Source of the DNA: Salinivirgaceae bacterium
Lineage (GTDB): Bacteria; Bacteroidota; Bacteroidia; Bacteroidales; SZUA-534
Length of the DNA stretch: 64,000 bases
Assembly: GCA_024405635.1 (NCBI GenBank)
Contig: JAKSOL010000005.1
Coordinates: 62,001-126,000, forward strand
Direction: 5' to 3'
This document shows, one piece after another, positions 1 through 64,000 of this stretch. The notes beneath the pieces were generated by a model that made no database searches, was not told the origin of the DNA, and saw only the letters and a program-made list of their open reading frames with translations. The translations under genes and the position numbers were made by a program. Every line of letters starts with the position of its first letter. The stretch's first letter is position 1.

Positions 1-109
1 TGTAATACACACGTTTTATCTCAAACGGAATGTCCTTTAAATTCTCTATGGCGACTAGCTTTCCGCGTTTGTCTCCATGTACTGGCATGTCTATTAATTT
101 GTAATTCAT
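1..109 (-). CDS. FdtA/QdtA-like sugar 3,4-ketoisomerase, N-terminal fragment
   Basis: The minus strand reads from an ATG at 109 to the window edge without a stop, giving 36 residues. The start MNYKLIDMPVHGDKRGKL and the end IPFEIKRVYY match the beginning of the WxcM/FdtA cupin family. Those enzymes isomerise dTDP-6-deoxy-4-keto sugars to 3-keto sugars before transamination, for example to dTDP-Fuc3N or Qui3N. A TACTTTTG promoter box (138-145) sits 28 bp upstream. It is divergent from the polysaccharide operon to its right, so this is probably the edge of a larger glycan locus. The family call is from memory of the N-terminal signature; the rest of the gene lies outside the window. Confidence 0.72.
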   Translation of the reverse strand, partial: MNYKLIDMPVHGDKRGKLVAIENLKDIPFEIKRVYY

Positions 110-137
110 GGCAGAAACTTCAGAATTTCTTTTCTCG

Positions 138-145
138 CAAAAGTA
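138..145 (-). promoter_or_regulatory. -7 box TACTTTTG for the ketoisomerase gene
   Basis: Exact match to the Bacteroidota -7 consensus TAnnTTTG on the minus strand, 28 bp before the ATG at 109. No clear -33 TTTG was picked out. Confidence 0.55.
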
Positions 146-218
146 TAAATAGTTCGTAAATGTTCACATTATACTATATGTGATAAGTTTATTATGTTTT
201 TTTTGGAATGTCTTAGTT

Positions 219-226
219 TATATTTG
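219..226 (+). promoter_or_regulatory. -7 box TATATTTG for the glycosyltransferase operon
   Basis: Exact TAnnTTTG match, 17 bp before the ATG at 244. It would drive the four-gene polysaccharide operon. Confidence 0.5.
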
Positions 227-243
227 TGAGGTAATATTTTTTT

Positions 244-993
244 ATGAAGATATCTTTAATTACAGCAACATTTAATAGCGCCAAAACAGTTCGAGATACA
301 TTCGAAAGTGTCTTACATCAAACATATTCTGACTATGAATATTTAGTGATAGACGGAGCGTCTAATGATTCTACCATTGAAATAATTAAGGAATATGAGC
401 CAAAGTTCAAAGGCAAAATGAAGTGGATTAGTGAGCCAGACAAAGGCATCTATGACGCAATGAACAAAGGATTCAAAATGGCAACAGGAGATGTGTTGGC
501 TCTTATTAATTCTGATGATTTGTTTTCAAGGGCCGATTCATTGCAAGTGGTTGTCAATACGTTCGAGAATCATAAGGAAACAGATTGCGTGTATGCAGAC
601 TTATATTATGTATCGCAGTCGGATACAAATAAGATTGTCAGAGTGTGGAGAACGGGGACGCAAAAGCCTTTTAGAAAAGGATGGTTGCCTGCTCACCCTA
701 CATTCTACGTGAAGAGATCGGTGTATGAAAACTATGGTTATTTCAATTTGAACTATCCGCTAGCTGCAGATTTTGAATTGATGCTTCGTTTCGTTGAACG
801 ATATGATATAAAGCTTATATATTTGCCAAAGCATATCGTGAAGATGCGCCTTGGTGGTGCAACGAGCAAAAATCTCAAAAACATATACCAACAAAATAAA
901 GAATGCTATAGGGCATTTAAGGAGAATGGGTTAAAAGTAAGTCCTTTTTACATTGTATATAGAATGCTTCCTAAAATAAAACAATTTTTTTAG
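244..993 (+). CDS. Family 2 glycosyltransferase (WcaA-like)
   Basis: This is a 249-residue GT-A glycosyltransferase that would transfer a sugar from a nucleotide donor to a growing surface polysaccharide on the cytoplasmic face. The start MKISLITATFNSAKTVRDT and the stretch DYEYLVIDGASNDSTIEII are the classic GT2 nucleotide-binding start. WISEPDKGIYDAMNKG and the metal-binding LINSDD (around residues 80-95) follow, the typical order of the WcaA-type subgroup. It has no membrane segment apart from a weakly hydrophobic C-terminus. It is first in an operon, and the next gene starts 2 bp after its stop. The linked sugar and acceptor cannot be told from sequence. Confidence 0.85.
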   Translation: MKISLITATFNSAKTVRDTFESVLHQTYSDYEYLVIDGASNDSTIEIIKEYEPKFKGKMKWISEPDKGIYDAMNKGFKMATGDVLALINSDDLFSRADSLQVVVNTFENHKETDCVYADLYYVSQSDTNKIVRVWRTGTQKPFRKGWLPAHPTFYVKRSVYENYGYFNLNYPLAADFELMLRFVERYDIKLIYLPKHIVKMRLGGATSKNLKNIYQQNKECYRAFKENGLKVSPFYIVYRMLPKIKQFF

Positions 994-995
994 GT

Positions 996-1889
996 ATGAA
1001 AAAACTATTATTTACAGGCGGAACAGGATTTCTTGGTGCGAATGTTCGCCCGATATTGGACAAATTGTATGAAGTCACGACATGCGGTATAACAAACAAT
1101 GATGACATAAAGGCCAATTTGGCAAAAGAAATACCTGTTTTTGAAAAACAATACGATATTGTACTTCATGCCTGTGGAAAGGCTCATATAGTACCTAAAA
1201 CTGAGGCAGAGAAACAAGCGTTTTTTGATGTTAATTACCAAGGCACGGTAAATTTGTGTAAGGCCTTGGAGGGAAACTTACCATCAGCAATTGTCTTTAT
1301 TAGCACCGTAGCAGTTTATGGATGTGAAAAAGGAGACCTTATTACGGAGGAACATCCATTAAATGGAGAATCGCCTTATGCTAAAAGCAAAATAATGGCA
1401 GAACAGTATCTTACTGAATGGTGTTCAAAAAACAACGTAAAACTTGGCATATTGCGGCCATCGTTATTAGCTGGCCATAATGCCCCTGGTAATCTTGGAG
1501 CAATGGTAAAAGGAATACAAAAAGGCTTTTATTTAAACATTGCTGGCGGCAAGGTAAAAAAGAGTATTTTAATGGCAGAAGATATTGCAAATCTCTTGCC
1601 TTTAATAATTGAAAAAGGAGGCGTGTATAATGTTTGCGACTCGTACCAACCAACATTTGGACAGTTGGCAGAATCGGTTGCCAAGCAATTGAACAAACAT
1701 AAGCCAATATCAATACCATATTGGATGGCATGGTGTATGGCAAAAGTTGGCGATTTACTAGGAAATAAAGCTCCTATAAATAGCTATAAACTGTCTAAAA
1801 TGACAGATTCTCTTACTTTTTCTAACGAAAAGGCAATAAAAACGTTAGGTTGGGAGCCTTTGGATGTTTTAAGTAATTATAGAATATGA
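996..1889 (+). CDS. NAD-dependent nucleotide-sugar epimerase/dehydratase
   Basis: This is a 297-residue extended short-chain dehydrogenase/reductase. It carries the Rossmann motif GGTGFLGANV at residues 8-17, the STVAVYG strand and the catalytic Y-x3-K in SPYAKSK. Enzymes like this epimerise or reduce NDP-sugars at C4. In polysaccharide loci they often sit beside a WecA-type transferase and supply its sugar substrate. Here the gene overlaps the WecA-like gene by 4 bp (ATGA), which suggests translational coupling and a shared substrate. At about 300 residues it is slightly shorter than GalE. The exact substrate (UDP-GlcNAc-derived or a 6-deoxy-4-keto sugar) is not determined. Confidence 0.82.
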   Translation: MKKLLFTGGTGFLGANVRPILDKLYEVTTCGITNNDDIKANLAKEIPVFEKQYDIVLHACGKAHIVPKTEAEKQAFFDVNYQGTVNLCKALEGNLPSAIVFISTVAVYGCEKGDLITEEHPLNGESPYAKSKIMAEQYLTEWCSKNNVKLGILRPSLLAGHNAPGNLGAMVKGIQKGFYLNIAGGKVKKSILMAEDIANLLPLIIEKGGVYNVCDSYQPTFGQLAESVAKQLNKHKPISIPYWMAWCMAKVGDLLGNKAPINSYKLSKMTDSLTFSNEKAIKTLGWEPLDVLSNYRI

Positions 1890-2851
1890 CATACATTCTT
1901 CTTATAGTAACATTGCTTGCCCTCGAACTTATCTATTTCCGCATAGCCGATAAGTTCAACATAATAGACAAGCCAAACATGCGCAGTTCTCATACTCGAA
2001 TAACGCTTCGCGGAGGAGGTATTATCTACTTGCTTGGCATATGGCTTTATGCCACATTTTATAGAATACCCCATATTCCATTTTTAGTGGGTATGACTGC
2101 AATATCATTGATAAGTTTTGTTGACGACGTTCATTCTGTGCCAAACAAATACCGATTGCTTGTGCAATTCGCCTCAATGATGTTGATGTTTTGTGATTTT
2201 GGAATATTGACTATTGAAAATTGGTGGGTTATTATTATTGCACTAATCCTATGTGTTGGCATAATAAACGCCTATAATTTTATGGATGGCATCAATGGCA
2301 TTACAGGAGGTTACTCACTGGTAGTGCTGACAATGTTGCTATATGTAAATCATACAATTTCGTTTATTGACAACGAATTGCTGTTAATTGCAATAATGAG
2401 TGATTTGGTATTTTGCTTTTTCAACTTTAGAACTAAGGCCAAATGCTTTGCAGGCGACGTAGGTTCTGTAGGAATAGCTTTTATCATTTTGTTTTGTCTT
2501 GGAAAACTAATCTTAACCACATCAGACATTACTTATTTAATGTTTCTTTCTGTTTACGGTATCGATGCTGCTTTGACAATAATTCATCGAATTTTGTTGC
2601 ACGAAAATCTTGGACAAGCACACAGAAAACACGCTTATCAGTTGATGGCAAACGAATTGCATATACCTCATGTTGCTGTGTCAGCAATATACATGTTGTT
2701 GCAAATAATTATATCGGTAGGATTGATAGTAGTAGCTAACAAATGGGCATTTTCGGGAGTAGTATTAGTAGCATTAGCTTTGGGGTACATCCTTTTTAAA
2801 AAGAAATACTACCATTTGCATGTTGAGTATTTAAAAAGCAAGGAGGCGTAA
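1886..2851 (+). CDS. WecA/MraY-like undecaprenyl-phosphate sugar-phosphate transferase
   Basis: This 321-residue polytopic membrane protein belongs to glycosyltransferase family 4. It would start glycan synthesis by moving a HexNAc-phosphate onto undecaprenyl phosphate. Family landmarks are visible: the SSHTRITLRGGGI stretch near residue 32, the VDDVHSVPNKYRL aspartate pair near 75, NAYNFMDGINGITGG near 130 and FAGDVGSVGIAF near 192. Hydrophobic segments run throughout. It overlaps the upstream epimerase by 4 bp and ends 2 bp before the cupin-aminotransferase gene. By the family's usual pairing, the epimerase product is probably its donor sugar; this is an inference. Confidence 0.85.
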   Translation: MTYILLIVTLLALELIYFRIADKFNIIDKPNMRSSHTRITLRGGGIIYLLGIWLYATFYRIPHIPFLVGMTAISLISFVDDVHSVPNKYRLLVQFASMMLMFCDFGILTIENWWVIIIALILCVGIINAYNFMDGINGITGGYSLVVLTMLLYVNHTISFIDNELLLIAIMSDLVFCFFNFRTKAKCFAGDVGSVGIAFIILFCLGKLILTTSDITYLMFLSVYGIDAALTIIHRILLHENLGQAHRKHAYQLMANELHIPHVAVSAIYMLLQIIISVGLIVVANKWAFSGVVLVALALGYILFKKKYYHLHVEYLKSKEA

Positions 2852-2853
2852 AA

Positions 2854-4395
2854 ATGTTAATAGATAAAAAATTATTGGATGAAGTTTCAAGTATAGCTAG
2901 TACTAACGAGAGATTACGAAAGAATTTTAATCTCCACGATTCGTTAGATGCGCCCTCGCAACGACTATTGAACGCATTGGAGCCTGGCACTATCATTCCC
3001 ATTCATCGGCACGAGAATACAAGTGAAACTTATGTCATTTTGCGTGGTAAAATAAGATTGACATTATATAATGATTCTGGAATAGAGACAGAATCGCATG
3101 TTTTATGCACTGAAAATGGCAACTATGGATTTAATATTTTAAGAGGTCAATGGCATTCGCTTGAAGTATTGGAGCATGGTTCAGTAATATTTGAGGTAAA
3201 AGATGGTCCATATACGCCATTGTCTGCCGACAATGTATTATCTTCTTTTGAGACAAAGAAACACATTATCCACCTATGTCTAGCCCACATGAGTGGCGAT
3301 GAGCAGAAATACATACAGCAGGCTTTTTCAGACAATTGGGTAGCTCCATTGGGGCCTAATGTCGATTTGTTTGAATCGATGCTTGAAACGTGGTATGGCA
3401 ACAATACTCATATTGCAGCATTGGCATCTGGCACGTCGGCAGTACATTTGGGATTGCTGCAATTGGGTGTGCAGCCTGGTGATGAAGTTATTTGCCAAAG
3501 TTTCACTTTCTGTGCCTCAGCCAATCCCATTACTTATTGCGGAGCTAAGCCAATTTTTGTTGATTCAGAGCCCGAAACGTGGAATATGTCGCCCGAATTG
3601 TTGGAGGAAGCAATAAAAGACCGAATTGAAAAAACTGGCCGTAAACCTAAAGCAATTATCCCTGTCCATTTGTATGGCATGCCAGCCAAGATGGATGAAA
3701 TTCAGTCTGTTGCCCAAAAATATGACATTGCTATAATGGAAGATGCTGCCGAAGCACAAGGTTCGCAATACAAAGGCAAACTTTGTGGCACATTTGGCGA
3801 GTTTGGCGCAATGAGTTTCAACGGAAACAAGATGATTTCCACTTCTGGTGGAGGTGCGTTAATCTGCAAAAGCGCAGAGGCAAAAGCAAAAACCATTTTC
3901 TATGCCACTCAAGCTCGTGAGCCACATGCCTATTATGAGCATAAAGAAATAGGCTACAACTATAGGTTAAGCAATATTTGTGCAGGCGTGGGTTGCGGAC
4001 AGATGTCAGTTTTGGACGCTCACATTGCTCATCACCGTCATGTGCACAATATGTATGTCGATTTGTTGGCAGATGTAAATGGTATCAAAGTTCATTCTAA
4101 TCCAAACGACAAGTACAATTCAAATTATTGGCTTACCACAATTTTAGTGGATTCAGCAAAATTCGGAATAGATAGTTCAGATTTGAATCTTAAGTTAAAC
4201 TCTTTAGGTATCGAATCCCGTCCACTATGGAAACCAATGCATCTTCAGCCTATATATAAAAATGCACCTGCGTATGTAAACGGTGTGAGCGAGAATTTAT
4301 TTAAACAAGGATTGTGCTTACCGTCAGGACCTTGCGTTACAGACAATGACGTGAAGTATATTGTTAGAATAATTAAAGAATCTATAATTAGATAG
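2854..4395 (+). CDS. Fusion: WbuC-like cupin + DegT/DnrJ/EryC1 sugar aminotransferase
   Basis: This is a 513-residue two-domain protein. Residues 1 to about 125 form a cupin of the WbuC type (AIIPIHRHENTSETYVIL-like metal-binding core: PIHRHENTSETYVILRGK, then QWHSLE). Residues about 130-513 are a PLP-dependent DegT/DnrJ/EryC1/StrS aminotransferase, with SGTSAVHLGL, the PVHLYG and EDAAEAQGS strands and the Schiff-base lysine in SFNGNK (K326). The aminotransferase would convert a keto-sugar nucleotide to an amino sugar. The cupin may act on the same sugar or on another part of the locus. The gene starts 2 bp after the WecA-like stop and ends the operon before a hairpin. Cupin and aminotransferase are normally separate genes, so the fusion is noteworthy. 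Confidence 0.85.
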   Translation: MLIDKKLLDEVSSIASTNERLRKNFNLHDSLDAPSQRLLNALEPGTIIPIHRHENTSETYVILRGKIRLTLYNDSGIETESHVLCTENGNYGFNILRGQWHSLEVLEHGSVIFEVKDGPYTPLSADNVLSSFETKKHIIHLCLAHMSGDEQKYIQQAFSDNWVAPLGPNVDLFESMLETWYGNNTHIAALASGTSAVHLGLLQLGVQPGDEVICQSFTFCASANPITYCGAKPIFVDSEPETWNMSPELLEEAIKDRIEKTGRKPKAIIPVHLYGMPAKMDEIQSVAQKYDIAIMEDAAEAQGSQYKGKLCGTFGEFGAMSFNGNKMISTSGGGALICKSAEAKAKTIFYATQAREPHAYYEHKEIGYNYRLSNICAGVGCGQMSVLDAHIAHHRHVHNMYVDLLADVNGIKVHSNPNDKYNSNYWLTTILVDSAKFGIDSSDLNLKLNSLGIESRPLWKPMHLQPIYKNAPAYVNGVSENLFKQGLCLPSGPCVTDNDVKYIVRIIKESIIR

Positions 4396-4424
4396 CCCAT
4401 CTATTAAAAACATTTATTGAAAGA

Positions 4425-4453
4425 TGAATAACACTCTTTCAAAGAGTTATTCA
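4425..4453 (+). terminator. Hairpin after the polysaccharide operon
   Basis: TGAATAA...CTCTT pairs with AAGAG...TTATTCA around a 3-nt loop, with a 2-nt bulge on the left arm. It lies 30 bp after the aminotransferase stop. The following sequence is AT-rich rather than a strict T-run, so it may be a weak terminator. Confidence 0.4.
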
Positions 4454-4526
4454 TTCTCAATAATGTTAGACTCAAATTATTGTTCTTTATTTATATACAC
4501 TTCGACTCTCCCACCCAACAAAAAAC

Positions 4527-4561
4527 AAACCTCCGGCTCAACATTGTCAAGACGGAGGTTT
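4527..4561 (-). terminator. Terminator of the opine-dehydrogenase operon, copy of the carB terminator
   Basis: AAACCTCCG (4527-4535) pairs with CGGAGGTTT (4553-4561). On the minus strand it is followed by GTTTTTTGTT. It aligns without gaps to the carB terminator (7768-7802): by eye 28 of 35 positions match. The mismatch at stem position 6 (A to T) is compensated at position 30 (T to A). Confidence 0.8.
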
Positions 4562-4586
4562 ACTGCTTTATTCTGAATTTGATTAT

Positions 4587-4741
4587 CTAATACTCGACCC
4601 AACAACTTATGGTTAGTTTGCCCATTGACTCATACTGAAGAAAGTAATTAAGGCGCTTGCCAAATTGTACAATGTTATTAGTTGCATATACAATTAATCG
4701 TTTGTTGAAACATAACAGCAACTTTGTATTCCACACTCTTT
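4587..4741 (-). pseudogene. Decayed copy of the carB 3' end
   Basis: Read on the minus strand, this stretch ends in TISCWVEY-stop, against IAISSWDEY-stop at the end of real carB. Further matches go upstream: the nucleotide block GCTTGCCAA, the TGTTATTAG block, TGTTGAAA, and peptide pieces such as FN..LI and a Met 11 residues before the end. The stop codon lies 26 bp from its hairpin, against 25 bp at carB, so coding end and terminator were copied together. Several small frameshifts separate the blocks. The remnant abuts the stop codon of the opine-dehydrogenase gene (4742). A 61-codon frame runs through it but has no independent support as a gene. Confidence 0.75.
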
Positions 4742-5752
4742 TCATTGTTTTTTGAGCATTCTCATTCCCCACTCGTAAACCTTGTCAATATTGGGACAAA
4801 ACAATTCTTTTTCGTGTGACAAATCGTGGATTATTTTCAAGCCGAATGGAAAGTCCTCCGTAAAATAACGGCTATCAAAGTCTGGTACATAACCACAATC
4901 GGATTCTTTCATTGGTGACGCGATTCCTTGAAATGCTTTTATAGACCTTATTTTTTTTGTCAACGAATCGGCATCTTTACTTTCGTAATAATTTAATATT
5001 GTAGGTATTGCTCCTTCACGTACTCCAAGTTTATCAAGCAAATGTTGAAATTCGCCATCCATTGCAATTAGCAATTCTGATGAATCAACCGTCCAATCTG
5101 AATAAAATTGAGGCACATTTTCATACGCATAGCCTTCTTTATAATCGTTAAACATTGAATATAAACGACTTGTGTGAAGCAATGGATTGCTATTGGTAAG
5201 GCTTACCTCGTAATGACTCTCAAGCAAACCGACTGGGCATTTGAACAACGACTCTATCAATGCTCTTATCTCTTCCTTCTTGTTGGTTTGCTCCACTGCA
5301 ATAGCCAGCGAGGCTTTGTATCCTAACAAATCGGCCGAATGTCCATACTCTGTTATACGGCTAATGAATGGCACTCGTTGGAACCCAAACAAAGGTTGTG
5401 TGCTTGGCAATAATTCAAAAGCCCGAAAAAAGAATCCTGTGCTTGATACTATTGTTCCTACTATTGTATTTTTTTCTAAATATGGTCGTATTTTTTGGAG
5501 TTCTTCGGCAATTGAATAACCTGGTAAACATATTAAAACAACATCTGCGCCACAAATTGCTTTAGCTGGGTCTGCCGTTATTTCATTCAATTTACCTTTA
5601 TATTGTTTGCCATTAGGGTCATTCACTTCTATATCAGTTGACCACAAGTGTGGCTTGCGTGTAAACATTCGAATAGTAATATCCTCACGCGAGGCAAGAA
5701 CTCCTGCACAAACATGCCCCAAGTGCCCTCCACCGCATATTGTAATAACCAT
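4742..5752 (-). CDS. Opine-dehydrogenase family NAD(P)-dependent oxidoreductase
   Basis: This is a 336-residue protein of the NAD/NADP octopine/nopaline dehydrogenase family. The N-terminal Rossmann motif is ITICGGGHLGHVCAGVLA. The second half is the helical domain, with the family's N-x-N...H signature at SNPLLHTSRLY; His193 is the likely catalytic base. Family members reductively condense the amino group of an amino acid or amine with a 2-oxo acid, giving secondary amines (opines). Its ATG lies 2 bp after the stop of the nucleotidyltransferase-aminotransferase gene, so the two are co-transcribed. The partner suggests the amine comes from the aminotransferase/decarboxylase domain. The substrate is unknown; the family call is firm, the role inferred. 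Confidence 0.78.
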   Translation of the reverse strand: MVITICGGGHLGHVCAGVLASREDITIRMFTRKPHLWSTDIEVNDPNGKQYKGKLNEITADPAKAICGADVVLICLPGYSIAEELQKIRPYLEKNTIVGTIVSSTGFFFRAFELLPSTQPLFGFQRVPFISRITEYGHSADLLGYKASLAIAVEQTNKKEEIRALIESLFKCPVGLLESHYEVSLTNSNPLLHTSRLYSMFNDYKEGYAYENVPQFYSDWTVDSSELLIAMDGEFQHLLDKLGVREGAIPTILNYYESKDADSLTKKIRSIKAFQGIASPMKESDCGYVPDFDSRYFTEDFPFGLKIIHDLSHEKELFCPNIDKVYEWGMRMLKKQ

Positions 5753-5754
5753 AT

Positions 5755-7569
5755 CTACAACAACATTAAAGCATCAACCAAGGCATCGTTATCTTTTGTA
5801 TTTCGCACAGCAATACGAATCATATTTTTACCCTTAAGGCCATTTTTTGTATCGCAGTCCTTAATAAGGATATTGAACTTATTGAGTAAAATTTCAGTAA
5901 GTTCATGCGAAGTGTATTTTGCTTTATCAACCTCGCACATCAAGAAATTGGCTTGACTTGGTATTACTCGCAGATAAGGTACTGATTTCAATTTTTCGAC
6001 AAAACGTGCACGTTCTACGATAAATTTTTCACAGGCTTTTCGGTAGTCTTTTTCGTATTTGTTAAATATCTGCATATAAAACTCGGCAAACGAGTTTATG
6101 TTCCAAATAGCAACATCTTTTTTTATGTAATTGACTAATTCTGTGTTGCTTGTCGCTAATATTCCCAAACGCAAACCTGGCACTCCGTAACTTTTGCTGA
6201 TGCTTTTAACCACCACCATATTTGGATGTGATGCTAAAATATCGTTGGTTAACATTGTGTTGCTTTCCCAATTGTCGCTAAAGTCAACAAAACTTTCGTC
6301 AAGAATCAATGTTATGTTTTGTTTTTTACACCATTGGGCAAGGTTGAGCACATCGGCAACAGGAATGAAATTACCAGACGGATTATCTGGGTTAATCAAC
6401 AGCAATTGTTCTATTTTTTTGTCAGCATAATACTGCATCAAATCGTTTGCAGTATAACTATAGTTGGCATTTTGCGGAACAAACTGAACTATATCTTCAG
6501 TTTTTTTGCGATGCGGATATTCTTCAAAAGTTGGATATACTACGCCTATTTTACCAGACTCACGTTCCATCAAACTTTTGATGAGTTCGGCAGCACCATT
6601 ACCTGCTACTACATATTCTTGTTTAATGTTGAAATATTTGCCAGCTAACAAACTATTTACAAACATTCCCGAAGGATACTCAGTAAGTAGTCGGCCAAAG
6701 TTTGCTTGAAGTTCGTTGCGCATTTTTTGCGGTGGGAAATATGGATTTACCAGATAGCAGAAATCCAACATGTTTTCGAAACGCCAATAGCCTCCATAGC
6801 GTTTCATATACTTGCTCAGTTTGTCTTTTTCTTCAGCAAATATTGTTTCGGCAATATCTTTATCTTGAACATCATCAATTTCGTACCAAGGAAGATTCCC
6901 AACTGGTTTTGCTTTAAGTTCGGCATTGTTTATAAGTGTAATAACCCGCAAAACTTGTTCATAGTATTCATTGTTGCCCAAGGCCTTAACATAAGCATCG
7001 AGGAATGGCACGTAGCTGTTTGTTGCAAATTCTTTTGAGAATTTGTAAATGTTTACTGTTTTGTAATAATGGTCGGTATCTTCGTACTTAAATGCTTGTT
7101 TAGGCACAAAGTTCACAATGTTGTGGTCTTGATCGATGCACACCATTGTTCCATCCATCCAAGTTTCGTATTTGGCAACCAGTGCAAGATTTGGGAATGA
7201 ATCGTCGAGTATTAGCCTAAACATTTTGCTATCAACTATCAAGTCTGATTCAAGAAGAATGGTATCGTCTTCCATCATTTTTTCCTTTACCAGCCCCAAT
7301 GAGTATATGTTATTGGTTTTGTCGTAAATAGGGTTGTTAGCCCACTCAATTTTTAATTTATCATCAAAGCGATGGCCAACATAATCTATCACGTTTTGGC
7401 CTTTGTACCCAACCACTATAATCACTCTGCTTAAATTTAATTCGGCAAGTTGATTAAGCATACGGTCAATCAAGCGTACTCCGTTAACTGGAAGCATGCA
7501 TTTGGTGTTGTCTTTGGTATATTCGCCTAGTCGGCGTCCCATACCTGCAGCTAATATTATTGCTTGCAT
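5755..7569 (-). CDS. Fusion: LicC-like nucleotidyltransferase + class I/II PLP-dependent aminotransferase
   Basis: This is a 604-residue bifunctional protein. Residues 1 to about 235 are an NTP transferase of the LicC/sugar-1-phosphate type: AIILAAGMGRRLGEYTKDN with the basic K in KCMLPV, and VVGYKGQNV. Residues about 245-604 form a fold-type I PLP enzyme resembling HisC/CobD: NPDNPSGN, LILDESFVDF and the PLP lysine in SISKSYGVPGLRLG (K459). The N-terminal half would activate a phosphorylated small alcohol or sugar as a CDP or UDP derivative. The C-terminal half would transaminate, or decarboxylate as CobD does. It is first in a two-gene operon. Fused PntC-aminotransferase proteins for aminoethylphosphonate are a known analogy, but no phosphonate-forming mutase is visible here. 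Confidence 0.75.
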   Translation of the reverse strand: MQAIILAAGMGRRLGEYTKDNTKCMLPVNGVRLIDRMLNQLAELNLSRVIIVVGYKGQNVIDYVGHRFDDKLKIEWANNPIYDKTNNIYSLGLVKEKMMEDDTILLESDLIVDSKMFRLILDDSFPNLALVAKYETWMDGTMVCIDQDHNIVNFVPKQAFKYEDTDHYYKTVNIYKFSKEFATNSYVPFLDAYVKALGNNEYYEQVLRVITLINNAELKAKPVGNLPWYEIDDVQDKDIAETIFAEEKDKLSKYMKRYGGYWRFENMLDFCYLVNPYFPPQKMRNELQANFGRLLTEYPSGMFVNSLLAGKYFNIKQEYVVAGNGAAELIKSLMERESGKIGVVYPTFEEYPHRKKTEDIVQFVPQNANYSYTANDLMQYYADKKIEQLLLINPDNPSGNFIPVADVLNLAQWCKKQNITLILDESFVDFSDNWESNTMLTNDILASHPNMVVVKSISKSYGVPGLRLGILATSNTELVNYIKKDVAIWNINSFAEFYMQIFNKYEKDYRKACEKFIVERARFVEKLKSVPYLRVIPSQANFLMCEVDKAKYTSHELTEILLNKFNILIKDCDTKNGLKGKNMIRIAVRNTKDNDALVDALMLL

Positions 7570-7767
7570 ATATTATATTATTAATCTCAAGAATGAATGT
7601 ATCAAAAACTTCAAGCCACCAAATTACTGCATTTTATTTTTATGCTTTACAAATCCACTAACTAAAGTATCTTGCTGTATTTGTTTTCCATTGTCAACAA
7701 TTATAATCTACATTGAGGTTATTAAATAGCAATGGTTGTGCGTTTTAAAACATATAAAACAAACAAA
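7570..7767. other. AT-rich spacer between the cassette and carB
   Basis: The stretch upstream of the fusion gene is strongly AT-rich and presumably holds its promoter, but no clean TAnnTTTG box was found. A short stop-free minus frame (about 27 codons ending near 7632) lacks an ATG, and I do not call it a gene. Confidence 0.4.
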
Positions 7768-7802
7768 AAACCACCGGCTCAGCACTAGCAAGGCGGTGGT
7801 TT
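7768..7802 (-). terminator. carB terminator
   Basis: AAACCACCG (7768-7776) pairs with CGGTGGTTT (7794-7802). On the minus strand it is followed by TTTGTTTGTTTT. It starts 25 bp after the carB stop codon. Confidence 0.85.
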
Positions 7803-7826
7803 GTTATTTCAATATGGAGTTAAATT

Positions 7827-10800
7827 CTAGTACTCGTCCCAGCTACTAATGGCAATTTCGTCCATTGGTACGCTGCAGAATGCAGTTATAAAAGCACTTG
7901 CCAATCGTGCATTGGTTATTAGCGGAATGTTGAAATCGACTGCGGCACGGCGAATTTTGTATCCGTTGTCAAGTTCGCGTTTGGTTAGGTTCTTTGGAAT
8001 GTTTATAACCAAATCCAATTTCTTATCGTGCAAGTAATCCATAATGTTTGGCTCTTTTGCCTCGTCGGGCCAATGGAGTTGAATGGTTTCTACTCCGTTT
8101 GCGTTTAAGAAATCGAATGTGCCGCCAGTTGTGTAAACTGTATAACCTTTTTTAAGTAATTTTTTGGTTGCCTCTAGTAACTCAACTTTTGATCGAGCTG
8201 GACCTGACGATATAAGAACATTTTGCTTTGGAATTCGATTTCCTACCGATAGCATACTTTTTAGTATTGCCTCGTAATAGTTCTCGCCCAAGCAACCAAC
8301 CTCGCCAGTTGAACTCATGTCAACACCAAGAACAGGGTCGGCTTTAAGCAAACGTGCAAATGAGAATTGAGAGGCTTTAACTCCCACATAATCAAGGTCG
8401 AAAATATCTTTATGCAAAGGCTCAACATGCTCGCCCAACATGATGCGCGTTGCCATTTCAATAAGGTTGTATTTCAACACTTTTGACACAAATGGGAACG
8501 AACGCGATGCTCGCAAATTACATTCAATTACACGCACTGCATTGTCTTTTGCAAGGAACTGAATGTTAAATGGTCCCGAAATACAAAGTTCTTTGGCTAT
8601 TGTGCGAGCAATTTTTTTGATGCGGCGAATGGTTTCTACATACAATTTTTGTGCAGGGAATACTACCGTAGCATCACCTGAGTGAACTCCTGCATACTCC
8701 ACGTGTTCGCTTATTGCATAGGCTTTCAATTCTCCGTTTTGCGCTACGGCATCTATCTCAATCTCCTTTGTTTGTTGCATAAACTCAGTTACTACAACTG
8801 GGTGATCTTTTGACACTTCGGCCGCCAATTCAAGGAAATGGCCAAGTTCTTCTTTGTTCGACACCACATTCATTGCGGCACCCGATAGCACATACGATGG
8901 ACGAATAAGCACAGGGAAACCAACCTCCTCAACAAACGAGTAAATGTCATCCAAACTGGTAAGCTCTTTCCAACGAGGCTGGTCAATACCTTGCTCGTCG
9001 CACATTGTTGAGAATTTTTGGCGGTCTTCAGCGCGGTCAATTTGACTTGCTGATGTACCCAAAATTGGCACATGTTGTTTATGCAAGCGCAATGCAAGGT
9101 TGTTTGGAATTTGACCGCCTGCTGATACAATAACACCTTTGGGCAATTCAAATTCAACAATATCAAGCACACGTTCAAAACTCAACTCATCAAAGTAAAG
9201 TCTATCGCAAGTGTCATAGTCAGTTGATACTGTTTCGGGGTTATAGTTTATCATAACCGAGCGGTAGCCACATTTTTTAATTGTGTTGATAGCGCTAACA
9301 CAGCACCAGTCAAACTCAACACTTGAACCAATGCGATAAGCTCCCGAGCCCAACACAATTACTGAGCGTCCATCGTCTTCAAAATTGATGTCGTTTTCGG
9401 TGGCATTGTATGTAACATACAAATAGTTGGTTTTTGCAGGATACTCACCAGCCAATGTGTCGATTTGCTTAACAACTGGCAAAATACCATGACGTTTACG
9501 GAACGAACGAACGGCAAGCAACTTTTCGTCGGCCGACATTTTTTTGTCCTTTATTGTATAGCGACCAATTTGGAAATCGGAAAAGCCCATTTGCTTTGCC
9601 TTGCGGAACATTGAAGGAGTAACACCTTCAACCGTTGTGTAACGGTCAAGAGCATCCTTCATGTCGTGAATATTTTTCAATCGACTCAAAAACCATTTGT
9701 CAATCTTGGTCATGTCGTGAATTTTATCCACTGTATAGCCCTTATCAAAAGCTGCTGCAATGGCAAAAATACGTTTATCGGTTGGGTTTAGCAGTTCTCC
9801 GTCAATATCTTTAACCTCTTTTAAGTTACCAACAAAGCCGTGCATTCCTTGACCAATCATGCGCAAACCTTTTTGAATAACCTCCTCAAAGGTGCGGCCA
9901 ATGGCCATAATCTCTCCCACCGACTTCATCGACGAGCCAATTACTTTTGACACTCCATCGAATTTGTTCAAGTCCCAACGTGGGATTTTACAAACTATAT
10001 AGTCCAAAGCTGGCTCAAAGCAAGCCGAAGTAACTTTGGTAACCGAGTTCTTTATTTCGTGTAAGCCATAGCCCAAACCAAGTTTAGCAGCCACAAAAGC
10101 TAGAGGATAACCAGTAGCCTTTGATGCCAATGCCGACGAACGGCTCAAACGTGCGTTAACCTCAATAACTCTGTAGTCTTCCGAATTTGGATCTAATGCA
10201 TATTGAACGTTGCACTCGCCCACAATGCCTACGTGACGAATAATATCGATGGCTATTTTACGAAGTTTGTGATACTCACTATTGCTCAATGTTTGACTTG
10301 GAGCCACAACAATCGACTCGCCAGTGTGAATGCCAAGAGGGTCAAAGTTCTCCATGTTACAAACTGTGATGCAGTTATCGTATTTATCACGAACAACCTC
10401 ATATTCAACCTCTTTCCAACCCTTTAGCGATTCTTCGACCAAAATTTGTGGCGAATAAGCAAATGCACTTGATGCCAATTTTTCAAGTTCCTCTTGGTTT
10501 GAGCAAAAGCCCGAACCTAAACCTCCCAAGGTGTAGGCGGCACGAATAATAAGAGGGAAACCGAGTTCAGCAGCAGCGGCATGAGCCTCTTGCATGTTGT
10601 TTGCGGCAATGCTACGTGGAGTTTTAACATTAATCTCATGCAACTGATTGGCAAATAGTTCGCGGTCTTCGGTGTTTATAATAGCCTGAACTGGAGTACC
10701 GAGCACTTGCACATCGTATTTTTCAAGCACACCGCTTTTATACAAAGCAACACCGCAGTTCAATGCAGTTTGTCCACCAAACGATAGCAAAATACCATCG

Positions 10801-11039
10801 GGGCGCTCTTTTTCAATAACCTTTTCAACAAACTCTGGAGTTACAGGCAAAAAGTAAATTTTGTCGGCAACGCCCTCCGATGTTTGCACAGTAGCAATGT
10901 TAGGGTTGATAAGTACGCTGTATTTGCCCTCCTCGCGAATGGCCTTCAACGCTTGTGAACCAGAATAATCGAACTCGCCAGCCTCACCAATTTTAAGTGC
11001 GCCCGAGCCCAATAGTAATATCTTGTTTATCTCTTTCAT
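7827..11039 (-). CDS. carB: Carbamoyl-phosphate synthase large subunit
   Basis: This is a 1,070-residue protein, the full length for the family. It makes carbamoyl phosphate from ammonia (delivered by CarA), bicarbonate and two ATP for pyrimidine and arginine synthesis. Two homologous ATP-grasp halves are visible. The first begins ILLLGSGALKIGEAGEFDYS, the second near residue 557 with VIVLGSGAYRIGSSVEFDW. A methylglyoxal-synthase-like allosteric domain occupies roughly the last 130 residues (KGYTVYTTGGTFDFLNANG). It begins 24 bp after carA and ends in SSWDEY. Its 3' end and terminator have a decayed copy at 4527-4741. Confidence 0.97.
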   Translation of the reverse strand: MKEINKILLLGSGALKIGEAGEFDYSGSQALKAIREEGKYSVLINPNIATVQTSEGVADKIYFLPVTPEFVEKVIEKERPDGILLSFGGQTALNCGVALYKSGVLEKYDVQVLGTPVQAIINTEDRELFANQLHEINVKTPRSIAANNMQEAHAAAAELGFPLIIRAAYTLGGLGSGFCSNQEELEKLASSAFAYSPQILVEESLKGWKEVEYEVVRDKYDNCITVCNMENFDPLGIHTGESIVVAPSQTLSNSEYHKLRKIAIDIIRHVGIVGECNVQYALDPNSEDYRVIEVNARLSRSSALASKATGYPLAFVAAKLGLGYGLHEIKNSVTKVTSACFEPALDYIVCKIPRWDLNKFDGVSKVIGSSMKSVGEIMAIGRTFEEVIQKGLRMIGQGMHGFVGNLKEVKDIDGELLNPTDKRIFAIAAAFDKGYTVDKIHDMTKIDKWFLSRLKNIHDMKDALDRYTTVEGVTPSMFRKAKQMGFSDFQIGRYTIKDKKMSADEKLLAVRSFRKRHGILPVVKQIDTLAGEYPAKTNYLYVTYNATENDINFEDDGRSVIVLGSGAYRIGSSVEFDWCCVSAINTIKKCGYRSVMINYNPETVSTDYDTCDRLYFDELSFERVLDIVEFELPKGVIVSAGGQIPNNLALRLHKQHVPILGTSASQIDRAEDRQKFSTMCDEQGIDQPRWKELTSLDDIYSFVEEVGFPVLIRPSYVLSGAAMNVVSNKEELGHFLELAAEVSKDHPVVVTEFMQQTKEIEIDAVAQNGELKAYAISEHVEYAGVHSGDATVVFPAQKLYVETIRRIKKIARTIAKELCISGPFNIQFLAKDNAVRVIECNLRASRSFPFVSKVLKYNLIEMATRIMLGEHVEPLHKDIFDLDYVGVKASQFSFARLLKADPVLGVDMSSTGEVGCLGENYYEAILKSMLSVGNRIPKQNVLISSGPARSKVELLEATKKLLKKGYTVYTTGGTFDFLNANGVETIQLHWPDEAKEPNIMDYLHDKKLDLVINIPKNLTKRELDNGYKIRRAAVDFNIPLITNARLASAFITAFCSVPMDEIAISSWDEY

Positions 11040-11063
11040 CTTTTTGATTTTCTGTTTGATGCG

Positions 11064-12143
11064 TTATTTACTCTTTGCCATATTCTCTACAAACAAATCG
11101 AACAACCATTCGGTATCAACTGGGCCGCTGCATGCCTCTGGATGGAACTGAGCCGAGAAAAATGGTTTGCTCTTATGACGAATGCCCTCGTTTGTACCAT
11201 CGTTCACATTCACAAAGAATGGTTCCCAATCGGTTGGCAAAGTTTTGTCATCGATAGCAAAACCATGGTTTTGTGATGTAATGTAGCATCGATTTGAACC
11301 TGGTGTAATTACAGGTTGATTGTGCGAGCGGTGTCCAAATTTCAATTTATAAGTTTCAGCACCAGCTGCACGGGCCATCAATTGGTTGCCCAAACAGATA
11401 CCCATAATAGGTTTGTTTCCTGCAAGTATCTTTTTAATATTTTGCACTGTAACGTCGCACACGGCAGGGTCGCCAGGACCGTTTGAAAGGAAAAAGCCAT
11501 CGCACTCCTCGTTAGCAAAATCGTAGTTCCAAGGCACACGCACCACTGTAACATCGCGGCGCAACAAGCAACGAATAATATTGTATTTAACTCCGCAATC
11601 GACCAACACAACTTTGTACTTGCCGTTGCCATAAGTTTTGACTTCGGAAGTAGAAACCTGAGCTACAAGGTTGTCTTTGTTTGGATCGTAAAAATCAACC
11701 TCTTCGTTTGCAAATTCTATTTTGCCGAGCATTGATCCACAATCGCGCAGTTTTTTTGTCAAAGCACGGGTATCAATACCAAAAAGCCCCGGCACCTGTT
11801 GTTCTTTTAACCAATCGCCGAGACTTTTTTCTGAATTCCAATGGCTTGGATCAAATGAATAATCCGAAATAACCAAGCCTGAACAGTGAATTTTATCCGA
11901 CTCAAAAAAGGCAGGCAACCCGTCTTCTTCTTTTTGGCGAGGAACACCATAATTACCAATCATTGGGTAGGTTGGTACCAAAATCTGGCCTTTATACGAT
12001 GGGTCAGTCAAACTTTCGGGATAACCCATCATGGCTGTATAAAAAACAACTTCCCCCGAAATAGATTTCTCATATCCGAAAGAAGTTCCTTCAAAAACAG
12101 TTCCGTCTTGCAGAACCAGACGTGCTTTCTTAACGCTTTGCAT
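11064..12143 (-). CDS. carA: Carbamoyl-phosphate synthase small (glutaminase) subunit
   Basis: This is a 359-residue glutaminase subunit that hydrolyses glutamine and channels ammonia to CarB. An N-terminal CPSase_sm domain (LVLQDGTVFEGTSFGYE) is followed by a class I glutamine amidotransferase. The nucleophile Cys is in IMGICLGNQL, and the His-Glu pair is in QFHPEACSGP. It leads the carAB operon on the minus strand. The nearest promoter box, TAATTTTG with a CTTG 20 bp upstream, lies 24 bp before the ATG. No leader peptide or riboswitch-like fold was seen ahead of it. Confidence 0.96.
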   Translation of the reverse strand: MQSVKKARLVLQDGTVFEGTSFGYEKSISGEVVFYTAMMGYPESLTDPSYKGQILVPTYPMIGNYGVPRQKEEDGLPAFFESDKIHCSGLVISDYSFDPSHWNSEKSLGDWLKEQQVPGLFGIDTRALTKKLRDCGSMLGKIEFANEEVDFYDPNKDNLVAQVSTSEVKTYGNGKYKVVLVDCGVKYNIIRCLLRRDVTVVRVPWNYDFANEECDGFFLSNGPGDPAVCDVTVQNIKKILAGNKPIMGICLGNQLMARAAGAETYKLKFGHRSHNQPVITPGSNRCYITSQNHGFAIDDKTLPTDWEPFFVNVNDGTNEGIRHKSKPFFSAQFHPEACSGPVDTEWLFDLFVENMAKSK

Positions 12144-12166
12144 AATTATCTAACATATAAACTGCG

Positions 12167-12198
12167 CAAAATTATAGGAGCAAGATGTTTGTTGCAAG
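12167..12198 (-). promoter_or_regulatory. carAB promoter: CTTG - 20 bp - TAATTTTG
   Basis: The -7 box TAATTTTG is at 12174-12167 and a -33-like CTTG at 12198-12195, with a 20-bp spacer. This is close to the Bacteroidota pattern TTTG-N19-TAnnTTTG. A start near 12161 would leave about 18 nt of leader. Confidence 0.65.
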
Positions 12199-12326
12199 CA
12201 CTATTTTCGCATTTAGTAAAATACGTATCGCAGTTAAAACCGACAACTTTATTGATTAAACATTGAGCCAAAAACTCACTTTTTACTGCGCAATGCAGAA
12301 AAACATTTCCACTTACCAACTACAAA

Positions 12327-12359
12327 AAAAGCAGCCTGAAAAAAAATCAAGCTGCTTTT
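12327..12359 (-). terminator. rpmH terminator
   Basis: AAAAGCAGC (12327-12335) pairs with GCTGCTTTT (12351-12359). On the minus strand a run of seven T follows. It lies 23 bp after the rpmH stop. Confidence 0.85.
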
Positions 12360-12381
12360 CTGTATCATCAATTTGATAAGA

Positions 12382-12540
12382 TTATGCTTTGTGAAGCTTT
12401 TCGTCAGAAACAGTAAGTTTCTTTCTGCCTTTTGCACGACGAGCTGCTAATACGCGGCGACCATTTTTGGTAGCCATTCTCTCACGGAAACCATGTTTGT
12501 TTCTACGTTTTCTTTGCGATGGTTGAAATGTTCTTTTCAT
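12382..12540 (-). CDS. rpmH: 50S ribosomal protein L34
   Basis: This 52-residue, very basic protein reads [18 protein letters not shown] at the start and then [20 protein letters not shown], the unmistakable L34 sequence. It ends [13 protein letters not shown], a slightly extended tail. L34 is a small structural protein of the large ribosomal subunit. The gene stands alone between its own TACTTTTG promoter and a strong terminator. The usual rnpA neighbour is not next to it, and no origin (dnaA) region is nearby, as is common in Bacteroidota. Confidence 0.97.
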
Positions 12541-12578
12541 CTTTTTATGTTTATGTTATTATTTTCCAAATCGGTGTG

Positions 12579-12586
12579 CAAAAGTA
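12579..12586 (-). promoter_or_regulatory. -7 box TACTTTTG for rpmH
   Basis: Exact TAnnTTTG match on the minus strand, 38 bp before the rpmH ATG. A start just downstream would leave a leader of roughly 30 nt. Confidence 0.65.
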
Positions 12587-12706
12587 TCTTTTTTTTTATT
12601 CAAAGCAAATGCTTTTTCTAAATAAAGATGTGTTTTTCTTTTCATTAGCCTGTCTATTGTTTATTACTGAATACCAATTATTTATTAAAGTCATTCAGTC
12701 AATAAC

Positions 12707-14143
12707 CTACTTTTTGCGATTAAACTCATCTTCAAGAACCTTGCGCAGTGTATCTACATCGATTCGTTTGGCAAGTATTTTTTTGTGGCGATCGAGCAAG
12801 TAAATTGATGGGGTTGAACTAATGTCGTAATAGTGACGGAAATACGACTGGTTGTACGGATCCCACACATTTATCCAATTTTCGAGGCCTTGGGCTTCAA
12901 TAAATTTGGTCCACTCTTCTTTATTTGTCTGAGTGTAAACTGCAAACACCTCAACTCCTTTGCTCCAATACTCGTCGGCCAACTCTTTCATTTTTGGGGT
13001 GGCTTTTTTACAATGTCCGCAGCTAGGTTCAAAAAAGAACATAATGGTGTATTCAGCATTAACCGACGACAAGGTTCGCTGCTCGTCGTCAACGGTATAA
13101 AGTTTTAATTCAACTGCCTGATTACCAACCGAATTGTAACGCAATTCCTCTACTCGTTTGCGCAGTTTTTCAAGCCATTCTGGGTCGGCCCAAGGTGTGC
13201 GACCATTAAGATAGTAGTAGTCGCCAAAAAACACCACCACTTTGTCCATTCCCATAATGTTGCTACTGTTGTATTTGTTAAAAATGGTTTGAAGCAAATA
13301 CTTAAACATTTCGGTATCGGTAATGCCATCTAAAAGAGCCCTACTCTCTTTAATAATAGTGTCGGGGGCTGGCAGAATCATTTTTTCGAAGTAGTAGTTC
13401 ACCTTTTGATGCAAAAAATTGGTACGAATAAGTCGAGCATCGTTAAGGTCGATGTTATCGAAATAATGCGCTTTATAATATTTGTATTGAAAAGCCGAAT
13501 CGAGCACATTTCCGTTTTCATCGCGTGGAAAATCTGGGATATCAATCTCACGGTTGATGCGCAACAGTGCAGCTAAAATTGATTTTGGATGCAAGTTGTC
13601 AACCTCAGCCCATCGAGTTTGTACTTGCTGATAAAGCAGGTTAAGGCTGTCTTTTGCGCGTTGTCTTTCGGCTGCATTGGTTGAATTGCGTGCGCGTTGG
13701 TTAAGTGGGATTGCTATTTCGTTTTGTCGCTGCATAAATTGCTGATAGTCGGCATAATATTCCAACTCTGGAGCATTGGTAATGCGCAAATAGCGAGTAA
13801 GGTCGGCTGCACTACCTGTAAATTTGGTTGTTAGCGAAAAAACTTGCTCTTGGTCAATTGGCAATTCAAAGATGCTATTGCCTGGTACTAACACAAAATA
13901 CATACCTCCATTAAGAGGTTCTTTTCCAGCAAACTCACCACGACCTTTTTTGTCGAGTTTTATTGTGTCTTTAACATACTGTTTGTCGCCATAATAGTAA
14001 CCAAGATAGATATTACTATCGGCTAAATTATCAATCTGCACTTTAATGCTATAATGAGTTGGCTCGGCTGTTTTTTGTGCCGATGCACTTGCGAATGCAA
14101 AAACCGATACTGCCGCAACTATAGATTTTAACAAAACATTCAT
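12707..14143 (-). CDS. Exported thioredoxin-like protein (DUF5106 / TlpA-like)
   Basis: The ATG at 14143 is preferred because it begins a clean signal peptide (MNVLLKSIVAAVSVFAFAS then ASAQ), giving 478 residues. The longer frame to 14182 would add a charged, non-secretory tail. The N-terminal half resembles the DUF4369 domain of Bacteroidota thiol oxidoreductases. The middle is helical DUF5106-like. The C-terminus is a thioredoxin fold with the redox pair in FFEPSCGHCKKATPKM and a TPSIYLLD cis-proline loop. It probably acts as a periplasmic or envelope disulfide reductase or oxidase. The partner is unknown. Confidence 0.78.
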   Translation of the reverse strand: MNVLLKSIVAAVSVFAFASASAQKTAEPTHYSIKVQIDNLADSNIYLGYYYGDKQYVKDTIKLDKKGRGEFAGKEPLNGGMYFVLVPGNSIFELPIDQEQVFSLTTKFTGSAADLTRYLRITNAPELEYYADYQQFMQRQNEIAIPLNQRARNSTNAAERQRAKDSLNLLYQQVQTRWAEVDNLHPKSILAALLRINREIDIPDFPRDENGNVLDSAFQYKYYKAHYFDNIDLNDARLIRTNFLHQKVNYYFEKMILPAPDTIIKESRALLDGITDTEMFKYLLQTIFNKYNSSNIMGMDKVVVFFGDYYYLNGRTPWADPEWLEKLRKRVEELRYNSVGNQAVELKLYTVDDEQRTLSSVNAEYTIMFFFEPSCGHCKKATPKMKELADEYWSKGVEVFAVYTQTNKEEWTKFIEAQGLENWINVWDPYNQSYFRHYYDISSTPSIYLLDRHKKILAKRIDVDTLRKVLEDEFNRKK

Positions 14144-14270
14144 TGCTACTATTGTATATTTATGAATAACGTCACAAAACAAATAAAATTATACGAGTTG
14201 GCTATTGGCAAAGTCTGAAAGTTGAACTTATAATAGTTATTATTTATAGTAGCACCTATAAAATCCCCTT

Positions 14271-14278
14271 TATCTTTG
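14271..14278 (+). promoter_or_regulatory. -7 box TATCTTTG, very close to the start codon
   Basis: Exact TAnnTTTG match that ends 6 bp before the ATG at 14285. Transcription would start at or next to the start codon, so the mRNA may be leaderless. Confidence 0.55.
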
Positions 14279-14284
14279 CACACA

Positions 14285-15634
14285 ATGAGAACGGTAAATC
14301 AATTGTCGGACATTTTAATAATTCCACTACTATTGTTGGTGGTGTTTGCCGTTGCACAAATAATAAAAAACCGTCGCATTGACGAGCAACCTCACTACAA
14401 GTATTTTACAGCAGGCCTGATGCTAAAAATTATGGCAGGTCTATTGTTTGCCGCTATTTATACTTTTCACTATGGCGAAACCGACACTCACTATTATTAT
14501 TGGGGAACAAAATGTTTGTCGCGCTTATTCAGCAAAGACTTTAATGGTTTTGTTCGCATTTTGTTAGGTGACCATACTCCCGAGGCTGCTTCGCTTTTTG
14601 ATAGTACAACAGGATGGCCAACCTATTGGCGCGATGTAAACTCTTTTGCCGTTTGCCGTTTCAACATATTATTCTACTGGCTTGGCTTTGGTTCGTTTTG
14701 GGGCAACACCATTGTAATGAATGTGTTTCTTTTTACTGGAATATGGAGGTTTTACAATGTTGTGCGAACCATTTTTCCGGGCAACGACCGTAACTTGGCC
14801 ATTGCAACTTTGTTTATTCCATCGGTAACCTTTTGGGGTTCGGGATTGCTGAAAGATGGTTGGTGCTTGGTTGCCACACTATTTATCTTCTGCGCCATTT
14901 ACAACTTATTTATTGTTCGCCGATTTAGTTTAATTCACATTGCATCGCTCATTATGTGGGCATACATTAGCATAAGCATACGACCATACTCGTTTTTTAC
15001 AGCCGTGGGAGCCTCGCTCATTTGGATATGTGCACAACAAATACGCAACATAAATAATGCTATTCTGCGCACAATTGGGTTCCCTATTATTGTAGCAATG
15101 TTTGCATTATCGGGCGTGTGGGCATTTTCGCAATTTGGCAGCATGTCGGGTAATAGCCGATACGAGAGCATTGATGCCATTATTGAAACCGCCATCGTGG
15201 TGCAAAACGACTTAAAACAAGAGTACTATGGTGGCAATAGTTTTGATATTGGCGAAATAACCCCAAGTCTTTTTGGAATAATAAGCAAAGCGCCCAAAGC
15301 CATTATGGCAGGTTTTTTTAGACCATACATTTGGGACGTGCGCAACGCTTTTATGCTTTTGTCGGGAATTGAAAGCCTTTTGCTTATGATTATTACCATA
15401 CAAATTATTTCACGTTTAGGCATAAAGCAAATATTCTCAACCATTTGGCGCACACCATTCCTTATCACAAGCATATCGTTTGCGTTGGTTTACGCATTTT
15501 TTGTGGGGCTAACCACAGCAAACTTTGGTGCATTGGTTCGATACCGAATGCCCGTGCTTATGTTTTTTGCCATTGTGTTAGCAGTACTTTGGCAACAATC
15601 GAATAACGAACAAGAAACAACACAACAAGAATAA
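14285..15634 (+). CDS. Polytopic membrane protein of unknown function
   Basis: The ATG at 14285 gives 449 residues. An upstream TTG (14276) lies inside the promoter box and is rejected. The protein has about ten hydrophobic segments. One stretch reads FIPSVTFWGSGLLKDGW, a motif (P-x-x-x-FW-x-SG-x-x-K-D/E) that I recall from uncharacterised Bacteroidota membrane proteins and from EpsG/Wzy-like polymerases. Aromatic-rich periplasmic loops (HYGETDTHYYYWG) also recall glycan-handling enzymes. Its stop is 3 bp before the MFS-PlsC gene, so the two are co-transcribed and may share a lipid or glycolipid role. I do not assign a function. Confidence 0.6.
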   Translation: MRTVNQLSDILIIPLLLLVVFAVAQIIKNRRIDEQPHYKYFTAGLMLKIMAGLLFAAIYTFHYGETDTHYYYWGTKCLSRLFSKDFNGFVRILLGDHTPEAASLFDSTTGWPTYWRDVNSFAVCRFNILFYWLGFGSFWGNTIVMNVFLFTGIWRFYNVVRTIFPGNDRNLAIATLFIPSVTFWGSGLLKDGWCLVATLFIFCAIYNLFIVRRFSLIHIASLIMWAYISISIRPYSFFTAVGASLIWICAQQIRNINNAILRTIGFPIIVAMFALSGVWAFSQFGSMSGNSRYESIDAIIETAIVVQNDLKQEYYGGNSFDIGEITPSLFGIISKAPKAIMAGFFRPYIWDVRNAFMLLSGIESLLLMIITIQIISRLGIKQIFSTIWRTPFLITSISFALVYAFFVGLTTANFGALVRYRMPVLMFFAIVLAVLWQQSNNEQETTQQE

Positions 15635-15637
15635 ACA

Positions 15638-17515
15638 ATGTCAACAAAATCGCGATTTGCAGCACTATTTGCCACAAACTTTTGTGGTGTAATGAACGAC
15701 AACTATTTGAAAATGTTGGTGGTTTTTGTAGCCACAGCGTGGGTTGCTCCTCAGTATCGCGACCTAATAATAACCCTAACTCCGGGCGCATTGGTTTTTC
15801 CTTACCTTATTTTCTCGCCTTTAGCTGGCAAACTGCCGCAAATGTGCAACAAGGTAACAGTGGTACGCTGGGCCAAAATTGCCGAAATACCAATAATGAT
15901 AGTTGCCATTGTTGGTTTTTGCTTACACAACATTTGGTTAGCTCTTACTAGTGTGCTACTTATGGGTTTGCAATCGGCATTGTTTTCGCCATCAAAATAT
16001 GGTTTAATAAAAGACATTGGCGGACCTGAAGGCATATCGCACGGAATGGGCGTAATGGAGGCCATTGCCTTTATGGGCATGCTATTAGGCACTGTTCTTG
16101 CCGCAACCATGGCCGACCATGCATCGCTGTTTGTTCAATGCACACTACTTATTGTACTTGCAGCATTTGGAATGCTTTTTTCCTTTGTACTTAAAGCCGA
16201 TGAAGAAAAAGAGGCCATTGACACTCCTATTGGCATTATTAGTTTTCTGCGGTCAACATCAAAACTGATTAGCAAATACCGCGGACTAAACGGTATTATT
16301 CATGTGCTTTCAATTTTTTGGTGGCTATCGGCAACCTTGCAAATGGTGGTGGTTATTTATTGTAGCAAACTATTGGGACTTGACTCAACTCAGCAAGGTA
16401 TTTTGCTTGCCATTGTTGCTGTTGGCATTTCGGTTGGTTGCGTAATTGGCGGTCAGCTTGACAAACACCATTTTATGCTTGGGCTTGTTCCTGCATTTGG
16501 TTTTGCTGTAGGAATAATGCTGTTAGCAATATTCTTTATCAACCTCAACACAGTATGGTTCACCATTTTAGTATTTTCAGTTGCTTTTACTTGCGGATTA
16601 TTCAAAATTCCACTTGATGCCGAAATACAAAAACAAGCCGACATTAGCGAGCTGAACATTGTACTAGCCTACTTTAACCAAATTTCGTTTATATACATTT
16701 TTGCAGCATCGGCAACCACAAGCATACTAAACATGTTTTTTGATGTTACTTATGTTTTCTTGTTTGCGGCATTGGTGATGTTTGCGGCTTCGTTCTACAT
16801 TTTGTTCAACTACCGACCAATGATGTGCAACTTTGCTCGCCGACTGATGCACTTGCACTACATCGTTACTATTACAGGCCGCAACAACCTTGAATGTAAC
16901 AATGGCGAAAACCTGTTCATTTTGCCAGCACACCGCGCAGTAATTGACCCTATGCTGCTTTTTACCGAATTTTTCGATGTTCGTATGCAACCTATGGTTG
17001 ACGAAGGTTATTTCAGCATACCACTAATTGGCCACGTGTTAGGCGAATTTGACTCAATTATGGTTCCAGACCTTATGCTGTCGCGCAACGGAGTGGAACA
17101 AGCAAAAACATTAACAAACATTGGGCGTGATGCTCTTGCCAATGGACGCAACTTGCTCATTTACCCATCGGGACATATAACTACCAATGGTAAAGAGACA
17201 ATAGGTTCGCGACGTTTGGCTCACGAGCTTTGTTCAGCATTACCACAAAACACCAAAGTTGTGACAATAAAAATTGCAGGATTATGGGGCAGCGAATGGA
17301 GTCGATTTGGACTTAACCACACGCCAAGCATTGTACGATTGCTATTCAAAAGCCTTGCGCTGATGATGTGCGGTGCAATATTCTTTATCAAAAAACGTAA
17401 CGTAAGCCTAATTGTTGACGACATAACAGAGCTGGCTCGTCAATGGGCACCACTTGGCAAAATGGAGTTTAATCGCAACCTTGAAGAGTGGCTAAACAAA
17501 GGTATTGAGGAGTAA
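15638..17515 (+). CDS. Fusion: MFS transporter + PlsC-type acyltransferase
   Basis: This is a 625-residue protein. Residues 1 to about 395 are a 12-helix major facilitator domain (PSKYGLIKDIGG, the loop typical of lysophospholipid transporters of the LplT type). The rest is a lysophosphatidate-acyltransferase-like domain, with the catalytic H-x4-D as HRAVID (H432, D437) and the YPSGHITTNGKE block. In proteobacteria, LplT flips lysophospholipids inward and Aas re-acylates them. Here transport and acylation appear on one chain, without the acyl-ACP synthetase part of Aas. Its likely role is lysophospholipid salvage at the inner membrane. It follows the polytopic membrane protein by 3 bp and ends at a strong bidirectional terminator. 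Confidence 0.83.
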   Translation: MSTKSRFAALFATNFCGVMNDNYLKMLVVFVATAWVAPQYRDLIITLTPGALVFPYLIFSPLAGKLPQMCNKVTVVRWAKIAEIPIMIVAIVGFCLHNIWLALTSVLLMGLQSALFSPSKYGLIKDIGGPEGISHGMGVMEAIAFMGMLLGTVLAATMADHASLFVQCTLLIVLAAFGMLFSFVLKADEEKEAIDTPIGIISFLRSTSKLISKYRGLNGIIHVLSIFWWLSATLQMVVVIYCSKLLGLDSTQQGILLAIVAVGISVGCVIGGQLDKHHFMLGLVPAFGFAVGIMLLAIFFINLNTVWFTILVFSVAFTCGLFKIPLDAEIQKQADISELNIVLAYFNQISFIYIFAASATTSILNMFFDVTYVFLFAALVMFAASFYILFNYRPMMCNFARRLMHLHYIVTITGRNNLECNNGENLFILPAHRAVIDPMLLFTEFFDVRMQPMVDEGYFSIPLIGHVLGEFDSIMVPDLMLSRNGVEQAKTLTNIGRDALANGRNLLIYPSGHITTNGKETIGSRRLAHELCSALPQNTKVVTIKIAGLWGSEWSRFGLNHTPSIVRLLFKSLALMMCGAIFFIKKRNVSLIVDDITELARQWAPLGKMEFNRNLEEWLNKGIEE

Positions 17516-17538
17516 CAAACAACATACTATAAACAAAT

Positions 17539-17569
17539 AGCCCCGATAAGGAGATTCTTTATCGGGGCT
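17539..17569. terminator. Bidirectional terminator between convergent genes
   Basis: AGCCCCGATAA (17539-17549) pairs perfectly with TTATCGGGGCT (17559-17569). It lies between the plus-strand MFS-PlsC gene and the minus-strand pyridoxal kinase gene. Confidence 0.85.
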
Positions 17570-17592
17570 GTTTATGTTATTGATAATTGTTA

Positions 17593-18465
17593 CTATTTAG
17601 CTTGAGCAGCCAAACGGTTAATCAACATTGGGAATGCAGTTTCAAAATCGACGCCATAATTATTGTGTGGTTCATGAGAAAGAGTTTGCTTAATTGACTC
17701 AACCACAAAATCGCCAGCAAGGGCATACGAGTCGTGCAACGATAGGCCACGCATCATGGCGCCAGTAAGAACGCTGGCAAAAATATCGCCAGTGCCATGG
17801 AAACTTTGCGATTGTTTTTCGTGGAAATACCAATCAATTTCGCCAGTTGTTGAATCAAGCGATGCAATACCAATTTTTCCTACCACGTTGCTCAATCCAG
17901 GTTGCTCGGCATCAAAAACTACGCCTTTAAGCACAACTTTTTTTGCACCAAGAGCAGCAAGTTTGTGCAACACATCTTTAACATATTCAACATTGTAACC
18001 GCTTGCAACGTAAGGAGTTTGCAACATAAACGAAGCCTCAGTAAGGTTTGGTACAACAATATCGGCTTTTGAGCAAAGTTTTGCCATTTCAAGCGCAAAT
18101 TCTTGGGTAAAGCCAGGATAAAGGCTTCCATTGTCGGCCATACATGGGTCAATAACCTTAAGAGCACCTTCGGCACCAAATTTGTCAATAAACTCGCTCA
18201 TAAGGTTCAACTGTTCAAACGAGCCAAGGTAACCTGTGTAAATTGCATCGAATTTAATTCCCTCGTTAAGCCAATGTTCCCAAATTGGGCGAATTTGGTC
18301 GGTAAGGTCATCAAATGTAAAACCTTTGAACATGGTGTGAGTTGACAATACGGCGGTTGGGATTATTGCGGTTTCGACACCCATTGCCGAAATGATTGGC
18401 AATGCAACTGTAAGCGAGCATTTGCCTACGCACGATACATCTTGAATAGTTACAATTCGTTTCAT
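17593..18465 (-). CDS. pdxY: Pyridoxal/pyridoxamine kinase (PdxY/PdxK type)
   Basis: This is a 290-residue ribokinase-fold enzyme that phosphorylates pyridoxal, pyridoxamine or pyridoxine with ATP in the PLP salvage pathway. The start reads TIQDVSCVGKCSLTVALPII, the usual beginning of Bacteroidota pyridoxamine kinases. The anion hole and catalytic Asp are in FHGTGDIFASVLTGA. A substrate-lid segment (TVLSTHTMFKGF-like; here AVLSTHTMFKGFTF) is also present. A TAATTTTG box at 18493-18500 lies 27 bp upstream, so it is a single-gene transcript. The symbol is by family resemblance; PdxK and PdxY cannot be separated by eye. Confidence 0.85.
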   Translation of the reverse strand: MKRIVTIQDVSCVGKCSLTVALPIISAMGVETAIIPTAVLSTHTMFKGFTFDDLTDQIRPIWEHWLNEGIKFDAIYTGYLGSFEQLNLMSEFIDKFGAEGALKVIDPCMADNGSLYPGFTQEFALEMAKLCSKADIVVPNLTEASFMLQTPYVASGYNVEYVKDVLHKLAALGAKKVVLKGVVFDAEQPGLSNVVGKIGIASLDSTTGEIDWYFHEKQSQSFHGTGDIFASVLTGAMMRGLSLHDSYALAGDFVVESIKQTLSHEPHNNYGVDFETAFPMLINRLAAQAK

Positions 18466-18492
18466 TGTTGTTTATTGATTTTTTTTGATGCG

Positions 18493-18500
18493 CAAAATTA
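18493..18500 (-). promoter_or_regulatory. -7 box TAATTTTG for the pyridoxal kinase gene
   Basis: Exact TAnnTTTG match on the minus strand, 27 bp before the ATG at 18465. Confidence 0.6.
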
Positions 18501-18551
18501 CGCCTATGCCAATAGCCAACACTTCTATATTTCGCAACTATATTTACATAT

Positions 18552-19292
18552 TTAGGAACAAAGTTCCATTTCGTATTTAAGATCGGCGCGGTTGTACGAT
18601 GGCACAAAGCCTTGCACCTTTGAAAAGCCCATTGTTTGGTACAAATGATTTGCAGCATGCAAACTGCTGTTTGTTTCAAGCACTATTCGGCTGATGCCTT
18701 TATTTCGTGCATAATTGATAATTGAATTGATAAGTTTTTTGCCCAAACCTTGGTTTTGACAATTTGGGCTTACTGCCAATTTGGTAAGTTCATATTCGCC
18801 ATCGGCAGGACGAAACATAAGTGCCACGCAACCAACTACTTCGTTATTAATTTTAGCAACCAAAATATGTCCGCCCAAATCAATTATATGTTGCTGCGGA
18901 TTGGTTAAAACGTCAATATCGTGTTGTTCAACCACAAAGTATTTTTCAATCCACTGGCGATTAAGTCGTTCAAAGTCTGGTTGAAATTTAGGATTCCAGT
19001 CTTCAATAATAATTTCGTTCATTTTGTTTCCGCGTTTTTCAACAAAGCACCAAAGTTTATACATCAAAAAGCCCCACACCAAAAACAGAACAATGTGCAC
19101 CCAGCGCGGCACAATGGTTACATAGGTACTTGTGTCAAAACGCTCAACATTTGGAATATCGGCATAAAAATAAGCACCCGCACCAAAATCAAGTTCGTCA
19201 ATCAGCCCAAGCCGATTGGCCATTATATAAAAAGCAATAAGCAGAATCACAATACCAACAACGGTGGTTGCAATTCTGCTTATCGTTTTCAT
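18552..19292 (-). CDS. GNAT acetyltransferase with N-terminal two-helix membrane domain
   Basis: The frame of 246 residues has two parts. Residues 1 to about 90 hold two hydrophobic segments (IATTVVGIVILLIAFYIM and WVHIVLFLVWGFLMYKLW) around a short loop. Residues 91-246 are a GCN5-related N-acetyltransferase: LTKLAVSPNCQNQGLGKKL is the acetyl-CoA-binding motif A (Q-x-x-G-x-G/L). A methionine at residue 91 is exactly where free-standing GNATs of this type begin. So this is either a true fusion that tethers the enzyme to the inner membrane or two genes joined in frame. It follows the YeiH-like exporter by 14 bp in one operon. The substrate is unknown. Confidence 0.7.
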   Translation of the reverse strand: MKTISRIATTVVGIVILLIAFYIMANRLGLIDELDFGAGAYFYADIPNVERFDTSTYVTIVPRWVHIVLFLVWGFLMYKLWCFVEKRGNKMNEIIIEDWNPKFQPDFERLNRQWIEKYFVVEQHDIDVLTNPQQHIIDLGGHILVAKINNEVVGCVALMFRPADGEYELTKLAVSPNCQNQGLGKKLINSIINYARNKGISRIVLETNSSLHAANHLYQTMGFSKVQGFVPSYNRADLKYEMELCS

Positions 19293-19306
19293 TTTAAGTA
19301 GATTTT

Positions 19307-20713
19307 TTAATCAAGCACAGGAACATTGAAGAATGTGCCCGAAAGCAAGAACCAAACAGCAAAGAAGGTTAGCGCAATGTTAAATACTTGACCAGCAATG
19401 TATAGCCAAAGTACTTTGCCGCCTTGCATTTGTTTAACAATTTGGCGGAAGTTTGTGTCAAGGCCAATGCTAGTGAACGCTAACACAAATGCCCAGTTTT
19501 TATATTGGTCAAGCACTTTGTTTATTTTGCCTACCTCAGCAGCGCAATCAACGCCAAACCATTGTTGTCCGTAGGTTACAAGCAACGATGCAATGATTGA
19601 TGCAACAAAGAAACCAATGATGAATTTTGGGAAACGATACCAAATTTCGGCAGCACCAACTTTGTTGCCTTCGTTTTTGTTTACATAAGTTGCAAAGAAC
19701 AAAGCCACAAAAAAGGCGATGAAACCAATAAGAATGTTTTGAATTGATTTAACCAACACTGCTGCAGTTTGAGCCTCGGCTCCTAATGCTGTACCAGCTA
19801 CCACAACGGCACCAGTACTATCAACAGTTCCTCCAATGAGCGAGCCTCCCATAATTGGCGACATGCCTACGGCTTTAATTATCATTGGTTCAAATACCAT
19901 CATTAGCACAGTAAAGATGATTGATATTGAAACGGCCAACGAAAGGTCGGTTTTTTTGGCTCCCGAAGCTGCTCCGGTTGCAATGGCTGCACTTGTACCG
20001 CAAACGCTAGTTGCTGCAGCTAAGGTAATTACCAATGGTTTGTTGCCTATTTTGAATACACGGGTGCCTAACCACCACATAAAAATGATTACCACTGGGG
20101 TTACAATCCAAGCGATACCCAAACCATAAAGGCCAAATTTGGCAATGTTTGAGAATAAAACTGAAAAGCCCATTATTACCAAACCGCTCTTAATGTAAAA
20201 TTCGGTTTTAATAGCTGGTTTTAACCAAGCAGGAACGCCAACTGTGTTTGAAATAAGCAAGCCTAAAATCAATGCCCAAAATGCCCATTCCAAATAACGG
20301 TTAAAGGTAAATTCAGCGCTTACCAAACGAACAATAAGACTCAACACAAATAGCACCACAAATGCTGGAATGTATTTTTTTACGCTCTCGCCTTGCAATT
20401 TTGCGCCAATGGTAAATAGCAAACCAAGTACTCCAAAAGTTACAAAAGTTTTTATCCAAAATTCGCCTCGAACAAATTGGTCGCTCAATGGCATTAGTTT
20501 TGCTTTTGCAATTTGGTCGGGAGTAAGGTTTTCCCACAATTGCCATTTGCTGAAATTTAGGGCTGAGAAATTAAACCAACCTGTAAAATGTGCCAAACAA
20601 GCTACTGCTATTACAATAAAGCCAATCCAGCATGCTAACCAATCTTCTTTTCGCCAAAGGTCTGAAATGTTGGACTTTCCAACAGTTACCACATCAGAAT
20701 TTTTTTCTGTCAT
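19307..20713 (-). CDS. YeiH-family putative sulfate exporter
   Basis: This is a 468-residue polytopic membrane protein of the UPF0324/YeiH family, often annotated as a putative sulfate exporter. The family core is visible: TLAAATSVCGTSAAIATGAA, then MGGSLIGGTVDSTGAVV, and the paired hydrophobic repeats. It has an N-terminal extension with two or three extra helices relative to E. coli YeiH (about 350 residues). It is the first gene of an operon with the GNAT gene, behind a TATATTTG box about 90 bp upstream. The transported ion has not been shown directly for most of this family. Confidence 0.82.
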   Translation of the reverse strand: MTEKNSDVVTVGKSNISDLWRKEDWLACWIGFIVIAVACLAHFTGWFNFSALNFSKWQLWENLTPDQIAKAKLMPLSDQFVRGEFWIKTFVTFGVLGLLFTIGAKLQGESVKKYIPAFVVLFVLSLIVRLVSAEFTFNRYLEWAFWALILGLLISNTVGVPAWLKPAIKTEFYIKSGLVIMGFSVLFSNIAKFGLYGLGIAWIVTPVVIIFMWWLGTRVFKIGNKPLVITLAAATSVCGTSAAIATGAASGAKKTDLSLAVSISIIFTVLMMVFEPMIIKAVGMSPIMGGSLIGGTVDSTGAVVVAGTALGAEAQTAAVLVKSIQNILIGFIAFFVALFFATYVNKNEGNKVGAAEIWYRFPKFIIGFFVASIIASLLVTYGQQWFGVDCAAEVGKINKVLDQYKNWAFVLAFTSIGLDTNFRQIVKQMQGGKVLWLYIAGQVFNIALTFFAVWFLLSGTFFNVPVLD

Positions 20714-20800
20714 AATTTTAGTTTTTTTGCACTTGCCGATTTAATAGTGTAAAAGACTAACAATCAACAAATTAAGTTATTAAAATAATTATTTGCGTTG

Positions 20801-20808
20801 CAAATATA
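20801..20808 (-). promoter_or_regulatory. -7 box TATATTTG for the YeiH-GNAT operon
   Basis: Exact TAnnTTTG match on the minus strand, 87 bp before the ATG at 20713, giving a leader of about 80 nt. No stable hairpin was seen in that leader. Confidence 0.5.
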
Positions 20809-20946
20809 AATGTAAGCGCGAATACAACGTATCAAGTGACTCAAAATCAGCAAAAAATAGGTAAAAGTACTCCCCTACTTTATACTTGTTACTACCATTT
20901 CAAGCAATGGTTTGCTGTTTTGAAACGACATGTATCTCAAAAAAAA

Positions 20947-20976
20947 AGCGCCTTTGGTTGCAATACCAAAAGCGCT
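20947..20976 (-). terminator. Terminator of the histidine kinase gene
   Basis: AGCGC-TTTGG pairs with CCAAA-GCGCT, with one internal mismatch. On the minus strand a run of T follows. It lies about 50 bp after the kinase stop. Confidence 0.75.
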
Positions 20977-21025
20977 GAACAAAAGTTTTTTTCATTGCCG
21001 ACTATTCGGCATATTGTTTTGGCAA

Positions 21026-23353
21026 TCAATTAGTTGGTTGATTGATTTTAGATTCAATAAAGTTTAAAATATCAACCCCATTGAGCGGAACTCGCAAGAA
21101 ATCGGAAAAACCAGCATTTAATATATTTTGTACTTCTTCTTTTAAATCGAAGTGCGAGTATGTAACCATAGGAGGCAGGTTGCTCAATCCATTAAGTTGC
21201 TCAATTATTTCAATTGCGGTATCTGATTTTTGGTAAAAATCTACCATTACCAAATCGGCGTTTTCGTTGTTGGATAAGTAGTGTAAAAGTTCGTTTCCAT
21301 TTTTCAGCCACACGTAATTAATGTTGGTAAATCTTACCATTTTTTCAATGTGATGCGCATCAATATCATCAGCGGTAACATGAACAATTGTTCGGTTTTG
21401 CCATTGATAGTTTGAACATAATTGCTTCATGCGTTCAAGAATTGTGTCTGTGTAGTTGGTTGATATAGGGAAATTGATAAAGAACACCGAACCTTTATTA
21501 GGTTTTGACAAAACGTGAATTTTTCCACCGAGTTGTTCCACAATCATTTGGCTCAGTGTCAGGCCAAGACCGGCGCCTTCGCCAGCTTCAGTATAGTTAT
21601 GGCGCTCAACCTTACCAAATAGGGCAAATATAGTGTTGTGCATTTCGGCGGGAATACCAATTCCCGAATCTTGTACAAACAATTCAACTTTGTTCTCGCG
21701 TATGTCGCACAAACCTATTTTAACTACGCCTTTGGCGCTAAATTTTATAGCATTATCTATTAATTGGCGCAGAACTATGCGAAAGTTATAGGTGTCGGTT
21801 TCAACAATAATATCGTTAAAAATGGTAGGCAAATCGCAAACTAAATCAATTTGTCCCGATAGCACTTTTTCGTTGTTTTTATACAGTTTAATAACGCCCT
21901 CAACTTGTTGATATAGGTTACATTTTTCTTTTTTTAAGAAAAGTTGTTTTGTCTCAAGTTCCGATATTTTAATCACATTATCGATGGTGGACATAAACTG
22001 TGTACCACTACTAACAATCATATCGCAAAAATCCTCGCGTTCGCTTTGTGTAATATCGGGGTCGGCAAGCATGTTGCTATATCCAATAATGCTACGAATA
22101 GGGAGCAGCAAGTCGTTGTTCATATTGCGCAACAGGGTGGCTTTTAGCCGGTCGGCATCTTCGGCACGTGTACGTGCTTGGGTTAAGAAGAATTGGTTGC
22201 GTTGTTGTGTTATGTAGCACGACAAGATATTGGCCAAAACCATCATGTTTTCAATATCGAGACTCTTGACATTGTATGTCGAGTTGGTTTCAATTAACAA
22301 ATAGCCGTTGAATTGGGTTTCTTTGGTTGCGTCGTAAATTGGGAACGCATAGTGGTTCACCATTTTATTTGTTATGCCAAATAGTTTTCGTGTTTTTGGC
22401 ATCATTTTATAGTCGCGCGGCCCACTAATGTATGGATAGTTTGCAAAGATTTCGTCAAACTCGGGATTTTCAATGTGATTTATTATGCATTGTTCTTCGT
22501 CATATTTATTTATTTGGGGAGCTGCATATTGGTATTTTATAACGCTCTTGTCTTTTATTCTAACATAAACCACAAAACGTTTTAGATGCAATCCTTCGCA
22601 AAGAGAGATGGTGGCAGGAGTAAGGCTATCGTCGGTATAGCCCGATTGCGACACTATTGATACAATGGTATTAACTGCACGATTTATGGTTATTGTTTTC
22701 TGCAGTTGAGCTTTCATTTCGGCAATTTCGGTTATGTCCGAAATTTTTATAATGATGCGACCATCGGCACAACCTCTGATGCTGATGCGTAACATTCGGC
22801 CCAAGTTTTTTGCATCGAAAATGCGCATTTTGAGCAACGACTCGTCAACGATATTTGGCACCAGAATAAGAACATTGCTCTTAATATATTCAGAGAGTGT
22901 GTGGCCTATGCAGTTTTGATTTTCAACGTTTATCACATTAAAAACATTGCCGCTAGCGTAGTCAATTCGCCAACCTAAAATAGACATATCGTCGTCAGTG
23001 CGCGACAGCACAAGCAAGCATTGTCCGGTATTGATTTCAAATCCTTTAAAAATATCGACATTGCTTAATCGCAATAAAATTAAGCCTTCAGACTCTGGCA
23101 ACAACATTGAAGCGCAAGCATCAACTTGTTTTTCAATAGAATTGTTGCTCAAGGTTAAACTAAACGTTACGCTATTGTCGGTTGTTAGTTTTGAAAGATG
23201 AGAATTAAATTCTTGAAGCCCTGATTGGCTCAAATGTTGCTCAAATGTTGTTCCAACGACACTGCAACTAAAAAAATCGAAGGCCGATTTTGAGGCAGAA
23301 ATAATGCTGCCGTTTTTTAGGATTAACTCACACGAATCGCACGCGGTACCCAT
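21026..23353 (-). CDS. Hybrid sensor histidine kinase lacking the H-box histidine
   Basis: The protein is 775 residues with no clear membrane segment, so it is probably cytoplasmic. In order: two PAS-like regions (about 1-110 and 120-210), a GAF-like region (220-390), a dimerisation region (395-470), an HATPase domain (500-635) and a receiver-like domain (650-770). The HATPase boxes look intact: DNAIKFS, DSGIGIP and GAGLGLTL. The H-box, normally N-M-S-H-E-x-R-x-P, reads NMNNDLLLPI, with Asn413 where the phosphorylated His should be. The receiver keeps an Asp (LVMVDFY) but has RVPLN where the conserved Lys is expected. It is a single gene with a promoter box 7 bp before the ATG. Autokinase activity is doubtful; it may be an ATP-binding sensor scaffold. 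Confidence 0.8.
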   Translation of the reverse strand: MGTACDSCELILKNGSIISASKSAFDFFSCSVVGTTFEQHLSQSGLQEFNSHLSKLTTDNSVTFSLTLSNNSIEKQVDACASMLLPESEGLILLRLSNVDIFKGFEINTGQCLLVLSRTDDDMSILGWRIDYASGNVFNVINVENQNCIGHTLSEYIKSNVLILVPNIVDESLLKMRIFDAKNLGRMLRISIRGCADGRIIIKISDITEIAEMKAQLQKTITINRAVNTIVSIVSQSGYTDDSLTPATISLCEGLHLKRFVVYVRIKDKSVIKYQYAAPQINKYDEEQCIINHIENPEFDEIFANYPYISGPRDYKMMPKTRKLFGITNKMVNHYAFPIYDATKETQFNGYLLIETNSTYNVKSLDIENMMVLANILSCYITQQRNQFFLTQARTRAEDADRLKATLLRNMNNDLLLPIRSIIGYSNMLADPDITQSEREDFCDMIVSSGTQFMSTIDNVIKISELETKQLFLKKEKCNLYQQVEGVIKLYKNNEKVLSGQIDLVCDLPTIFNDIIVETDTYNFRIVLRQLIDNAIKFSAKGVVKIGLCDIRENKVELFVQDSGIGIPAEMHNTIFALFGKVERHNYTEAGEGAGLGLTLSQMIVEQLGGKIHVLSKPNKGSVFFINFPISTNYTDTILERMKQLCSNYQWQNRTIVHVTADDIDAHHIEKMVRFTNINYVWLKNGNELLHYLSNNENADLVMVDFYQKSDTAIEIIEQLNGLSNLPPMVTYSHFDLKEEVQNILNAGFSDFLRVPLNGVDILNFIESKINQPTN

Positions 23354-23360
23354 AGTTTTT

Positions 23361-23368
23361 CAAAAATA
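23361..23368 (-). promoter_or_regulatory. -7 box TATTTTTG, next to the kinase start codon
   Basis: Exact TAnnTTTG match on the minus strand that ends 7 bp before the ATG at 23353. It implies a leaderless or near-leaderless mRNA. Confidence 0.5.
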
Positions 23369-23543
23369 GTTTGGTTTGCGGGCTTAAATTACAATTTTTA
23401 TTGATGTACAAGATCAGCAAGCATTCGCAAAAGAGGTTGCATTTTTGAGTTCGTATTTCTAAGTGTGACAAAATACATATTTGAAGTGTCTAATTGCATT
23501 AAGCAATTTGATTGATGACAATGTGTAATTATCAGTGGTTTAG

Positions 23544-23551
23544 TATTTTTG
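23544..23551 (+). promoter_or_regulatory. -7 box TATTTTTG for the DUF3078 gene
   Basis: Exact TAnnTTTG match, 17 bp before the preferred ATG at 23569. It overlaps the longer reading frame and so argues against the upstream start at 23512. Confidence 0.55.
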
Positions 23552-23568
23552 CAACCGAAAAAAAATTT

Positions 23569-24558
23569 ATGAAAAAGATGAAAAAGATTAATCGTTTTGT
23601 GGTAATGGCATTAGCAATGGCCGCTCCACTATTGGGAAATGCCCAAGTAACCGAACTTGAAGGCAAACTTCGTACACAAAATACCGACACTACTGAGGGT
23701 TGGAAAGTTGATGGAGTTTTTTCGCTTACAGCATCGCAAACATCGCTAACTAACTGGGCAGCTGGCGGCAACAACAGCGTTTCGGGCAATGCTTTGTTTA
23801 GCATTCATGCAAACTACATTAAAAGCAAAAACACTTGGGAAAACTCGCTTGACCTTGGTTATGGTATTATGAAACAAGGCGAGGAAGAAAACTTCCGCAA
23901 GACCGATGACCGCGTTGATTTCCTTTCAAAATATGGACGCGAGGCTATAAAGAACTTTTACTACTCGGCTATGTTGAACTTTAAAACCCAAATGTATGTA
24001 GGTAAACAATATGGCGACGACACAATAAAGATTTCGAACTTTTTGGCTCCTGCTTACGTTGTTGGCGCTATTGGTATGGATTACAAACCAAACAACCACT
24101 TCAGCGCATTTATTGCTCCTTTTACATCAAAAACCACCATTGTTAACGACCAATCGTTAGCCGACCGCGGTTTGTTTGGTGTTAAAGCTGCTGTTCGCGA
24201 CGAAGATGGCACAAAGATTAAAGACGGTGAAAAAATATTTAGCGAGTTTGGTGGTTACATTCGCCTTATCTACACTCGCAGCGACTTTGAGGCCGAATTC
24301 CTTAAAAACGTAACCTTTACCACTAAAGCCGACTTTTTCTCAAACTACTTAAATGAACCTCAAAACATTGACGTTAGCTGGGAAACTCAAATAACAATGA
24401 AGGTGAACAAATTCATAACCTTGTCGCTTAACACTCACTTAATGTACGACGACAACATTCACACCTTTAAAACCGATGCCGATGGCAACAAAGTTGAGCA
24501 CGGAGCTAAAGTGCAATTCAAAGAGATTGCTGGTGTTGGAATCCAATACAAATTCTAA
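23569..24558 (+). CDS. DUF3078 outer-membrane-like protein
   Basis: Starting at the ATG at 23569 gives 329 residues with a signal peptide (MKKMKKINRFVVMALAM, cut after GNAQ). The mature part has alternating beta-strand character, WAAGGNNSVSGNALFSIHA near the start and a terminal aromatic (YKF-stop), as outer-membrane barrels do. The pattern fits DUF3078, a family found in Bacteroidota. The TNWAAGGNNS block is a good marker. Function is not known; a pore or structural outer-membrane role is plausible. It is a single gene with its own promoter and a strong terminator 33 bp downstream. Confidence 0.78.
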   Translation: MKKMKKINRFVVMALAMAAPLLGNAQVTELEGKLRTQNTDTTEGWKVDGVFSLTASQTSLTNWAAGGNNSVSGNALFSIHANYIKSKNTWENSLDLGYGIMKQGEEENFRKTDDRVDFLSKYGREAIKNFYYSAMLNFKTQMYVGKQYGDDTIKISNFLAPAYVVGAIGMDYKPNNHFSAFIAPFTSKTTIVNDQSLADRGLFGVKAAVRDEDGTKIKDGEKIFSEFGGYIRLIYTRSDFEAEFLKNVTFTTKADFFSNYLNEPQNIDVSWETQITMKVNKFITLSLNTHLMYDDNIHTFKTDADGNKVEHGAKVQFKEIAGVGIQYKF

Positions 24559-24590
24559 TTGGTTAGAATTTAATAATAGATTATTACTTA

Positions 24591-24631
24591 AAACAATCAC
24601 CGTTGAGCCATTCAGCGGTGATTGTTTTTTT
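24591..24631 (+). terminator. Terminator of the DUF3078 gene
   Basis: AAACAATCACCG (24591-24602) pairs with CGGTGATTGTTT (24616-24627), followed by T residues. Confidence 0.88.
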
Positions 24632-24817
24632 ATGGTTTATTGACTGATTGGCTGTTAGTCTTTGACCATTAGAGTTTGTTTAGAATCAATAACTTATAGC
24701 CCATTAATCTCTAATAATTAGCCATTAAAAGCATTACAAACTCGCTCTTTACAAGCGCTGGCAACTATTACTCTTGACCGTTTGCTAATCGACTAAAAGC
24801 CTTTAGTTATTAGCCAT
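24632..24817. other. AT-rich spacer between convergent terminators
   Basis: I see no gene, RNA or repeat of note here. The only recurrence is a short TTAGCCAT(T)AAAA element that occurs twice. Confidence 0.5.
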
Positions 24818-24862
24818 AAAAAAGCCCCCCAAAAGTTTGTTCAACCTTTGAGGGGCTTTTTA
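24818..24862 (-). terminator. Terminator of the giant surface-protein gene
   Basis: AAAAAAGCCCC pairs with GGGGCTTTTT around a partly paired loop. On the minus strand T residues follow. It starts 20 bp after the stop at 24882. Confidence 0.85.
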
Positions 24863-24881
24863 TTTTTCGCCTACACCGTTG

Positions 24882-27800
24882 TTACAATTTCACAATCTTT
24901 TGATTCATAACAACATTGCTGCTTGTGTATTGCAAAATATACAGTCCACGAGGTAGATTGCTTATGTCGATTACGCTTGTTGAACCTACAACACTACCCA
25001 GTTTAACCACTTGCCCTGTTTGCGCAAAGATTGCATAATTTCCATCGGCAAGGGACTGGTTAACCTCAATGGTGAATTTGCCGTTTGTTGGGTTGGGCTC
25101 AATGGTCAAATGAGGTTCATCGTTTTGAGCCACAAACTTCACGCAAATGGTTTTACCGGCGTAAGTTGATTGGCCATCGAAATCAACTTGACGCAAGCGG
25201 TAGTACTGATAACCAAACTCTGGATTGTTATCGGTGAACGAGTAATTGATGCGGTTGTTTGATGTGTTTGCGCCATTCACCACGCCTATCAAGGTAAAGT
25301 TCTCGCCATCGGTTGATCGTTCAATTTCAAAACGATTGTTGTTCAATTCGCTCAAAGTGGTCCACGAAACCTCAACAGCATTGCCGTTTTGCTTTGCATC
25401 AAAGTTTACAAGGGTAATTGGCAACGGATTTACCAAACTTGACGAAGCCAAAGCTACAGGGCTATACGAGCTAAACGGAACGGTGCATGTTACTTTGCCG
25501 CCACTGCCATTGCTTGAAGCACTGCCGCCCATATCGTCCCATGATGAGGTTGAGCTATTGTAGTGAGCAACAACCATTGCGCTTGCGTCGTTTATTTGGC
25601 TGGTTGCGTTGTCGTCCCAATATAGACTGATGTAGCTGCTTACACTTGGCGACGAGTTGCAAACAACATCCCAATTATCGATTTGACTAACAGCTAACAA
25701 CGATTCGGCTTTATTTTCAATTTCTTCGCCATCGGGATCATCATTAAATGAGTATCCAACGGTAAACGACCCAACTGAAACTGGATTTACGCCAATCATG
25801 CCGCGGTGGCCATTGTTGCCAATTGGGAACACAAACTCGGTGCCTGCCGCAATATTGTTTTTACGAATTTGTCCGTTAACATAAGCATTAACGGCTGCGC
25901 TAGTTGCTGTGGCTGTGGCGTTTAGAGTAATTAAATTACCGTTTGTTTCAACCTCACCACTAACAAGCGCAAGTGCGCCATTTATGTTCAAATTGGTTTG
26001 CAGCGATGCTCCGTTTGCATTATCAATGGTCAAATTGTTTAGGTTAAAATCGCCGCTGCCGGACAATGTAATTGCAGCACTACCTTGCAATGTTAATGTG
26101 CTTGTTTCGCCGTTTATGGTGCCGTTGTTTTCAATGTTGCCATTAACGGTTAACGCATTGGCGCCAAGACTAAGAGATGCTCCGCTTGCTACGGCAAGGT
26201 TAAAAAACGATGCATCCGACTCAACATTACTTGCGCCATTGAACGATACGGTTGAAGCGTTGCTTGTAAATGTTGCTGCATCGTTGCATTTCCAATCGCC
26301 ATAAACATCAAGTTGGTTGTTGTTTTCAATAGTTAAACCGCCCGACTCTATTTTAACCGATTTAACCTCTGCTGCACTTTTAATAGTTGGTTGGTTGGTA
26401 ACATCGCGAATAATAGCATCGGTTGTGCGCGATGGAACTGCATTGCTAAACCAGTTGCCAGTTTTGCTCCAATCGTTGTCAATGGCACCGCTCCACACGT
26501 AACCTTCGAGCATAGTTTGTGCAAACTGATAATCGGTTGAGCAACCATTGTTGGCTGTAATGGTTACATAACCTTCAACATTGCTGCCAGTTGCTGTCAT
26601 TACTATGTTGCCAAGCGCAGTGCTAGCTACGTTTGTACCGCCATCGGTATAGTTTATGCTGTAATGAGTTGGCATCACTGCAGAATTAACAGTGAATGGC
26701 ACGTCGGTTGGTGCGCCCAAATACAAATCGGGCCAAGTAATGGTAACATTTGGCGACTCTTTAACCGTAAGCGTTTTGTAGCCGCTTGCTGGAATGCGCA
26801 TCTCGCAACCTTGGTTACTTGCAGTAATGTACAGATTAACATTGCCATAGCTGGTCATTTTTACCGTTGTAAAATCAATTGCTGCACCAGTTCCCGACAA
26901 GGTATTACCAACATTCACGTCGTCTTGGTTAAATAGTTTGTAGGTTGTATTTTGCTCAGAGCCCGTTATTGTAACCACGCCTTGATTTCCCTCGCAAACG
27001 GCATCTATATCGGCAATTGTTTGGCTAACTGGACTTGCATACACGTACACCGTTTTTTCTTTATTGCCCGACAGGCGCGAATCGCTCTCCACAACGTTTA
27101 TTGTGTGGCTACCAGCTGCATAGTTGCTCCAATTGATGGTTACAGAACTTGATGTACCAACCTGTGCGCCATCGACATACCATTTGTATGTATGGCCTGC
27201 AACTTGCGATGTTTGGTAAGCAATTACATCGGTTTGGCAAATGTTAACCTCGGCAGTAAACGAAGGTTGAGGGTTTGCAAACATTGTAATTTCGTGAGTT
27301 ACCGAAATAGCACAACCCGTTGATGCCGTTTCTGTAACCTTAAGAACATACAAAGTTCCATCCGCGCTGCCTGTTGTCGGATATTTTACCGTTACCGAGT
27401 TGTTGTTTGGAGTGGTTGTTTGCGGAGCAGTTCCCACCCAGCTCCACGAGTATGTGCTACCTGCGTGATTTTCAACCACGTAAGTTCTGACGTCGTTAAA
27501 TCCGGCAACATCAGAAGCATCAACAAAAACAGGCTCGTAAGCGGCAAGCACATCGATGGTACCTGCTGCTAGTTTTACAACACCGTCAGTCGAGGCATCT
27601 TTTACACTAACCAACTCAATGTTGTAAGTTCCAGCAACCCCACCCAATTGTGCACTGTTGCGAGTAATGGTATAGGTTGAAGCGTTGATGTTTGATTGAG
27701 TAAACTCGCTGCTACCAATTTTGTACTTTAAGGTGAATGGTGCGGTTCCGTACAACGCCACATCGATATTGGCAGTTTGTGTGCCGTCGTTGCATATTGT

Positions 27801-30800
27801 TTGAGTGGCAACGGTTGTTATTTCGGCAATAACGCCACTAAAACCAAAGGTGAAGTAATAGTTGTCGGCAGTTACTGCATTGTTTGTTGTAATGGTGCCC
27901 GAAGTTAGCGAGCCGCTGGCAGTTGCTTGGCACACGTTCCAAATTGAAGCGCCATCGAACTCAACCACATTAAGTCGTTGTTTAAGCAGTGTTAAGTTGG
28001 TAAACATTGGGCACGACTGACTGTCCCAACGCAAACCCACTTTGGCATTGCTTGCGGCATCGGGACGCTTAACAATCCAGTACTCGTTGTCGCTTATTTC
28101 GGTAAGTGTAGCGTCAATGTTGGCGCAAACGTTGGTTGGGTCTTCGTTTTTGTATTCGGCAGTCCAGTATTTTGCCGATGCGCCATTGTTGTTTACGTTG
28201 CTGAGTGTAATGTAACCCAAACGCGAGCCGTTGCCCACAGGGAATTTAAATGTTCCACTATTGCTGATGTTTTTGCGCAAAGGACCATCGACAAACGAAG
28301 TTGCGCTGCCGCCATTTACTGCCGATGCGCTTGTGTTTGATATGCTTATGAGCGAATTGCTGGCAGTGTAGAGCACTCCATTGGTTAAATAAAGAGTGTT
28401 GGCAACAATCAAGTTATTGTTTGATGTTCCATTGTTGGTTACGTCAACGCCAGCAGGGTTGTTTATCTGCAAATTATAGAATTGAGCATCGGTGCGCACA
28501 TCGATTAGTTGCAAATTGGTGCCAACAAAACGCACAATGCTTGTTCCGCAAATGTAGCCGGAGTTTGTAGTGTTAAGGTCGGTAAAGTTGCCGCCCACGT
28601 AAAAGTCGCGATTTGAAACCGAGTTGTCGATGTGGCAACCGTTTTCAATGGTTACATTACCTTTTGCATAGAACTGCGCAGTGGTAATGTTTTTGGTTCC
28701 GTTGCCTTTAAACACCACATTTTGGAACGGATTGTAGTAGTTGCCCGGTTTAGCAGGCAGTGTGGCGGTGTGTTCGCCATAAAACTCAATGGTGCTTGAT
28801 GCGTTGTTGTAAAATTCAGCATACTCGCCGGCAGGAACTTTAAACGAGTACATGCCGCTTCCGTTGTCAATTTCGCCCACGCTCAAAGTACCACCGCCGC
28901 GAACAATACCCAAGTTATGACCAACGGTGGTGCCCACATCAAGTTTACCGCCCTCGTCAATTGTTACGCTATATGCGCAATTTGGCGACGAACCATCCAT
29001 TGTTATGGTATGTCCGTTTTGAATTATCACCGGGTTGCCGCTTGGTGCGTATTGTGCTGATTGCCAGTTGCCACCTGCATCAACATATTGCCACGAATTT
29101 TTATCGTTCCAGTTGCCCGATGTTTTACTGTAATAAGTAGGCAATTGCGAGTAAGCAGGGAATCCGCAAGTAAAATCGCCATTCAAGTTATCGATGCCCG
29201 AAATGGTGAAGGTATTGGCATCGGCATCAATGCTTGTTTCGTCGGGATAGTGATGCCATTGCGATTCGGCAAAACGTTGACCAATCATAAGCGATTCGCT
29301 ACCGCCGTCGGTCAATAGGTTGTCGGTGTAGGTAAAATCGATGTTGGCCGAAATGTTGTCTAATCCGCTGGTTGTCACCATCCAGTAATAATTCAAGCAG
29401 TTGATTGGTTCGGTGGCTGGCGATATTGATGTGTGCCTATAGTTTATCGGTTTAATATTAACATAACCATTGTTGCTTGTTAGCGACGAGAATGTGTAGG
29501 TTACTGGTGTATAGTTGTCGGCAATGCCTATACAGAATTTAAAACTTCCGGTAAATCCGTTGTCGAAATACTTTATAACGCCCGCATCGCCAATGGCACC
29601 ATTTAGTACAATCATAGCCACGCTTGCATCGTTTATAGTAGCTGTTTTGGTTAAATACAATTGATAATCGTTGGCATACAAATTTTCGCTCAAAGTAAGT
29701 TCGCCGGTTATCTCAATAGCATTGGTCATTTCGGTATAGTTGCCAATTCTGACATTTCCGAACGATGCCACGCTGTTGCCGCTGCTTAACATTGATGCCG
29801 ACGACGACACAAATTGTGTTGAACCTGAACCTTCAAAAGCAAGGTATCCTCCCGCAGCTGAACTTATGTGTTTACCGTCGTTTACAACATTCGATTTGGC
29901 TACTATTTTGTTGCCCGCATCGTCAACTGTACCTCTATTAATGGTGAGTGTGTTTTCGGCGGTGATGGCAACATTGTCTAACTGAACTTTTGAAGGGTTA
30001 TCAAAAGTTAGTTTGTTGAACTTAAGTTTTGGAACTGTTGTTGAGCTTGCACCTATGCCAATAATTTTTTGCAAACCAGTTCCGTCAAATGTAGTGGTTT
30101 GGTTTCCGGTTGATGTGTAATAGTAGCCGTTGGCGTTGTAGGTTACAAAATCGCCAGCAATGTTTAGGTTGTTGCTGTTTACATAAACTTTTGAGTTTCG
30201 GTTTATAGTAAGCGAGCCATTCATGTCGATTGCACTGGTTACAAATTGCAAGGTTTGAGCTTTGCTCTCGGTACCAACCGTAACATTAAAAATTTCGGTT
30301 CCAGCATTCATGTAGTAGGTTTGGTCCGATGCGCACTCTGCATCGTTGCTACCAATTGCAATTGTACCACCTGTGGCGCTCGATGTTGCGCAACTTAGTT
30401 CAATGTCGGCAATGCTTGCGTCGTTTAGTCCGCCACCAAGTATGGTTATTTGACCGCCCGATATGTTAAAGTTACCGTTGTTGCACACCTCAAAAAGAGC
30501 GCGGTGGTTTGTTTGTCCGTTGTCGCGTTTGTTACCAAATATCTTAACCTCGCCACCACTTTGCTTGTATGTTAAATCGCCCAAAGCAACAGCATAGCTA
30601 CGACGAATTTGACCTAACACGTTCAACACGCCACCTCTAATATCAATGGTTGGGTGACCACTGCTATACTCAATGTCGGTTGCACCGGTGGCGGTTCCCA
30701 CTGTAAGTTCGCCGCCATAAACCTTTATTGTGCCATTAAGGTTTAATGTGAGATTGGTTGCGGTGCTATTGCACACATTTACTTTACCGCGGTTAACCCA

Positions 30801-33800
30801 CAGGCAAGCCGACGATTTAACTTCAAAGTTTGCGTTTTCGGTAATGTTCAAATCAACATCATCGGCATCAATTTGGAATGTTCCATTGCGCAAATCGAGA
30901 AAAGCTCCGTCTACTTGAGTTACTGCAATATTTTTCTGCAACGACAACACTGCTGTGGTATCGGTGCCTTTGTCGCAAATAAGATTATACAAACTTATTG
31001 TTCCTGTACCTTTTATTGTGTCGTTGCGAGTACCTGTAAAGGTTGTTACAACGCCGCCGCCTGTATTAAACGCAATTGCGCCATTGCAAACCATGTTGCC
31101 ATACAGGGTAAAGTTGTGTCTGCGGCTGTTTCCGTTACGCAAGTTTGCTCCTGCACTTACGTTTACATTACCCTCAACCACAACGTTTTGTGCACTATTT
31201 GCGTTGTTATACTCCAACGTACCAGTCGCAACATTTAAATCGCCTTTAATTGTTACGGTTCTTGTGCTTATCTGGTTGTTGAATTTGTTAGTAGCCGTAC
31301 CATTGTTTTGCGATGTTAAGTTGCCATAAACGGTAATATCTACATTGGGCAAAGTGGTTGAGCGATTGTTTGTTGCCGACAAAATCAGGTTGTTGTAGGT
31401 TGTAACACTGGCACTTGGGGTAATGTTGTTTGCTGATGCGTAATACTCAACTGTACCACCGCCAGCTCGCAAAAAAGTTCCAAAGTCGCCATTGGGGAAG
31501 TAGTTGTTGCTGCTTATTCGCAAAGTTCCATTACCACCAACAGCGCCATCGGGCAAGAAACCAAAGTTATGACCTTGGGTTGTTCCCAAATCGAGCATTG
31601 ACCCGTTTGCAATGTTCAAACTGCCGCAGTTTACATTGCCGCGACTAATTGTAATGGTGTGGTTGTGGGTTTGGTCGCCAATAAACACAACTGTGCGCGC
31701 TCCCGGAGTGCCTGCACCACCGGCCCCACCAACCTCAACGCTCGACCACGAATTTGCATCGGACCAATCGCCCGGAGTGCTTGAACTGTACAATTTTTCG
31801 GGAGCTCGCGTCATTACAGAAACCGAGCCTGCGGTAAAATCGCCATTAATCACTGGGCAACTTTCCCAACGGAAGTTGTTGTTGTTTTCGTCAACCAACG
31901 ATGTGTTGGTGTTTGGCACCCATTGGTCAACATAATAATATGCGGGAATGTAGCTTGATTCGGCTGTAGCATTATTCACAAAATCGTTTGAATTGTAGTA
32001 ATAGTAATGGTTTACCGATGTTACGCCCTCAAAACCAGCACTTGAGTTGCTCCAATAACATTTAAGTGCATTGTCGGTGTTGTTAAGCACATAGTGCAAA
32101 CTGTTTACAGGCCTACTGGTTACCGAACCGTATGCAGTTGGTTCAACATCAAACTGAATTTCGGCTGGCAAATAGTAGTTGCCAAATCCGTATGGGAAAA
32201 CAAACTTGTTGGTGTTGCTAAACATTTTTGTGATACCGCCATCGGATTGGTTGCCGTCAGTGGTTATCATTTTTCGGTTGCTGAATGCTTTTCCTGCCGA
32301 TTCGTTTGAATAAATATCGGCATCGGCATCGTTAAGATTTAGGTTGTAGCTGCCAATGTTGAGAATTGTATTGCTCAACAACCGCAAGCAGCCAGTTACT
32401 TCAACATTAGAAGCTAATGCAACCGAGCCTCCGCTTTTGTTTATATGAAGGTTGTTAAACGATCCGTTTCCGCTAATGGTTTGCACATTGCCACCATTTA
32501 ATATAATACTACCAGCGGTTGAGTTTGAATTGTAGTGTACTCCGTTGTTTTCAACATTGCCCGAAACGGTAAGAGTTTTTGCATTGTCGGCCAAAGTTGC
32601 ATTTTGTTCAATTGATAGTTGATTGCGAACTACAATGTTGCTTTGTAAACGTAGATATGCGCCATTGGCAACGGTTAAATTGTTAAGGTTGTTATTTATT
32701 GTGCCGTTGTTGCTAAATAACTGAACGTTGCCATTGCCGTTAAAAATTGTAGTGTTGTTGCCTGGTGTGTATGTGCAGCCGTTGTTTATAATAAAGTTTC
32801 CGCCCACATACACATTTTGGTTATTTGCGTTTAAACGGCCACCATTTTGCAAAGTTAAATTATTAAGCACCACAAGAGGCTGAATATCAACAGCCTCCGA
32901 GCCATATCCTTGTTCATACCTCACAATTTGGGTTCCTTCGGTTCCGCTTGTTCCCTCAATAACTAAATCCCAAAACGGAGCAGTACTATTAATGTTTGCA
33001 TTGTATGATTGTCCCCACCAATTTTCGGCAAACACTTTAACCGTACCACCAGTAATATTACAATTCGAAGGGTCGGCACCAATCACAATTGCTCTTCCTG
33101 AACCTTGAGCGTTTCCACTGGTTCCTCTGTGAACTTCTAGAGTTCCTCCGCTCATGTTGAAACTCATGCCCGAATAAGTCATTGAGAAAGTTGGGTGGGA
33201 GTTTTGTACGGCGTCGTTTCCTGTTACTTTCATTGTTCCGCCCGAAATGGTGAGCGAACCGCGGTGAGTACCGTCGGCCACTGATGTTCTGAAGATTGGT
33301 GTTTCAATGTAGCCATCTTGCAACTCAACAGCACCCGACCAACGCATAATAAAACCATGTTGGTTGGTTAAATACACCTTACTGTTTGAGTTTGTAACTT
33401 TAAGTTTACCATAAATGACTAACGAGTTAGCATATCCACCATTTTCTCGTTGGGTTGTTGTAACTGTAGCACCATCAACCCAAAGGCAGGCATTTGCGTC
33501 AATCACATAGTTAAAATCGCTGCTGGCATCTCTTTCCTCAACCATTGACGGCAAAATTATGTTTGCACCTAGTCTAAGTGTACCTTTCATAAGACCTAGT
33601 GCATAGTAATTGTTTACGCCATTGGTATAGTTGGTATAGTCCGATTTCATGCCTGTGTTGTAACCAAAAAGCTTAAAGTTATTGGTATTGCTAGCATCAA
33701 CATTCAAAATGTATGTTTGGTCAATACCTTTGTTTATCTCAATTCGGTAGAAACGAGTTTCGCCGTTCAGCACTACATTCTGGTCTTTTGTACCATCGAC

Positions 33801-36269
33801 AAAAGCCACATCTACACGGTCTTTTCTCCAGTTGAGGTAATCGGGGGCTGTTAGGTTGGTAAAATAGGCAGTACCATTATTGGTAAAGTTGCCATAAACC
33901 TCAAGCCTATGCGCCACTGGCACGTTTGTAATTGCATCTGCACCATTGGTGTGTTTAATTGTTTGTGTAGCTGCCACTTGACCGGTACCTGTACGAATTG
34001 CAGCTCCGGCATTTACTGTAATATTTTGTTTCACTACCATTGTTAAAGCTTGGGTGGCAGTGTTGCTGTTAATCATAAACGTACCATTTTGCACGGTAAA
34101 GTCGCCGTTTACGGTTATGTTTCGGGTTAATGTTGCTGTGGTGCCTGTAAGATTTATAATCAAATTGTTGTATGTAGTGCGATCGGGCAGAGTTATGTTG
34201 GCATTGCCATAATACTCAATTGTACCGCCATTTTCGGCAACAAAGTTCGATGCATAGTTTCCGCCCGGAAAAGTTGACGATTTTATTCGCATTAAACCTT
34301 GTCCGGTAACGGTGCCAAAGTTGTGTTGAGTTGTTGAGCCCAAATCAAGAGTACCGCCACTATATATCTGCAACGAAAGACATTTGGTGCCATTGGCGTT
34401 TATGGTTATTGTGTTTCCGTTTAAAATAACAACGCGGTCCGATTCGCCAGGAGCTGAAGTTGGAATGTTTGCGCCGTTACGATCTTGACCAGCGGGGTCA
34501 AAAGTCCACGATTCGGCCATATTCCAATATCCGCTTGTGAATGAGTAAAATGTTTTAACGTCTTCGCAAGCGCTCCATTGGCCCGACGGTGTACAGTTTT
34601 CAAAGGTTATGGTTTTGTTGTCGCGATTAAACGCACTTCCCGCAACGCTCCATTTTGACCATTCGAAACCATTGGAGCTACGGTAAGGAAATAGTTCATT
34701 GCCGGTATCATCGGTTGCAACAAAATCAAACTTCAACCTTGCTTCGGCTACTTTGTCCGACTCTGTTGTCCAATAGCATTGCAAATCGGTTGCATTACCT
34801 TTACCAGAACGGTTGTTGGTGGAGCGTACCGAAACGTAACCTTGCCCATCGACATTTGCATTGCTAATTGTAAGTGGACGGTAGGTGTATGATGTGCCAT
34901 TGATGTTACCAACGGGGATGGTTGTGTTAATTTTAGTTGCATCGCCTTGGTATGTCACAAAACCCTCGGTTGACGATTTGGCAAACACAAACATGTGCGC
35001 TTCGCCGTAAGCCGATGCTGAACTAATGGTAGCATTTGGGCCCAATGTAAAGCTGTAGTTGTTGGTTCCGCTATAAAGTTTTATTCTTCCTGAAGGCCAA
35101 GTAAATGTTCCGTTTACTGTTACACTTCCAGCAATTTCGCTGTTGCCTCCAACAAAATCCAAATTGTTGTAAGTACCTGAAAGAATCTTCGATGCTGCGT
35201 TTTTATAATAAATAGTTCCTGCTGTTGCATTTATAGTTGTAGCATCAACGCCACCGCCACTAATAGTATTAAAAGTAATATCAAATTCGGTTGAAATACG
35301 TTTGCCTGCTCCTATGCTTGTTGTTCCCGAAACAGTCACATTGCCACAGGCCGACATTTCTGTTGAACCATTTAATGTCAAATTTTTATAAGAACCAGCT
35401 ATCAGCGATGAGCACGATTCATTATACGTTACAGTTGATGTGCTATTGATTAAACCATTTCCACATACGCTATTGCCAATGGTTAAATTGTTTCCACCAG
35501 TATTCAGATTGCCGCGCTCCAACTTTAGCGTTCCATTAACCGTTGTTGCTCCTGCCAATGTATAAGTTCCACCTCCAGATGTGGTTAAATTGTAGTATGT
35601 ATATGTAGGAATGGTTTGTACGCCCGTTCCTGTAAAATTCACAGTACCTGTGCCTGGATTAGCAGCGCTGCCACCTTCGTTTTTAGTTATGCAACCGCCA
35701 CTCATTGTTCCACCAACATTTAGTGTTCCATTTCCACTGAAATAGAAGAAGTTTCTATCAGCGTTACCATTCATTGTAATATTGCCACCAACAGTAACCT
35801 CGGCATTATCTTTTATTTCTATATAGCAATCTCTACTTGCGGCTCTAGAGTTTGCCATTGATATATTACCCTTAACAATAAGTTTGGCACCAGGTTCTAC
35901 AACAATGTATTTTGGTTTGTTATTTTGACTAGGTGCATTAATAGTCAAATTACTATTTATTGTTAAGGTTGCGCCGCTACGGATTGTCAATGACGAGCTA
36001 TTATTACCATCAGCAATTGTAAGGCTATTCCAAGTTGTGTTATTGCTAACTATCTCGTTTCGGCCGTTCGCTATGGTATGGTCTTGAGCCTCCGCCCCTT
36101 CCACAAATAACACTAGAAAGGCAACCAACATAGCCATACGCTTAAATGCGTGGCGGTTGGTGTTTGAACAAAGAATGGGAATGAAGAACATGGTATTCCT
36201 CAATAGTTGTGCAAAATACATATTGGATCTTTGCATAATTACATTTTTTACTGTATGGGCGGCATTCAT
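24882..36269 (-). CDS. Giant T9SS-secreted, four-cycle beta-helix-like surface protein
   Basis: The single frame encodes 3,795 residues. A signal peptide ends at VEGAEAQ (about residue 61). The long N-terminus before it makes the true start uncertain (ATG codons at residues 1, 12, 27 or 45). The body is rich in Asn, Thr, Ser and Gly, with N-G-x-L-x-I-type strands typical of right-handed beta-helices. A marker (Y/F)YS-x-(S/T)-x-G-x-W...SW recurs at about residues 573, 1491 and 2376, with a weaker VWSGAIDNDWSKTGNW at about 3257, a spacing of roughly 880-920. Ig-like segments lie between 2800 and 3250. Residues from about 3718 (LTIEPNPTNGKFTIE to KIVKL) are a type A T9SS sorting domain. Likely cell-surface adhesin or matrix protein. 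Confidence 0.88.
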   Translation of the reverse strand: MNAAHTVKNVIMQRSNMYFAQLLRNTMFFIPILCSNTNRHAFKRMAMLVAFLVLFVEGAEAQDHTIANGRNEIVSNNTTWNSLTIADGNNSSSLTIRSGATLTINSNLTINAPSQNNKPKYIVVEPGAKLIVKGNISMANSRAASRDCYIEIKDNAEVTVGGNITMNGNADRNFFYFSGNGTLNVGGTMSGGCITKNEGGSAANPGTGTVNFTGTGVQTIPTYTYYNLTTSGGGTYTLAGATTVNGTLKLERGNLNTGGNNLTIGNSVCGNGLINSTSTVTYNESCSSLIAGSYKNLTLNGSTEMSACGNVTVSGTTSIGAGKRISTEFDITFNTISGGGVDATTINATAGTIYYKNAASKILSGTYNNLDFVGGNSEIAGSVTVNGTFTWPSGRIKLYSGTNNYSFTLGPNATISSASAYGEAHMFVFAKSSTEGFVTYQGDATKINTTIPVGNINGTSYTYRPLTISNANVDGQGYVSVRSTNNRSGKGNATDLQCYWTTESDKVAEARLKFDFVATDDTGNELFPYRSSNGFEWSKWSVAGSAFNRDNKTITFENCTPSGQWSACEDVKTFYSFTSGYWNMAESWTFDPAGQDRNGANIPTSAPGESDRVVILNGNTITINANGTKCLSLQIYSGGTLDLGSTTQHNFGTVTGQGLMRIKSSTFPGGNYASNFVAENGGTIEYYGNANITLPDRTTYNNLIINLTGTTATLTRNITVNGDFTVQNGTFMINSNTATQALTMVVKQNITVNAGAAIRTGTGQVAATQTIKHTNGADAITNVPVAHRLEVYGNFTNNGTAYFTNLTAPDYLNWRKDRVDVAFVDGTKDQNVVLNGETRFYRIEINKGIDQTYILNVDASNTNNFKLFGYNTGMKSDYTNYTNGVNNYYALGLMKGTLRLGANIILPSMVEERDASSDFNYVIDANACLWVDGATVTTTQRENGGYANSLVIYGKLKVTNSNSKVYLTNQHGFIMRWSGAVELQDGYIETPIFRTSVADGTHRGSLTISGGTMKVTGNDAVQNSHPTFSMTYSGMSFNMSGGTLEVHRGTSGNAQGSGRAIVIGADPSNCNITGGTVKVFAENWWGQSYNANINSTAPFWDLVIEGTSGTEGTQIVRYEQGYGSEAVDIQPLVVLNNLTLQNGGRLNANNQNVYVGGNFIINNGCTYTPGNNTTIFNGNGNVQLFSNNGTINNNLNNLTVANGAYLRLQSNIVVRNQLSIEQNATLADNAKTLTVSGNVENNGVHYNSNSTAGSIILNGGNVQTISGNGSFNNLHINKSGGSVALASNVEVTGCLRLLSNTILNIGSYNLNLNDADADIYSNESAGKAFSNRKMITTDGNQSDGGITKMFSNTNKFVFPYGFGNYYLPAEIQFDVEPTAYGSVTSRPVNSLHYVLNNTDNALKCYWSNSSAGFEGVTSVNHYYYYNSNDFVNNATAESSYIPAYYYVDQWVPNTNTSLVDENNNNFRWESCPVINGDFTAGSVSVMTRAPEKLYSSSTPGDWSDANSWSSVEVGGAGGAGTPGARTVVFIGDQTHNHTITISRGNVNCGSLNIANGSMLDLGTTQGHNFGFLPDGAVGGNGTLRISSNNYFPNGDFGTFLRAGGGTVEYYASANNITPSASVTTYNNLILSATNNRSTTLPNVDITVYGNLTSQNNGTATNKFNNQISTRTVTIKGDLNVATGTLEYNNANSAQNVVVEGNVNVSAGANLRNGNSRRHNFTLYGNMVCNGAIAFNTGGGVVTTFTGTRNDTIKGTGTISLYNLICDKGTDTTAVLSLQKNIAVTQVDGAFLDLRNGTFQIDADDVDLNITENANFEVKSSACLWVNRGKVNVCNSTATNLTLNLNGTIKVYGGELTVGTATGATDIEYSSGHPTIDIRGGVLNVLGQIRRSYAVALGDLTYKQSGGEVKIFGNKRDNGQTNHRALFEVCNNGNFNISGGQITILGGGLNDASIADIELSCATSSATGGTIAIGSNDAECASDQTYYMNAGTEIFNVTVGTESKAQTLQFVTSAIDMNGSLTINRNSKVYVNSNNLNIAGDFVTYNANGYYYTSTGNQTTTFDGTGLQKIIGIGASSTTVPKLKFNKLTFDNPSKVQLDNVAITAENTLTINRGTVDDAGNKIVAKSNVVNDGKHISSAAGGYLAFEGSGSTQFVSSSASMLSSGNSVASFGNVRIGNYTEMTNAIEITGELTLSENLYANDYQLYLTKTATINDASVAMIVLNGAIGDAGVIKYFDNGFTGSFKFCIGIADNYTPVTYTFSSLTSNNGYVNIKPINYRHTSISPATEPINCLNYYWMVTTSGLDNISANIDFTYTDNLLTDGGSESLMIGQRFAESQWHHYPDETSIDADANTFTISGIDNLNGDFTCGFPAYSQLPTYYSKTSGNWNDKNSWQYVDAGGNWQSAQYAPSGNPVIIQNGHTITMDGSSPNCAYSVTIDEGGKLDVGTTVGHNLGIVRGGGTLSVGEIDNGSGMYSFKVPAGEYAEFYNNASSTIEFYGEHTATLPAKPGNYYNPFQNVVFKGNGTKNITTAQFYAKGNVTIENGCHIDNSVSNRDFYVGGNFTDLNTTNSGYICGTSIVRFVGTNLQLIDVRTDAQFYNLQINNPAGVDVTNNGTSNNNLIVANTLYLTNGVLYTASNSLISISNTSASAVNGGSATSFVDGPLRKNISNSGTFKFPVGNGSRLGYITLSNVNNNGASAKYWTAEYKNEDPTNVCANIDATLTEISDNEYWIVKRPDAASNAKVGLRWDSQSCPMFTNLTLLKQRLNVVEFDGASIWNVCQATASGSLTSGTITTNNAVTADNYYFTFGFSGVIAEITTVATQTICNDGTQTANIDVALYGTAPFTLKYKIGSSEFTQSNINASTYTITRNSAQLGGVAGTYNIELVSVKDASTDGVVKLAAGTIDVLAAYEPVFVDASDVAGFNDVRTYVVENHAGSTYSWSWVGTAPQTTTPNNNSVTVKYPTTGSADGTLYVLKVTETASTGCAISVTHEITMFANPQPSFTAEVNICQTDVIAYQTSQVAGHTYKWYVDGAQVGTSSSVTINWSNYAAGSHTINVVESDSRLSGNKEKTVYVYASPVSQTIADIDAVCEGNQGVVTITGSEQNTTYKLFNQDDVNVGNTLSGTGAAIDFTTVKMTSYGNVNLYITASNQGCEMRIPASGYKTLTVKESPNVTITWPDLYLGAPTDVPFTVNSAVMPTHYSINYTDGGTNVASTALGNIVMTATGSNVEGYVTITANNGCSTDYQFAQTMLEGYVWSGAIDNDWSKTGNWFSNAVPSRTTDAIIRDVTNQPTIKSAAEVKSVKIESGGLTIENNNQLDVYGDWKCNDAATFTSNASTVSFNGASNVESDASFFNLAVASGASLSLGANALTVNGNIENNGTINGETSTLTLQGSAAITLSGSGDFNLNNLTIDNANGASLQTNLNINGALALVSGEVETNGNLITLNATATATSAAVNAYVNGQIRKNNIAAGTEFVFPIGNNGHRGMIGVNPVSVGSFTVGYSFNDDPDGEEIENKAESLLAVSQIDNWDVVCNSSPSVSSYISLYWDDNATSQINDASAMVVAHYNSSTSSWDDMGGSASSNGSGGKVTCTVPFSSYSPVALASSSLVNPLPITLVNFDAKQNGNAVEVSWTTLSELNNNRFEIERSTDGENFTLIGVVNGANTSNNRINYSFTDNNPEFGYQYYRLRQVDFDGQSTYAGKTICVKFVAQNDEPHLTIEPNPTNGKFTIEVNQSLADGNYAIFAQTGQVVKLGSVVGSTSVIDISNLPRGLYILQYTSSNVVMNQKIVKL
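24900..25113 (-). other. T9SS type A C-terminal sorting domain
   Basis: This covers about the last 75 residues of the giant protein: the PNPTNGKFTIEV opening, then ISNLPRGLYILQY and a basic QKIVKL end. By family knowledge this directs export through the type IX secretion system and attachment to A-LPS at the surface. Confidence 0.85.
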
Positions 36270-36301
36270 AACTACTTCTTTTTTTAACTACACTAACGCT
36301 G

Positions 36302-36310
36302 CAAAAGATA
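36302..36310 (-). promoter_or_regulatory. Near-consensus -7 box for the giant gene
   Basis: TATCTTTTG on the minus strand has one base more than TAnnTTTG. It lies 32 bp before the ATG at 36269. Weak evidence. Confidence 0.3.
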
Positions 36311-36416
36311 AACAAAATTCTGTATTATAGACAGTTATATTTGTTGAGCATCGCAAGTGTTTAGTCTGTTTTTTTTCATTTTTTTAATTAACGGCCCTAC
36401 ATTATCTTCAAACAAA

Positions 36417-36452
36417 AAAACTCCGCAAAAGAAAATTCCTCTGCGGAGTTTT
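36417..36452 (-). terminator. Terminator of the leucine-rich-repeat lipoprotein gene
   Basis: AAAACTCCGCA (36417-36427) pairs with TGCGGAGTTTT (36442-36452). On the minus strand a run of seven T follows. Confidence 0.88.
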
Positions 36453-36474
36453 ATCTTTTCAACTCAAAGTTTAT

Positions 36475-37614
36475 TTATCGCAATTGTGGTGGCAAAGGAT
36501 TTTTGTAACCATGCTCAACAATATGTTTATAATCAGTTACGCCGTCATCAACCATCAATCTGCTTGTGTTAAAAGAAACTTGCACTTCGTGTTCACACTT
36601 AACTTCGGTAATATTTTTGTTGTCGCGCAAGTTCAACTCTTTAATCGGATTCATTAAACAACTTAAGAATCTAAGATTCATATTATTCGACAAATCAACC
36701 GAAGAAATATTATTTCCTCTAAAACCTATGCTCTCCAATTTTGGATTGTTTGCAACATTTATTTCCGAAATTTGATTCAACGCAAAGTCAAACAAAGCCA
36801 ATTCTGGGTTTTTACTAACATCAATTTGTGATAGTTTGTTTTTTCCTGTATAAAATTTCTTCAACATTACGTTGTTGCTCACATTCACCTCGCCAAGCTC
36901 ATTTGATGTGCATATTAGCTCAACTAGTTTAGGGCATTTCGAAACATCGATGCTTTCAATTTTGTTGTTTGAACACGATATTGAAGTCAACTTTGTATTT
37001 GCAGTCAAATCCATTTTTTTAAGCTGATTTTGCGAGCAACTAACCACATCAATATCTTTACAATTACTCAAATTGAGTTCACTTAACATGTTGTAATTAG
37101 CAATAAGTTCAAGCAACTTAGTGTTGTTCGTTACATTGAGATTGGTTAGTTCGTTGCTTGCGCAAGCAATAACAATCAACTCGCGATTATTACTAGTGTT
37201 CAGTTCTTTTATCTTGTTGTTTGAGCATACCAACACTTGCAAGTCGCGGCATTTGCTAACATCAACTTTCTCAATTGCGTTTTTTGAGCAGTCAAAAACC
37301 TTCAGTTTTGTATTATTGGTTACTTCAATCTCGGTCAATTCGTTTCCAATTACCACAAAAACCGAAAGATTTGGAAACAGTTCATTTCCTTTAAAGGTTC
37401 TAACTTTTTTTTCGCACAAAACAATTGAGTCAACTGCATTTAACTCAGCCACTTGCAAAATTCCGTCATTCGATTTATCGAACTTTAACACATAGTTTCT
37501 AAAAATATCGTCGGGAAAATTTTTAGCATCAATAGCCACATCGGTTTGCTTTGTAGCACAACCACTTAAGCAAGCTGCAAATAACATTGCAAAGAATAAA
37601 ATTTGCTTTTTCAT
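36475..37614 (-). CDS. Leucine-rich-repeat lipoprotein with EF-hand-like loop
   Basis: The ATG at 37614 is preferred: it gives 379 residues with a lipoprotein signal (MKKQILFFAMLFAACLSGC). The longer frame to 37731 would run through the promoter box. After the lipid anchor comes an EF-hand-like loop, DKSNDGILQVAEL (D, S, D, E at calcium-ligand positions). Then about eleven leucine-rich repeats follow, each exactly 21 residues in the clear ones (for example KLKVFDCSKNAIEKVDVSKC). They form a stacked surface, as in BspA or internalin-type proteins. A surface binding function is likely; no ligand is known. It is a single gene, divergent from the DUF3109 gene. Confidence 0.85.
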   Translation of the reverse strand: MKKQILFFAMLFAACLSGCATKQTDVAIDAKNFPDDIFRNYVLKFDKSNDGILQVAELNAVDSIVLCEKKVRTFKGNELFPNLSVFVVIGNELTEIEVTNNTKLKVFDCSKNAIEKVDVSKCRDLQVLVCSNNKIKELNTSNNRELIVIACASNELTNLNVTNNTKLLELIANYNMLSELNLSNCKDIDVVSCSQNQLKKMDLTANTKLTSISCSNNKIESIDVSKCPKLVELICTSNELGEVNVSNNVMLKKFYTGKNKLSQIDVSKNPELALFDFALNQISEINVANNPKLESIGFRGNNISSVDLSNNMNLRFLSCLMNPIKELNLRDNKNITEVKCEHEVQVSFNTSRLMVDDGVTDYKHIVEHGYKNPLPPQLR

Positions 37615-37641
37615 TTCAATTTTATGTTTTTGATTTATGGG

Positions 37642-37649
37642 CAAATGTA
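37642..37649 (-). promoter_or_regulatory. -7 box TACATTTG for the LRR lipoprotein gene
   Basis: Exact TAnnTTTG match on the minus strand, 27 bp before the ATG at 37614. Confidence 0.6.
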
Positions 37650-37703
37650 GAAATATTTGACGCTTGTTCAATAAGCAGTTTTGCGTTCTATTGGGCGGAA
37701 AAC

Positions 37704-37711
37704 TACCTTTG
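37704..37711 (+). promoter_or_regulatory. -7 box TACCTTTG for the DUF3109 gene
   Basis: Exact TAnnTTTG match, 25 bp before the ATG at 37737. It faces the LRR promoter, and about 55 bp separate the two boxes. Confidence 0.6.
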
Positions 37712-37736
37712 CAACCACAAAACAAAACCACGCATT

Positions 37737-38321
37737 ATGATGTTTGAAATTGACAACACCCTTGTAAGCCTCGATTTAATTGAAAAGAAATTTTTGTGCA
37801 ACCTTGGTGCCTGCCGTGGCAATTGCTGCGTTGAGGGCGATTCGGGAGCGCCATTAAACGATGACGAATGCAAGATTCTTGAAGATATTTTTGAAACCAT
37901 TAAACCTCGTTTAACCACTGAAGGTGTTGCCGCTGTTGAGCAACAAGGCAAATGGATTGTTGACCGCGATGGCGATTTGGTAACTCCACTAGTAAACAAC
38001 GGCCCTTGCGCATACGCTGTAATGGACGGCAACATTGTTAAATGCGCCATTGAAATGGCTTGGCAAGCTGGCGAGGTTGATTTTCAAAAACCCATATCGT
38101 GCCACTTGTACCCTGTGCGCATATCAAAAGTTGGCGACTACGATGCAGTTAACTACGAGCAAATTGAACTCTGTCGCGATGCTGTGCTAAAAGGCAATCA
38201 ACTTGGCGTTCCGGTTTACAAGTTTCTTAAAGGTCCGTTGGTTCGCAAGTATGGACAAGACTGGTACAACCAACTTTGCGAAATTGCCGAAGAGTGGAAA
38301 AATCAAGACAAAGAAGAATAG
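37737..38321 (+). CDS. DUF3109 family cysteine-rich protein
   Basis: Starting at ATG 37737 gives 194 residues (an adjacent ATG at 37740 is equally possible). The family signature is clear: KKFLCNLGACRGNCCVEGD-like spacing, written here as KFLCNLGACRGNCCVEGDSG, with further Cys in NGPCAYA, VKCAIE and SCHLYPVR. That is the pattern of a metal- or Fe-S-binding protein related to YkgJ. The protein is cytoplasmic and its biochemical role is not known. It has its own promoter box, and a further box precedes the CBS gene, so the two need not be co-transcribed. Confidence 0.85.
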   Translation: MMFEIDNTLVSLDLIEKKFLCNLGACRGNCCVEGDSGAPLNDDECKILEDIFETIKPRLTTEGVAAVEQQGKWIVDRDGDLVTPLVNNGPCAYAVMDGNIVKCAIEMAWQAGEVDFQKPISCHLYPVRISKVGDYDAVNYEQIELCRDAVLKGNQLGVPVYKFLKGPLVRKYGQDWYNQLCEIAEEWKNQDKEE

Positions 38322-38388
38322 TAAAACCAACCGCCACAGCCCAACATTTGCAAAACACGCAATCACACGGGGCAATGGCATAATTTAC

Positions 38389-38396
38389 TAACTTTG
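38389..38396 (+). promoter_or_regulatory. -7 box TAACTTTG for the CBS/Omp85-like operon
   Basis: Exact TAnnTTTG match, 24 bp before the ATG at 38421. A TTG start at 38394 would lie inside it and is therefore rejected. Confidence 0.6.
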
Positions 38397-38420
38397 CCAA
38401 ACAAGAAAAACAAACCTAAA

Positions 38421-39083
38421 ATGCTAGCAACCGATTTACTTTCAAGCATTATTCCAACCGTAGCTCCTACCGAATCGGCCTCAACCGCACTTGAGTTGAT
38501 GGACGTTTTTAAGGTTTCGCATCTGCCTGTGGTTGATGGCGACGAGTACATCGGTCTAATTTCTGACACCATTATTTACGACCTTGACAATGCCGACCGC
38601 AAAATTTGTGAATGCCACTTGCACTTACCTACACCTGCAGTTCGCGGCAGCCAACACATTTTTGAGGTTATTGAAATGCTGTCGAAAACAATGCTCACCA
38701 CCCTGCCAGTTGTTAACGACAATGGGCAATACCTTGGCGTTATTGGCATAAGCGACCTTGCTTTTGAGTTGTCGCACTTGCTGAGCAGCGAAAATCCAGG
38801 CGCAATAATCGAACTCGAAATGAACGTGTACGACTACTCGCTTAGCCAAATTGCACAAATAGTTGAAAGCAACGACTCTAAGGTTTTAAGCCTTCATGTT
38901 CGCAACACCTCGCCCGACACTATTGTTGTTACCATTAAACTAAACCGAACCGATGTATCGGGCGTTATTCAAACTTTTGAACGTTACAACTACAACATCA
39001 CAGCCGTTCACTCGGTAAACGAGCAGTACAGTTCAATGTTGCAAGACCGATTAGACTCTTTCATAAAATTCCTTAACATTTAG
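38421..39083 (+). CDS. CBS-domain protein
   Basis: The ATG at 38421 gives 220 residues. Two CBS motifs form a Bateman pair in the first two thirds (VAPTESASTALELMDVFKVS...HLPVVDGDEYIGLIS, and FEVIEMLSKTMLTTLPVVND). A C-terminal region resembles an ACT-like fold (VLSLHVRNTSPDTIVVTIKL). CBS pairs usually bind adenosine nucleotides and act as energy sensors. Its stop codon overlaps the next gene's GTG start by 1 bp (TAGTG), so it is translationally coupled to an Omp85-like outer-membrane protein. That pairing suggests an envelope-related role, but the link is inferred only from the arrangement. Confidence 0.8.
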   Translation: MLATDLLSSIIPTVAPTESASTALELMDVFKVSHLPVVDGDEYIGLISDTIIYDLDNADRKICECHLHLPTPAVRGSQHIFEVIEMLSKTMLTTLPVVNDNGQYLGVIGISDLAFELSHLLSSENPGAIIELEMNVYDYSLSQIAQIVESNDSKVLSLHVRNTSPDTIVVTIKLNRTDVSGVIQTFERYNYNITAVHSVNEQYSSMLQDRLDSFIKFLNI

Positions 39084-40489
39084 TGTTGCGCCAAATTAAA
39101 ATCGTAATACTGCTGTTGGTCATATTAGTAACCAACAACACAGTTGCAGCGCAACAAGCCGACTCTGCAACAGTTACCATTGAATCGATTTTGATTGTTG
39201 GCAACCGCAAAACCGACGAGAGCATTATTCGCCGCGAAATGCTTTTTACCGAGGGCGACACCATTGACCTTACAACGCTTGAACAAAAAGTAGCTCGTAG
39301 CCGCGAAAACCTACTCAACACTTCGCTGTTCAACTTTGTTACCATCAACCTTGCTCCAACTGCGTTAGGCCGATGCCAAGTTGTGGTTATGCTTGACGAA
39401 CGCTGGTACTGGATGCCTTACCTTATTTTTGAACAAGCCGACCGTAACCTTAGCGCCTTTATTCGCAACGGGCATTGGAATCGCGTCAACTACGGTTTTA
39501 TGCTGATTAACAACAACTTTCGCGGGCACAACGAAACGCTAAAACTAAAACTCCGACTTGGTTACAAACAACAAATTCAAGTTTTGTACGACATTCCGTA
39601 CATAACCCAAAACAAGCGCCACGGCATTGCAGCTCAAATGTCGTTTTACCGCCAACACGAAGTTGGATACGCCACCTTTGCCAACAAACCGCTGTATTTT
39701 AACCTCTCAACCCGATACGCCATAAAAAACCAAGATTTGTTGCTAACCTACACCTACCGGCCAAAACACGATTTTAGATTTTCGCTATCGGCCGACTATG
39801 CTCGCGCTCATATTGTTGACTCGCTTGCTAAGCTCAACCCCATGTTTTTCAACAACGGCAGCAATCTCGCACAATACTTTACCCTGACCTACCTTATGGA
39901 CTGGAACCGATGCAACTACAAGGCCTATCCAACCAAAGGTTTTAACGTAACTTTTGAAGCAAACAAAATAGGCATCAACTTGTTACACAACGAGTTGCAA
40001 GGCGAATGGAACGCCACACTTGAGGCTTATAAATACATAGAAATAAGCAAACGCTGGTACACAGGATTTGGCGGCAAAGGCAAAATTTCGCCAAACAAAA
40101 AGCAACCTTACTACACCGAACGCGCTCTAGGTTATTCAGATTATCTGCGTTCGTACGAGTACTATATTATTGACGGGCAACAATTTATAACCGGTCGTTC
40201 GTTCGTCAAATTTGCAATTATACCTTTCAGCGTATCGCAAATCGATAGTTGGTCGTGGCAGAGTTTCAACAAAATTCACTACAGTTTGTTCATCAATGCT
40301 TTTGTTGATGCAGGCTACGTTCACGACATTGCACCATGCCCAGGCAACACCATGGCCAACCGTGGATTGTTTAGTGCCGGCATTGGGCTCGATTTAGTAA
40401 CCTACTACGACTGGATTTTCCGCCTTGAGGGCTCGGCAGGCAACCGCGGCGACAACGGCATTTACGTTCACGTTAAAAAGGCGTTTTAG
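39083..40489 (+). CDS. Omp85/BamA-superfamily-like outer-membrane protein
   Basis: The frame starts with GTG at 39083, overlapping the CBS stop, and encodes 468 residues. A signal peptide (LRQIKIVILLLVILVTNNT, cut near VAAQ) is followed by a POTRA-like domain: VTIESILIVGNRKTDESII, REMLFTEGDTID and the N-terminal LNTSLFNFVTI. Then a beta-barrel-like region of alternating strands runs to the terminal aromatic (KKAF-stop). One POTRA plus a short barrel is smaller than BamA and recalls TamA- or FhaC-like surface antigen proteins. Role: probably export or insertion of another envelope protein; the client is unknown. Confidence 0.72.
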   Translation: MLRQIKIVILLLVILVTNNTVAAQQADSATVTIESILIVGNRKTDESIIRREMLFTEGDTIDLTTLEQKVARSRENLLNTSLFNFVTINLAPTALGRCQVVVMLDERWYWMPYLIFEQADRNLSAFIRNGHWNRVNYGFMLINNNFRGHNETLKLKLRLGYKQQIQVLYDIPYITQNKRHGIAAQMSFYRQHEVGYATFANKPLYFNLSTRYAIKNQDLLLTYTYRPKHDFRFSLSADYARAHIVDSLAKLNPMFFNNGSNLAQYFTLTYLMDWNRCNYKAYPTKGFNVTFEANKIGINLLHNELQGEWNATLEAYKYIEISKRWYTGFGGKGKISPNKKQPYYTERALGYSDYLRSYEYYIIDGQQFITGRSFVKFAIIPFSVSQIDSWSWQSFNKIHYSLFINAFVDAGYVHDIAPCPGNTMANRGLFSAGIGLDLVTYYDWIFRLEGSAGNRGDNGIYVHVKKAF

Positions 40490-40605
40490 GTTAATGCTCA
40501 ACGGTGCAATAAACTATGCAACTTTTACGCATATTCATTTTTCGCACCACGCAATTAAACATTTCAACAATGCACCCTATCATCTCCCCATATAAAATGT
40601 TTTTC

Positions 40606-40613
40606 TACTTTTG
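40606..40613 (+). promoter_or_regulatory. -7 box TACTTTTG for glnS
   Basis: Exact TAnnTTTG match, 30 bp before the ATG at 40644. The alternative TTG start at 40611 lies inside the box. Confidence 0.65.
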
Positions 40614-40643
40614 CCATCATTACATTTCAACACAAGTCTATAT

Positions 40644-42386
40644 ATGAGTATCGAAGAAAAAGAATACAAAGAAGTTGAGAAAAAAGGCAACTTTATTACA
40701 GAGCAAGTTGAGAAAGATTTATCCGAAGGAAAAAATGGAGGCCGCGTACAAACACGATTCCCCCCCGAGCCAAACGGATACCTTCACATTGGTCATGCTA
40801 AGGCAATATGCCTCGACTTTGGCATGGCACAACAATATGGCGGTGTATGCAACCTGCGTTTTGACGATACCAACCCAGTTAAAGAGGACTTGGAGTATGT
40901 TGACGCCATTAAGGAAGATATAGAATGGTTGGGATTTAAATGGGGCAACGAGTACTACGCATCTGACTATTTTCAACAGCTTTGGGACTTTGCCGTAAGG
41001 CTTATTAAAGAAGGCAAAGCCTACATTGACGAGCAGTCGTCGGAAGAGATTGCTGCCCAAAAGGGAACACCAACCGAACCCGGCAAAAATAGCCCCTACC
41101 GCGACCGTCCAATTGAAGAAAACCTTGAGCTATTCAACAAGATGAACAGCGGCGAGATTGAGGAAGGTAAAATGGTTTTGCGCGGCAAAATTGACATGGC
41201 TAACCCAAATATGCACTTTCGCGATCCTATTATTTACCGCGTGGTTAAACATCCACACCACCGCACAGGCACCAAATGGCAAGCCTATCCAATGTACGAC
41301 TTTGCACACGGACAAAGCGACTACTTTGAAGGTGTAACCCACTCGTGCTGCACATTAGAATTTGTTGTTCACCGCCCTGTTTACGACTATTGGATTGACG
41401 AACTAAAAGAAGGCAAAGACCTTGACGACAACCGTCCTCGCCAATATGAATTTAACAAACTAAACCTAAACTATACACTTATGAGCAAACGCAACTTGCT
41501 TATACTTGTAAAAGAAGGTCTTGTAAAAGGTTGGGACGACCCTCGAATGCCCACCATTTGCGGATTCCGCCGCCGTGGCTACACTCCAGAGTCTATCCGC
41601 AATTTTGTTGATAAGATTGGCTACACCACATACGATGCACTAAACGACTTTGCCCTACTTGAAAGTTCAATTCGCGAGGACCTAAACGCCCGCGCAACCC
41701 GCGTCTCGGCAGTGCTCAATCCTGTTAAATGCATCATTACCAACTACCCCGAAGACAAGGTAGAGATGCTTGAAACGGTGAACAACCCTGAGCGCCCAGA
41801 AGAAGGCACACACACCATTGAATTCAGCCGCGAACTTTGGATAGAGCGCGACGACTTTATGGAAGACGCTCCAAAGAAATACTTCCGCATGACTCCTGGT
41901 CAAGAAGTTCGCCTAAAAAGCGCCTACATAGTAAAATGTACCGGTTGCAAAAAAGACGATGCAGGCAACGTGATAGAAGTGTACTGCGAATACGACCCCG
42001 ACACTCGTAGCGGAATGCCAGGCAGCGACCGCAAGGTAAAAGGAACATTGCATTGGGTAAGCGTTAACCACTGTCTCAACGCCGAGGTTCGTTTGTACGA
42101 TCGCCTTTGGAAAGTTGAAAACCCACGCGACGAAATGGCCGCAATTCGCGAAGCCAAAAACTGTGATGCTTTGGAAGCTATGCGCGAAATGATAAATCCC
42201 GACTCGCTAAACGTGCTTACAAACTGCTATGTTGAAAAGTACCTGGCCAACGCCAAACCACTAGACCACTTTCAATTCCAACGTATTGGCTACTTTAATG
42301 TTGATGCCGACTCAACAGCCAACCATTTGGTGTTTAACCGCACTGTAGGTTTGAAAGATAGTTGGGCAAAAGAGCAGAAAAAATAG
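40644..42386 (+). CDS. glnS: Glutaminyl-tRNA synthetase
   Basis: The ATG at 40644 gives 580 residues. This class I enzyme charges tRNA-Gln with glutamine in the cytoplasm. The HIGH motif appears in PPEPNGYLHIGHAKAIC (about residue 40) and the KMSKS-equivalent in LMSKRNLLILV. The rest of the order matches GlnRS: LRFDDTNP, then SCCTLEFVVHRPVYDYW. C-terminal beta-barrel anticodon domains run from about residue 350. A direct GlnRS fits Bacteroidota better than the indirect amidation route. It is a single gene with its own promoter and a strong terminator about 115 bp downstream. Confidence 0.95.
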   Translation: MSIEEKEYKEVEKKGNFITEQVEKDLSEGKNGGRVQTRFPPEPNGYLHIGHAKAICLDFGMAQQYGGVCNLRFDDTNPVKEDLEYVDAIKEDIEWLGFKWGNEYYASDYFQQLWDFAVRLIKEGKAYIDEQSSEEIAAQKGTPTEPGKNSPYRDRPIEENLELFNKMNSGEIEEGKMVLRGKIDMANPNMHFRDPIIYRVVKHPHHRTGTKWQAYPMYDFAHGQSDYFEGVTHSCCTLEFVVHRPVYDYWIDELKEGKDLDDNRPRQYEFNKLNLNYTLMSKRNLLILVKEGLVKGWDDPRMPTICGFRRRGYTPESIRNFVDKIGYTTYDALNDFALLESSIREDLNARATRVSAVLNPVKCIITNYPEDKVEMLETVNNPERPEEGTHTIEFSRELWIERDDFMEDAPKKYFRMTPGQEVRLKSAYIVKCTGCKKDDAGNVIEVYCEYDPDTRSGMPGSDRKVKGTLHWVSVNHCLNAEVRLYDRLWKVENPRDEMAAIREAKNCDALEAMREMINPDSLNVLTNCYVEKYLANAKPLDHFQFQRIGYFNVDADSTANHLVFNRTVGLKDSWAKEQKK

Positions 42387-42501
42387 CATCGGCACAAAAC
42401 CATACAAGCGACAGGACAACCAACACGCATCTGTTAAAATAGGTAAAATGCCATTGTTGCACTTATCTATGCCGAAAATTTTTACTTGTTATATTTAATA
42501 A

Positions 42502-42530
42502 AAAGGGAGCGATCAAAACACGCTCCCTTT
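42502..42530. terminator. Bidirectional terminator after glnS
   Basis: AAAGGGAGCG (42502-42511) pairs perfectly with CGCTCCCTTT (42521-42530). T residues follow on both strands. On the minus strand it starts 2 bp after the stop of the small frame at 42532. Confidence 0.88.
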
Positions 42531-42531
42531 T

Positions 42532-42769
42532 TTATTGGTTATTGCGAATTTTAGAATAGATTTTAACCATGTTGTTTGCTCTGTCCCAAAGCATATCTTG
42601 TATTTCAGTTACCATCATAACAAGAAGCATCATAATGCTCTATATCAACCATGTATGACCCATCATTTTCTAAATAATGAATGTCTTTTTCAATGCACTC
42701 TTCAACTTGCCAAAAGTTTGATGTAAGCCGTTTATTGTGTGATAAATGAATGTTCAGCAAAACAGACAT
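42532..42769 (-). pseudogene. Possible small gene, split by a frameshift or two overlapping ORFs
   Basis: On the minus strand an ATG at 42769 opens a 54-codon frame that ends at 42605. It contains a protein-like stretch (WQVEECIEKDIHYLEND, then SYMVDIEHYDASCYDGN). A second frame starts at an ATG (42615) inside the end of the first, overlaps it by 11 bp, and runs 27 codons to 42532 (start MVTEIQDMLWDRANNM). A bidirectional terminator follows immediately. Together these look like one gene of about 80 codons with a single frameshift, or two coupled peptides. No family was recognised. The acidic, Tyr-rich composition and the terminator placement support it; no promoter box was found. Confidence 0.35.
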
Positions 42770-42775
42770 ACTTTC

Positions 42776-42783
42776 TATCTTTA
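42776..42783 (+). promoter_or_regulatory. Near -7 box TATCTTTA for the small barrel gene
   Basis: It differs from TAnnTTTG only in the last base. It lies 12 bp before the ATG at 42796. Confidence 0.4.
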
Positions 42784-42795
42784 CAAGAAAAGACT

Positions 42796-43383
42796 ATGAA
42801 AAAACTATTTCTATGTATATCAGTTGCCCTTTTGTTTGAAATGGGTAATGTTCAAGCAGCAAACCACGAGGTTAGTGCTAGTTACGGAACCACAACTCAC
42901 AATTCGTTTATAGGTTCGGTAGAATCGATTGGCACAGGGTTGTTTTCGTTAGGAACGTCTAAGGTTGACTATAGTTATTCAGGTACGCTCAACTTGGGTT
43001 ATAAGTTTCAGCCTATAAAATATGTTGGACTTGAAACCGTTGTGAATTACGAATCTGGCAACGGAAAAATGTACTCAAAAAACGAGTTAACTGGAAATTC
43101 TAACGTTACTCATTACTCGGTAATTGAATCGGTTTGCTTGTCGTGGTTCAACTTTAAGCATGTTGGCATGTACTCAAAATTGGGTGTTAGTTACACTGTG
43201 CGCAAAACTCAATACGATTTTGTTGATAAATCGAAGACTTTAGACACCAAAAACGAGTCGTATTGGTGGTTTCAAATTACACCAGTGGCAATTGAGGTTG
43301 GATTGGAAAACCTTAGAGCATTTACCGAACTTGGCGTTGGTAGCCAAGGATTGTTGGCTGTTGGCTTGAAATACAAGTTTTGA
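42796..43383 (+). CDS. Small outer-membrane beta-barrel protein
   Basis: The ATG at 42796 gives 195 residues with a signal peptide (MKKLFLCISVALLFEMGNVQ, cut near AA). A longer frame from 42739 crosses the promoter box. The mature part is a run of alternating strands (TLNLGYKFQPIKYVGLETVV) that ends in KYKF-stop, the terminal-aromatic signal of outer-membrane barrels. At about 175 mature residues it would form an eight-stranded barrel of the OmpX/OmpW size class. No family was recognised and no function can be given. It stands alone between the glnS terminator region and the GH3 gene. Confidence 0.7.
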   Translation: MKKLFLCISVALLFEMGNVQAANHEVSASYGTTTHNSFIGSVESIGTGLFSLGTSKVDYSYSGTLNLGYKFQPIKYVGLETVVNYESGNGKMYSKNELTGNSNVTHYSVIESVCLSWFNFKHVGMYSKLGVSYTVRKTQYDFVDKSKTLDTKNESYWWFQITPVAIEVGLENLRAFTELGVGSQGLLAVGLKYKF

Positions 43384-43573
43384 TTTAATGTTGCTGAACT
43401 TTGCTTAAGTTTTTCAAATCAATATGTTGCAATAACATAAATATCGAACAACGGACTTCAGCGTTAAAACACAACTAAACCAGAACCAAATCTCCTTAAT
43501 TACATACTTTGTGTTATTGTTTCAGTAATTAATGGTGGTTTATTTTGTTGCACACACTGCATTAACCTAATGC
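43384..43573. other. Intergenic spacer before the GH3 gene
   Basis: AT-rich, with no hairpin, no credible frame and no repeat. The only signal in the gap is the TACTTTTG box at its end. Confidence 0.5.
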
Positions 43574-43581
43574 TACTTTTG
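43574..43581 (+). promoter_or_regulatory. -7 box TACTTTTG for the GH3-TauE pair
   Basis: Exact TAnnTTTG match, 57 bp before the ATG at 43639. Confidence 0.6.
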
Positions 43582-43638
43582 CAGCATATTTTTTTGAGCC
43601 ACAAAACTGGTTCTGCAACAAACAAAAACACCAACTGA

Positions 43639-44745
43639 ATGAAACGCACACTCACTTTTCTTCTTTCGGCAATTTGCTTTTGCAGTTGCGCCAAACAAAG
43701 CGACATTACTCTGCGCCAGCAAGTTGCACAAATGGTTATGGTTGGATTTCAAGGAACCGACATAAACAATTGCGGCGAAATTGCACAAGTAATTACCAAC
43801 GAGCACATTGGCGGCATCATTTTGTTCGAATACTCTGCGCCAACCAAGTCGCGCCCACGCAACATTGTGTCGGTTGAGCAAACACGCACACTTGTTGCCG
43901 AGTTGCAAAAGCTATCGCAAATTCCGCTGTTTGTAGCCATTGACGAAGAGGGCGGCATGGTGTCGCGATTGAAAAGCCGCTATGGTTTTTTGCCAACAGT
44001 AACGCCTCAATACTTGGGTCAAACCAACAACGAAGACACAACCCGTTTTTATGCCCGCCGCATTGCCGAAGCGTGCCGCAGCGTGGGTGTGAATGTAAAT
44101 TTTGCACCATCGGTTGATGTAAACGTTAACCCAAACTGCCCTATTATTGGCAAATTGGGGCGCTCGTTTTCGTCCGATGTTGAAACCGTTATTAAGCACG
44201 CACGTTGGTTTGCCAGCGAGCATCAAAAAGCAAACGTAGGCTGCGCCATTAAACACTTTCCGGGTCACGGCAGCTCACTTGCCGACTCTCATCTTGGTCT
44301 AACCGATGTTACACAAACTTGGACTCGCGCTGAATTAAAGCCTTTTGAAACATTGCTTGCCGAGCCAAACGGCCCAATGCTTATGACATCGCACATTTTT
44401 AACGCAAAACTCGATAGCGTTTACCCTGCAACTCTTTCAAAACCCACATTGTCTATTGTTCGCGATTCAATTGGCTACAACGGCGTAATTTTCTCCGACG
44501 ACATGATGATGAATGCCATTTCGAAATGCTATGGTTTGGAAGAGGCTGTTTTTCGTGCCATCGAGGCAGGAGTTGACGTGCTTATTTTTTCAAACAACAT
44601 CGACGAGTACAACCCAAACATTGCACATCAAGTTATTGAGTTGATAATGAAAATGGTAGCCGATGGCCGCATAAGTAAAGAGCGAATTGCACAGTCGGTT
44701 GAGCGTATCATGTTAATGAAACACGTAATTTGCTCATCAAATTAA
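43639..44745 (+). CDS. Family 3 glycoside hydrolase lipoprotein (NagZ-like)
   Basis: This is a 368-residue lipoprotein with the lipobox ...LSAICFCSC. The GH3 barrel is clear: FVAIDEEGGMVSRL, KHFPGHGSSLADSHLGL (the His/Asp dyad loop of NagZ-type beta-N-acetylglucosaminidases) and the nucleophile Asp in VIFSDDMMM. NagZ-type enzymes remove GlcNAc from peptidoglycan fragments. Most are cytoplasmic, whereas a lipid-anchored version would act on muropeptides or other GlcNAc glycans in the periplasm or at the surface. Without the C-terminal domain of larger Bacteroidota GH3/beta-lactamase fusions, it is a plain single-domain enzyme. A TauE-like exporter gene follows after 52 bp. Confidence 0.87.
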   Translation: MKRTLTFLLSAICFCSCAKQSDITLRQQVAQMVMVGFQGTDINNCGEIAQVITNEHIGGIILFEYSAPTKSRPRNIVSVEQTRTLVAELQKLSQIPLFVAIDEEGGMVSRLKSRYGFLPTVTPQYLGQTNNEDTTRFYARRIAEACRSVGVNVNFAPSVDVNVNPNCPIIGKLGRSFSSDVETVIKHARWFASEHQKANVGCAIKHFPGHGSSLADSHLGLTDVTQTWTRAELKPFETLLAEPNGPMLMTSHIFNAKLDSVYPATLSKPTLSIVRDSIGYNGVIFSDDMMMNAISKCYGLEEAVFRAIEAGVDVLIFSNNIDEYNPNIAHQVIELIMKMVADGRISKERIAQSVERIMLMKHVICSSN

Positions 44746-44797
44746 TTGCAACAAACAAGCAGCACAAACAACTGTAGTTCTGTTATTTATCACCGCA

Positions 44798-45517
44798 ATG
44801 GACTTAGTCATCATCATATTGTTTTGCATTGGAGCCGCATTTGTACAACGAGTAAGCGGTTTTGGTTTCGGCATTTTTATAATGACTGTGCTGCCGTTTC
44901 TTTTGCCATCGTACGGCGAGGCCACAACACTTTCGGGGGCGTTAGCCGCAGTAATGTCGCTTATTGTGCTGGTTAAAATATGGAAATTTGTTCCGTGGCG
45001 CAGACTATGGCCTATTCTCATCACTTTCTTAATAACATCGGCCTTTGCAGTAAATTTTGTCAGTTTGGTTCAAGACTCCGTTTTGCGTCGCATTTTGGGC
45101 ATGGTTTTCATCGCGCTGAGCATTTATTTTTTCTTTTTCAGCGAGCGCATAACCATTAAGCCAACAGTAACCATGCAAGTAACCATGGGCTTTTTGAGTG
45201 GTGTGTTGGGCGGACTTTTTGCTATGCAAGGACCGCCAGCTGTGCTTTATTTCATTGCGTCAGAACGCGACAAAAACAATTACATGGCTATTACTCAGGC
45301 CTACTTTGCCATTGGCAACATTTTTATGACCATTGTTCGCGCACAAAACGGTTTTCTAACTCCAACAGTTCAACGTTGCTGGTTTTATGCTGTTGCTACT
45401 TTGTTTATCGGCATTTGGCTTGGTCGCTTGGTTTTCGACAAAGTATCGGCGCCCATACTTCGCAAAATTGTTTACGTGTACATGGCCATCAGCGGCATCT
45501 TGGCTTTGGTTTTGTAA
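44798..45517 (+). CDS. TauE/SafE-family sulfite/anion exporter
   Basis: This is a 239-residue membrane protein with about seven to eight hydrophobic segments and two related halves. The markers are QRVSGFGFGIFIM in the first and GFLSGVLGGLFAMQGPPAVLY in the second, the repeat pattern of the TauE/SafE family. Members move sulfite, sulfoacetate or related organic anions; the substrate here is not known. The gene follows the GH3 gene by 52 bp on the same strand with no promoter box between them. It ends at a bidirectional terminator shared with the convergent DUF4097 operon. Confidence 0.83.
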   Translation: MDLVIIILFCIGAAFVQRVSGFGFGIFIMTVLPFLLPSYGEATTLSGALAAVMSLIVLVKIWKFVPWRRLWPILITFLITSAFAVNFVSLVQDSVLRRILGMVFIALSIYFFFFSERITIKPTVTMQVTMGFLSGVLGGLFAMQGPPAVLYFIASERDKNNYMAITQAYFAIGNIFMTIVRAQNGFLTPTVQRCWFYAVATLFIGIWLGRLVFDKVSAPILRKIVYVYMAISGILALVL

Positions 45518-45531
45518 CCCAACAACAAAAA

Positions 45532-45556
45532 AAGGCCCCCAACGTGGGAGCCTTTA
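45532..45556. terminator. Bidirectional terminator between tauE-like and DUF4097 genes
   Basis: AAAGGC-CCC pairs with GGG-GCCTTT with a one-base bulge. T residues follow on the minus strand. Confidence 0.7.
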
Positions 45557-45577
45557 TGCAGCAAAACTTTTCTTGCT

Positions 45578-46660
45578 TTATTTTAATTTAATGTCGCCAT
45601 ACGAGGTTGACAAGTCAACTATTGCTTCAGCATTTTCGCCAACCGATGTTGAAACATCTTTTGACCAACTTGACTCGTATTTAAGTTGAAGTTTTTTATT
45701 TTCTGGAATTGACAAGTCACCATAGCGAGCCGAACAATTCATTTTATACGAAGCTTTCGAATCCACTTTAACGTTTACATCGGCATAACTAGCTTTTACT
45801 TTAACACTTTTAAATCCCGACTCAACATTGCTTATTGTAACGTCGCAGTAGCGCGAATCGACTTCAGCCTTACGCGATACGTTGCCCATTTTCAAGTCGC
45901 CATACTGCATATCGGCAACTGCCGAGGCTACATTTTTCACTTCAATGTCGCTGTATTGCGAATTGATGGTCACTTGTTTTAATCCCTGTATTTTAATGGT
46001 TGAATAGCGAGCAATTAAAGCCATAGCCGATGCCGATTCAACCTCAATAGTTGAGTAACTTGCCCCAATACCGCAGCGCGAAATGTCAGAAATGATTACC
46101 GTTGAAAAGTTCGACTCAATTTTTGATAGTTGGTTGTCGTTTGAACCAATTTTTTTAGCCTGAAGTGTGCAATATTCAACATGCAAGTAAACGTCGCCAG
46201 TAAGGTTTTCGATGCGCACATCGCCAAATTTGTTGTTTAGCGCAATTGCCATTTCGGCAGGCATATTCACTGTGTAATTTATTTGCAACTCGCGATTTTT
46301 GTTTCGTCCGCTTTCAACCGTTGTAACTGCCTTAACAAGATTATTTTTGTTGTTTACGTCAATATTTACGCGTTCAATGCCTGCATCTGCATCTTTTTGG
46401 TTGCGAGCACGCGACTCAACTCTAACATCGATTGTAATTTTTTTTGCATCGGTGTTTTTTATAATAATGTCGCCGTAGATATTCGTAATATCGAACTTAG
46501 TGTTTGCATCAACCTCGTAAGCAAACGACAATTCTTTAACAGCCAAAGCATCGTAGCTGCCGGCTTGAGAGTTGTTTTTTACTGTGTTTGCGCTAACTCC
46601 AAAAGCCAATAACACAACTGTAGCAAGAGCCACTATTTTATTATAAATCAACGCTTTCAT
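45578..46660 (-). CDS. DUF4097/GIN-type beta-helix exported protein
   Basis: This is a 360-residue protein with a signal peptide (KIVALATVVLLAFGVSAN). The mature part is a long ladder of short strands, such as FDITNIYGDIIIKNTD and YSDIEVKNVASAVADMQYGD, the pattern of DUF4097/GIN right-handed beta-helices. These occur widely at the end of ECF sigma / anti-sigma operons. The gene overlaps the anti-sigma-like gene by 20 bp and so is the third gene of the sigma operon. It may be the envelope-facing output or signal part of that system; the function is not known experimentally for most members. Confidence 0.78.
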   Translation of the reverse strand: MKALIYNKIVALATVVLLAFGVSANTVKNNSQAGSYDALAVKELSFAYEVDANTKFDITNIYGDIIIKNTDAKKITIDVRVESRARNQKDADAGIERVNIDVNNKNNLVKAVTTVESGRNKNRELQINYTVNMPAEMAIALNNKFGDVRIENLTGDVYLHVEYCTLQAKKIGSNDNQLSKIESNFSTVIISDISRCGIGASYSTIEVESASAMALIARYSTIKIQGLKQVTINSQYSDIEVKNVASAVADMQYGDLKMGNVSRKAEVDSRYCDVTISNVESGFKSVKVKASYADVNVKVDSKASYKMNCSARYGDLSIPENKKLQLKYESSWSKDVSTSVGENAEAIVDLSTSYGDIKLK

Positions 46661-47294
46661 TGTTGTTAGAATTTAATTGTTTTACATTATTCAAACTATT
46701 AATAATGGTGTTTAACGCTTTAATTTTAGCCTGATAGTGCTGAATCATAGCGTTTATTAGTTTAGGATCGTTAGGCGAAGCTTTAAGCTGCTTTTGCAAG
46801 TCGGCCATCACTTGGTCCATTCCCGAAATTTCGTTTAGCAAAGCTTCTTTTTGTTCCTCATTTTCAAAAGTCATGCTTTCAATTTGGTCGATACGTTCGC
46901 CAACAAGCGACGCAAAGTAACGTTGAGCTTGAGCCGACTCGGGGTTAATTCTGTTTTCAAACTTTTGATATTGTTCCAAACCAGCAGCAAACACATTTGC
47001 GCAACCATTTTTCACGCTCTCAACATTGGTGTTTGCCATGTATTGTTGCGAATGCGAAATAACTTGCGAAGCTGCCACTACCCCCAAGGTAAACGACACC
47101 ACAAGCACAGCTGCTATTTTGGAAACGAACTGCCAAGTCAAACGGTTAGTAGTCACCACTTTGAGTTGGGGTGCGTAGTTTTTTTGCTCTTGCTGCTGCA
47201 ACATTTGCGCAAACCTATCCAAATGACCTACTGATGGCGCTTCGGTATCAAAGAGGTCGCGGTTTTGGCTTATAAAGTTTTTCAATTCGTCCAT
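46641..47294 (-). CDS. Putative membrane-anchored anti-sigma factor
   Basis: This is a 217-residue protein with one transmembrane segment (WQFVSKIAAVLVVSFTLGVV, about residues 54-74). A short cytoplasmic N-terminus begins MDELKNFISQNRDLFDTEAP. The periplasmic part is helical and charged, likely coiled-coil (ENEEQKEALLNEISGMDQ). It lies between an ECF sigma gene (13-bp overlap) and the DUF4097 gene (20-bp overlap), exactly where Bacteroidota anti-sigma factors sit. No zinc-binding H-x3-C-x2-C anti-sigma motif is visible, so the call rests on topology and position. Confidence 0.68.
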   Translation of the reverse strand: MDELKNFISQNRDLFDTEAPSVGHLDRFAQMLQQQEQKNYAPQLKVVTTNRLTWQFVSKIAAVLVVSFTLGVVAASQVISHSQQYMANTNVESVKNGCANVFAAGLEQYQKFENRINPESAQAQRYFASLVGERIDQIESMTFENEEQKEALLNEISGMDQVMADLQKQLKASPNDPKLINAMIQHYQAKIKALNTIINSLNNVKQLNSNNNESVDL

Positions 47295-47845
47295 ATATCA
47301 GTGTTTTTCAAAGTTTCTTGCAATTTCTTTTTGGCACGCGAGTAACCAGTACGAACAGCAACATCGGTCATGCCCAAAATTTGCGCAATCTCGTCGTGTG
47401 TGTACCCCTCAAGCAGGTAAAGCGACAAAAGCACGCGATAGTTGTCGGGCATGTTCATTATGGCATCTCTTATTAACGCGGCTGCCTTGGTAGTGTCAAC
47501 CGTGTCAAGTTGAAGCGAGTCGTTGTCGGGCAGATTAGCAAACGACTCGTCAACATCGAGCAGCATCTCGCGACGGCGGCGCAGCACATCGAGCGAGCGG
47601 TTAACAACTATGCGTTTGAGCCATGCGCCAAAGCTCACCTCTCCGCGGTAGTTGTCAATGTTGTTAAATGCCGACAAAAACGCATCTTGCATCACATCTT
47701 CAGCCTCGGCACTGCTGCCCACAATGCGAAAACTGGTGTTATACATTGCCTTGTAGTATAGCTTGTAAATAGCAAATTGTGCCTTGCTGCTTCCTTGGCG
47801 ACAATCGTCTATCAACTGTGCGTTTATGTCAACGTATTTTTCCAA
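47282..47845 (-). CDS. ECF-type RNA polymerase sigma factor
   Basis: The frame encodes 187 residues and starts with TTG at 47845 (no in-frame ATG upstream). Region 2 is visible as FRIVGSSAEAEDVMQDAFLSAF and FGAWLKRIVVNRSLDVLRRR. Region 4 is IMNMPDNYRVLLSLYLLEGY then THDEIAQILGMTDVAVRTGY (the helix-turn-helix). ECF sigmas redirect RNA polymerase to a small regulon when released by their anti-sigma factor. It heads a three-gene overlapping operon. An ECF-type promoter (TGTAAC-16 bp-CGTC) lies upstream, consistent with autoregulation. Confidence 0.9.
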   Translation of the reverse strand: MEKYVDINAQLIDDCRQGSSKAQFAIYKLYYKAMYNTSFRIVGSSAEAEDVMQDAFLSAFNNIDNYRGEVSFGAWLKRIVVNRSLDVLRRRREMLLDVDESFANLPDNDSLQLDTVDTTKAAALIRDAIMNMPDNYRVLLSLYLLEGYTHDEIAQILGMTDVAVRTGYSRAKKKLQETLKNTDIWTN

Positions 47846-47868
47846 TTCTTATCTTTTTTCGGTCTAAT

Positions 47869-47894
47869 GACGTCTCGTTTTTCCAAATGTTACA
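47869..47894 (-). promoter_or_regulatory. Candidate autoregulatory ECF promoter TGTAAC-N16-CGTC
   Basis: On the minus strand TGTAAC (47894-47889) and CGTC (47872-47869) are 16 bp apart, in the general layout of ECF promoters. It lies 24 bp before the TTG start. Its -35 overlaps the TTACAC...GTGTAA palindrome. Confidence 0.5.
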
Positions 47895-47905
47895 CAAAGG
47901 TGTAA
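47890..47905. promoter_or_regulatory. Palindrome TTACAC-AAAG-GTGTAA in the divergent region
   Basis: A perfect 6-bp inverted repeat with a 4-bp spacer. It overlaps both the ECF -35 element and the first bases of the yitT -7 box. It could be an operator controlling both directions. Confidence 0.45.
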
Positions 47906-47910
47906 TTTTG
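47903..47910 (+). promoter_or_regulatory. -7 box TAATTTTG for the YitT-like gene
   Basis: Exact TAnnTTTG match, 37 bp before the ATG at 47948. Confidence 0.55.
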
Positions 47911-47947
47911 TTGTATATTTTTTTCGAAACATTTTAATTGTTGTGCT

Positions 47948-48874
47948 ATGTCGTTCATTATCAAAGACAAACCGTTCAGCAAAAAATGGTTTATTTCATA
48001 CTCTTACATTCTTGTAGGCACTTTTTTGCTATCGTTGGGATTTGTGCTATTTATCAACCCTTATAAAATTGTGCCTGGTGGCGTTTATGGCATTTCCATC
48101 ATTATTCACCACTCAACAAAAGGTTTGTTGCAAATGTTTCCCGACGGTACGCCGCTGGGCTTGGTATCGTTGTGCATGGATATTCCGCTCACTTTGCTTG
48201 GCATTAAAATTCTGGGGCCAAAGTTTGGAATGAAAACAGTGGTTGGATTTGTGTCAACCGCCGTTTTTATGGATTTGCTCACCCGTTTGGTTGGCGATAA
48301 CGATCCTCTGCATCTACAAAACGATGTGCTTTTGGCTTGTCTGTTTGGTGGATTGCTGGTTGGCATTGGATTGGGATTGGTTTTTAAATCGAAAGCCACG
48401 TCGGGCGGTTCTGATATTATTGCGGCTATAATTACCAAGTTTACGCACATTCCAATGGGTCAAACACTAATTTATGTCGATAGTGCCATTGTTCTTTCGG
48501 GTTTAATTGTTTTTCAAGATTGGCACATTCCATTGTACTCGTGGTTGGTTATTTTCATAACTGGCAAGGTGATTGACAGCGTGGTTGAAGGTGCAGGGCA
48601 TAGCAAAATGCTGCTCATTATTTCAGACCATCATGCCGAAATTCGTTTGCGCATATTGAACGATTTAGGACGTGGCGGCACATACATAAACGCCGAGGGC
48701 ATGTACCAAGGTGCGCCTCGCAAAATGATTTACACTGTGATTGACCGCCGCGAGTTGCAAACTCTTGAGGAGATGATTAGCGATATTGACCCTAATGCTT
48801 TTGTGGCGGTGATTGATGCTAAAGAGATTTTGGGCGAGGGATTTAATTCGCTTACTGAAAAGGTTAAGGAATAG
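47948..48874 (+). CDS. YitT-family membrane protein (DUF161/DUF2179)
   Basis: This is a 308-residue protein. Five or six hydrophobic segments form the first two thirds (ILVGTFLLSLGFVLFINPYK, then GGVYGISIIIHH and a LGLVFKSKATSGGSDIIA loop). A C-terminal cytoplasmic DUF2179 domain follows (LRILNDLGRGGTYINAEGMY, IDPNAFVAVIDAKEIL). This matches YitT/YpjC-type proteins, whose function is unclear. It is divergent from the ECF sigma operon across a 100-bp region with overlapping promoter signals. Whether it is in that sigma's regulon is an open question. Confidence 0.87.
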   Translation: MSFIIKDKPFSKKWFISYSYILVGTFLLSLGFVLFINPYKIVPGGVYGISIIIHHSTKGLLQMFPDGTPLGLVSLCMDIPLTLLGIKILGPKFGMKTVVGFVSTAVFMDLLTRLVGDNDPLHLQNDVLLACLFGGLLVGIGLGLVFKSKATSGGSDIIAAIITKFTHIPMGQTLIYVDSAIVLSGLIVFQDWHIPLYSWLVIFITGKVIDSVVEGAGHSKMLLIISDHHAEIRLRILNDLGRGGTYINAEGMYQGAPRKMIYTVIDRRELQTLEEMISDIDPNAFVAVIDAKEILGEGFNSLTEKVKE

Positions 48875-48913
48875 CGGATTTTTTTGCTAAAGTTTTAATA
48901 GTAACGCACAAAA

Positions 48914-48943
48914 AAGCCACTCTCTCAACTGAAAGAATGGCTT
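48914..48943 (-). terminator. Terminator of RNase P RNA
   Basis: AAAGCCA pairs with TGGCTTT, with an inner partly paired CTCTC/GAAAG stretch. T residues follow on the minus strand. It starts 11 bp past the RNA's 3' stem. Confidence 0.75.
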
Positions 48944-48953
48944 TGTATGGTTT

Positions 48954-49308
48954 GGCAGTCAGTCTATAAGCCGGGTTCTGTCCTTGCGGTCTTGTCATTA
49001 ATCTCGAATTGCAGTCACCTGCAACCTCTATCGACCTACCCCTTGCAACCTTTCGACGCGACGGGCTTTCGCGCTCCTTGCGGAATTGCAATATACATGG
49101 TCTTTCAACTTGGAACGGACACAGCCACTGCAATTGCTTGCAATGCTGGTGGGCTCTTACCCCACCTTCTCACCCTTACCTTGCGGCGGTTATTCTCTTC
49201 TGCCCCCTTATGCCCTCGCGAACATCTTCCTATTCAGAAGTCCAATGCCCTGTGTTGCCCAGACTTTCCTCACCAATTTGCATTGGCGCGACAAGACGAC
49301 CAACTGCC
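48954..49308 (-). ncRNA. rnpB: RNase P RNA (ribozyme component)
   Basis: On the minus strand the 355-nt RNA carries the universal block GAGGAAAGTC (49271-49262) followed by TGGGC, and near the 3' end ACAGAACCCGGCTTATAGAC. The termini close the P1 stem: GGCAGTTGGTC (49308-49298) pairs along its whole length with GACTGACTGCC (48964-48954), with two G-T wobbles. RNase P RNA trims the 5' leader of tRNA precursors. A TACTTTTG box ends 5 bp before the 5' end and a terminator follows the 3' end, so both ends are well fixed. Long frames on either strand over this stretch are not genes. Confidence 0.95.
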
Positions 49309-49312
49309 GCCA

Positions 49313-49320
49313 CAAAAGTA
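49313..49320 (-). promoter_or_regulatory. -7 box TACTTTTG for rnpB
   Basis: Exact TAnnTTTG match that ends 5 bp before the predicted first base (49308). The RNA end fixed by P1 pairing supports the usual -7 to start spacing. Confidence 0.75.
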
Positions 49321-49341
49321 ACGCGAAAGTTGAATTTGACG

Positions 49342-49381
49342 AAAAAAGCCTCGCCGGATTTTTCTCCAACGAGGCTTTTTT
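49342..49381 (-). terminator. Terminator at the end of the L-arabinose cluster
   Basis: AAAAAAGCCTCG (49342-49353) pairs perfectly with CGAGGCTTTTTT (49370-49381). It lies 19 bp after the kinase stop. Confidence 0.88.
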
Positions 49382-49399
49382 GTAAAAACTTAAAATATT

Positions 49400-50989
49400 C
49401 TACAAATTCTCTACTGCAGCTTGCTCAATTGCCAAGCCTTTAATGTATCGGTTGTAGAAAATGTTAAAGCTGTCTTCAATTGATTTTTCGCTAGCAGCGG
49501 TTTGTTTTTTGCAAGAAGCAAAAACATCTTGGTCCAAATAATCGGCCAAAGGTTTGTTAACTCCCATGTAGTTGGCCAAGACTGCCATACCCCAAGGGCC
49601 GCCCTCGCCTGCTGTTTCCATAACCGAAATTGGAGTGTGCAACGATGCTGCCATGTTTTTCAAACCTGCATCGGTTTTAAACAAACCACCGGCACCTGTC
49701 ATGCTATCAATAATAACATTCTCTTTTTCAAACAAAATGTCCATACCCTTGCGCAATGCACCAAGAGCCGAGAATTGAAGAGTGCGCATAAAGTTTGCTA
49801 CGTTAAATTTTGCATTCTCGCTACGTACAAACATTGGACGTCCTGAATTCATACCTGTAATGGTTTCGCCGCTCAAGTAGTTGTAAATCAACAATCCGCC
49901 GCAATCTTCGTCTGCATTAAACGATTGTGCAAATAGTTTTTGGAACAAGTCGCCCTTTTCGGCTTTGTGTCCCATAATTTCGCAAACTTCGCCTAAGAAA
50001 TTCATCCAATAGTTAAACTCGCCAGTACAGTTGTTTGCGTGAACCATTGCAACCAATTTGCCGTCGGGAGTGGTAACCACGTCAATAATGCCAGGATAAA
50101 GTCCTTTCAAGTCTTTTTCAAGCACTACCATTGCAAAAACCGAGGTTCCCGCGCTGATGTTGCCTGTGCGGTCTTTTACGCTATTGGTAGCTGCCATGCC
50201 TGTACCTGCGTCGCCTTCGGGTGGGCAAAGAGGAATGCCTGCCTCAAGGTCGCCAGCTGGGTCAATAAATTTTGCTCCTTCAACGGTTAGCGAACCTGCA
50301 TTTGCGCCTGCCGAAAGTACTTTTGGGAAAAGGTCGGTAACTTTAATGTTTGCACCACGTGCCGACATTAATTTATCGAACTGAGCCAAGAATTTTTGGT
50401 TGTAGTCGCCAGTGGCCATATCGATTGGGAACATACCCGAAGCGTCGCCAATGCCAATTACTTTATTGCCTGTAAGCATAAAGTGGATGTAGGCAGCTAA
50501 AGTGTAAACGCTATCGAGTTTTGCCACATGCTCTTCGTTGTTCAAAATTGCTTGGTACAAGTGCGAGATGCTCCAACGCTCTGGCACTGGGAAATTAAAT
50601 AGTTTTGATAGTTCTTCAGAAGCTGCTCCTGTTATGGTGTTGCGCCACGTGCGGAAAGGTACAAGAAGGTTGCCATTTTTGTCAAAAGCCAAGTAACCGT
50701 GCATCATTGCACTAATACCCATTGCTTTCATTTTTTTCAATGTCACACCATATTTTTCTTTCACGTCGCGTTTCAAGTCGGCATAGCAATCTTGCAGACC
50801 TTTGTGAATACGGTCGAGCGAGTATGTCCAAATACCGTTAACCAATTCGTTTTCCCACTCAAAACTGCCTGAAGCTAACACTTCGCTTTGTTCATTAATC
50901 AACACAGCTTTGATGCGAGTTGAGCCAAACTCCAAACCCATAACGGCCTTACCGTTATTTATTACATCAATAATTTGCGATTTGTCCAT
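49400..50989 (-). CDS. araB: FGGY carbohydrate kinase, probable L-ribulokinase
   Basis: The ATG at 50989 gives 529 residues; the longer frame from 51016 adds nine residues through the palindrome region. The first FGGY domain starts AVMGLEFGSTRIKAVLIN. Other landmarks are GISAMMHGYLAFDKNG, the GDAGTGMAATNSVK phosphate loop and GAGGLFKTDAGLKNMAAS in the second domain. In this setting (araD, araA, symporter, mutarotase) it would phosphorylate L-ribulose, although by family it could also be read as a xylulokinase. It is the last gene of the cluster. A perfect palindrome (51008-51025) lies 18 bp before its ATG. Confidence 0.82.
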   Translation of the reverse strand: MDKSQIIDVINNGKAVMGLEFGSTRIKAVLINEQSEVLASGSFEWENELVNGIWTYSLDRIHKGLQDCYADLKRDVKEKYGVTLKKMKAMGISAMMHGYLAFDKNGNLLVPFRTWRNTITGAASEELSKLFNFPVPERWSISHLYQAILNNEEHVAKLDSVYTLAAYIHFMLTGNKVIGIGDASGMFPIDMATGDYNQKFLAQFDKLMSARGANIKVTDLFPKVLSAGANAGSLTVEGAKFIDPAGDLEAGIPLCPPEGDAGTGMAATNSVKDRTGNISAGTSVFAMVVLEKDLKGLYPGIIDVVTTPDGKLVAMVHANNCTGEFNYWMNFLGEVCEIMGHKAEKGDLFQKLFAQSFNADEDCGGLLIYNYLSGETITGMNSGRPMFVRSENAKFNVANFMRTLQFSALGALRKGMDILFEKENVIIDSMTGAGGLFKTDAGLKNMAASLHTPISVMETAGEGGPWGMAVLANYMGVNKPLADYLDQDVFASCKKQTAASEKSIEDSFNIFYNRYIKGLAIEQAAVENL

Positions 50990-51007
50990 TGTGTTAAGTT
51001 TTATACC

Positions 51008-51025
51008 GATAGTCAATTGACTATC
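51008..51025. promoter_or_regulatory. 18-bp perfect palindrome before the ribulokinase gene
   Basis: GATAGTCAATTGACTATC is a complete inverted repeat, 18 bp upstream of the ATG at 50989. It could be an operator for a sugar-responsive regulator; no such regulator gene is in the window. Confidence 0.45.
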
Positions 51026-51088
51026 AACTGTTTATTTAAGGAAGCAAACAAATCTCCCAATTAAATTCTATATCGATATTAAGTTTAT

Positions 51089-51117
51089 CCATTAAAACTT
51101 TGTGCAAGTTTTAATGG
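51089..51117 (-). terminator. Strong hairpin just after araD
   Basis: CCATTAAAACTT pairs perfectly with AAGTTTTAATGG around a 5-nt loop, 7 bp past the araD stop. No long T-run follows on the minus strand, so it may act as a processing or 3'-end stabiliser rather than a full terminator. Confidence 0.45.
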
Positions 51118-51124
51118 ACACTTT

Positions 51125-51820
51125 TTATTTCTTTTTTTGTCCGTAATATGCGTTTGGACCATGTTTGCGCATGTAGTGCTTTTCAATAAGCAACGGATTC
51201 ATTGTCAAGTTTGGATTAACTTGATAAGCAATGAATGCCATTTTAGCGCATTGCTCCATCACTTTAGCGTTGTAAACAGCATTGCCTGCCGATGTTCCCC
51301 ATGAGAATGGTCCGTGATTTTTAACCAACACGCCAGGTGTATGGTCGGGATTGATGCCCTCAAAGCGTTTAACAATAACGTTTCCGGTTTCAAGTTCGTA
51401 CTCGCCTTTAACTTCGGCTTCAGTCATATCATCGGTACAAGGAATTTCTTTGTAGAAGTAATCGGCATGTGTTGTGCCAATGTTTGGAATATCTTTTCCA
51501 GCTTGAGCCCAAGCAGTTGCATAGGTTGAGTGTGTGTGAACAACACCTTTAATGTTTGGGAAATTGCGATAAAGCACCAAGTGAGTTGGAGTATCTGACG
51601 ATGGATTTAAGTCGCCTTCAACCACTTTACCTGTGTTAAGGTCAACAACTACCATATCGCTAGCTTTCATTTCGTCGTACGAAACACCGCTAGGTTTAAT
51701 CACCACCAAACCTTTTTCGCGGTCGATAGCGCTAACGTTTCCCCAAGTAAAAATCACAAGGTCTTGTTTTACCAATTCGAGGTTTGCACGAAAAACCTCT
51801 TCTTTCAAAGCCTCTAACAT
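51125..51820 (-). CDS. araD: L-ribulose-5-phosphate 4-epimerase
   Basis: This 231-residue class II aldolase-fold enzyme converts L-ribulose-5-phosphate to D-xylulose-5-phosphate, the last step of the araA-araB-araD route into the pentose phosphate pathway. The zinc ligands sit in [15 protein letters not shown], the phosphate-binding [11 protein letters not shown] is near the start, and TTHADYF and [12 protein letters not shown] (the third His) follow. It ends YYGQKKK. It lies between the ribulokinase and the symporter, on the same strand. Confidence 0.93.
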
Positions 51821-51860
51821 TTTTAATTATATTTTTTACAATTAATAATATGGAGTAAAA

Positions 51861-51900
51861 AAGTACGGAACCAACCGCCAACGATTAAGGTTCCGCACTT
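51861..51900 (-). terminator. Hairpin after the sugar symporter gene
   Basis: AAGTACGGAACC pairs with GGTTCCGCACTT with one A-C mismatch. On the minus strand CTTTTTTACT follows. It lies between the symporter stop and araD, so it may give partial readthrough. Confidence 0.7.
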
Positions 51901-51923
51901 ATATAAAATCAAAGTTGGTTATT

Positions 51924-53879
51924 CTACCAAAGCACTGCGTAAAGAATTACAAGCAAAACTATGATACCAATTGCACCAATATTGAATGTTTTGTCGGTAT
52001 GGAACAACGACAAGTCAATAGCAATTGCATTTGCATCTTGCACAGCATCTTTTGCATTTGAACGCAAGTAAATACCAAGTACAAGCAACATTGTTGCAAA
52101 GAAGAATATACCCTCAATGCCCAAGTTTTGCAATTTAACGCACAAAGCGCCATTGCCAAGCAAAACTACGGCACCAATAACATAGCAAGCAGCAGCAGCA
52201 ATCATAAGCAATTTGCTCCAGCTTAAATGAGTAGCAATAGTCTCGGCGCTCAACTCTTGAGTTGGCACGTTTTTCTCTTTGTTGTAGTACAACGATAGTG
52301 AAACAAACAACACTACAAGAACCATAAATACATAACCCATACGAATTAGGAATGGAGTTTCTGGCATAAGGAACTTGAAGATGATTGAGAATACAAAAGT
52401 ACCAATTGCAGTAACAATGGCTGCGCTACCATTTGAGCGTTTCCACAACAAGCCAAGACCAAAGATTACAACGATACCAGGATATACAAAGCCTGAATAC
52501 TCTTGAATAATTTGGAATGCTTGGTCGGCACCACCCATGATTGGGAATACTGCAATAAGAGCAATAATCAATGCAAAGATTGATGTAATACGTCCAACAG
52601 TTACAAGGCTACGGTCGGTAGCATCTTTTTTAATGAACTGTTTGTAAATGTCCATTGTAAAGATGGTTGAAGTAGAGTTGAACATTGATGCCAATGATGA
52701 AATAACAGCTGCAGTTAAAGCTGCAAACGACAAACCTTTAACTACAACTGGAGTAAAGTTGCGGATTAGGAATGGATAAGCATCGTCTGAAATGTTAATT
52801 GAACCAGCCAACTCAATGCTTTGACGCAATGTATCGTCGTTCCAAATCAAGTAAGCGCAAACACCTGGAATGCAAACGATGAATGGAATAAGGATTTTCA
52901 AGAAACCTGCAAAAACAAGACCTTTTTTAGCTTCGTCAATGTTTTTAGCAGCCAAACCTTTTTGAATAATATATTGGTTAAAGCCCCAGTAACCTAGGTT
53001 AGTCAACCAAAGGGCACCAATAATAAGTACTACACCAGGAAGTGTAAAGTATGGGTCTTCAGTAATGTTTTTGAACAATTCAGGTTGACGTTCAACAACC
53101 AAGTTCATGTGCTTGTCGCCAGGAATTTCTTGCAAACGTTTCATAACCTCGCCCATTGCACCCAAAGCGCTATCGGCACCAAGGTGTGGAGCTATTGCTG
53201 CAAGTGCTGCGTATGCGGTAATTAAGCCACCACCAACAAGGAACACAACTTGCATAACGTCGGTCCATGCTACTGATGCCAAACCACCATAGATTGAATA
53301 AATACCAGCAACAAGATAAAGGAACAAAATGATAATCAAACGAACGCTAATTTCAGCGCCACCTATTGTTAGCATCACACCTTTCAAGCCTAGAATTTGC
53401 TCAATAGCCAAAGCACCAAGCCATGCAACTGAAGTAAGGTTGATGAACACATACAAGAACAACCAGAAAATTGAGAATGACAATCCTACACCCTTGTTAT
53501 AACGTTGAGTAAGGAATTGAGGAATGGTTGTTACGTTGTTTTTAATCATTACAGGCAAAATAAATTTACCTACTACAACAAGTGTAAGAGCAGCCATAAG
53601 TTCGTATGCTGCAATTGCAATACCTGCACCATAAGCCGAACCGCTCATTCCAATAAATTGCTCAGCAGAAATGTTTGCTGCAATAAGCGATGCACCTACA
53701 GCCCACCAAGTCAATGTGTTACCAGCCAAGAAGTAATCGTTTGAACTTTTTTCTTTGCCGTCTTTGCTACGCGAAAGGAACAATCCCATCGCAACTAGAA
53801 TAATAATGTAAACCACAAACACACCATAGTCAATGCCTGTGAAACCATTATTACTCAAACCTTGAATAATTTCTTTCAT
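51924..53879 (-). CDS. Sodium/solute symporter (SSS family), likely L-arabinose
   Basis: This is a 651-residue membrane protein with about fourteen hydrophobic segments. The start YGVFVVYIIILVAMGLFLS and the block NDYFLAGNTLTWWAVGASLI lead into the sodium-binding region typical of SGLT-type transporters. AAVISSLASMFNSTSTIFTM and GGLASVAWTDVMQ follow. It would bring in the pentose with Na+. The L-arabinose assignment comes from neighbours (araA, araB, araD), not from sequence. Hairpins lie on both sides of the gene, so its level may differ from that of the enzymes. Confidence 0.85.
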   Translation of the reverse strand: MKEIIQGLSNNGFTGIDYGVFVVYIIILVAMGLFLSRSKDGKEKSSNDYFLAGNTLTWWAVGASLIAANISAEQFIGMSGSAYGAGIAIAAYELMAALTLVVVGKFILPVMIKNNVTTIPQFLTQRYNKGVGLSFSIFWLFLYVFINLTSVAWLGALAIEQILGLKGVMLTIGGAEISVRLIIILFLYLVAGIYSIYGGLASVAWTDVMQVVFLVGGGLITAYAALAAIAPHLGADSALGAMGEVMKRLQEIPGDKHMNLVVERQPELFKNITEDPYFTLPGVVLIIGALWLTNLGYWGFNQYIIQKGLAAKNIDEAKKGLVFAGFLKILIPFIVCIPGVCAYLIWNDDTLRQSIELAGSINISDDAYPFLIRNFTPVVVKGLSFAALTAAVISSLASMFNSTSTIFTMDIYKQFIKKDATDRSLVTVGRITSIFALIIALIAVFPIMGGADQAFQIIQEYSGFVYPGIVVIFGLGLLWKRSNGSAAIVTAIGTFVFSIIFKFLMPETPFLIRMGYVFMVLVVLFVSLSLYYNKEKNVPTQELSAETIATHLSWSKLLMIAAAACYVIGAVVLLGNGALCVKLQNLGIEGIFFFATMLLVLGIYLRSNAKDAVQDANAIAIDLSLFHTDKTFNIGAIGIIVLLVILYAVLW

Positions 53880-53912
53880 TTAAAATGGTATTAATTATTA
53901 ATAAAATGTAAA

Positions 53913-53936
53913 GCCCGAAGGTTAGTGCCTTCGGGC
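53913..53936 (-). terminator. Hairpin after araA
   Basis: GCCCGAAGG (53913-53921) pairs perfectly with CCTTCGGGC (53928-53936). A TTTACATTTTATT stretch follows on the minus strand. It lies 10 bp after the araA stop. Confidence 0.8.
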
Positions 53937-53946
53937 CTCAAATGTA

Positions 53947-55485
53947 TTAGAATTTCAGTTTGTAATACAACTCATTCATCTGCAACTCTTTTTTAAAGTT
54001 GCGAATTGTGGTGTCGTTGTTAATGTAAACCGCTTCAATTCCAGCAATTTCTGCGTAATCTTCCCAATACTCTTCAGTAAGGTCGTACGAGAAACAAGAG
54101 TGGTGAGTACCACCTGCCAAAATCCAAGCACCTGCGCCTATCTCAAAGTTTGGCTCTGGAATCCACAAAGCTGAAGCTACTGGTAGTTTTGGCAATGGAT
54201 TCGACTTGATGCACTTAACTTTGTTTACAATCAAACGGAAATGGTCGCCCATATCAACCACAGTTGCGGTTATACCGTTGCCTGGTTTACTAGTAAACAC
54301 CAAACGTGCTGTTTGACTCTTGCGAATGCCTATTCCTAGGAAGTGAACCTCCAAACGAGGTTTGCTCTCAGCAATTGCAGGGCTAACCTCAAGCATGTGC
54401 GCTTGCAGAATTGCACTTTGCTCGCCATTAAAATGAAGTGTATAGTCCTCAAGGAACGAACTGCCGTTTGGCAAACCTTGTCCCATAAACCAAACTGTGC
54501 GGTAAAGAGCTGCCGATTTCCAATCGCCCTCGGCTCCAAAACCATATCCTTCGGCCATTAAACGTTGAGAGGCAAGACCCGGAATTTGGTCAAATCCCAA
54601 GAATTTTGGACTATCAATGTTAGCGGTTCCAAGATCGTCGAAGTTGGTGGTGAAGGCTTTGGCTCCTTTGTCGGTTAAACATGCACGCAAGGTTAGTTCA
54701 GCTTTTGCCGAATTCCATACCTTTTGATAAGCTTCGGTCGTTTTGTCTTCCAACGATTTATCGTGATCGTATTCAGCAAAATATGTTGCTACAAGAGCAT
54801 CAACATCTTTGTCTTCAATTTTCTCAAAGTACGACATCAATGTGCTAACTGGGCAATAGTCAACATGATAGCCAAGAGTTTCCTCTGCAGCTACTTTGTC
54901 GCCATCGGTAACTGCAACATTGTTCATTTGGTCGCCAAATCGCAAAATCAGCATGTCTTGTGCATCGGCCCATGCTGCTGCAACGCGCATCCAAACTGCA
55001 ATTTTGTCTTGTGCTTTAGAATCTTGCCAATGGCCCACTACCACTTTACGACGAACTTTCATTCGTGCGCAAATGTGACCAAACTCGCGGTCGCCGTGTG
55101 CCGATTGGTTCAAGTTCATAAAGTCCATATCCATTGTGTCCCATGGAATCTCTTTATTGAATTGAGTATGGAAGTGCAACAATGGTTTTTTTAGATTCTG
55201 CAAACCATGAATCCACATTTTTGCTGGCGAGAAGGTGTGCATCCAGGTAATAACGCCAACGCATTTTGGGTCGTTGTTTGCTGCTTTAAAAACCGACAAA
55301 ACCTCGTCCGACGAATTTGCTGTTCCTTTGTACACTACATTGAATGGCAATCGGCCCGAAGCGTTCAAGCCTGCCACCATTTCGTTTGAGTGTCCATCAA
55401 CAGCTACAACAGCATCGCCGCCATATAAAAGTTGCGCTCCTGTAACAAACCAAACCTCGTAGTTAGAAAATCCTTTTTCGCTCAT
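53947..55485 (-). CDS. araA: L-arabinose isomerase
   Basis: This is a 512-residue enzyme that converts L-arabinose to L-ribulose. The start EVWFVTGAQLLYGGDAV is diagnostic. Other conserved blocks are GVITWMHTFSPAKMWI, MDMDFMNLNQSAHGDREFG, GFGAEGDWKSAALYR (a glutamate ligand) and AGGTHHSCFS (the metal-binding His) near the C-terminus. The length is standard for the family. It lies 17 bp after the mutarotase gene, so the two share a transcript. Confidence 0.96.
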   Translation of the reverse strand: MSEKGFSNYEVWFVTGAQLLYGGDAVVAVDGHSNEMVAGLNASGRLPFNVVYKGTANSSDEVLSVFKAANNDPKCVGVITWMHTFSPAKMWIHGLQNLKKPLLHFHTQFNKEIPWDTMDMDFMNLNQSAHGDREFGHICARMKVRRKVVVGHWQDSKAQDKIAVWMRVAAAWADAQDMLILRFGDQMNNVAVTDGDKVAAEETLGYHVDYCPVSTLMSYFEKIEDKDVDALVATYFAEYDHDKSLEDKTTEAYQKVWNSAKAELTLRACLTDKGAKAFTTNFDDLGTANIDSPKFLGFDQIPGLASQRLMAEGYGFGAEGDWKSAALYRTVWFMGQGLPNGSSFLEDYTLHFNGEQSAILQAHMLEVSPAIAESKPRLEVHFLGIGIRKSQTARLVFTSKPGNGITATVVDMGDHFRLIVNKVKCIKSNPLPKLPVASALWIPEPNFEIGAGAWILAGGTHHSCFSYDLTEEYWEDYAEIAGIEAVYINNDTTIRNFKKELQMNELYYKLKF

Positions 55486-55502
55486 AATATTCTATTGGTC
55501 AA

Positions 55503-56621
55503 TTATTTTGCAGAAAATTTATAAACGCATACTGAATAGTATTTTTCGCCAGGATTCAAAACAGTTGAAGGGAAGTTTGCTTTGTTTGGGCTATCTGGGA
55601 AGTGTTGTGTTTCAAGGCACAATGCGCAACGACGACCATAAAGTTTTCCGTATTTACCAGTCTCTTTACCTGAGATAAAGTTACCTGCATAGAATTGAAT
55701 TCCAGGTTCGTTGGTCAACACATCCATTGTAATGCCAGATACTGGGCTTGTTACTGATGCGCCTAAAACAAGACCGCATTTGCTGCAAGAATCTTTAGCA
55801 TTAAGAACATAGTTGTGATCATAGCCACCACGTACGCTATCAATGCGAGCGCCAATAGCTGTTGCTGTACGGAAATCAAGAGGAGAACCGTCAAGTGATG
55901 CCAATTCGCCAGTTGGAATCAAGGTAAAGTCAACTGGGGTGTATTGGTCAGCATTGATTGTCAACACATGGTCGTTGATGCTGGTTGAAGCATCGCCTGA
56001 AAGGTTGAAGAACGAGTGGTTTGTAAGGTTGCAGATTGTTGGTTTATCAGTTTCAGCAAAGTACTCAAGTTTAATAGCGTTGCACTTTGTAATGGTGTAA
56101 ACAACTTTAACTTGCAAGTTTCCTGGGAAACCAGCCTCGCCGTCTTGCGAAAGATATGAGAATTCAACAACGCTGTCGCTCACTTGTTTACCATCAAGCA
56201 CTACATTAAAATAGCCTTTTTTACCACCGTGAAGCGAATTGCGACCCTCGTTTCGGTCAACTTGATAAGTGCTGTCGTTCAAAGTGAAAGATGCGCCACC
56301 GATACGGTTGCCATAACGACCAATTAGAGCGCCAAAATAAACGCCGTCGGCTGATTTTTGATACTCTTCAAGAGTTTCAAAACCCATTACAACGTCTTGC
56401 ATAACTCCCTTGTTGTCTGGAACCCAAAGCGACACGATGCGAGCACCAAGATTGGTAATTTGAGCTGTCATGCCAGCATCGTTTTTAATAGTAAAAAGTT
56501 CAACATTTTTACCATCAACTTCTTTAGCAAAGTTTTGCTTGTCAATTAATTGCACCTTTTGTTTTGGTGTGCAGGCAGCCAACGACAATAGGCAAAGCGC
56601 TGCAATTGTTAGTTTTTTCAT
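55503..56621 (-). CDS. Aldose 1-epimerase (mutarotase) lipoprotein
   Basis: This is a 372-residue protein with a lipobox (LLSLAACTPKQK), so it is anchored in an envelope membrane. The GalM fold is clear: TNLGARIVSLWVPDNKG, FGALIGRYGNRIGGA, RNSLHGGKKG, the catalytic His in LTNHSFFNLSG and Glu in GIQFYAGNF-like and ALCLETQHFPDSPN blocks. Mutarotases interconvert anomers so that transporters and isomerases get the right form. It leads the minus-strand sugar cluster (17 bp to araA) and presumably provides the L-arabinose anomer. Bacteroidota often anchor this enzyme at the periplasm. Confidence 0.9.
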   Translation of the reverse strand: MKKLTIAALCLLSLAACTPKQKVQLIDKQNFAKEVDGKNVELFTIKNDAGMTAQITNLGARIVSLWVPDNKGVMQDVVMGFETLEEYQKSADGVYFGALIGRYGNRIGGASFTLNDSTYQVDRNEGRNSLHGGKKGYFNVVLDGKQVSDSVVEFSYLSQDGEAGFPGNLQVKVVYTITKCNAIKLEYFAETDKPTICNLTNHSFFNLSGDASTSINDHVLTINADQYTPVDFTLIPTGELASLDGSPLDFRTATAIGARIDSVRGGYDHNYVLNAKDSCSKCGLVLGASVTSPVSGITMDVLTNEPGIQFYAGNFISGKETGKYGKLYGRRCALCLETQHFPDSPNKANFPSTVLNPGEKYYSVCVYKFSAK

Positions 56622-56903
56622 ACAAATAAAATTTTTGTTTTTAGCCCCACAAAGGGCATGGTTATTAATAAAGTAAATCGGTTACGTTTTATTGAAATCA
56701 AAGATAATTGTAATTATTACACTTAATAATCGGAGTAGTTTTTTTTTGCACAAAAATTGGGTTCTACCGCAAGCTCTTCAGTCAGAAAACAAAACACTTT
56801 TTAAGCGCTTTGGCAACAGTTATTGCAACCAAAACCACGCCACGCTCTGCAACACGAAATATTTTGGAAATATTGGCGTTAAGTTATTATTTTGCCACGT
56901 TTT
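56622..56903. other. Intergenic region upstream of the mutarotase and DUF4270 genes
   Basis: This 280-bp AT-rich gap between divergent genes holds a small palindrome GTAAATCGGTTAC (56673-56685), about 50 bp before the mutarotase ATG, that resembles a LacI/GntR operator. There is also a repeat AAATATTTTGGAAATATT. No -7 box was clear for the ara cluster. Confidence 0.35.
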
Positions 56904-56921
56904 TGTAACATTCTAGTTACA
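56904..56921. promoter_or_regulatory. Palindrome TGTAAC-ATTCTA-GTTACA upstream of DUF4270
   Basis: A perfect 6-bp inverted repeat with a 6-bp spacer, 19 bp before the ATG at 56941. TGTAACATT is also the start of the ECF -35 region at 47894, but no CGTC follows at the right distance. Confidence 0.4.
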
Positions 56922-56940
56922 CTCAATAATTAAGAATTAA

Positions 56941-58326
56941 ATGAAGTTACGACAAATAATTGCGGCTGGTCTGATTGCTACGCTTATTGCTGCATGCGAC
57001 AGAAACGGCGACTCTTATATTGTGGGCCACGTATTAACTGATCCCAGTTCAACAATTGGCTACACCGACACTTTCAACTTAAAGATGTCAACCGTTCGTC
57101 TCGATAGTTTCAACACATCGGGCTACGACGTTATTCACATGGGTTATTACAAAGACACAATGGCAGGCAATGTGCGCACCGAAACTTACATTCCGCTAAC
57201 CTACTACTCGCGCCCCGAGTTTAACTCCGAAACTATTTTTGATAGCATTGTGCTAGTAGTTAAGCCAAACGGCAACTGGAGCGGCGACACGCTTTTGCCA
57301 AAAACTTTTTCCATTTACGAAGTTGCTGCCGACATTGAACCCAACCCTAACAACGAGCAACCTTTCAACCTTTTCAACAATCAAAGCATACCTTACAAAC
57401 CAACACCTTTGGGCAAAATGACTGTAACCCCATCGCCAAAAGGAAAACTTGTATCGTATTGCCGATTGAGCGACAGCTTGGGACAATCGTGGGTTGATAT
57501 GCTAAACAACAACGACGAAAACATTGAAAGTGCCAGCAAATTTGAGGTTTTCTTTAAAGGCATAATGATTCGCCCCGAAACCGACAACGTGTCGTGGGGA
57601 ATGGATTTTGTAACCGTGAGCAATAAGTTGGAAACTGGCAAACAAATTGTTGATGCCGAGAACTTTGAAATTCGTCTTTACTATCGCACTCCCGAAGATG
57701 GTGAGGACGACTCGTACATGGTTTTCCGCCCCGAAAAGCGCACCTACATGTTCACACACTTTATTCGCGAGGACCAAGGTACCGTTTTTGAAAACCTTGA
57801 CATTGACGGCGATTTTATTCCTTCAGAACAAAGTAACAACGTTTCGGTTATTCAAGCTGGCAGCGGTTTAGCTTTGCGCATCGAGATTCCTTCGCTCACC
57901 AAGTTGCACGACGTTACCGACTACATAAATATGCTTGACGCTCGTTTGACTATCAGACCAAAAGAAAACTCGTTTAACGACACATACAAACTACCAAAAG
58001 AGCTTTATGTGGCTATAACCGACCAATCAAACGAACTGCTTTCAAACCTTACCGATATGAGCGGCGCTAGAGTTGTTGGCAGATTAACTTACGCCGACAA
58101 TTTTGACGAAGACCCTTATTACGTTTTTTCGGTTTCAGCGTTCATTCGCAGTCGTATGCTTCATCCATCTGACGACTACAATGCGTTGCTCATTTTAGCA
58201 AGCAACCAAGAGAGTTCCACTAGCTTTTTCAGATTGTTGGTTGACGATAAAACCACTTTTGGCGACAATGTTCAACTGCAAGTTTATTATACAACCTACT
58301 TAAAACCAGACAAATGCGAAGATTAA
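56941..58326 (+). CDS. DUF4270 lipoprotein
   Basis: This is a 461-residue lipoprotein with the signal MKLRQIIAAGLIATLIAAC. The mature part has the feature of DUF4270: long beta-strand-rich stretches such as YDVIHMGYYKDTMAGNV and FDSIVLVVKPNGNWSGD, and an ITDQSNELLSNLTD region near the end. DUF4270 is Bacteroidota-specific; its role is not known. The last 13 bp overlap the start of the OmpP1-like gene, so the two are translated together. It sits in one run with rnhB. Confidence 0.8.
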   Translation: MKLRQIIAAGLIATLIAACDRNGDSYIVGHVLTDPSSTIGYTDTFNLKMSTVRLDSFNTSGYDVIHMGYYKDTMAGNVRTETYIPLTYYSRPEFNSETIFDSIVLVVKPNGNWSGDTLLPKTFSIYEVAADIEPNPNNEQPFNLFNNQSIPYKPTPLGKMTVTPSPKGKLVSYCRLSDSLGQSWVDMLNNNDENIESASKFEVFFKGIMIRPETDNVSWGMDFVTVSNKLETGKQIVDAENFEIRLYYRTPEDGEDDSYMVFRPEKRTYMFTHFIREDQGTVFENLDIDGDFIPSEQSNNVSVIQAGSGLALRIEIPSLTKLHDVTDYINMLDARLTIRPKENSFNDTYKLPKELYVAITDQSNELLSNLTDMSGARVVGRLTYADNFDEDPYYVFSVSAFIRSRMLHPSDDYNALLILASNQESSTSFFRLLVDDKTTFGDNVQLQVYYTTYLKPDKCED

Positions 58327-59570
58327 CAAAATTGGCAGTTATTGCATTGATTGCCTTGGTTGGCAATGCCAATGCACAAAACAACACCATATCGCCATAC
58401 TCGCGTTTGGGTTTGGGACAATATGAACCTGTTGGCTTTGCACGAAATTTAGGTATGGGTAACACTGGCGTTGCTTTGCGCTCGCCTTCGTTTGTTAACA
58501 TTGTAAACCCAGCCTCGTATGTTGGCATCGACTCAACAATGGTTATGCTTGATATTGGTATGCATGCCGACTACCAATACATTGAAACTAAACTTGATAC
58601 CGGCGACAAACTAAACGGAAACATTTCTTACTTCTCCATTGCAATGTCAGTAAGTTCAAAATGGGCACTCAACTTTGCCATTTCGCCTTACTCAAGCACT
58701 GGCTACACAATAAAAACAACCGAAAATGTATCGGGCGGTGGCGATGCTACTTACACCTCGTTTACCGAAGGTTTGGGCGGACTAACACGCATGCATTTAG
58801 GTGTTGGCTACAAACTACTGAAATACACTTCGATTGGCATGAATGCAACTATTTTATTCGGCCCTAAAACCGAACGCCAATCGATGCAATTCACTAACAG
58901 CGACCCATTTTCTACCTACACCGAAGTTACCAACTACAACACTGGAGGCAAACTCGACTTTGGCATTCAACAAGAAATTCCTCTAAAAAAGAGCGACGAC
59001 AAACTTGTGATTGGACTTATTGCTAGCACTCCGGGCATAATGTATTGCAACGAAACTCGTTTTGCCTCGGTAACATACGTTAAAGCTGGCATTACCGACA
59101 CCATTTATTACGACGACGACGATGGCCGCCGTTACACCAGATTACCTTATACTGCAGGATTTGGATTGTCATACAACAAAGGAAAAAGATTGACCATTTC
59201 GGCCGACTTTAATTACAATCCTTTGTCGAAACTTGACATGAAAGAAGACCGCACAAAATTCCTTGATAACAAGACTGTTAACTTTGGTGTTGAGTATTGC
59301 CCTCACCGATTTGGCGAAAAATACGAACTGGCTTTCCGCGGCGGTTTAGCTTACGAAAACGGTTGCTATCAGTTTGATAACTTTAGGCTGCGTACTTATT
59401 CCGCTACAATGGGCGCTGGCTGCAGAATAAAATCGATACGATTAAACTCGTACATTGCTTGGCGCAGACAAGGAACAATTGAAAACCTACTTGTTCTTGA
59501 AAACTCGATGCAATTTGGTATAAACCTTACTTACATCGACTTCTGGTTCCAAAAACGCAGATTCAACTAA
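58314..59570 (+). CDS. OmpP1/FadL-like outer-membrane protein
   Basis: This is a 418-residue protein with a signal peptide (RRLTKLAVIALIALVGNANA) followed by SRLGLGQYEPVGFARNLGMG. Then come typical FadL/OmpP1 features such as NPASYVGIDSTMVMLDIG and a barrel of alternating strands ending with aromatic residues (WFQKRRF-N). FadL-like barrels import hydrophobic compounds. In Bacteroidota this group has also been tied to T9SS-linked proteins such as PorV. The substrate is unknown. It overlaps the DUF4270 gene by 13 bp and precedes rnhB by 1 bp. Confidence 0.75.
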   Translation: MRRLTKLAVIALIALVGNANAQNNTISPYSRLGLGQYEPVGFARNLGMGNTGVALRSPSFVNIVNPASYVGIDSTMVMLDIGMHADYQYIETKLDTGDKLNGNISYFSIAMSVSSKWALNFAISPYSSTGYTIKTTENVSGGGDATYTSFTEGLGGLTRMHLGVGYKLLKYTSIGMNATILFGPKTERQSMQFTNSDPFSTYTEVTNYNTGGKLDFGIQQEIPLKKSDDKLVIGLIASTPGIMYCNETRFASVTYVKAGITDTIYYDDDDGRRYTRLPYTAGFGLSYNKGKRLTISADFNYNPLSKLDMKEDRTKFLDNKTVNFGVEYCPHRFGEKYELAFRGGLAYENGCYQFDNFRLRTYSATMGAGCRIKSIRLNSYIAWRRQGTIENLLVLENSMQFGINLTYIDFWFQKRRFN

Positions 59571-59571
59571 C

Positions 59572-60171
59572 ATGCTTGAACTGAAATACAGCACCGCAAC
59601 CTACGAAGCTGGTTGCGACGAGGCTGGGCGCGGATGCTTGGCTGGTCCTGTGTTTGCCGCGGCTGTTATTTTGCCCAACAACTTTAACAACCAACTGATT
59701 AACGACTCTAAACAGCTATCGGAAAAGAAACGTTATCAGTTGCGCGAAATAATTGAAAACGAAGCTCTTGCTTGGGCTGTTGCTAGTGTTTCGGCCGAAG
59801 AAATTGACAAAATAAACATTTTGAACGCTTCAATTTTGGCCATGCACCGTGCTCTTGACCAACTTACGCCCAAACCCGATTTTGTGATTGTTGACGGAAA
59901 CCGTTTCAAACCTTGGAACGATGTGCAACATAGCACAATTGTTAAAGGCGACGGGAAATATATGGCAATTGCAGCCGCCTCTATTTTAGCAAAAACCTAC
60001 CGCGACGACTATATGTGCAAATTGGCCGAAGAGTTTCCGCAATATAACTGGCAAAAAAACAAAGCCTACCCCACAACCGACCACCGCGCGGCTATAAAAC
60101 AATACGGACCTTGCATTTATCACCGCCGCTCGTTTCGTTTACTTAACGAGCAGTTGAGTTTCGATTTTTAA
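59572..60171 (+). CDS. rnhB: Ribonuclease HII
   Basis: This is a 199-residue enzyme that nicks RNA in RNA-DNA hybrids, including single ribonucleotides in DNA. The conserved start YEAGCDEAGRGCLAGPVFAA carries the first two acidic residues, FVIVDGNRF a third, and ILAKTYRDDYMC the family helix. The length is normal. It begins 1 bp after the OmpP1-like gene and seems to be the last gene of that operon. No hairpin terminator was obvious within the following 50 bp. Confidence 0.95.
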   Translation: MLELKYSTATYEAGCDEAGRGCLAGPVFAAAVILPNNFNNQLINDSKQLSEKKRYQLREIIENEALAWAVASVSAEEIDKINILNASILAMHRALDQLTPKPDFVIVDGNRFKPWNDVQHSTIVKGDGKYMAIAAASILAKTYRDDYMCKLAEEFPQYNWQKNKAYPTTDHRAAIKQYGPCIYHRRSFRLLNEQLSFDF

Positions 60172-60507
60172 TTGCGCACTTGTGCATTAATCAAAAACCC
60201 GATACTTTAGATCATTAATACTTCTACTAAACTGGAAGTTAATCAGTTACAAGCAAGTGGAATTTTGGAAACTAACCTGCAATGTGTTTTTTTCGCTCTT
60301 CGCAGCAAAATTGTTCGCAATACTTAATTGTCTATCATTCAATTAAATATGCAAGATTCCATTCGTTTTATGAATAACTTTTTTTTCAATTTTTATTAAT
60401 GCACAACGGGAGTGATATATGCAGCATTGGTCATCACACATTTTTAGCATAAAGCCTAATCAACAAAAAAGCCATAGCAAAACACAAATGCAAACCGTTT
60501 TTTTCAA
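60172..60507. other. Long spacer before the phenylalanine leader
   Basis: About 340 bp without a gene. A near-consensus -7 box TACATTCG occurs at 60508-60515. Nothing else was recognised. Confidence 0.4.
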
Positions 60508-60538
60508 TACATTCGCGCCGTTAAAACGCAACAAAACA

Positions 60539-60586
60539 ATGACACGATTTTTCACACACTTCTTTTTCTTCTTTACCCAACAGTAG
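60539..60586 (+). CDS. pheL: Phenylalanine-rich attenuator leader peptide
   Basis: The frame ATG to TAG encodes 15 residues, MTRFFTHFFFFFTQQ, with seven Phe codons, five of them consecutive (60560-60574). It is too short to be a metabolic enzyme. It sits 100 bp upstream of pheA, where the ribosome would stall at low Phe-tRNA. The last base of its stop codon is the first base of the antiterminator stem. It works like enterobacterial pheL, but the sequence is not related. No other start codon is more likely. Confidence 0.85.
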   Translation: MTRFFTHFFFFFTQQ

Positions 60587-60628
60587 AGCGGGATTTGACG
60601 TGTGTTAACAAGATATCGAATCCCGCTC
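60586..60628 (+). promoter_or_regulatory. Antiterminator stem of the phe attenuator
   Basis: GAGCGGGATT (60586-60595) pairs perfectly over 10 bp with AATCCCGCTC (60619-60628). Its right arm is the left arm of the terminator. A ribosome parked at the leader's stop codon would cover the left arm, whereas one stalled at the Phe codons would leave it free. Confidence 0.8.
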
Positions 60629-60646
60629 AAAAGGCGGGATTTTTTG
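60619..60646 (+). terminator. Attenuator terminator upstream of pheA
   Basis: AATCCCGC (60619-60626) pairs with GCGGGATT (60634-60641), loop 7 nt. T residues follow (60640-60645), then G and four more T. Confidence 0.85.
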
Positions 60647-60685
60647 TTTTGGTGTACAAAAAGTTTGAAGTAATTATCACTAAAT

Positions 60686-61528
60686 ATGAAACGAATTGTT
60701 ATTCAAGGAATTAAGGGCTCGTTCCACGACATTGCAGCCCACAAATATTTTGAAAACGAAGACATTGAGATTGTTGCTTGCGACACCTTTCCAAAAGTGT
60801 TTAATAAACTAAAAAACGACAATAGCGCACTTGGTCTTGTAGCCATTGAAAACACCATTGCCGGCAGTTTGCTTCAAAACTACAACCTGCTAACCAACAG
60901 CGGTTTGCGCATTGTTGGCGAGCACAAACTTCGCATAAAACACAACCTTGTAGCCAAAGCAGGTCAAAAGTTGAGCGACATTACCGAAGTGTACTCGCAT
61001 CCTATTGCTTTGATGCAGTGTGGCGAGTTTCTTGACGACCACACCAACCTTAAAGCCATTGAGTACAACGACACCGCATCGAGTGCAAAAATGATTGCCG
61101 AAACCAATAGTCTTGGCAAAGCTGCCATTTGCGGCGAAGAGGCTGCTAAATTGTATGGGCTTGAAATACTTGAACGTGGTATTGAAACCAACAAACACAA
61201 CTTTACACGTTTTCTTTTGTTGAGCGACCCATGGATGACAGAGGAAATGACCAAAGGCAAAAACATAAACAAAGCCACATTGGTTCTTGTTTTGCCTCAC
61301 GAAGAAGGTTCGCTTGCTCAAATTTTGTCGGTATTATCGTACTACAAAATGAACTTAACCAAAATTCAGTCCATGCCTATTATTGGTCGCGAGTGGGAAT
61401 ATCAGTTTTACGTTGACTTAAAGTTTGACAGCTATTTGCGCTACAAACAATCGATAGACGCAGTTACTCCACTCACCAAAGAGTTGCGCATTATGGGCGA
61501 GTACGAAGAAGGTAAACAAACCGTGTAA
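60686..61528 (+). CDS. pheA: Prephenate dehydratase
   Basis: This is a 280-residue enzyme that turns prephenate into phenylpyruvate for phenylalanine synthesis. The catalytic domain starts IQGIKGSFHDIAAHKYF and has VAIENTIAGSL, YSHPIALMQC and the TRF motif in KHNFTRFLLL. A C-terminal ACT domain (ATLVLVLPHEEGSLAQILSV) gives allosteric feedback; its site, ESRP in many homologues, reads IQSMP here. It has no chorismate-mutase domain, unlike the E. coli protein. It is a single gene, with an attenuator ahead and a terminator after. Confidence 0.96.
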   Translation: MKRIVIQGIKGSFHDIAAHKYFENEDIEIVACDTFPKVFNKLKNDNSALGLVAIENTIAGSLLQNYNLLTNSGLRIVGEHKLRIKHNLVAKAGQKLSDITEVYSHPIALMQCGEFLDDHTNLKAIEYNDTASSAKMIAETNSLGKAAICGEEAAKLYGLEILERGIETNKHNFTRFLLLSDPWMTEEMTKGKNINKATLVLVLPHEEGSLAQILSVLSYYKMNLTKIQSMPIIGREWEYQFYVDLKFDSYLRYKQSIDAVTPLTKELRIMGEYEEGKQTV

Positions 61529-61554
61529 CTGGTTATTATTTAACCATATAAAAA

Positions 61555-61582
61555 AAGTGTCGGGCTAAAAACTCGGCACTTT
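61555..61582 (+). terminator. pheA terminator
   Basis: AAGTG-CG pairs with CG-GCACTT (one G-T wobble), followed by T residues. It may also serve the minus-strand gene beyond. Confidence 0.75.
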
Positions 61583-61609
61583 TTTTTATTGTCAAAAACT
61601 CAATCATTT

Positions 61610-64000
61610 TCATCGCACTATAATCAACCGCCCTACACCGTTGTTTAAATTACGGTCGGCAGGTGATGCTTTTCGTGGCAATTCTACCCCATTTACTTTT
61701 GCTATCACCCTAAACATGTAAACACCACTAGGCAACAAGTTTCCGTAGTTATCGCGACCATCCCATGGGGCCGAAATGTTGTTGCCAAAGTTTATCCCGC
61801 CCAACTGTTTCACATCGATAGTGCGAACCACAAAACCATAGCTATTCAAAATTTCGACCTTTAATTCATCGGGCAATTGCGAGCCGTTAATCTCAAATGC
61901 AAACCTAGCCGACTGGCTAAACGGATTGGGATAGCACGCAAAGTTGCTTATACGGTTAACTGTTGTAACATTAAACGAAATAACGTAATCGTTGATGCCA
62001 CTTTCGTTGCCCGATGCATCGTGTGCTCTAACCCGCAGCAAATACGCGCCATCGGTTTCAAAATTGGCATGGTAAACCACTTGCAACCTGCCTTCAGTTA
62101 GTGTAAACTCAACATTTTCGGCATCTAAATTCAGCCTTGTTTCTTCACCATTTGGCATTGTTAGGTAAACCGAAATAAACGAAGTATTGTCAAAAGGCAG
62201 ATAGTTGTAATCGTCGGTTACACTTATTGTAATTGCAGTTTGTGCCGACACCATTTGTCCATCGGCAATATGTTGTCCGTCAAACGTAACATCGAGCAAC
62301 GGGTTGCCGCTATCGGTGGTAACATAAAACACGTTTTGCAAGAAATTATTAAAGTGCGTTTGCTCTGGTTGGTCGTATGCCGATGCTCCAATGGGTTTGG
62401 GATTCAATTCGGCCCAAAAGAAGTTTACGCCTCGCATGTTGGCAGTTGAAAACGACACTGTATCGGCAATCCATTCGCCCTTTTTCAATGGTTTTAGTTT
62501 ATGATAGCCAACCTCAATCGTTTGATTATCGGCAGTTTGCACCCAATAGTGAACCAAAACGCTATCGGCATCAGATTGGCCAACATTTTCAAACGCCATT
62601 TCAACTTTTGCCCGTTGTCCTTGCCAAAGCGTATCATTAGCAAAACTCCAAGCACGTAACAAATTAACCGACAAATCGGTGTATGGTTCGTACTGCACGC
62701 GCCAAAAATCGAGCTGCGATGGTGTATGGTTAACTGCATCGCTTGTAACAAACTGCATTTTAAGTTGTGGATAATCGGCAACGGAGATTTGCGACAAATC
62801 GATATTGTTGCTGTACTCTTGATTAAACAATAGGGTTTCGGTTTCGTTTTTAACTCCATAAATAGTTAAGTAAGCGTCGTCGTATGAGTTTTCGGCCTCA
62901 ACCGATTTGCTGCCCCATTGAATTGATTCCCAACTTTTTGCCGGACCAATAATTGGGCTTGTAATAACTCCGTAGTTGCTACTGCCTTTAAGTGTTACAT
63001 AAAAATCAATTTCGCTATTATACGCCTCACCCACAACCTCTTGCGCTTTTTCGGGATGACCTTTTTGTGTGAAAAATATGTACGGCGTGCGGTCGGGCAT
63101 AGCTCGCAATTCGCTAGCTCCCCAACTTTCAAAGGCTTGATATATTTCTTCGCCCCACTGGGTATAATATCCGTTTATAAAGTCGTAAATGAGAATATAG
63201 TTGCCACTGGGAACATCGTTTTCAATAAAATCGACTAACGAGGCTAAACTTTGGTCGCGCACACCATCGTTGATGCGAAAAATGTAATAATTCTCAGTGT
63301 TGCCAGTACAATTTGGGTAGTTATATTGCCCGTAATTAGCTCTACTTGAGCGCCATACATCGAGTGTTGCGCTATCGATAACTACCACCAAAAGTGCAGC
63401 CACAGCTCCACACGATGATGTGGCACCAATACCTTCAAGCGTGTAACCTACCGAAATGTAATTTGACGAGTTTGGTGCACCAACATTGTGGCAACGTAAA
63501 GTGCGGGCATTTTCCGTAAATTCAAATCGCTGGTTTGCGGTGTCAATACTGATAAACTGAAAATCGTTATCGTCAATTTGTTCAAATGCCGACTGCTCCC
63601 AACCTTGCATGCCGTTGCGATAAACAAACGAATTGATAGTTTCAAAATCGTAGTCTTGCTCTTTTGCTCGCCAAAAATATGGCACGCCCTCGTCAAGGTT
63701 AAATTTTTCAGCATCAACATTCACCAAACCACCATCGGCGTTTATATTGCTATTAATCAGCAAATTGCCATTCATCTGCTCAGTTGTATCAACTTGAAGT
63801 TGCAACTTAACCTTTTGTCCAATCGTTGGAGTTGAAACGCGAAGCACGTCAGGTTTTGCTGGCAACAAAGCATAGTTGTACGGATCGATTAACGACACCG
63901 ACGATGGCGACACATAAACCGAAACCGAAGCTGTGTTGTTGCTTTCGTCAAGTTCTTCAACTTGGTTCATTGCATCGAGTTTAATGCTGAATGTGTTTAC
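61610..64000 (-). CDS. C-terminal part of a large PorU2-like secreted protein (partial)
   Basis: The frame is open from the stop at 61610 to the window edge, about 797 codons. Its first ten codons beyond 63970 read on without a start, so the gene begins outside. Domains seen: CARDB-like Ig segments (AWSFANDTLWQGQRAKVEMAF, LDAMNQVEELDESNN), a long middle with several Cys and aromatic residues, and an FlgD-like Ig domain near the end (WDGRDNYGNLLPSGVYMFRV) with a basic LIIVR C-terminus. The order and ending match proteins annotated as PorU2 or other C25-type T9SS components. The catalytic part, if any, lies outside the window. Confidence 0.6.
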   Translation of the reverse strand, partial: VNTFSIKLDAMNQVEELDESNNTASVSVYVSPSSVSLIDPYNYALLPAKPDVLRVSTPTIGQKVKLQLQVDTTEQMNGNLLINSNINADGGLVNVDAEKFNLDEGVPYFWRAKEQDYDFETINSFVYRNGMQGWEQSAFEQIDDNDFQFISIDTANQRFEFTENARTLRCHNVGAPNSSNYISVGYTLEGIGATSSCGAVAALLVVVIDSATLDVWRSSRANYGQYNYPNCTGNTENYYIFRINDGVRDQSLASLVDFIENDVPSGNYILIYDFINGYYTQWGEEIYQAFESWGASELRAMPDRTPYIFFTQKGHPEKAQEVVGEAYNSEIDFYVTLKGSSNYGVITSPIIGPAKSWESIQWGSKSVEAENSYDDAYLTIYGVKNETETLLFNQEYSNNIDLSQISVADYPQLKMQFVTSDAVNHTPSQLDFWRVQYEPYTDLSVNLLRAWSFANDTLWQGQRAKVEMAFENVGQSDADSVLVHYWVQTADNQTIEVGYHKLKPLKKGEWIADTVSFSTANMRGVNFFWAELNPKPIGASAYDQPEQTHFNNFLQNVFYVTTDSGNPLLDVTFDGQHIADGQMVSAQTAITISVTDDYNYLPFDNTSFISVYLTMPNGEETRLNLDAENVEFTLTEGRLQVVYHANFETDGAYLLRVRAHDASGNESGINDYVISFNVTTVNRISNFACYPNPFSQSARFAFEINGSQLPDELKVEILNSYGFVVRTIDVKQLGGINFGNNISAPWDGRDNYGNLLPSGVYMFRVIAKVNGVELPRKASPADRNLNNGVGRLIIVR

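Follow-up and report, generated by a model that had tools for sequence, protein, structure and literature searches.

The closest described counterpart of the locus studied here is the enterobacterial pheL-pheA attenuator, whose leader peptide in E. coli has 15 residues, 7 of them Phe. Leaders of the ilvL and thrL type carry codons for several end products of one operon. According to a survey published in 2010, Proteobacteria and Actinobacteria were, to its authors' knowledge, the only groups in which leader-peptide systems had been demonstrated; the survey extended the list to Firmicutes (PMC2965389). Within Bacteroidota, a map of B. thetaiotaomicron mentions, in general terms, short ORFs reminiscent of leader peptides (PMC7366714). 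The transcriptome of Flavobacterium psychrophilum revealed structured 5' elements at pheA and hisG that are conserved in Flavobacteriaceae, and the available part of that paper also reports clues for leader-peptide attenuation of amino-acid operons (PMC9723704).

Here we analyzed the region ahead of pheA in a stretch of 64,000 nucleotides from a Salinivirgaceae genome (the window, by which we mean this whole stretch). The region is very probably a transcription attenuator of the classical type, with three hairpins and a translating ribosome as the sensor of charged tRNA-Phe. Judging from comparison with relatives, it appears to be one branch of a conserved family of aromatic-amino-acid attenuators of the class Bacteroidia.

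Leader ORF and alternative hairpins ahead of pheA

The features of the locus, all on the + strand of the window, are as follows.

60508..60515 (approximate), +, possible Bacteroidota -7 promoter element TACATTCG, about 24 nt 5' of the leader ATG
60539..60586, +, leader peptide ORF MTRFFTHFFFFFTQQ, 7 Phe among 15 codons
60560..60574, +, five consecutive Phe codons (TTC TTT TTC TTC TTT) within RNA region 1, where the ribosome would stall
60554..60605, +, predicted hairpin 1:2 (protector or pause hairpin), 52 nt, pairing ACACAC with GTGTGT and the Phe codons with the stop codon and region 2
60586..60628, +, predicted antiterminator hairpin 2:3, arms 60586-60595 and 60619-60628
60618..60645, +, predicted intrinsic terminator hairpin 3:4 with T run, 60618-60627 pairing with 60633-60642
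60686..61528, +, pheA, prephenate dehydratase of 280 aa, the gene under proposed control

Direct reading of the sequence gives an ATG at 60539, the codons M T R F F T H F F F F F T Q Q and a TAG stop at 60584-60586. A run of end-product codons thus lies in a short ORF just ahead of the gene to be regulated, as is characteristic of attenuators, and scanning both strands of the window revealed no second run of five TTY codons. The candidate promoter element was called on the basis of TAnnTTTG, which we take to be the Bacteroidota -7 consensus; the genome has TACATTTG at a similar distance ahead of its his and trp leaders.

Computation recovered three mutually exclusive pairings downstream of the start codon. 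Arm 2 of the antiterminator, GAGCGGGATT (60586-60595), has the last base of the TAG stop as its first base and is the exact complement of arm 3, AATCCCGCTC (60619-60628); RNAfold lengthens this stem to 13 pairs. Arm 3 is common to both structures, being the right arm of the antiterminator and the left half of the terminator, so that an antiterminator and an intrinsic terminator exclude each other as attenuators have it. The terminator ends at 60645, and 40 bp separate it from the ATG of pheA at 60686. Compared with 200 dinucleotide shuffles, none was as good as hairpin 2:3 (-22.1 kcal/mol, z -5.8), two were as good as hairpin 3:4 (-13 kcal/mol, z -3.3) and none was as good as the whole leader (z -6.5). 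Hairpin 1:2, which overlaps the control codons, is likewise stable when its own stretch is shuffled (-17.4 kcal/mol, z -4.3, 0/200 shuffles as good), and it reaches z -2.4 (1/60) when everything from the ATG to arm 3 is shuffled. When the leader is folded as a whole, the structure of lowest energy consists of exactly hairpin 1:2 and the terminator.

These pairings suggest the following course of events. The leader would be transcribed by RNA polymerase with a ribosome following behind. Were Phe-tRNA scarce, the ribosome would stall in the Phe run and cover region 1, region 2 would stay free to pair with region 3, the terminator would be blocked and pheA would be transcribed. With ample Phe, the ribosome would reach the UAG at 60584 and cover region 2, so that region 3 would pair with region 4 and transcription would stop ahead of pheA. 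If the leader were not translated at all, hairpin 1:2 would form, region 3 would be left to region 4 and transcription would stop too. A ribosome at a stop codon protects about 13 nt downstream, and this footprint was assumed in folding. A ribosome set on the Phe run leaves RNA that is predicted to fold into 2:3, one positioned on the stop codon leaves RNA that folds into 3:4, and the ribosome-free leader folds into 1:2 plus 3:4.

A first, sequence-only reading of this locus had described the 15-codon ORF with seven Phe, five of them in a row, a perfect 10-bp stem starting from the stop codon, and the reuse of the right arm of that stem by a terminator with a T run 40 bp before pheA. The ORF was correct to the base and both descriptions of the stems were borne out. 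On the other hand, its view of the locus as a minimal version of the switch that can do without a pause hairpin is not supported, given the stable hairpin predicted at 60554-60605. That hairpin, together with the folds obtained with a placed ribosome, points to the classical 1:2 / 2:3 / 3:4 design and not to a reduced one.

The same leader and stems might instead control mainly the initiation of pheA translation, or act through another sensor such as a T-box or a protein. About 40 nt lie between the end of the 3' arm and the start codon, and termination is here a prediction from the sequence, both of which would suit this explanation; however, the pheA start region is covered by no arm, and the hairpin with its T run has the form of a textbook intrinsic terminator. 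At the leader position, an Rfam scan up to E 1 returned leader-peptide families and no others, which also speaks against another sensor; the T-box was considered and rejected. We hold this explanation to be extremely improbable and retain transcription attenuation as the reading of the locus.

Conservation and covariation among relatives

Relatives were collected by similarity to the window pheA, in a sample that includes metagenome-assembled genomes, and leaders were called with a simple score (an ORF in which 6 or more of 10 residues are aromatic). An aromatic leader ORF was found upstream of pheA in 236 of the 268 distinct Bacteroidota loci sampled, and no leader was recognised at the other 32. 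Within a first sample, all 29 usable loci of the same order carried an aromatic leader. In the full set, a leader was called at 20/20 Bacteroidia loci from other orders and at 3/20 loci outside the class. Among the upstream regions of other ORFs from the same loci and the window, which served as controls, 14/857 (1.6%) scored as leaders, and one of these 14 (L066) has the look of a true pheA leader, placed at a greater distance upstream of the gene. A search of a plasmid collection returned no useful relative.

The position of region 2 differs among these leaders. Many relatives have it within the last leader codons, for example KVEREFV with GTAGAGCGGGAG in Bacteroides, and the window has it just past the stop (GTAGAGCGGGAT), the motif being the same. 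The stem-arm complementarities are weak in three relatives with a solo pheA (L175, L216 and L230). Two of the 32 leaderless loci (L261 and L164) belong to relatives of the species with Phe-only leaders L174 and L260; in both, the element has been lost and pheA has moved to a place close behind the end of another reading frame.

Covariation and gaps were analyzed in an alignment of 51 leaders. Two-sided changes affected 9/10 pairs of stem 2:3 (46 cells versus 14 expected by shuffling) and 8/10 pairs of stem 3:4 (52 cells versus 14.5 expected, with 95% of cells paired). The covariation score of each stem was reached in 0/500 shuffles, and sliding the pairing partners abolished the signal in both. 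Several triple changes run across all three arms, such as G-C-G to A-U-A, which means that both alternative stems have been kept. Hairpin 1:2 shows moderate conservation, with 88% of the cells of its inner helix paired across the 51 relatives, and weak covariation. Within the leader's reading frame, each of the 57 gaps has a length divisible by 3, and gaps beyond it vary freely in length. Gaps that keep the frame are indirect support for translation of the leader.

A covariance model (R1) was built from the pheA leaders of 43 relatives, with the window left out. Its best match in the window was the window leader, over the full model length (61.8 bits, E 1.2e-11). Genome-wide, the full-length strong matches were the pheA leader and a leader ahead of tyrA-aroF (62.6 bits), with no others, and partial matches of 20-34 bits, scattered over the genome, were terminators of the same shape. 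Weak matches on both strands at 17518-17603 of the window cover the terminator part only, and this stretch is probably a two-way terminator.

These data also bear on the explanation that the hairpin merely terminates the upstream unit, rnhB, and that the Phe run is a chance product of a T-rich low-complexity stretch. The region is indeed T-rich, terminators of this shape are common enough to give the scattered R1 matches above, and no + strand terminator besides that of the leader was found between the end of rnhB (60171) and pheA. Yet this terminator sits 450 nt past rnhB, and the leader ORF, arm 2 and the terminator are kept together before pheA in dozens of families. The in-frame gaps and triple changes argue in the same direction, and covariation already contradicts the explanation, which we regard as highly improbable beside an attenuator of pheA.

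Leader codons and operon content

Most relatives have pheA as the first gene of an operon that also contains aroF and/or tyrA, often in the order pheA-aspC-aroF-tyrA as in Phocaeicola vulgatus, and the leader there mixes Phe and Tyr codons. In the window, no aspC, aroF, tyrA or other pathway gene follows pheA and the next gene is convergent. The junction between the two (61512-61608) contains a stretch of inverted repeats with a weak score for the Rfam sRNA family AaHKsRNA41 on both strands, far below threshold, and is probably a two-way terminator.

A solo pheA (without aspC, aroF or tyrA) was found at seven leader-bearing loci, the window and six others. The run held fewer than two Tyr at all seven of these and at least two at 167/168 loci with partner genes (Fisher p 9e-12, uncorrected for kinship). 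Four changes of the solo state map onto the pheA tree, and the leader turns Phe-only in 4/4 phylogenetically independent comparisons; with four pairs alone, the sign test (p 0.125) cannot reach significance. The nearest pheA relative of the window (L031, 66% identical, pheA-aroF) has a mixed leader. Leader codons thus change with the controlled genes, which is evidence for amino-acid sensing drawn from sequence alone.

The alignment of related pheA upstream regions proposed in the sequence-only reading agreed with it on the aromatic run and on both stems, 2:3 and 3:4, which are kept and covary; the run of most relatives consists of Phe and Tyr rather than of Phe alone. Its central claim is that pheA is under ribosome-mediated Phe attenuation. 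Conservation of the codon run, reading frame and mutually exclusive stems lends this claim strong support, as does the way in which codon content follows operon content.

The genome of the window carries tyrA and aroF together on another contig, with a leader of their own, and has further leaders ahead of other biosynthetic genes.

L142 3937-4069, contig C6, Tyr/Phe leader MNNTFGYYAFYYYFFYNN, homologous to the pheA leader, before tyrA-aroF/chorismate mutase and following genes
L172 1200-1320, contig C34, His leader MNNTLHHHHHHCNSSR containing six consecutive His codons, with a terminator, ahead of hisG
L173 ~2480-2620, contig C6, Trp leader MNLLNNKYWWRRSRQQ containing two Trp codons side by side, with a terminator, ahead of the trpB-A-E-G-D-C-F cluster

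The Tyr/Phe leader is followed by an antiterminator and a terminator of the same kind as at pheA. The pheA and tyrA-aroF halves are separate in this genome, each with a leader matched to its product. Aromatic leaders also stand at tyrA in the solo-pheA genomes G056, G477, G501, G637, G650 and G694. Tandem aromatic leaders with terminators, MLTNYTYSYFFYWFYRL and MITSSFYYFWNYYYLFY in L270 (12-260), precede one tyrA operon in L270 and L272 (minus strand, 3191-3437), and may act as two serial attenuators that read Tyr, Phe and Trp.

The leaders could also be nascent-peptide arrest sequences or small membrane peptides rather than codon-counting devices. They are very hydrophobic and aromatic, and the motif YFYFYF recurs among them, as one might expect of such peptides. 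Against this, their sequence and order vary, the kind of amino acid tracks the controlled genes, and the His and Trp leaders of the window genome obey the same rule. We consider a function of the peptide itself very unlikely, and continue with codon-based attenuation.

The simplest reading of these patterns would be that there was one ancestral attenuator for Phe and Tyr, that splitting or copying of the operon took the attenuator along, and that each copy lost the codons it no longer needed. We lean towards a broader version of this history. Bacteroidia would share one ancestral attenuator whose single leader reads Phe and Tyr (sometimes Trp), a lack of either opening the operon; upon separation of pheA from tyrA/aroF, selection would have rewritten the codons, giving daughter switches of narrowed specificity. 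Operon splitting is in this respect a natural experiment, and it yields direct predictions that can be tested in Bacteroides.

Comparison with known systems

The window was compared with the Rfam family of enterobacterial leaders, RF01859 (Phe_leader), which scored 30.4 bits (E 0.046 in 6 kb). This is below the gathering score of 55 bits, and the window leader is thus no member of RF01859 by Rfam's rule. Seven related loci searched against Rfam matched no family at gathering level. Our literature search found no paper on a Phe/Tyr leader in Bacteroidota; Lopatovskaya et al. 2010 (a survey of attenuation in bacteria) or the supplements of PMC9723704 may list some such leaders. The sequence-only reading had remarked that less is known of leader-peptide attenuation for Bacteroidota. 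This is right in part, but the F. psychrophilum paper already describes such 5' elements, at both pheA and hisG, along with clues for attenuation (PMC9723704). Like the window, those elements are structured, transcribed 5' regions at the same gene in the same phylum; unlike the present analysis, the available part of that paper contains no sequence model, codon content, Bacteroidales or split operon.

The mechanism is textbook, and the family matches no Rfam model and has so far only been hinted at in print. Given the textbook mechanism and the earlier hints, what is new is the class-wide family and the tracking of operon content by codon content. Textbook attenuation appears to be a standard arrangement for aromatic biosynthesis in Bacteroidia, and in the window genome also for His and Trp. 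Bacteroidia are a major gut and environmental class in which this device has barely been described, and the device is absent from Rfam.

The window shares with the pheL-pheA system of E. coli and other enterobacteria a short Phe-rich leader, hairpins 1:2, 2:3 and 3:4, an intrinsic terminator and pheA downstream. Unlike in pheL, region 2 starts inside the stop codon. The window leader is related by sequence to other Bacteroidia leaders; kinship to pheL would be conjectural. Bacteroidia leaders resemble those of the ilvL and thrL type in that one leader reads several amino acids, here Phe and Tyr and sometimes Trp, and differ from them in that the Tyr codons are absent where the operon lacks aroF/tyrA.
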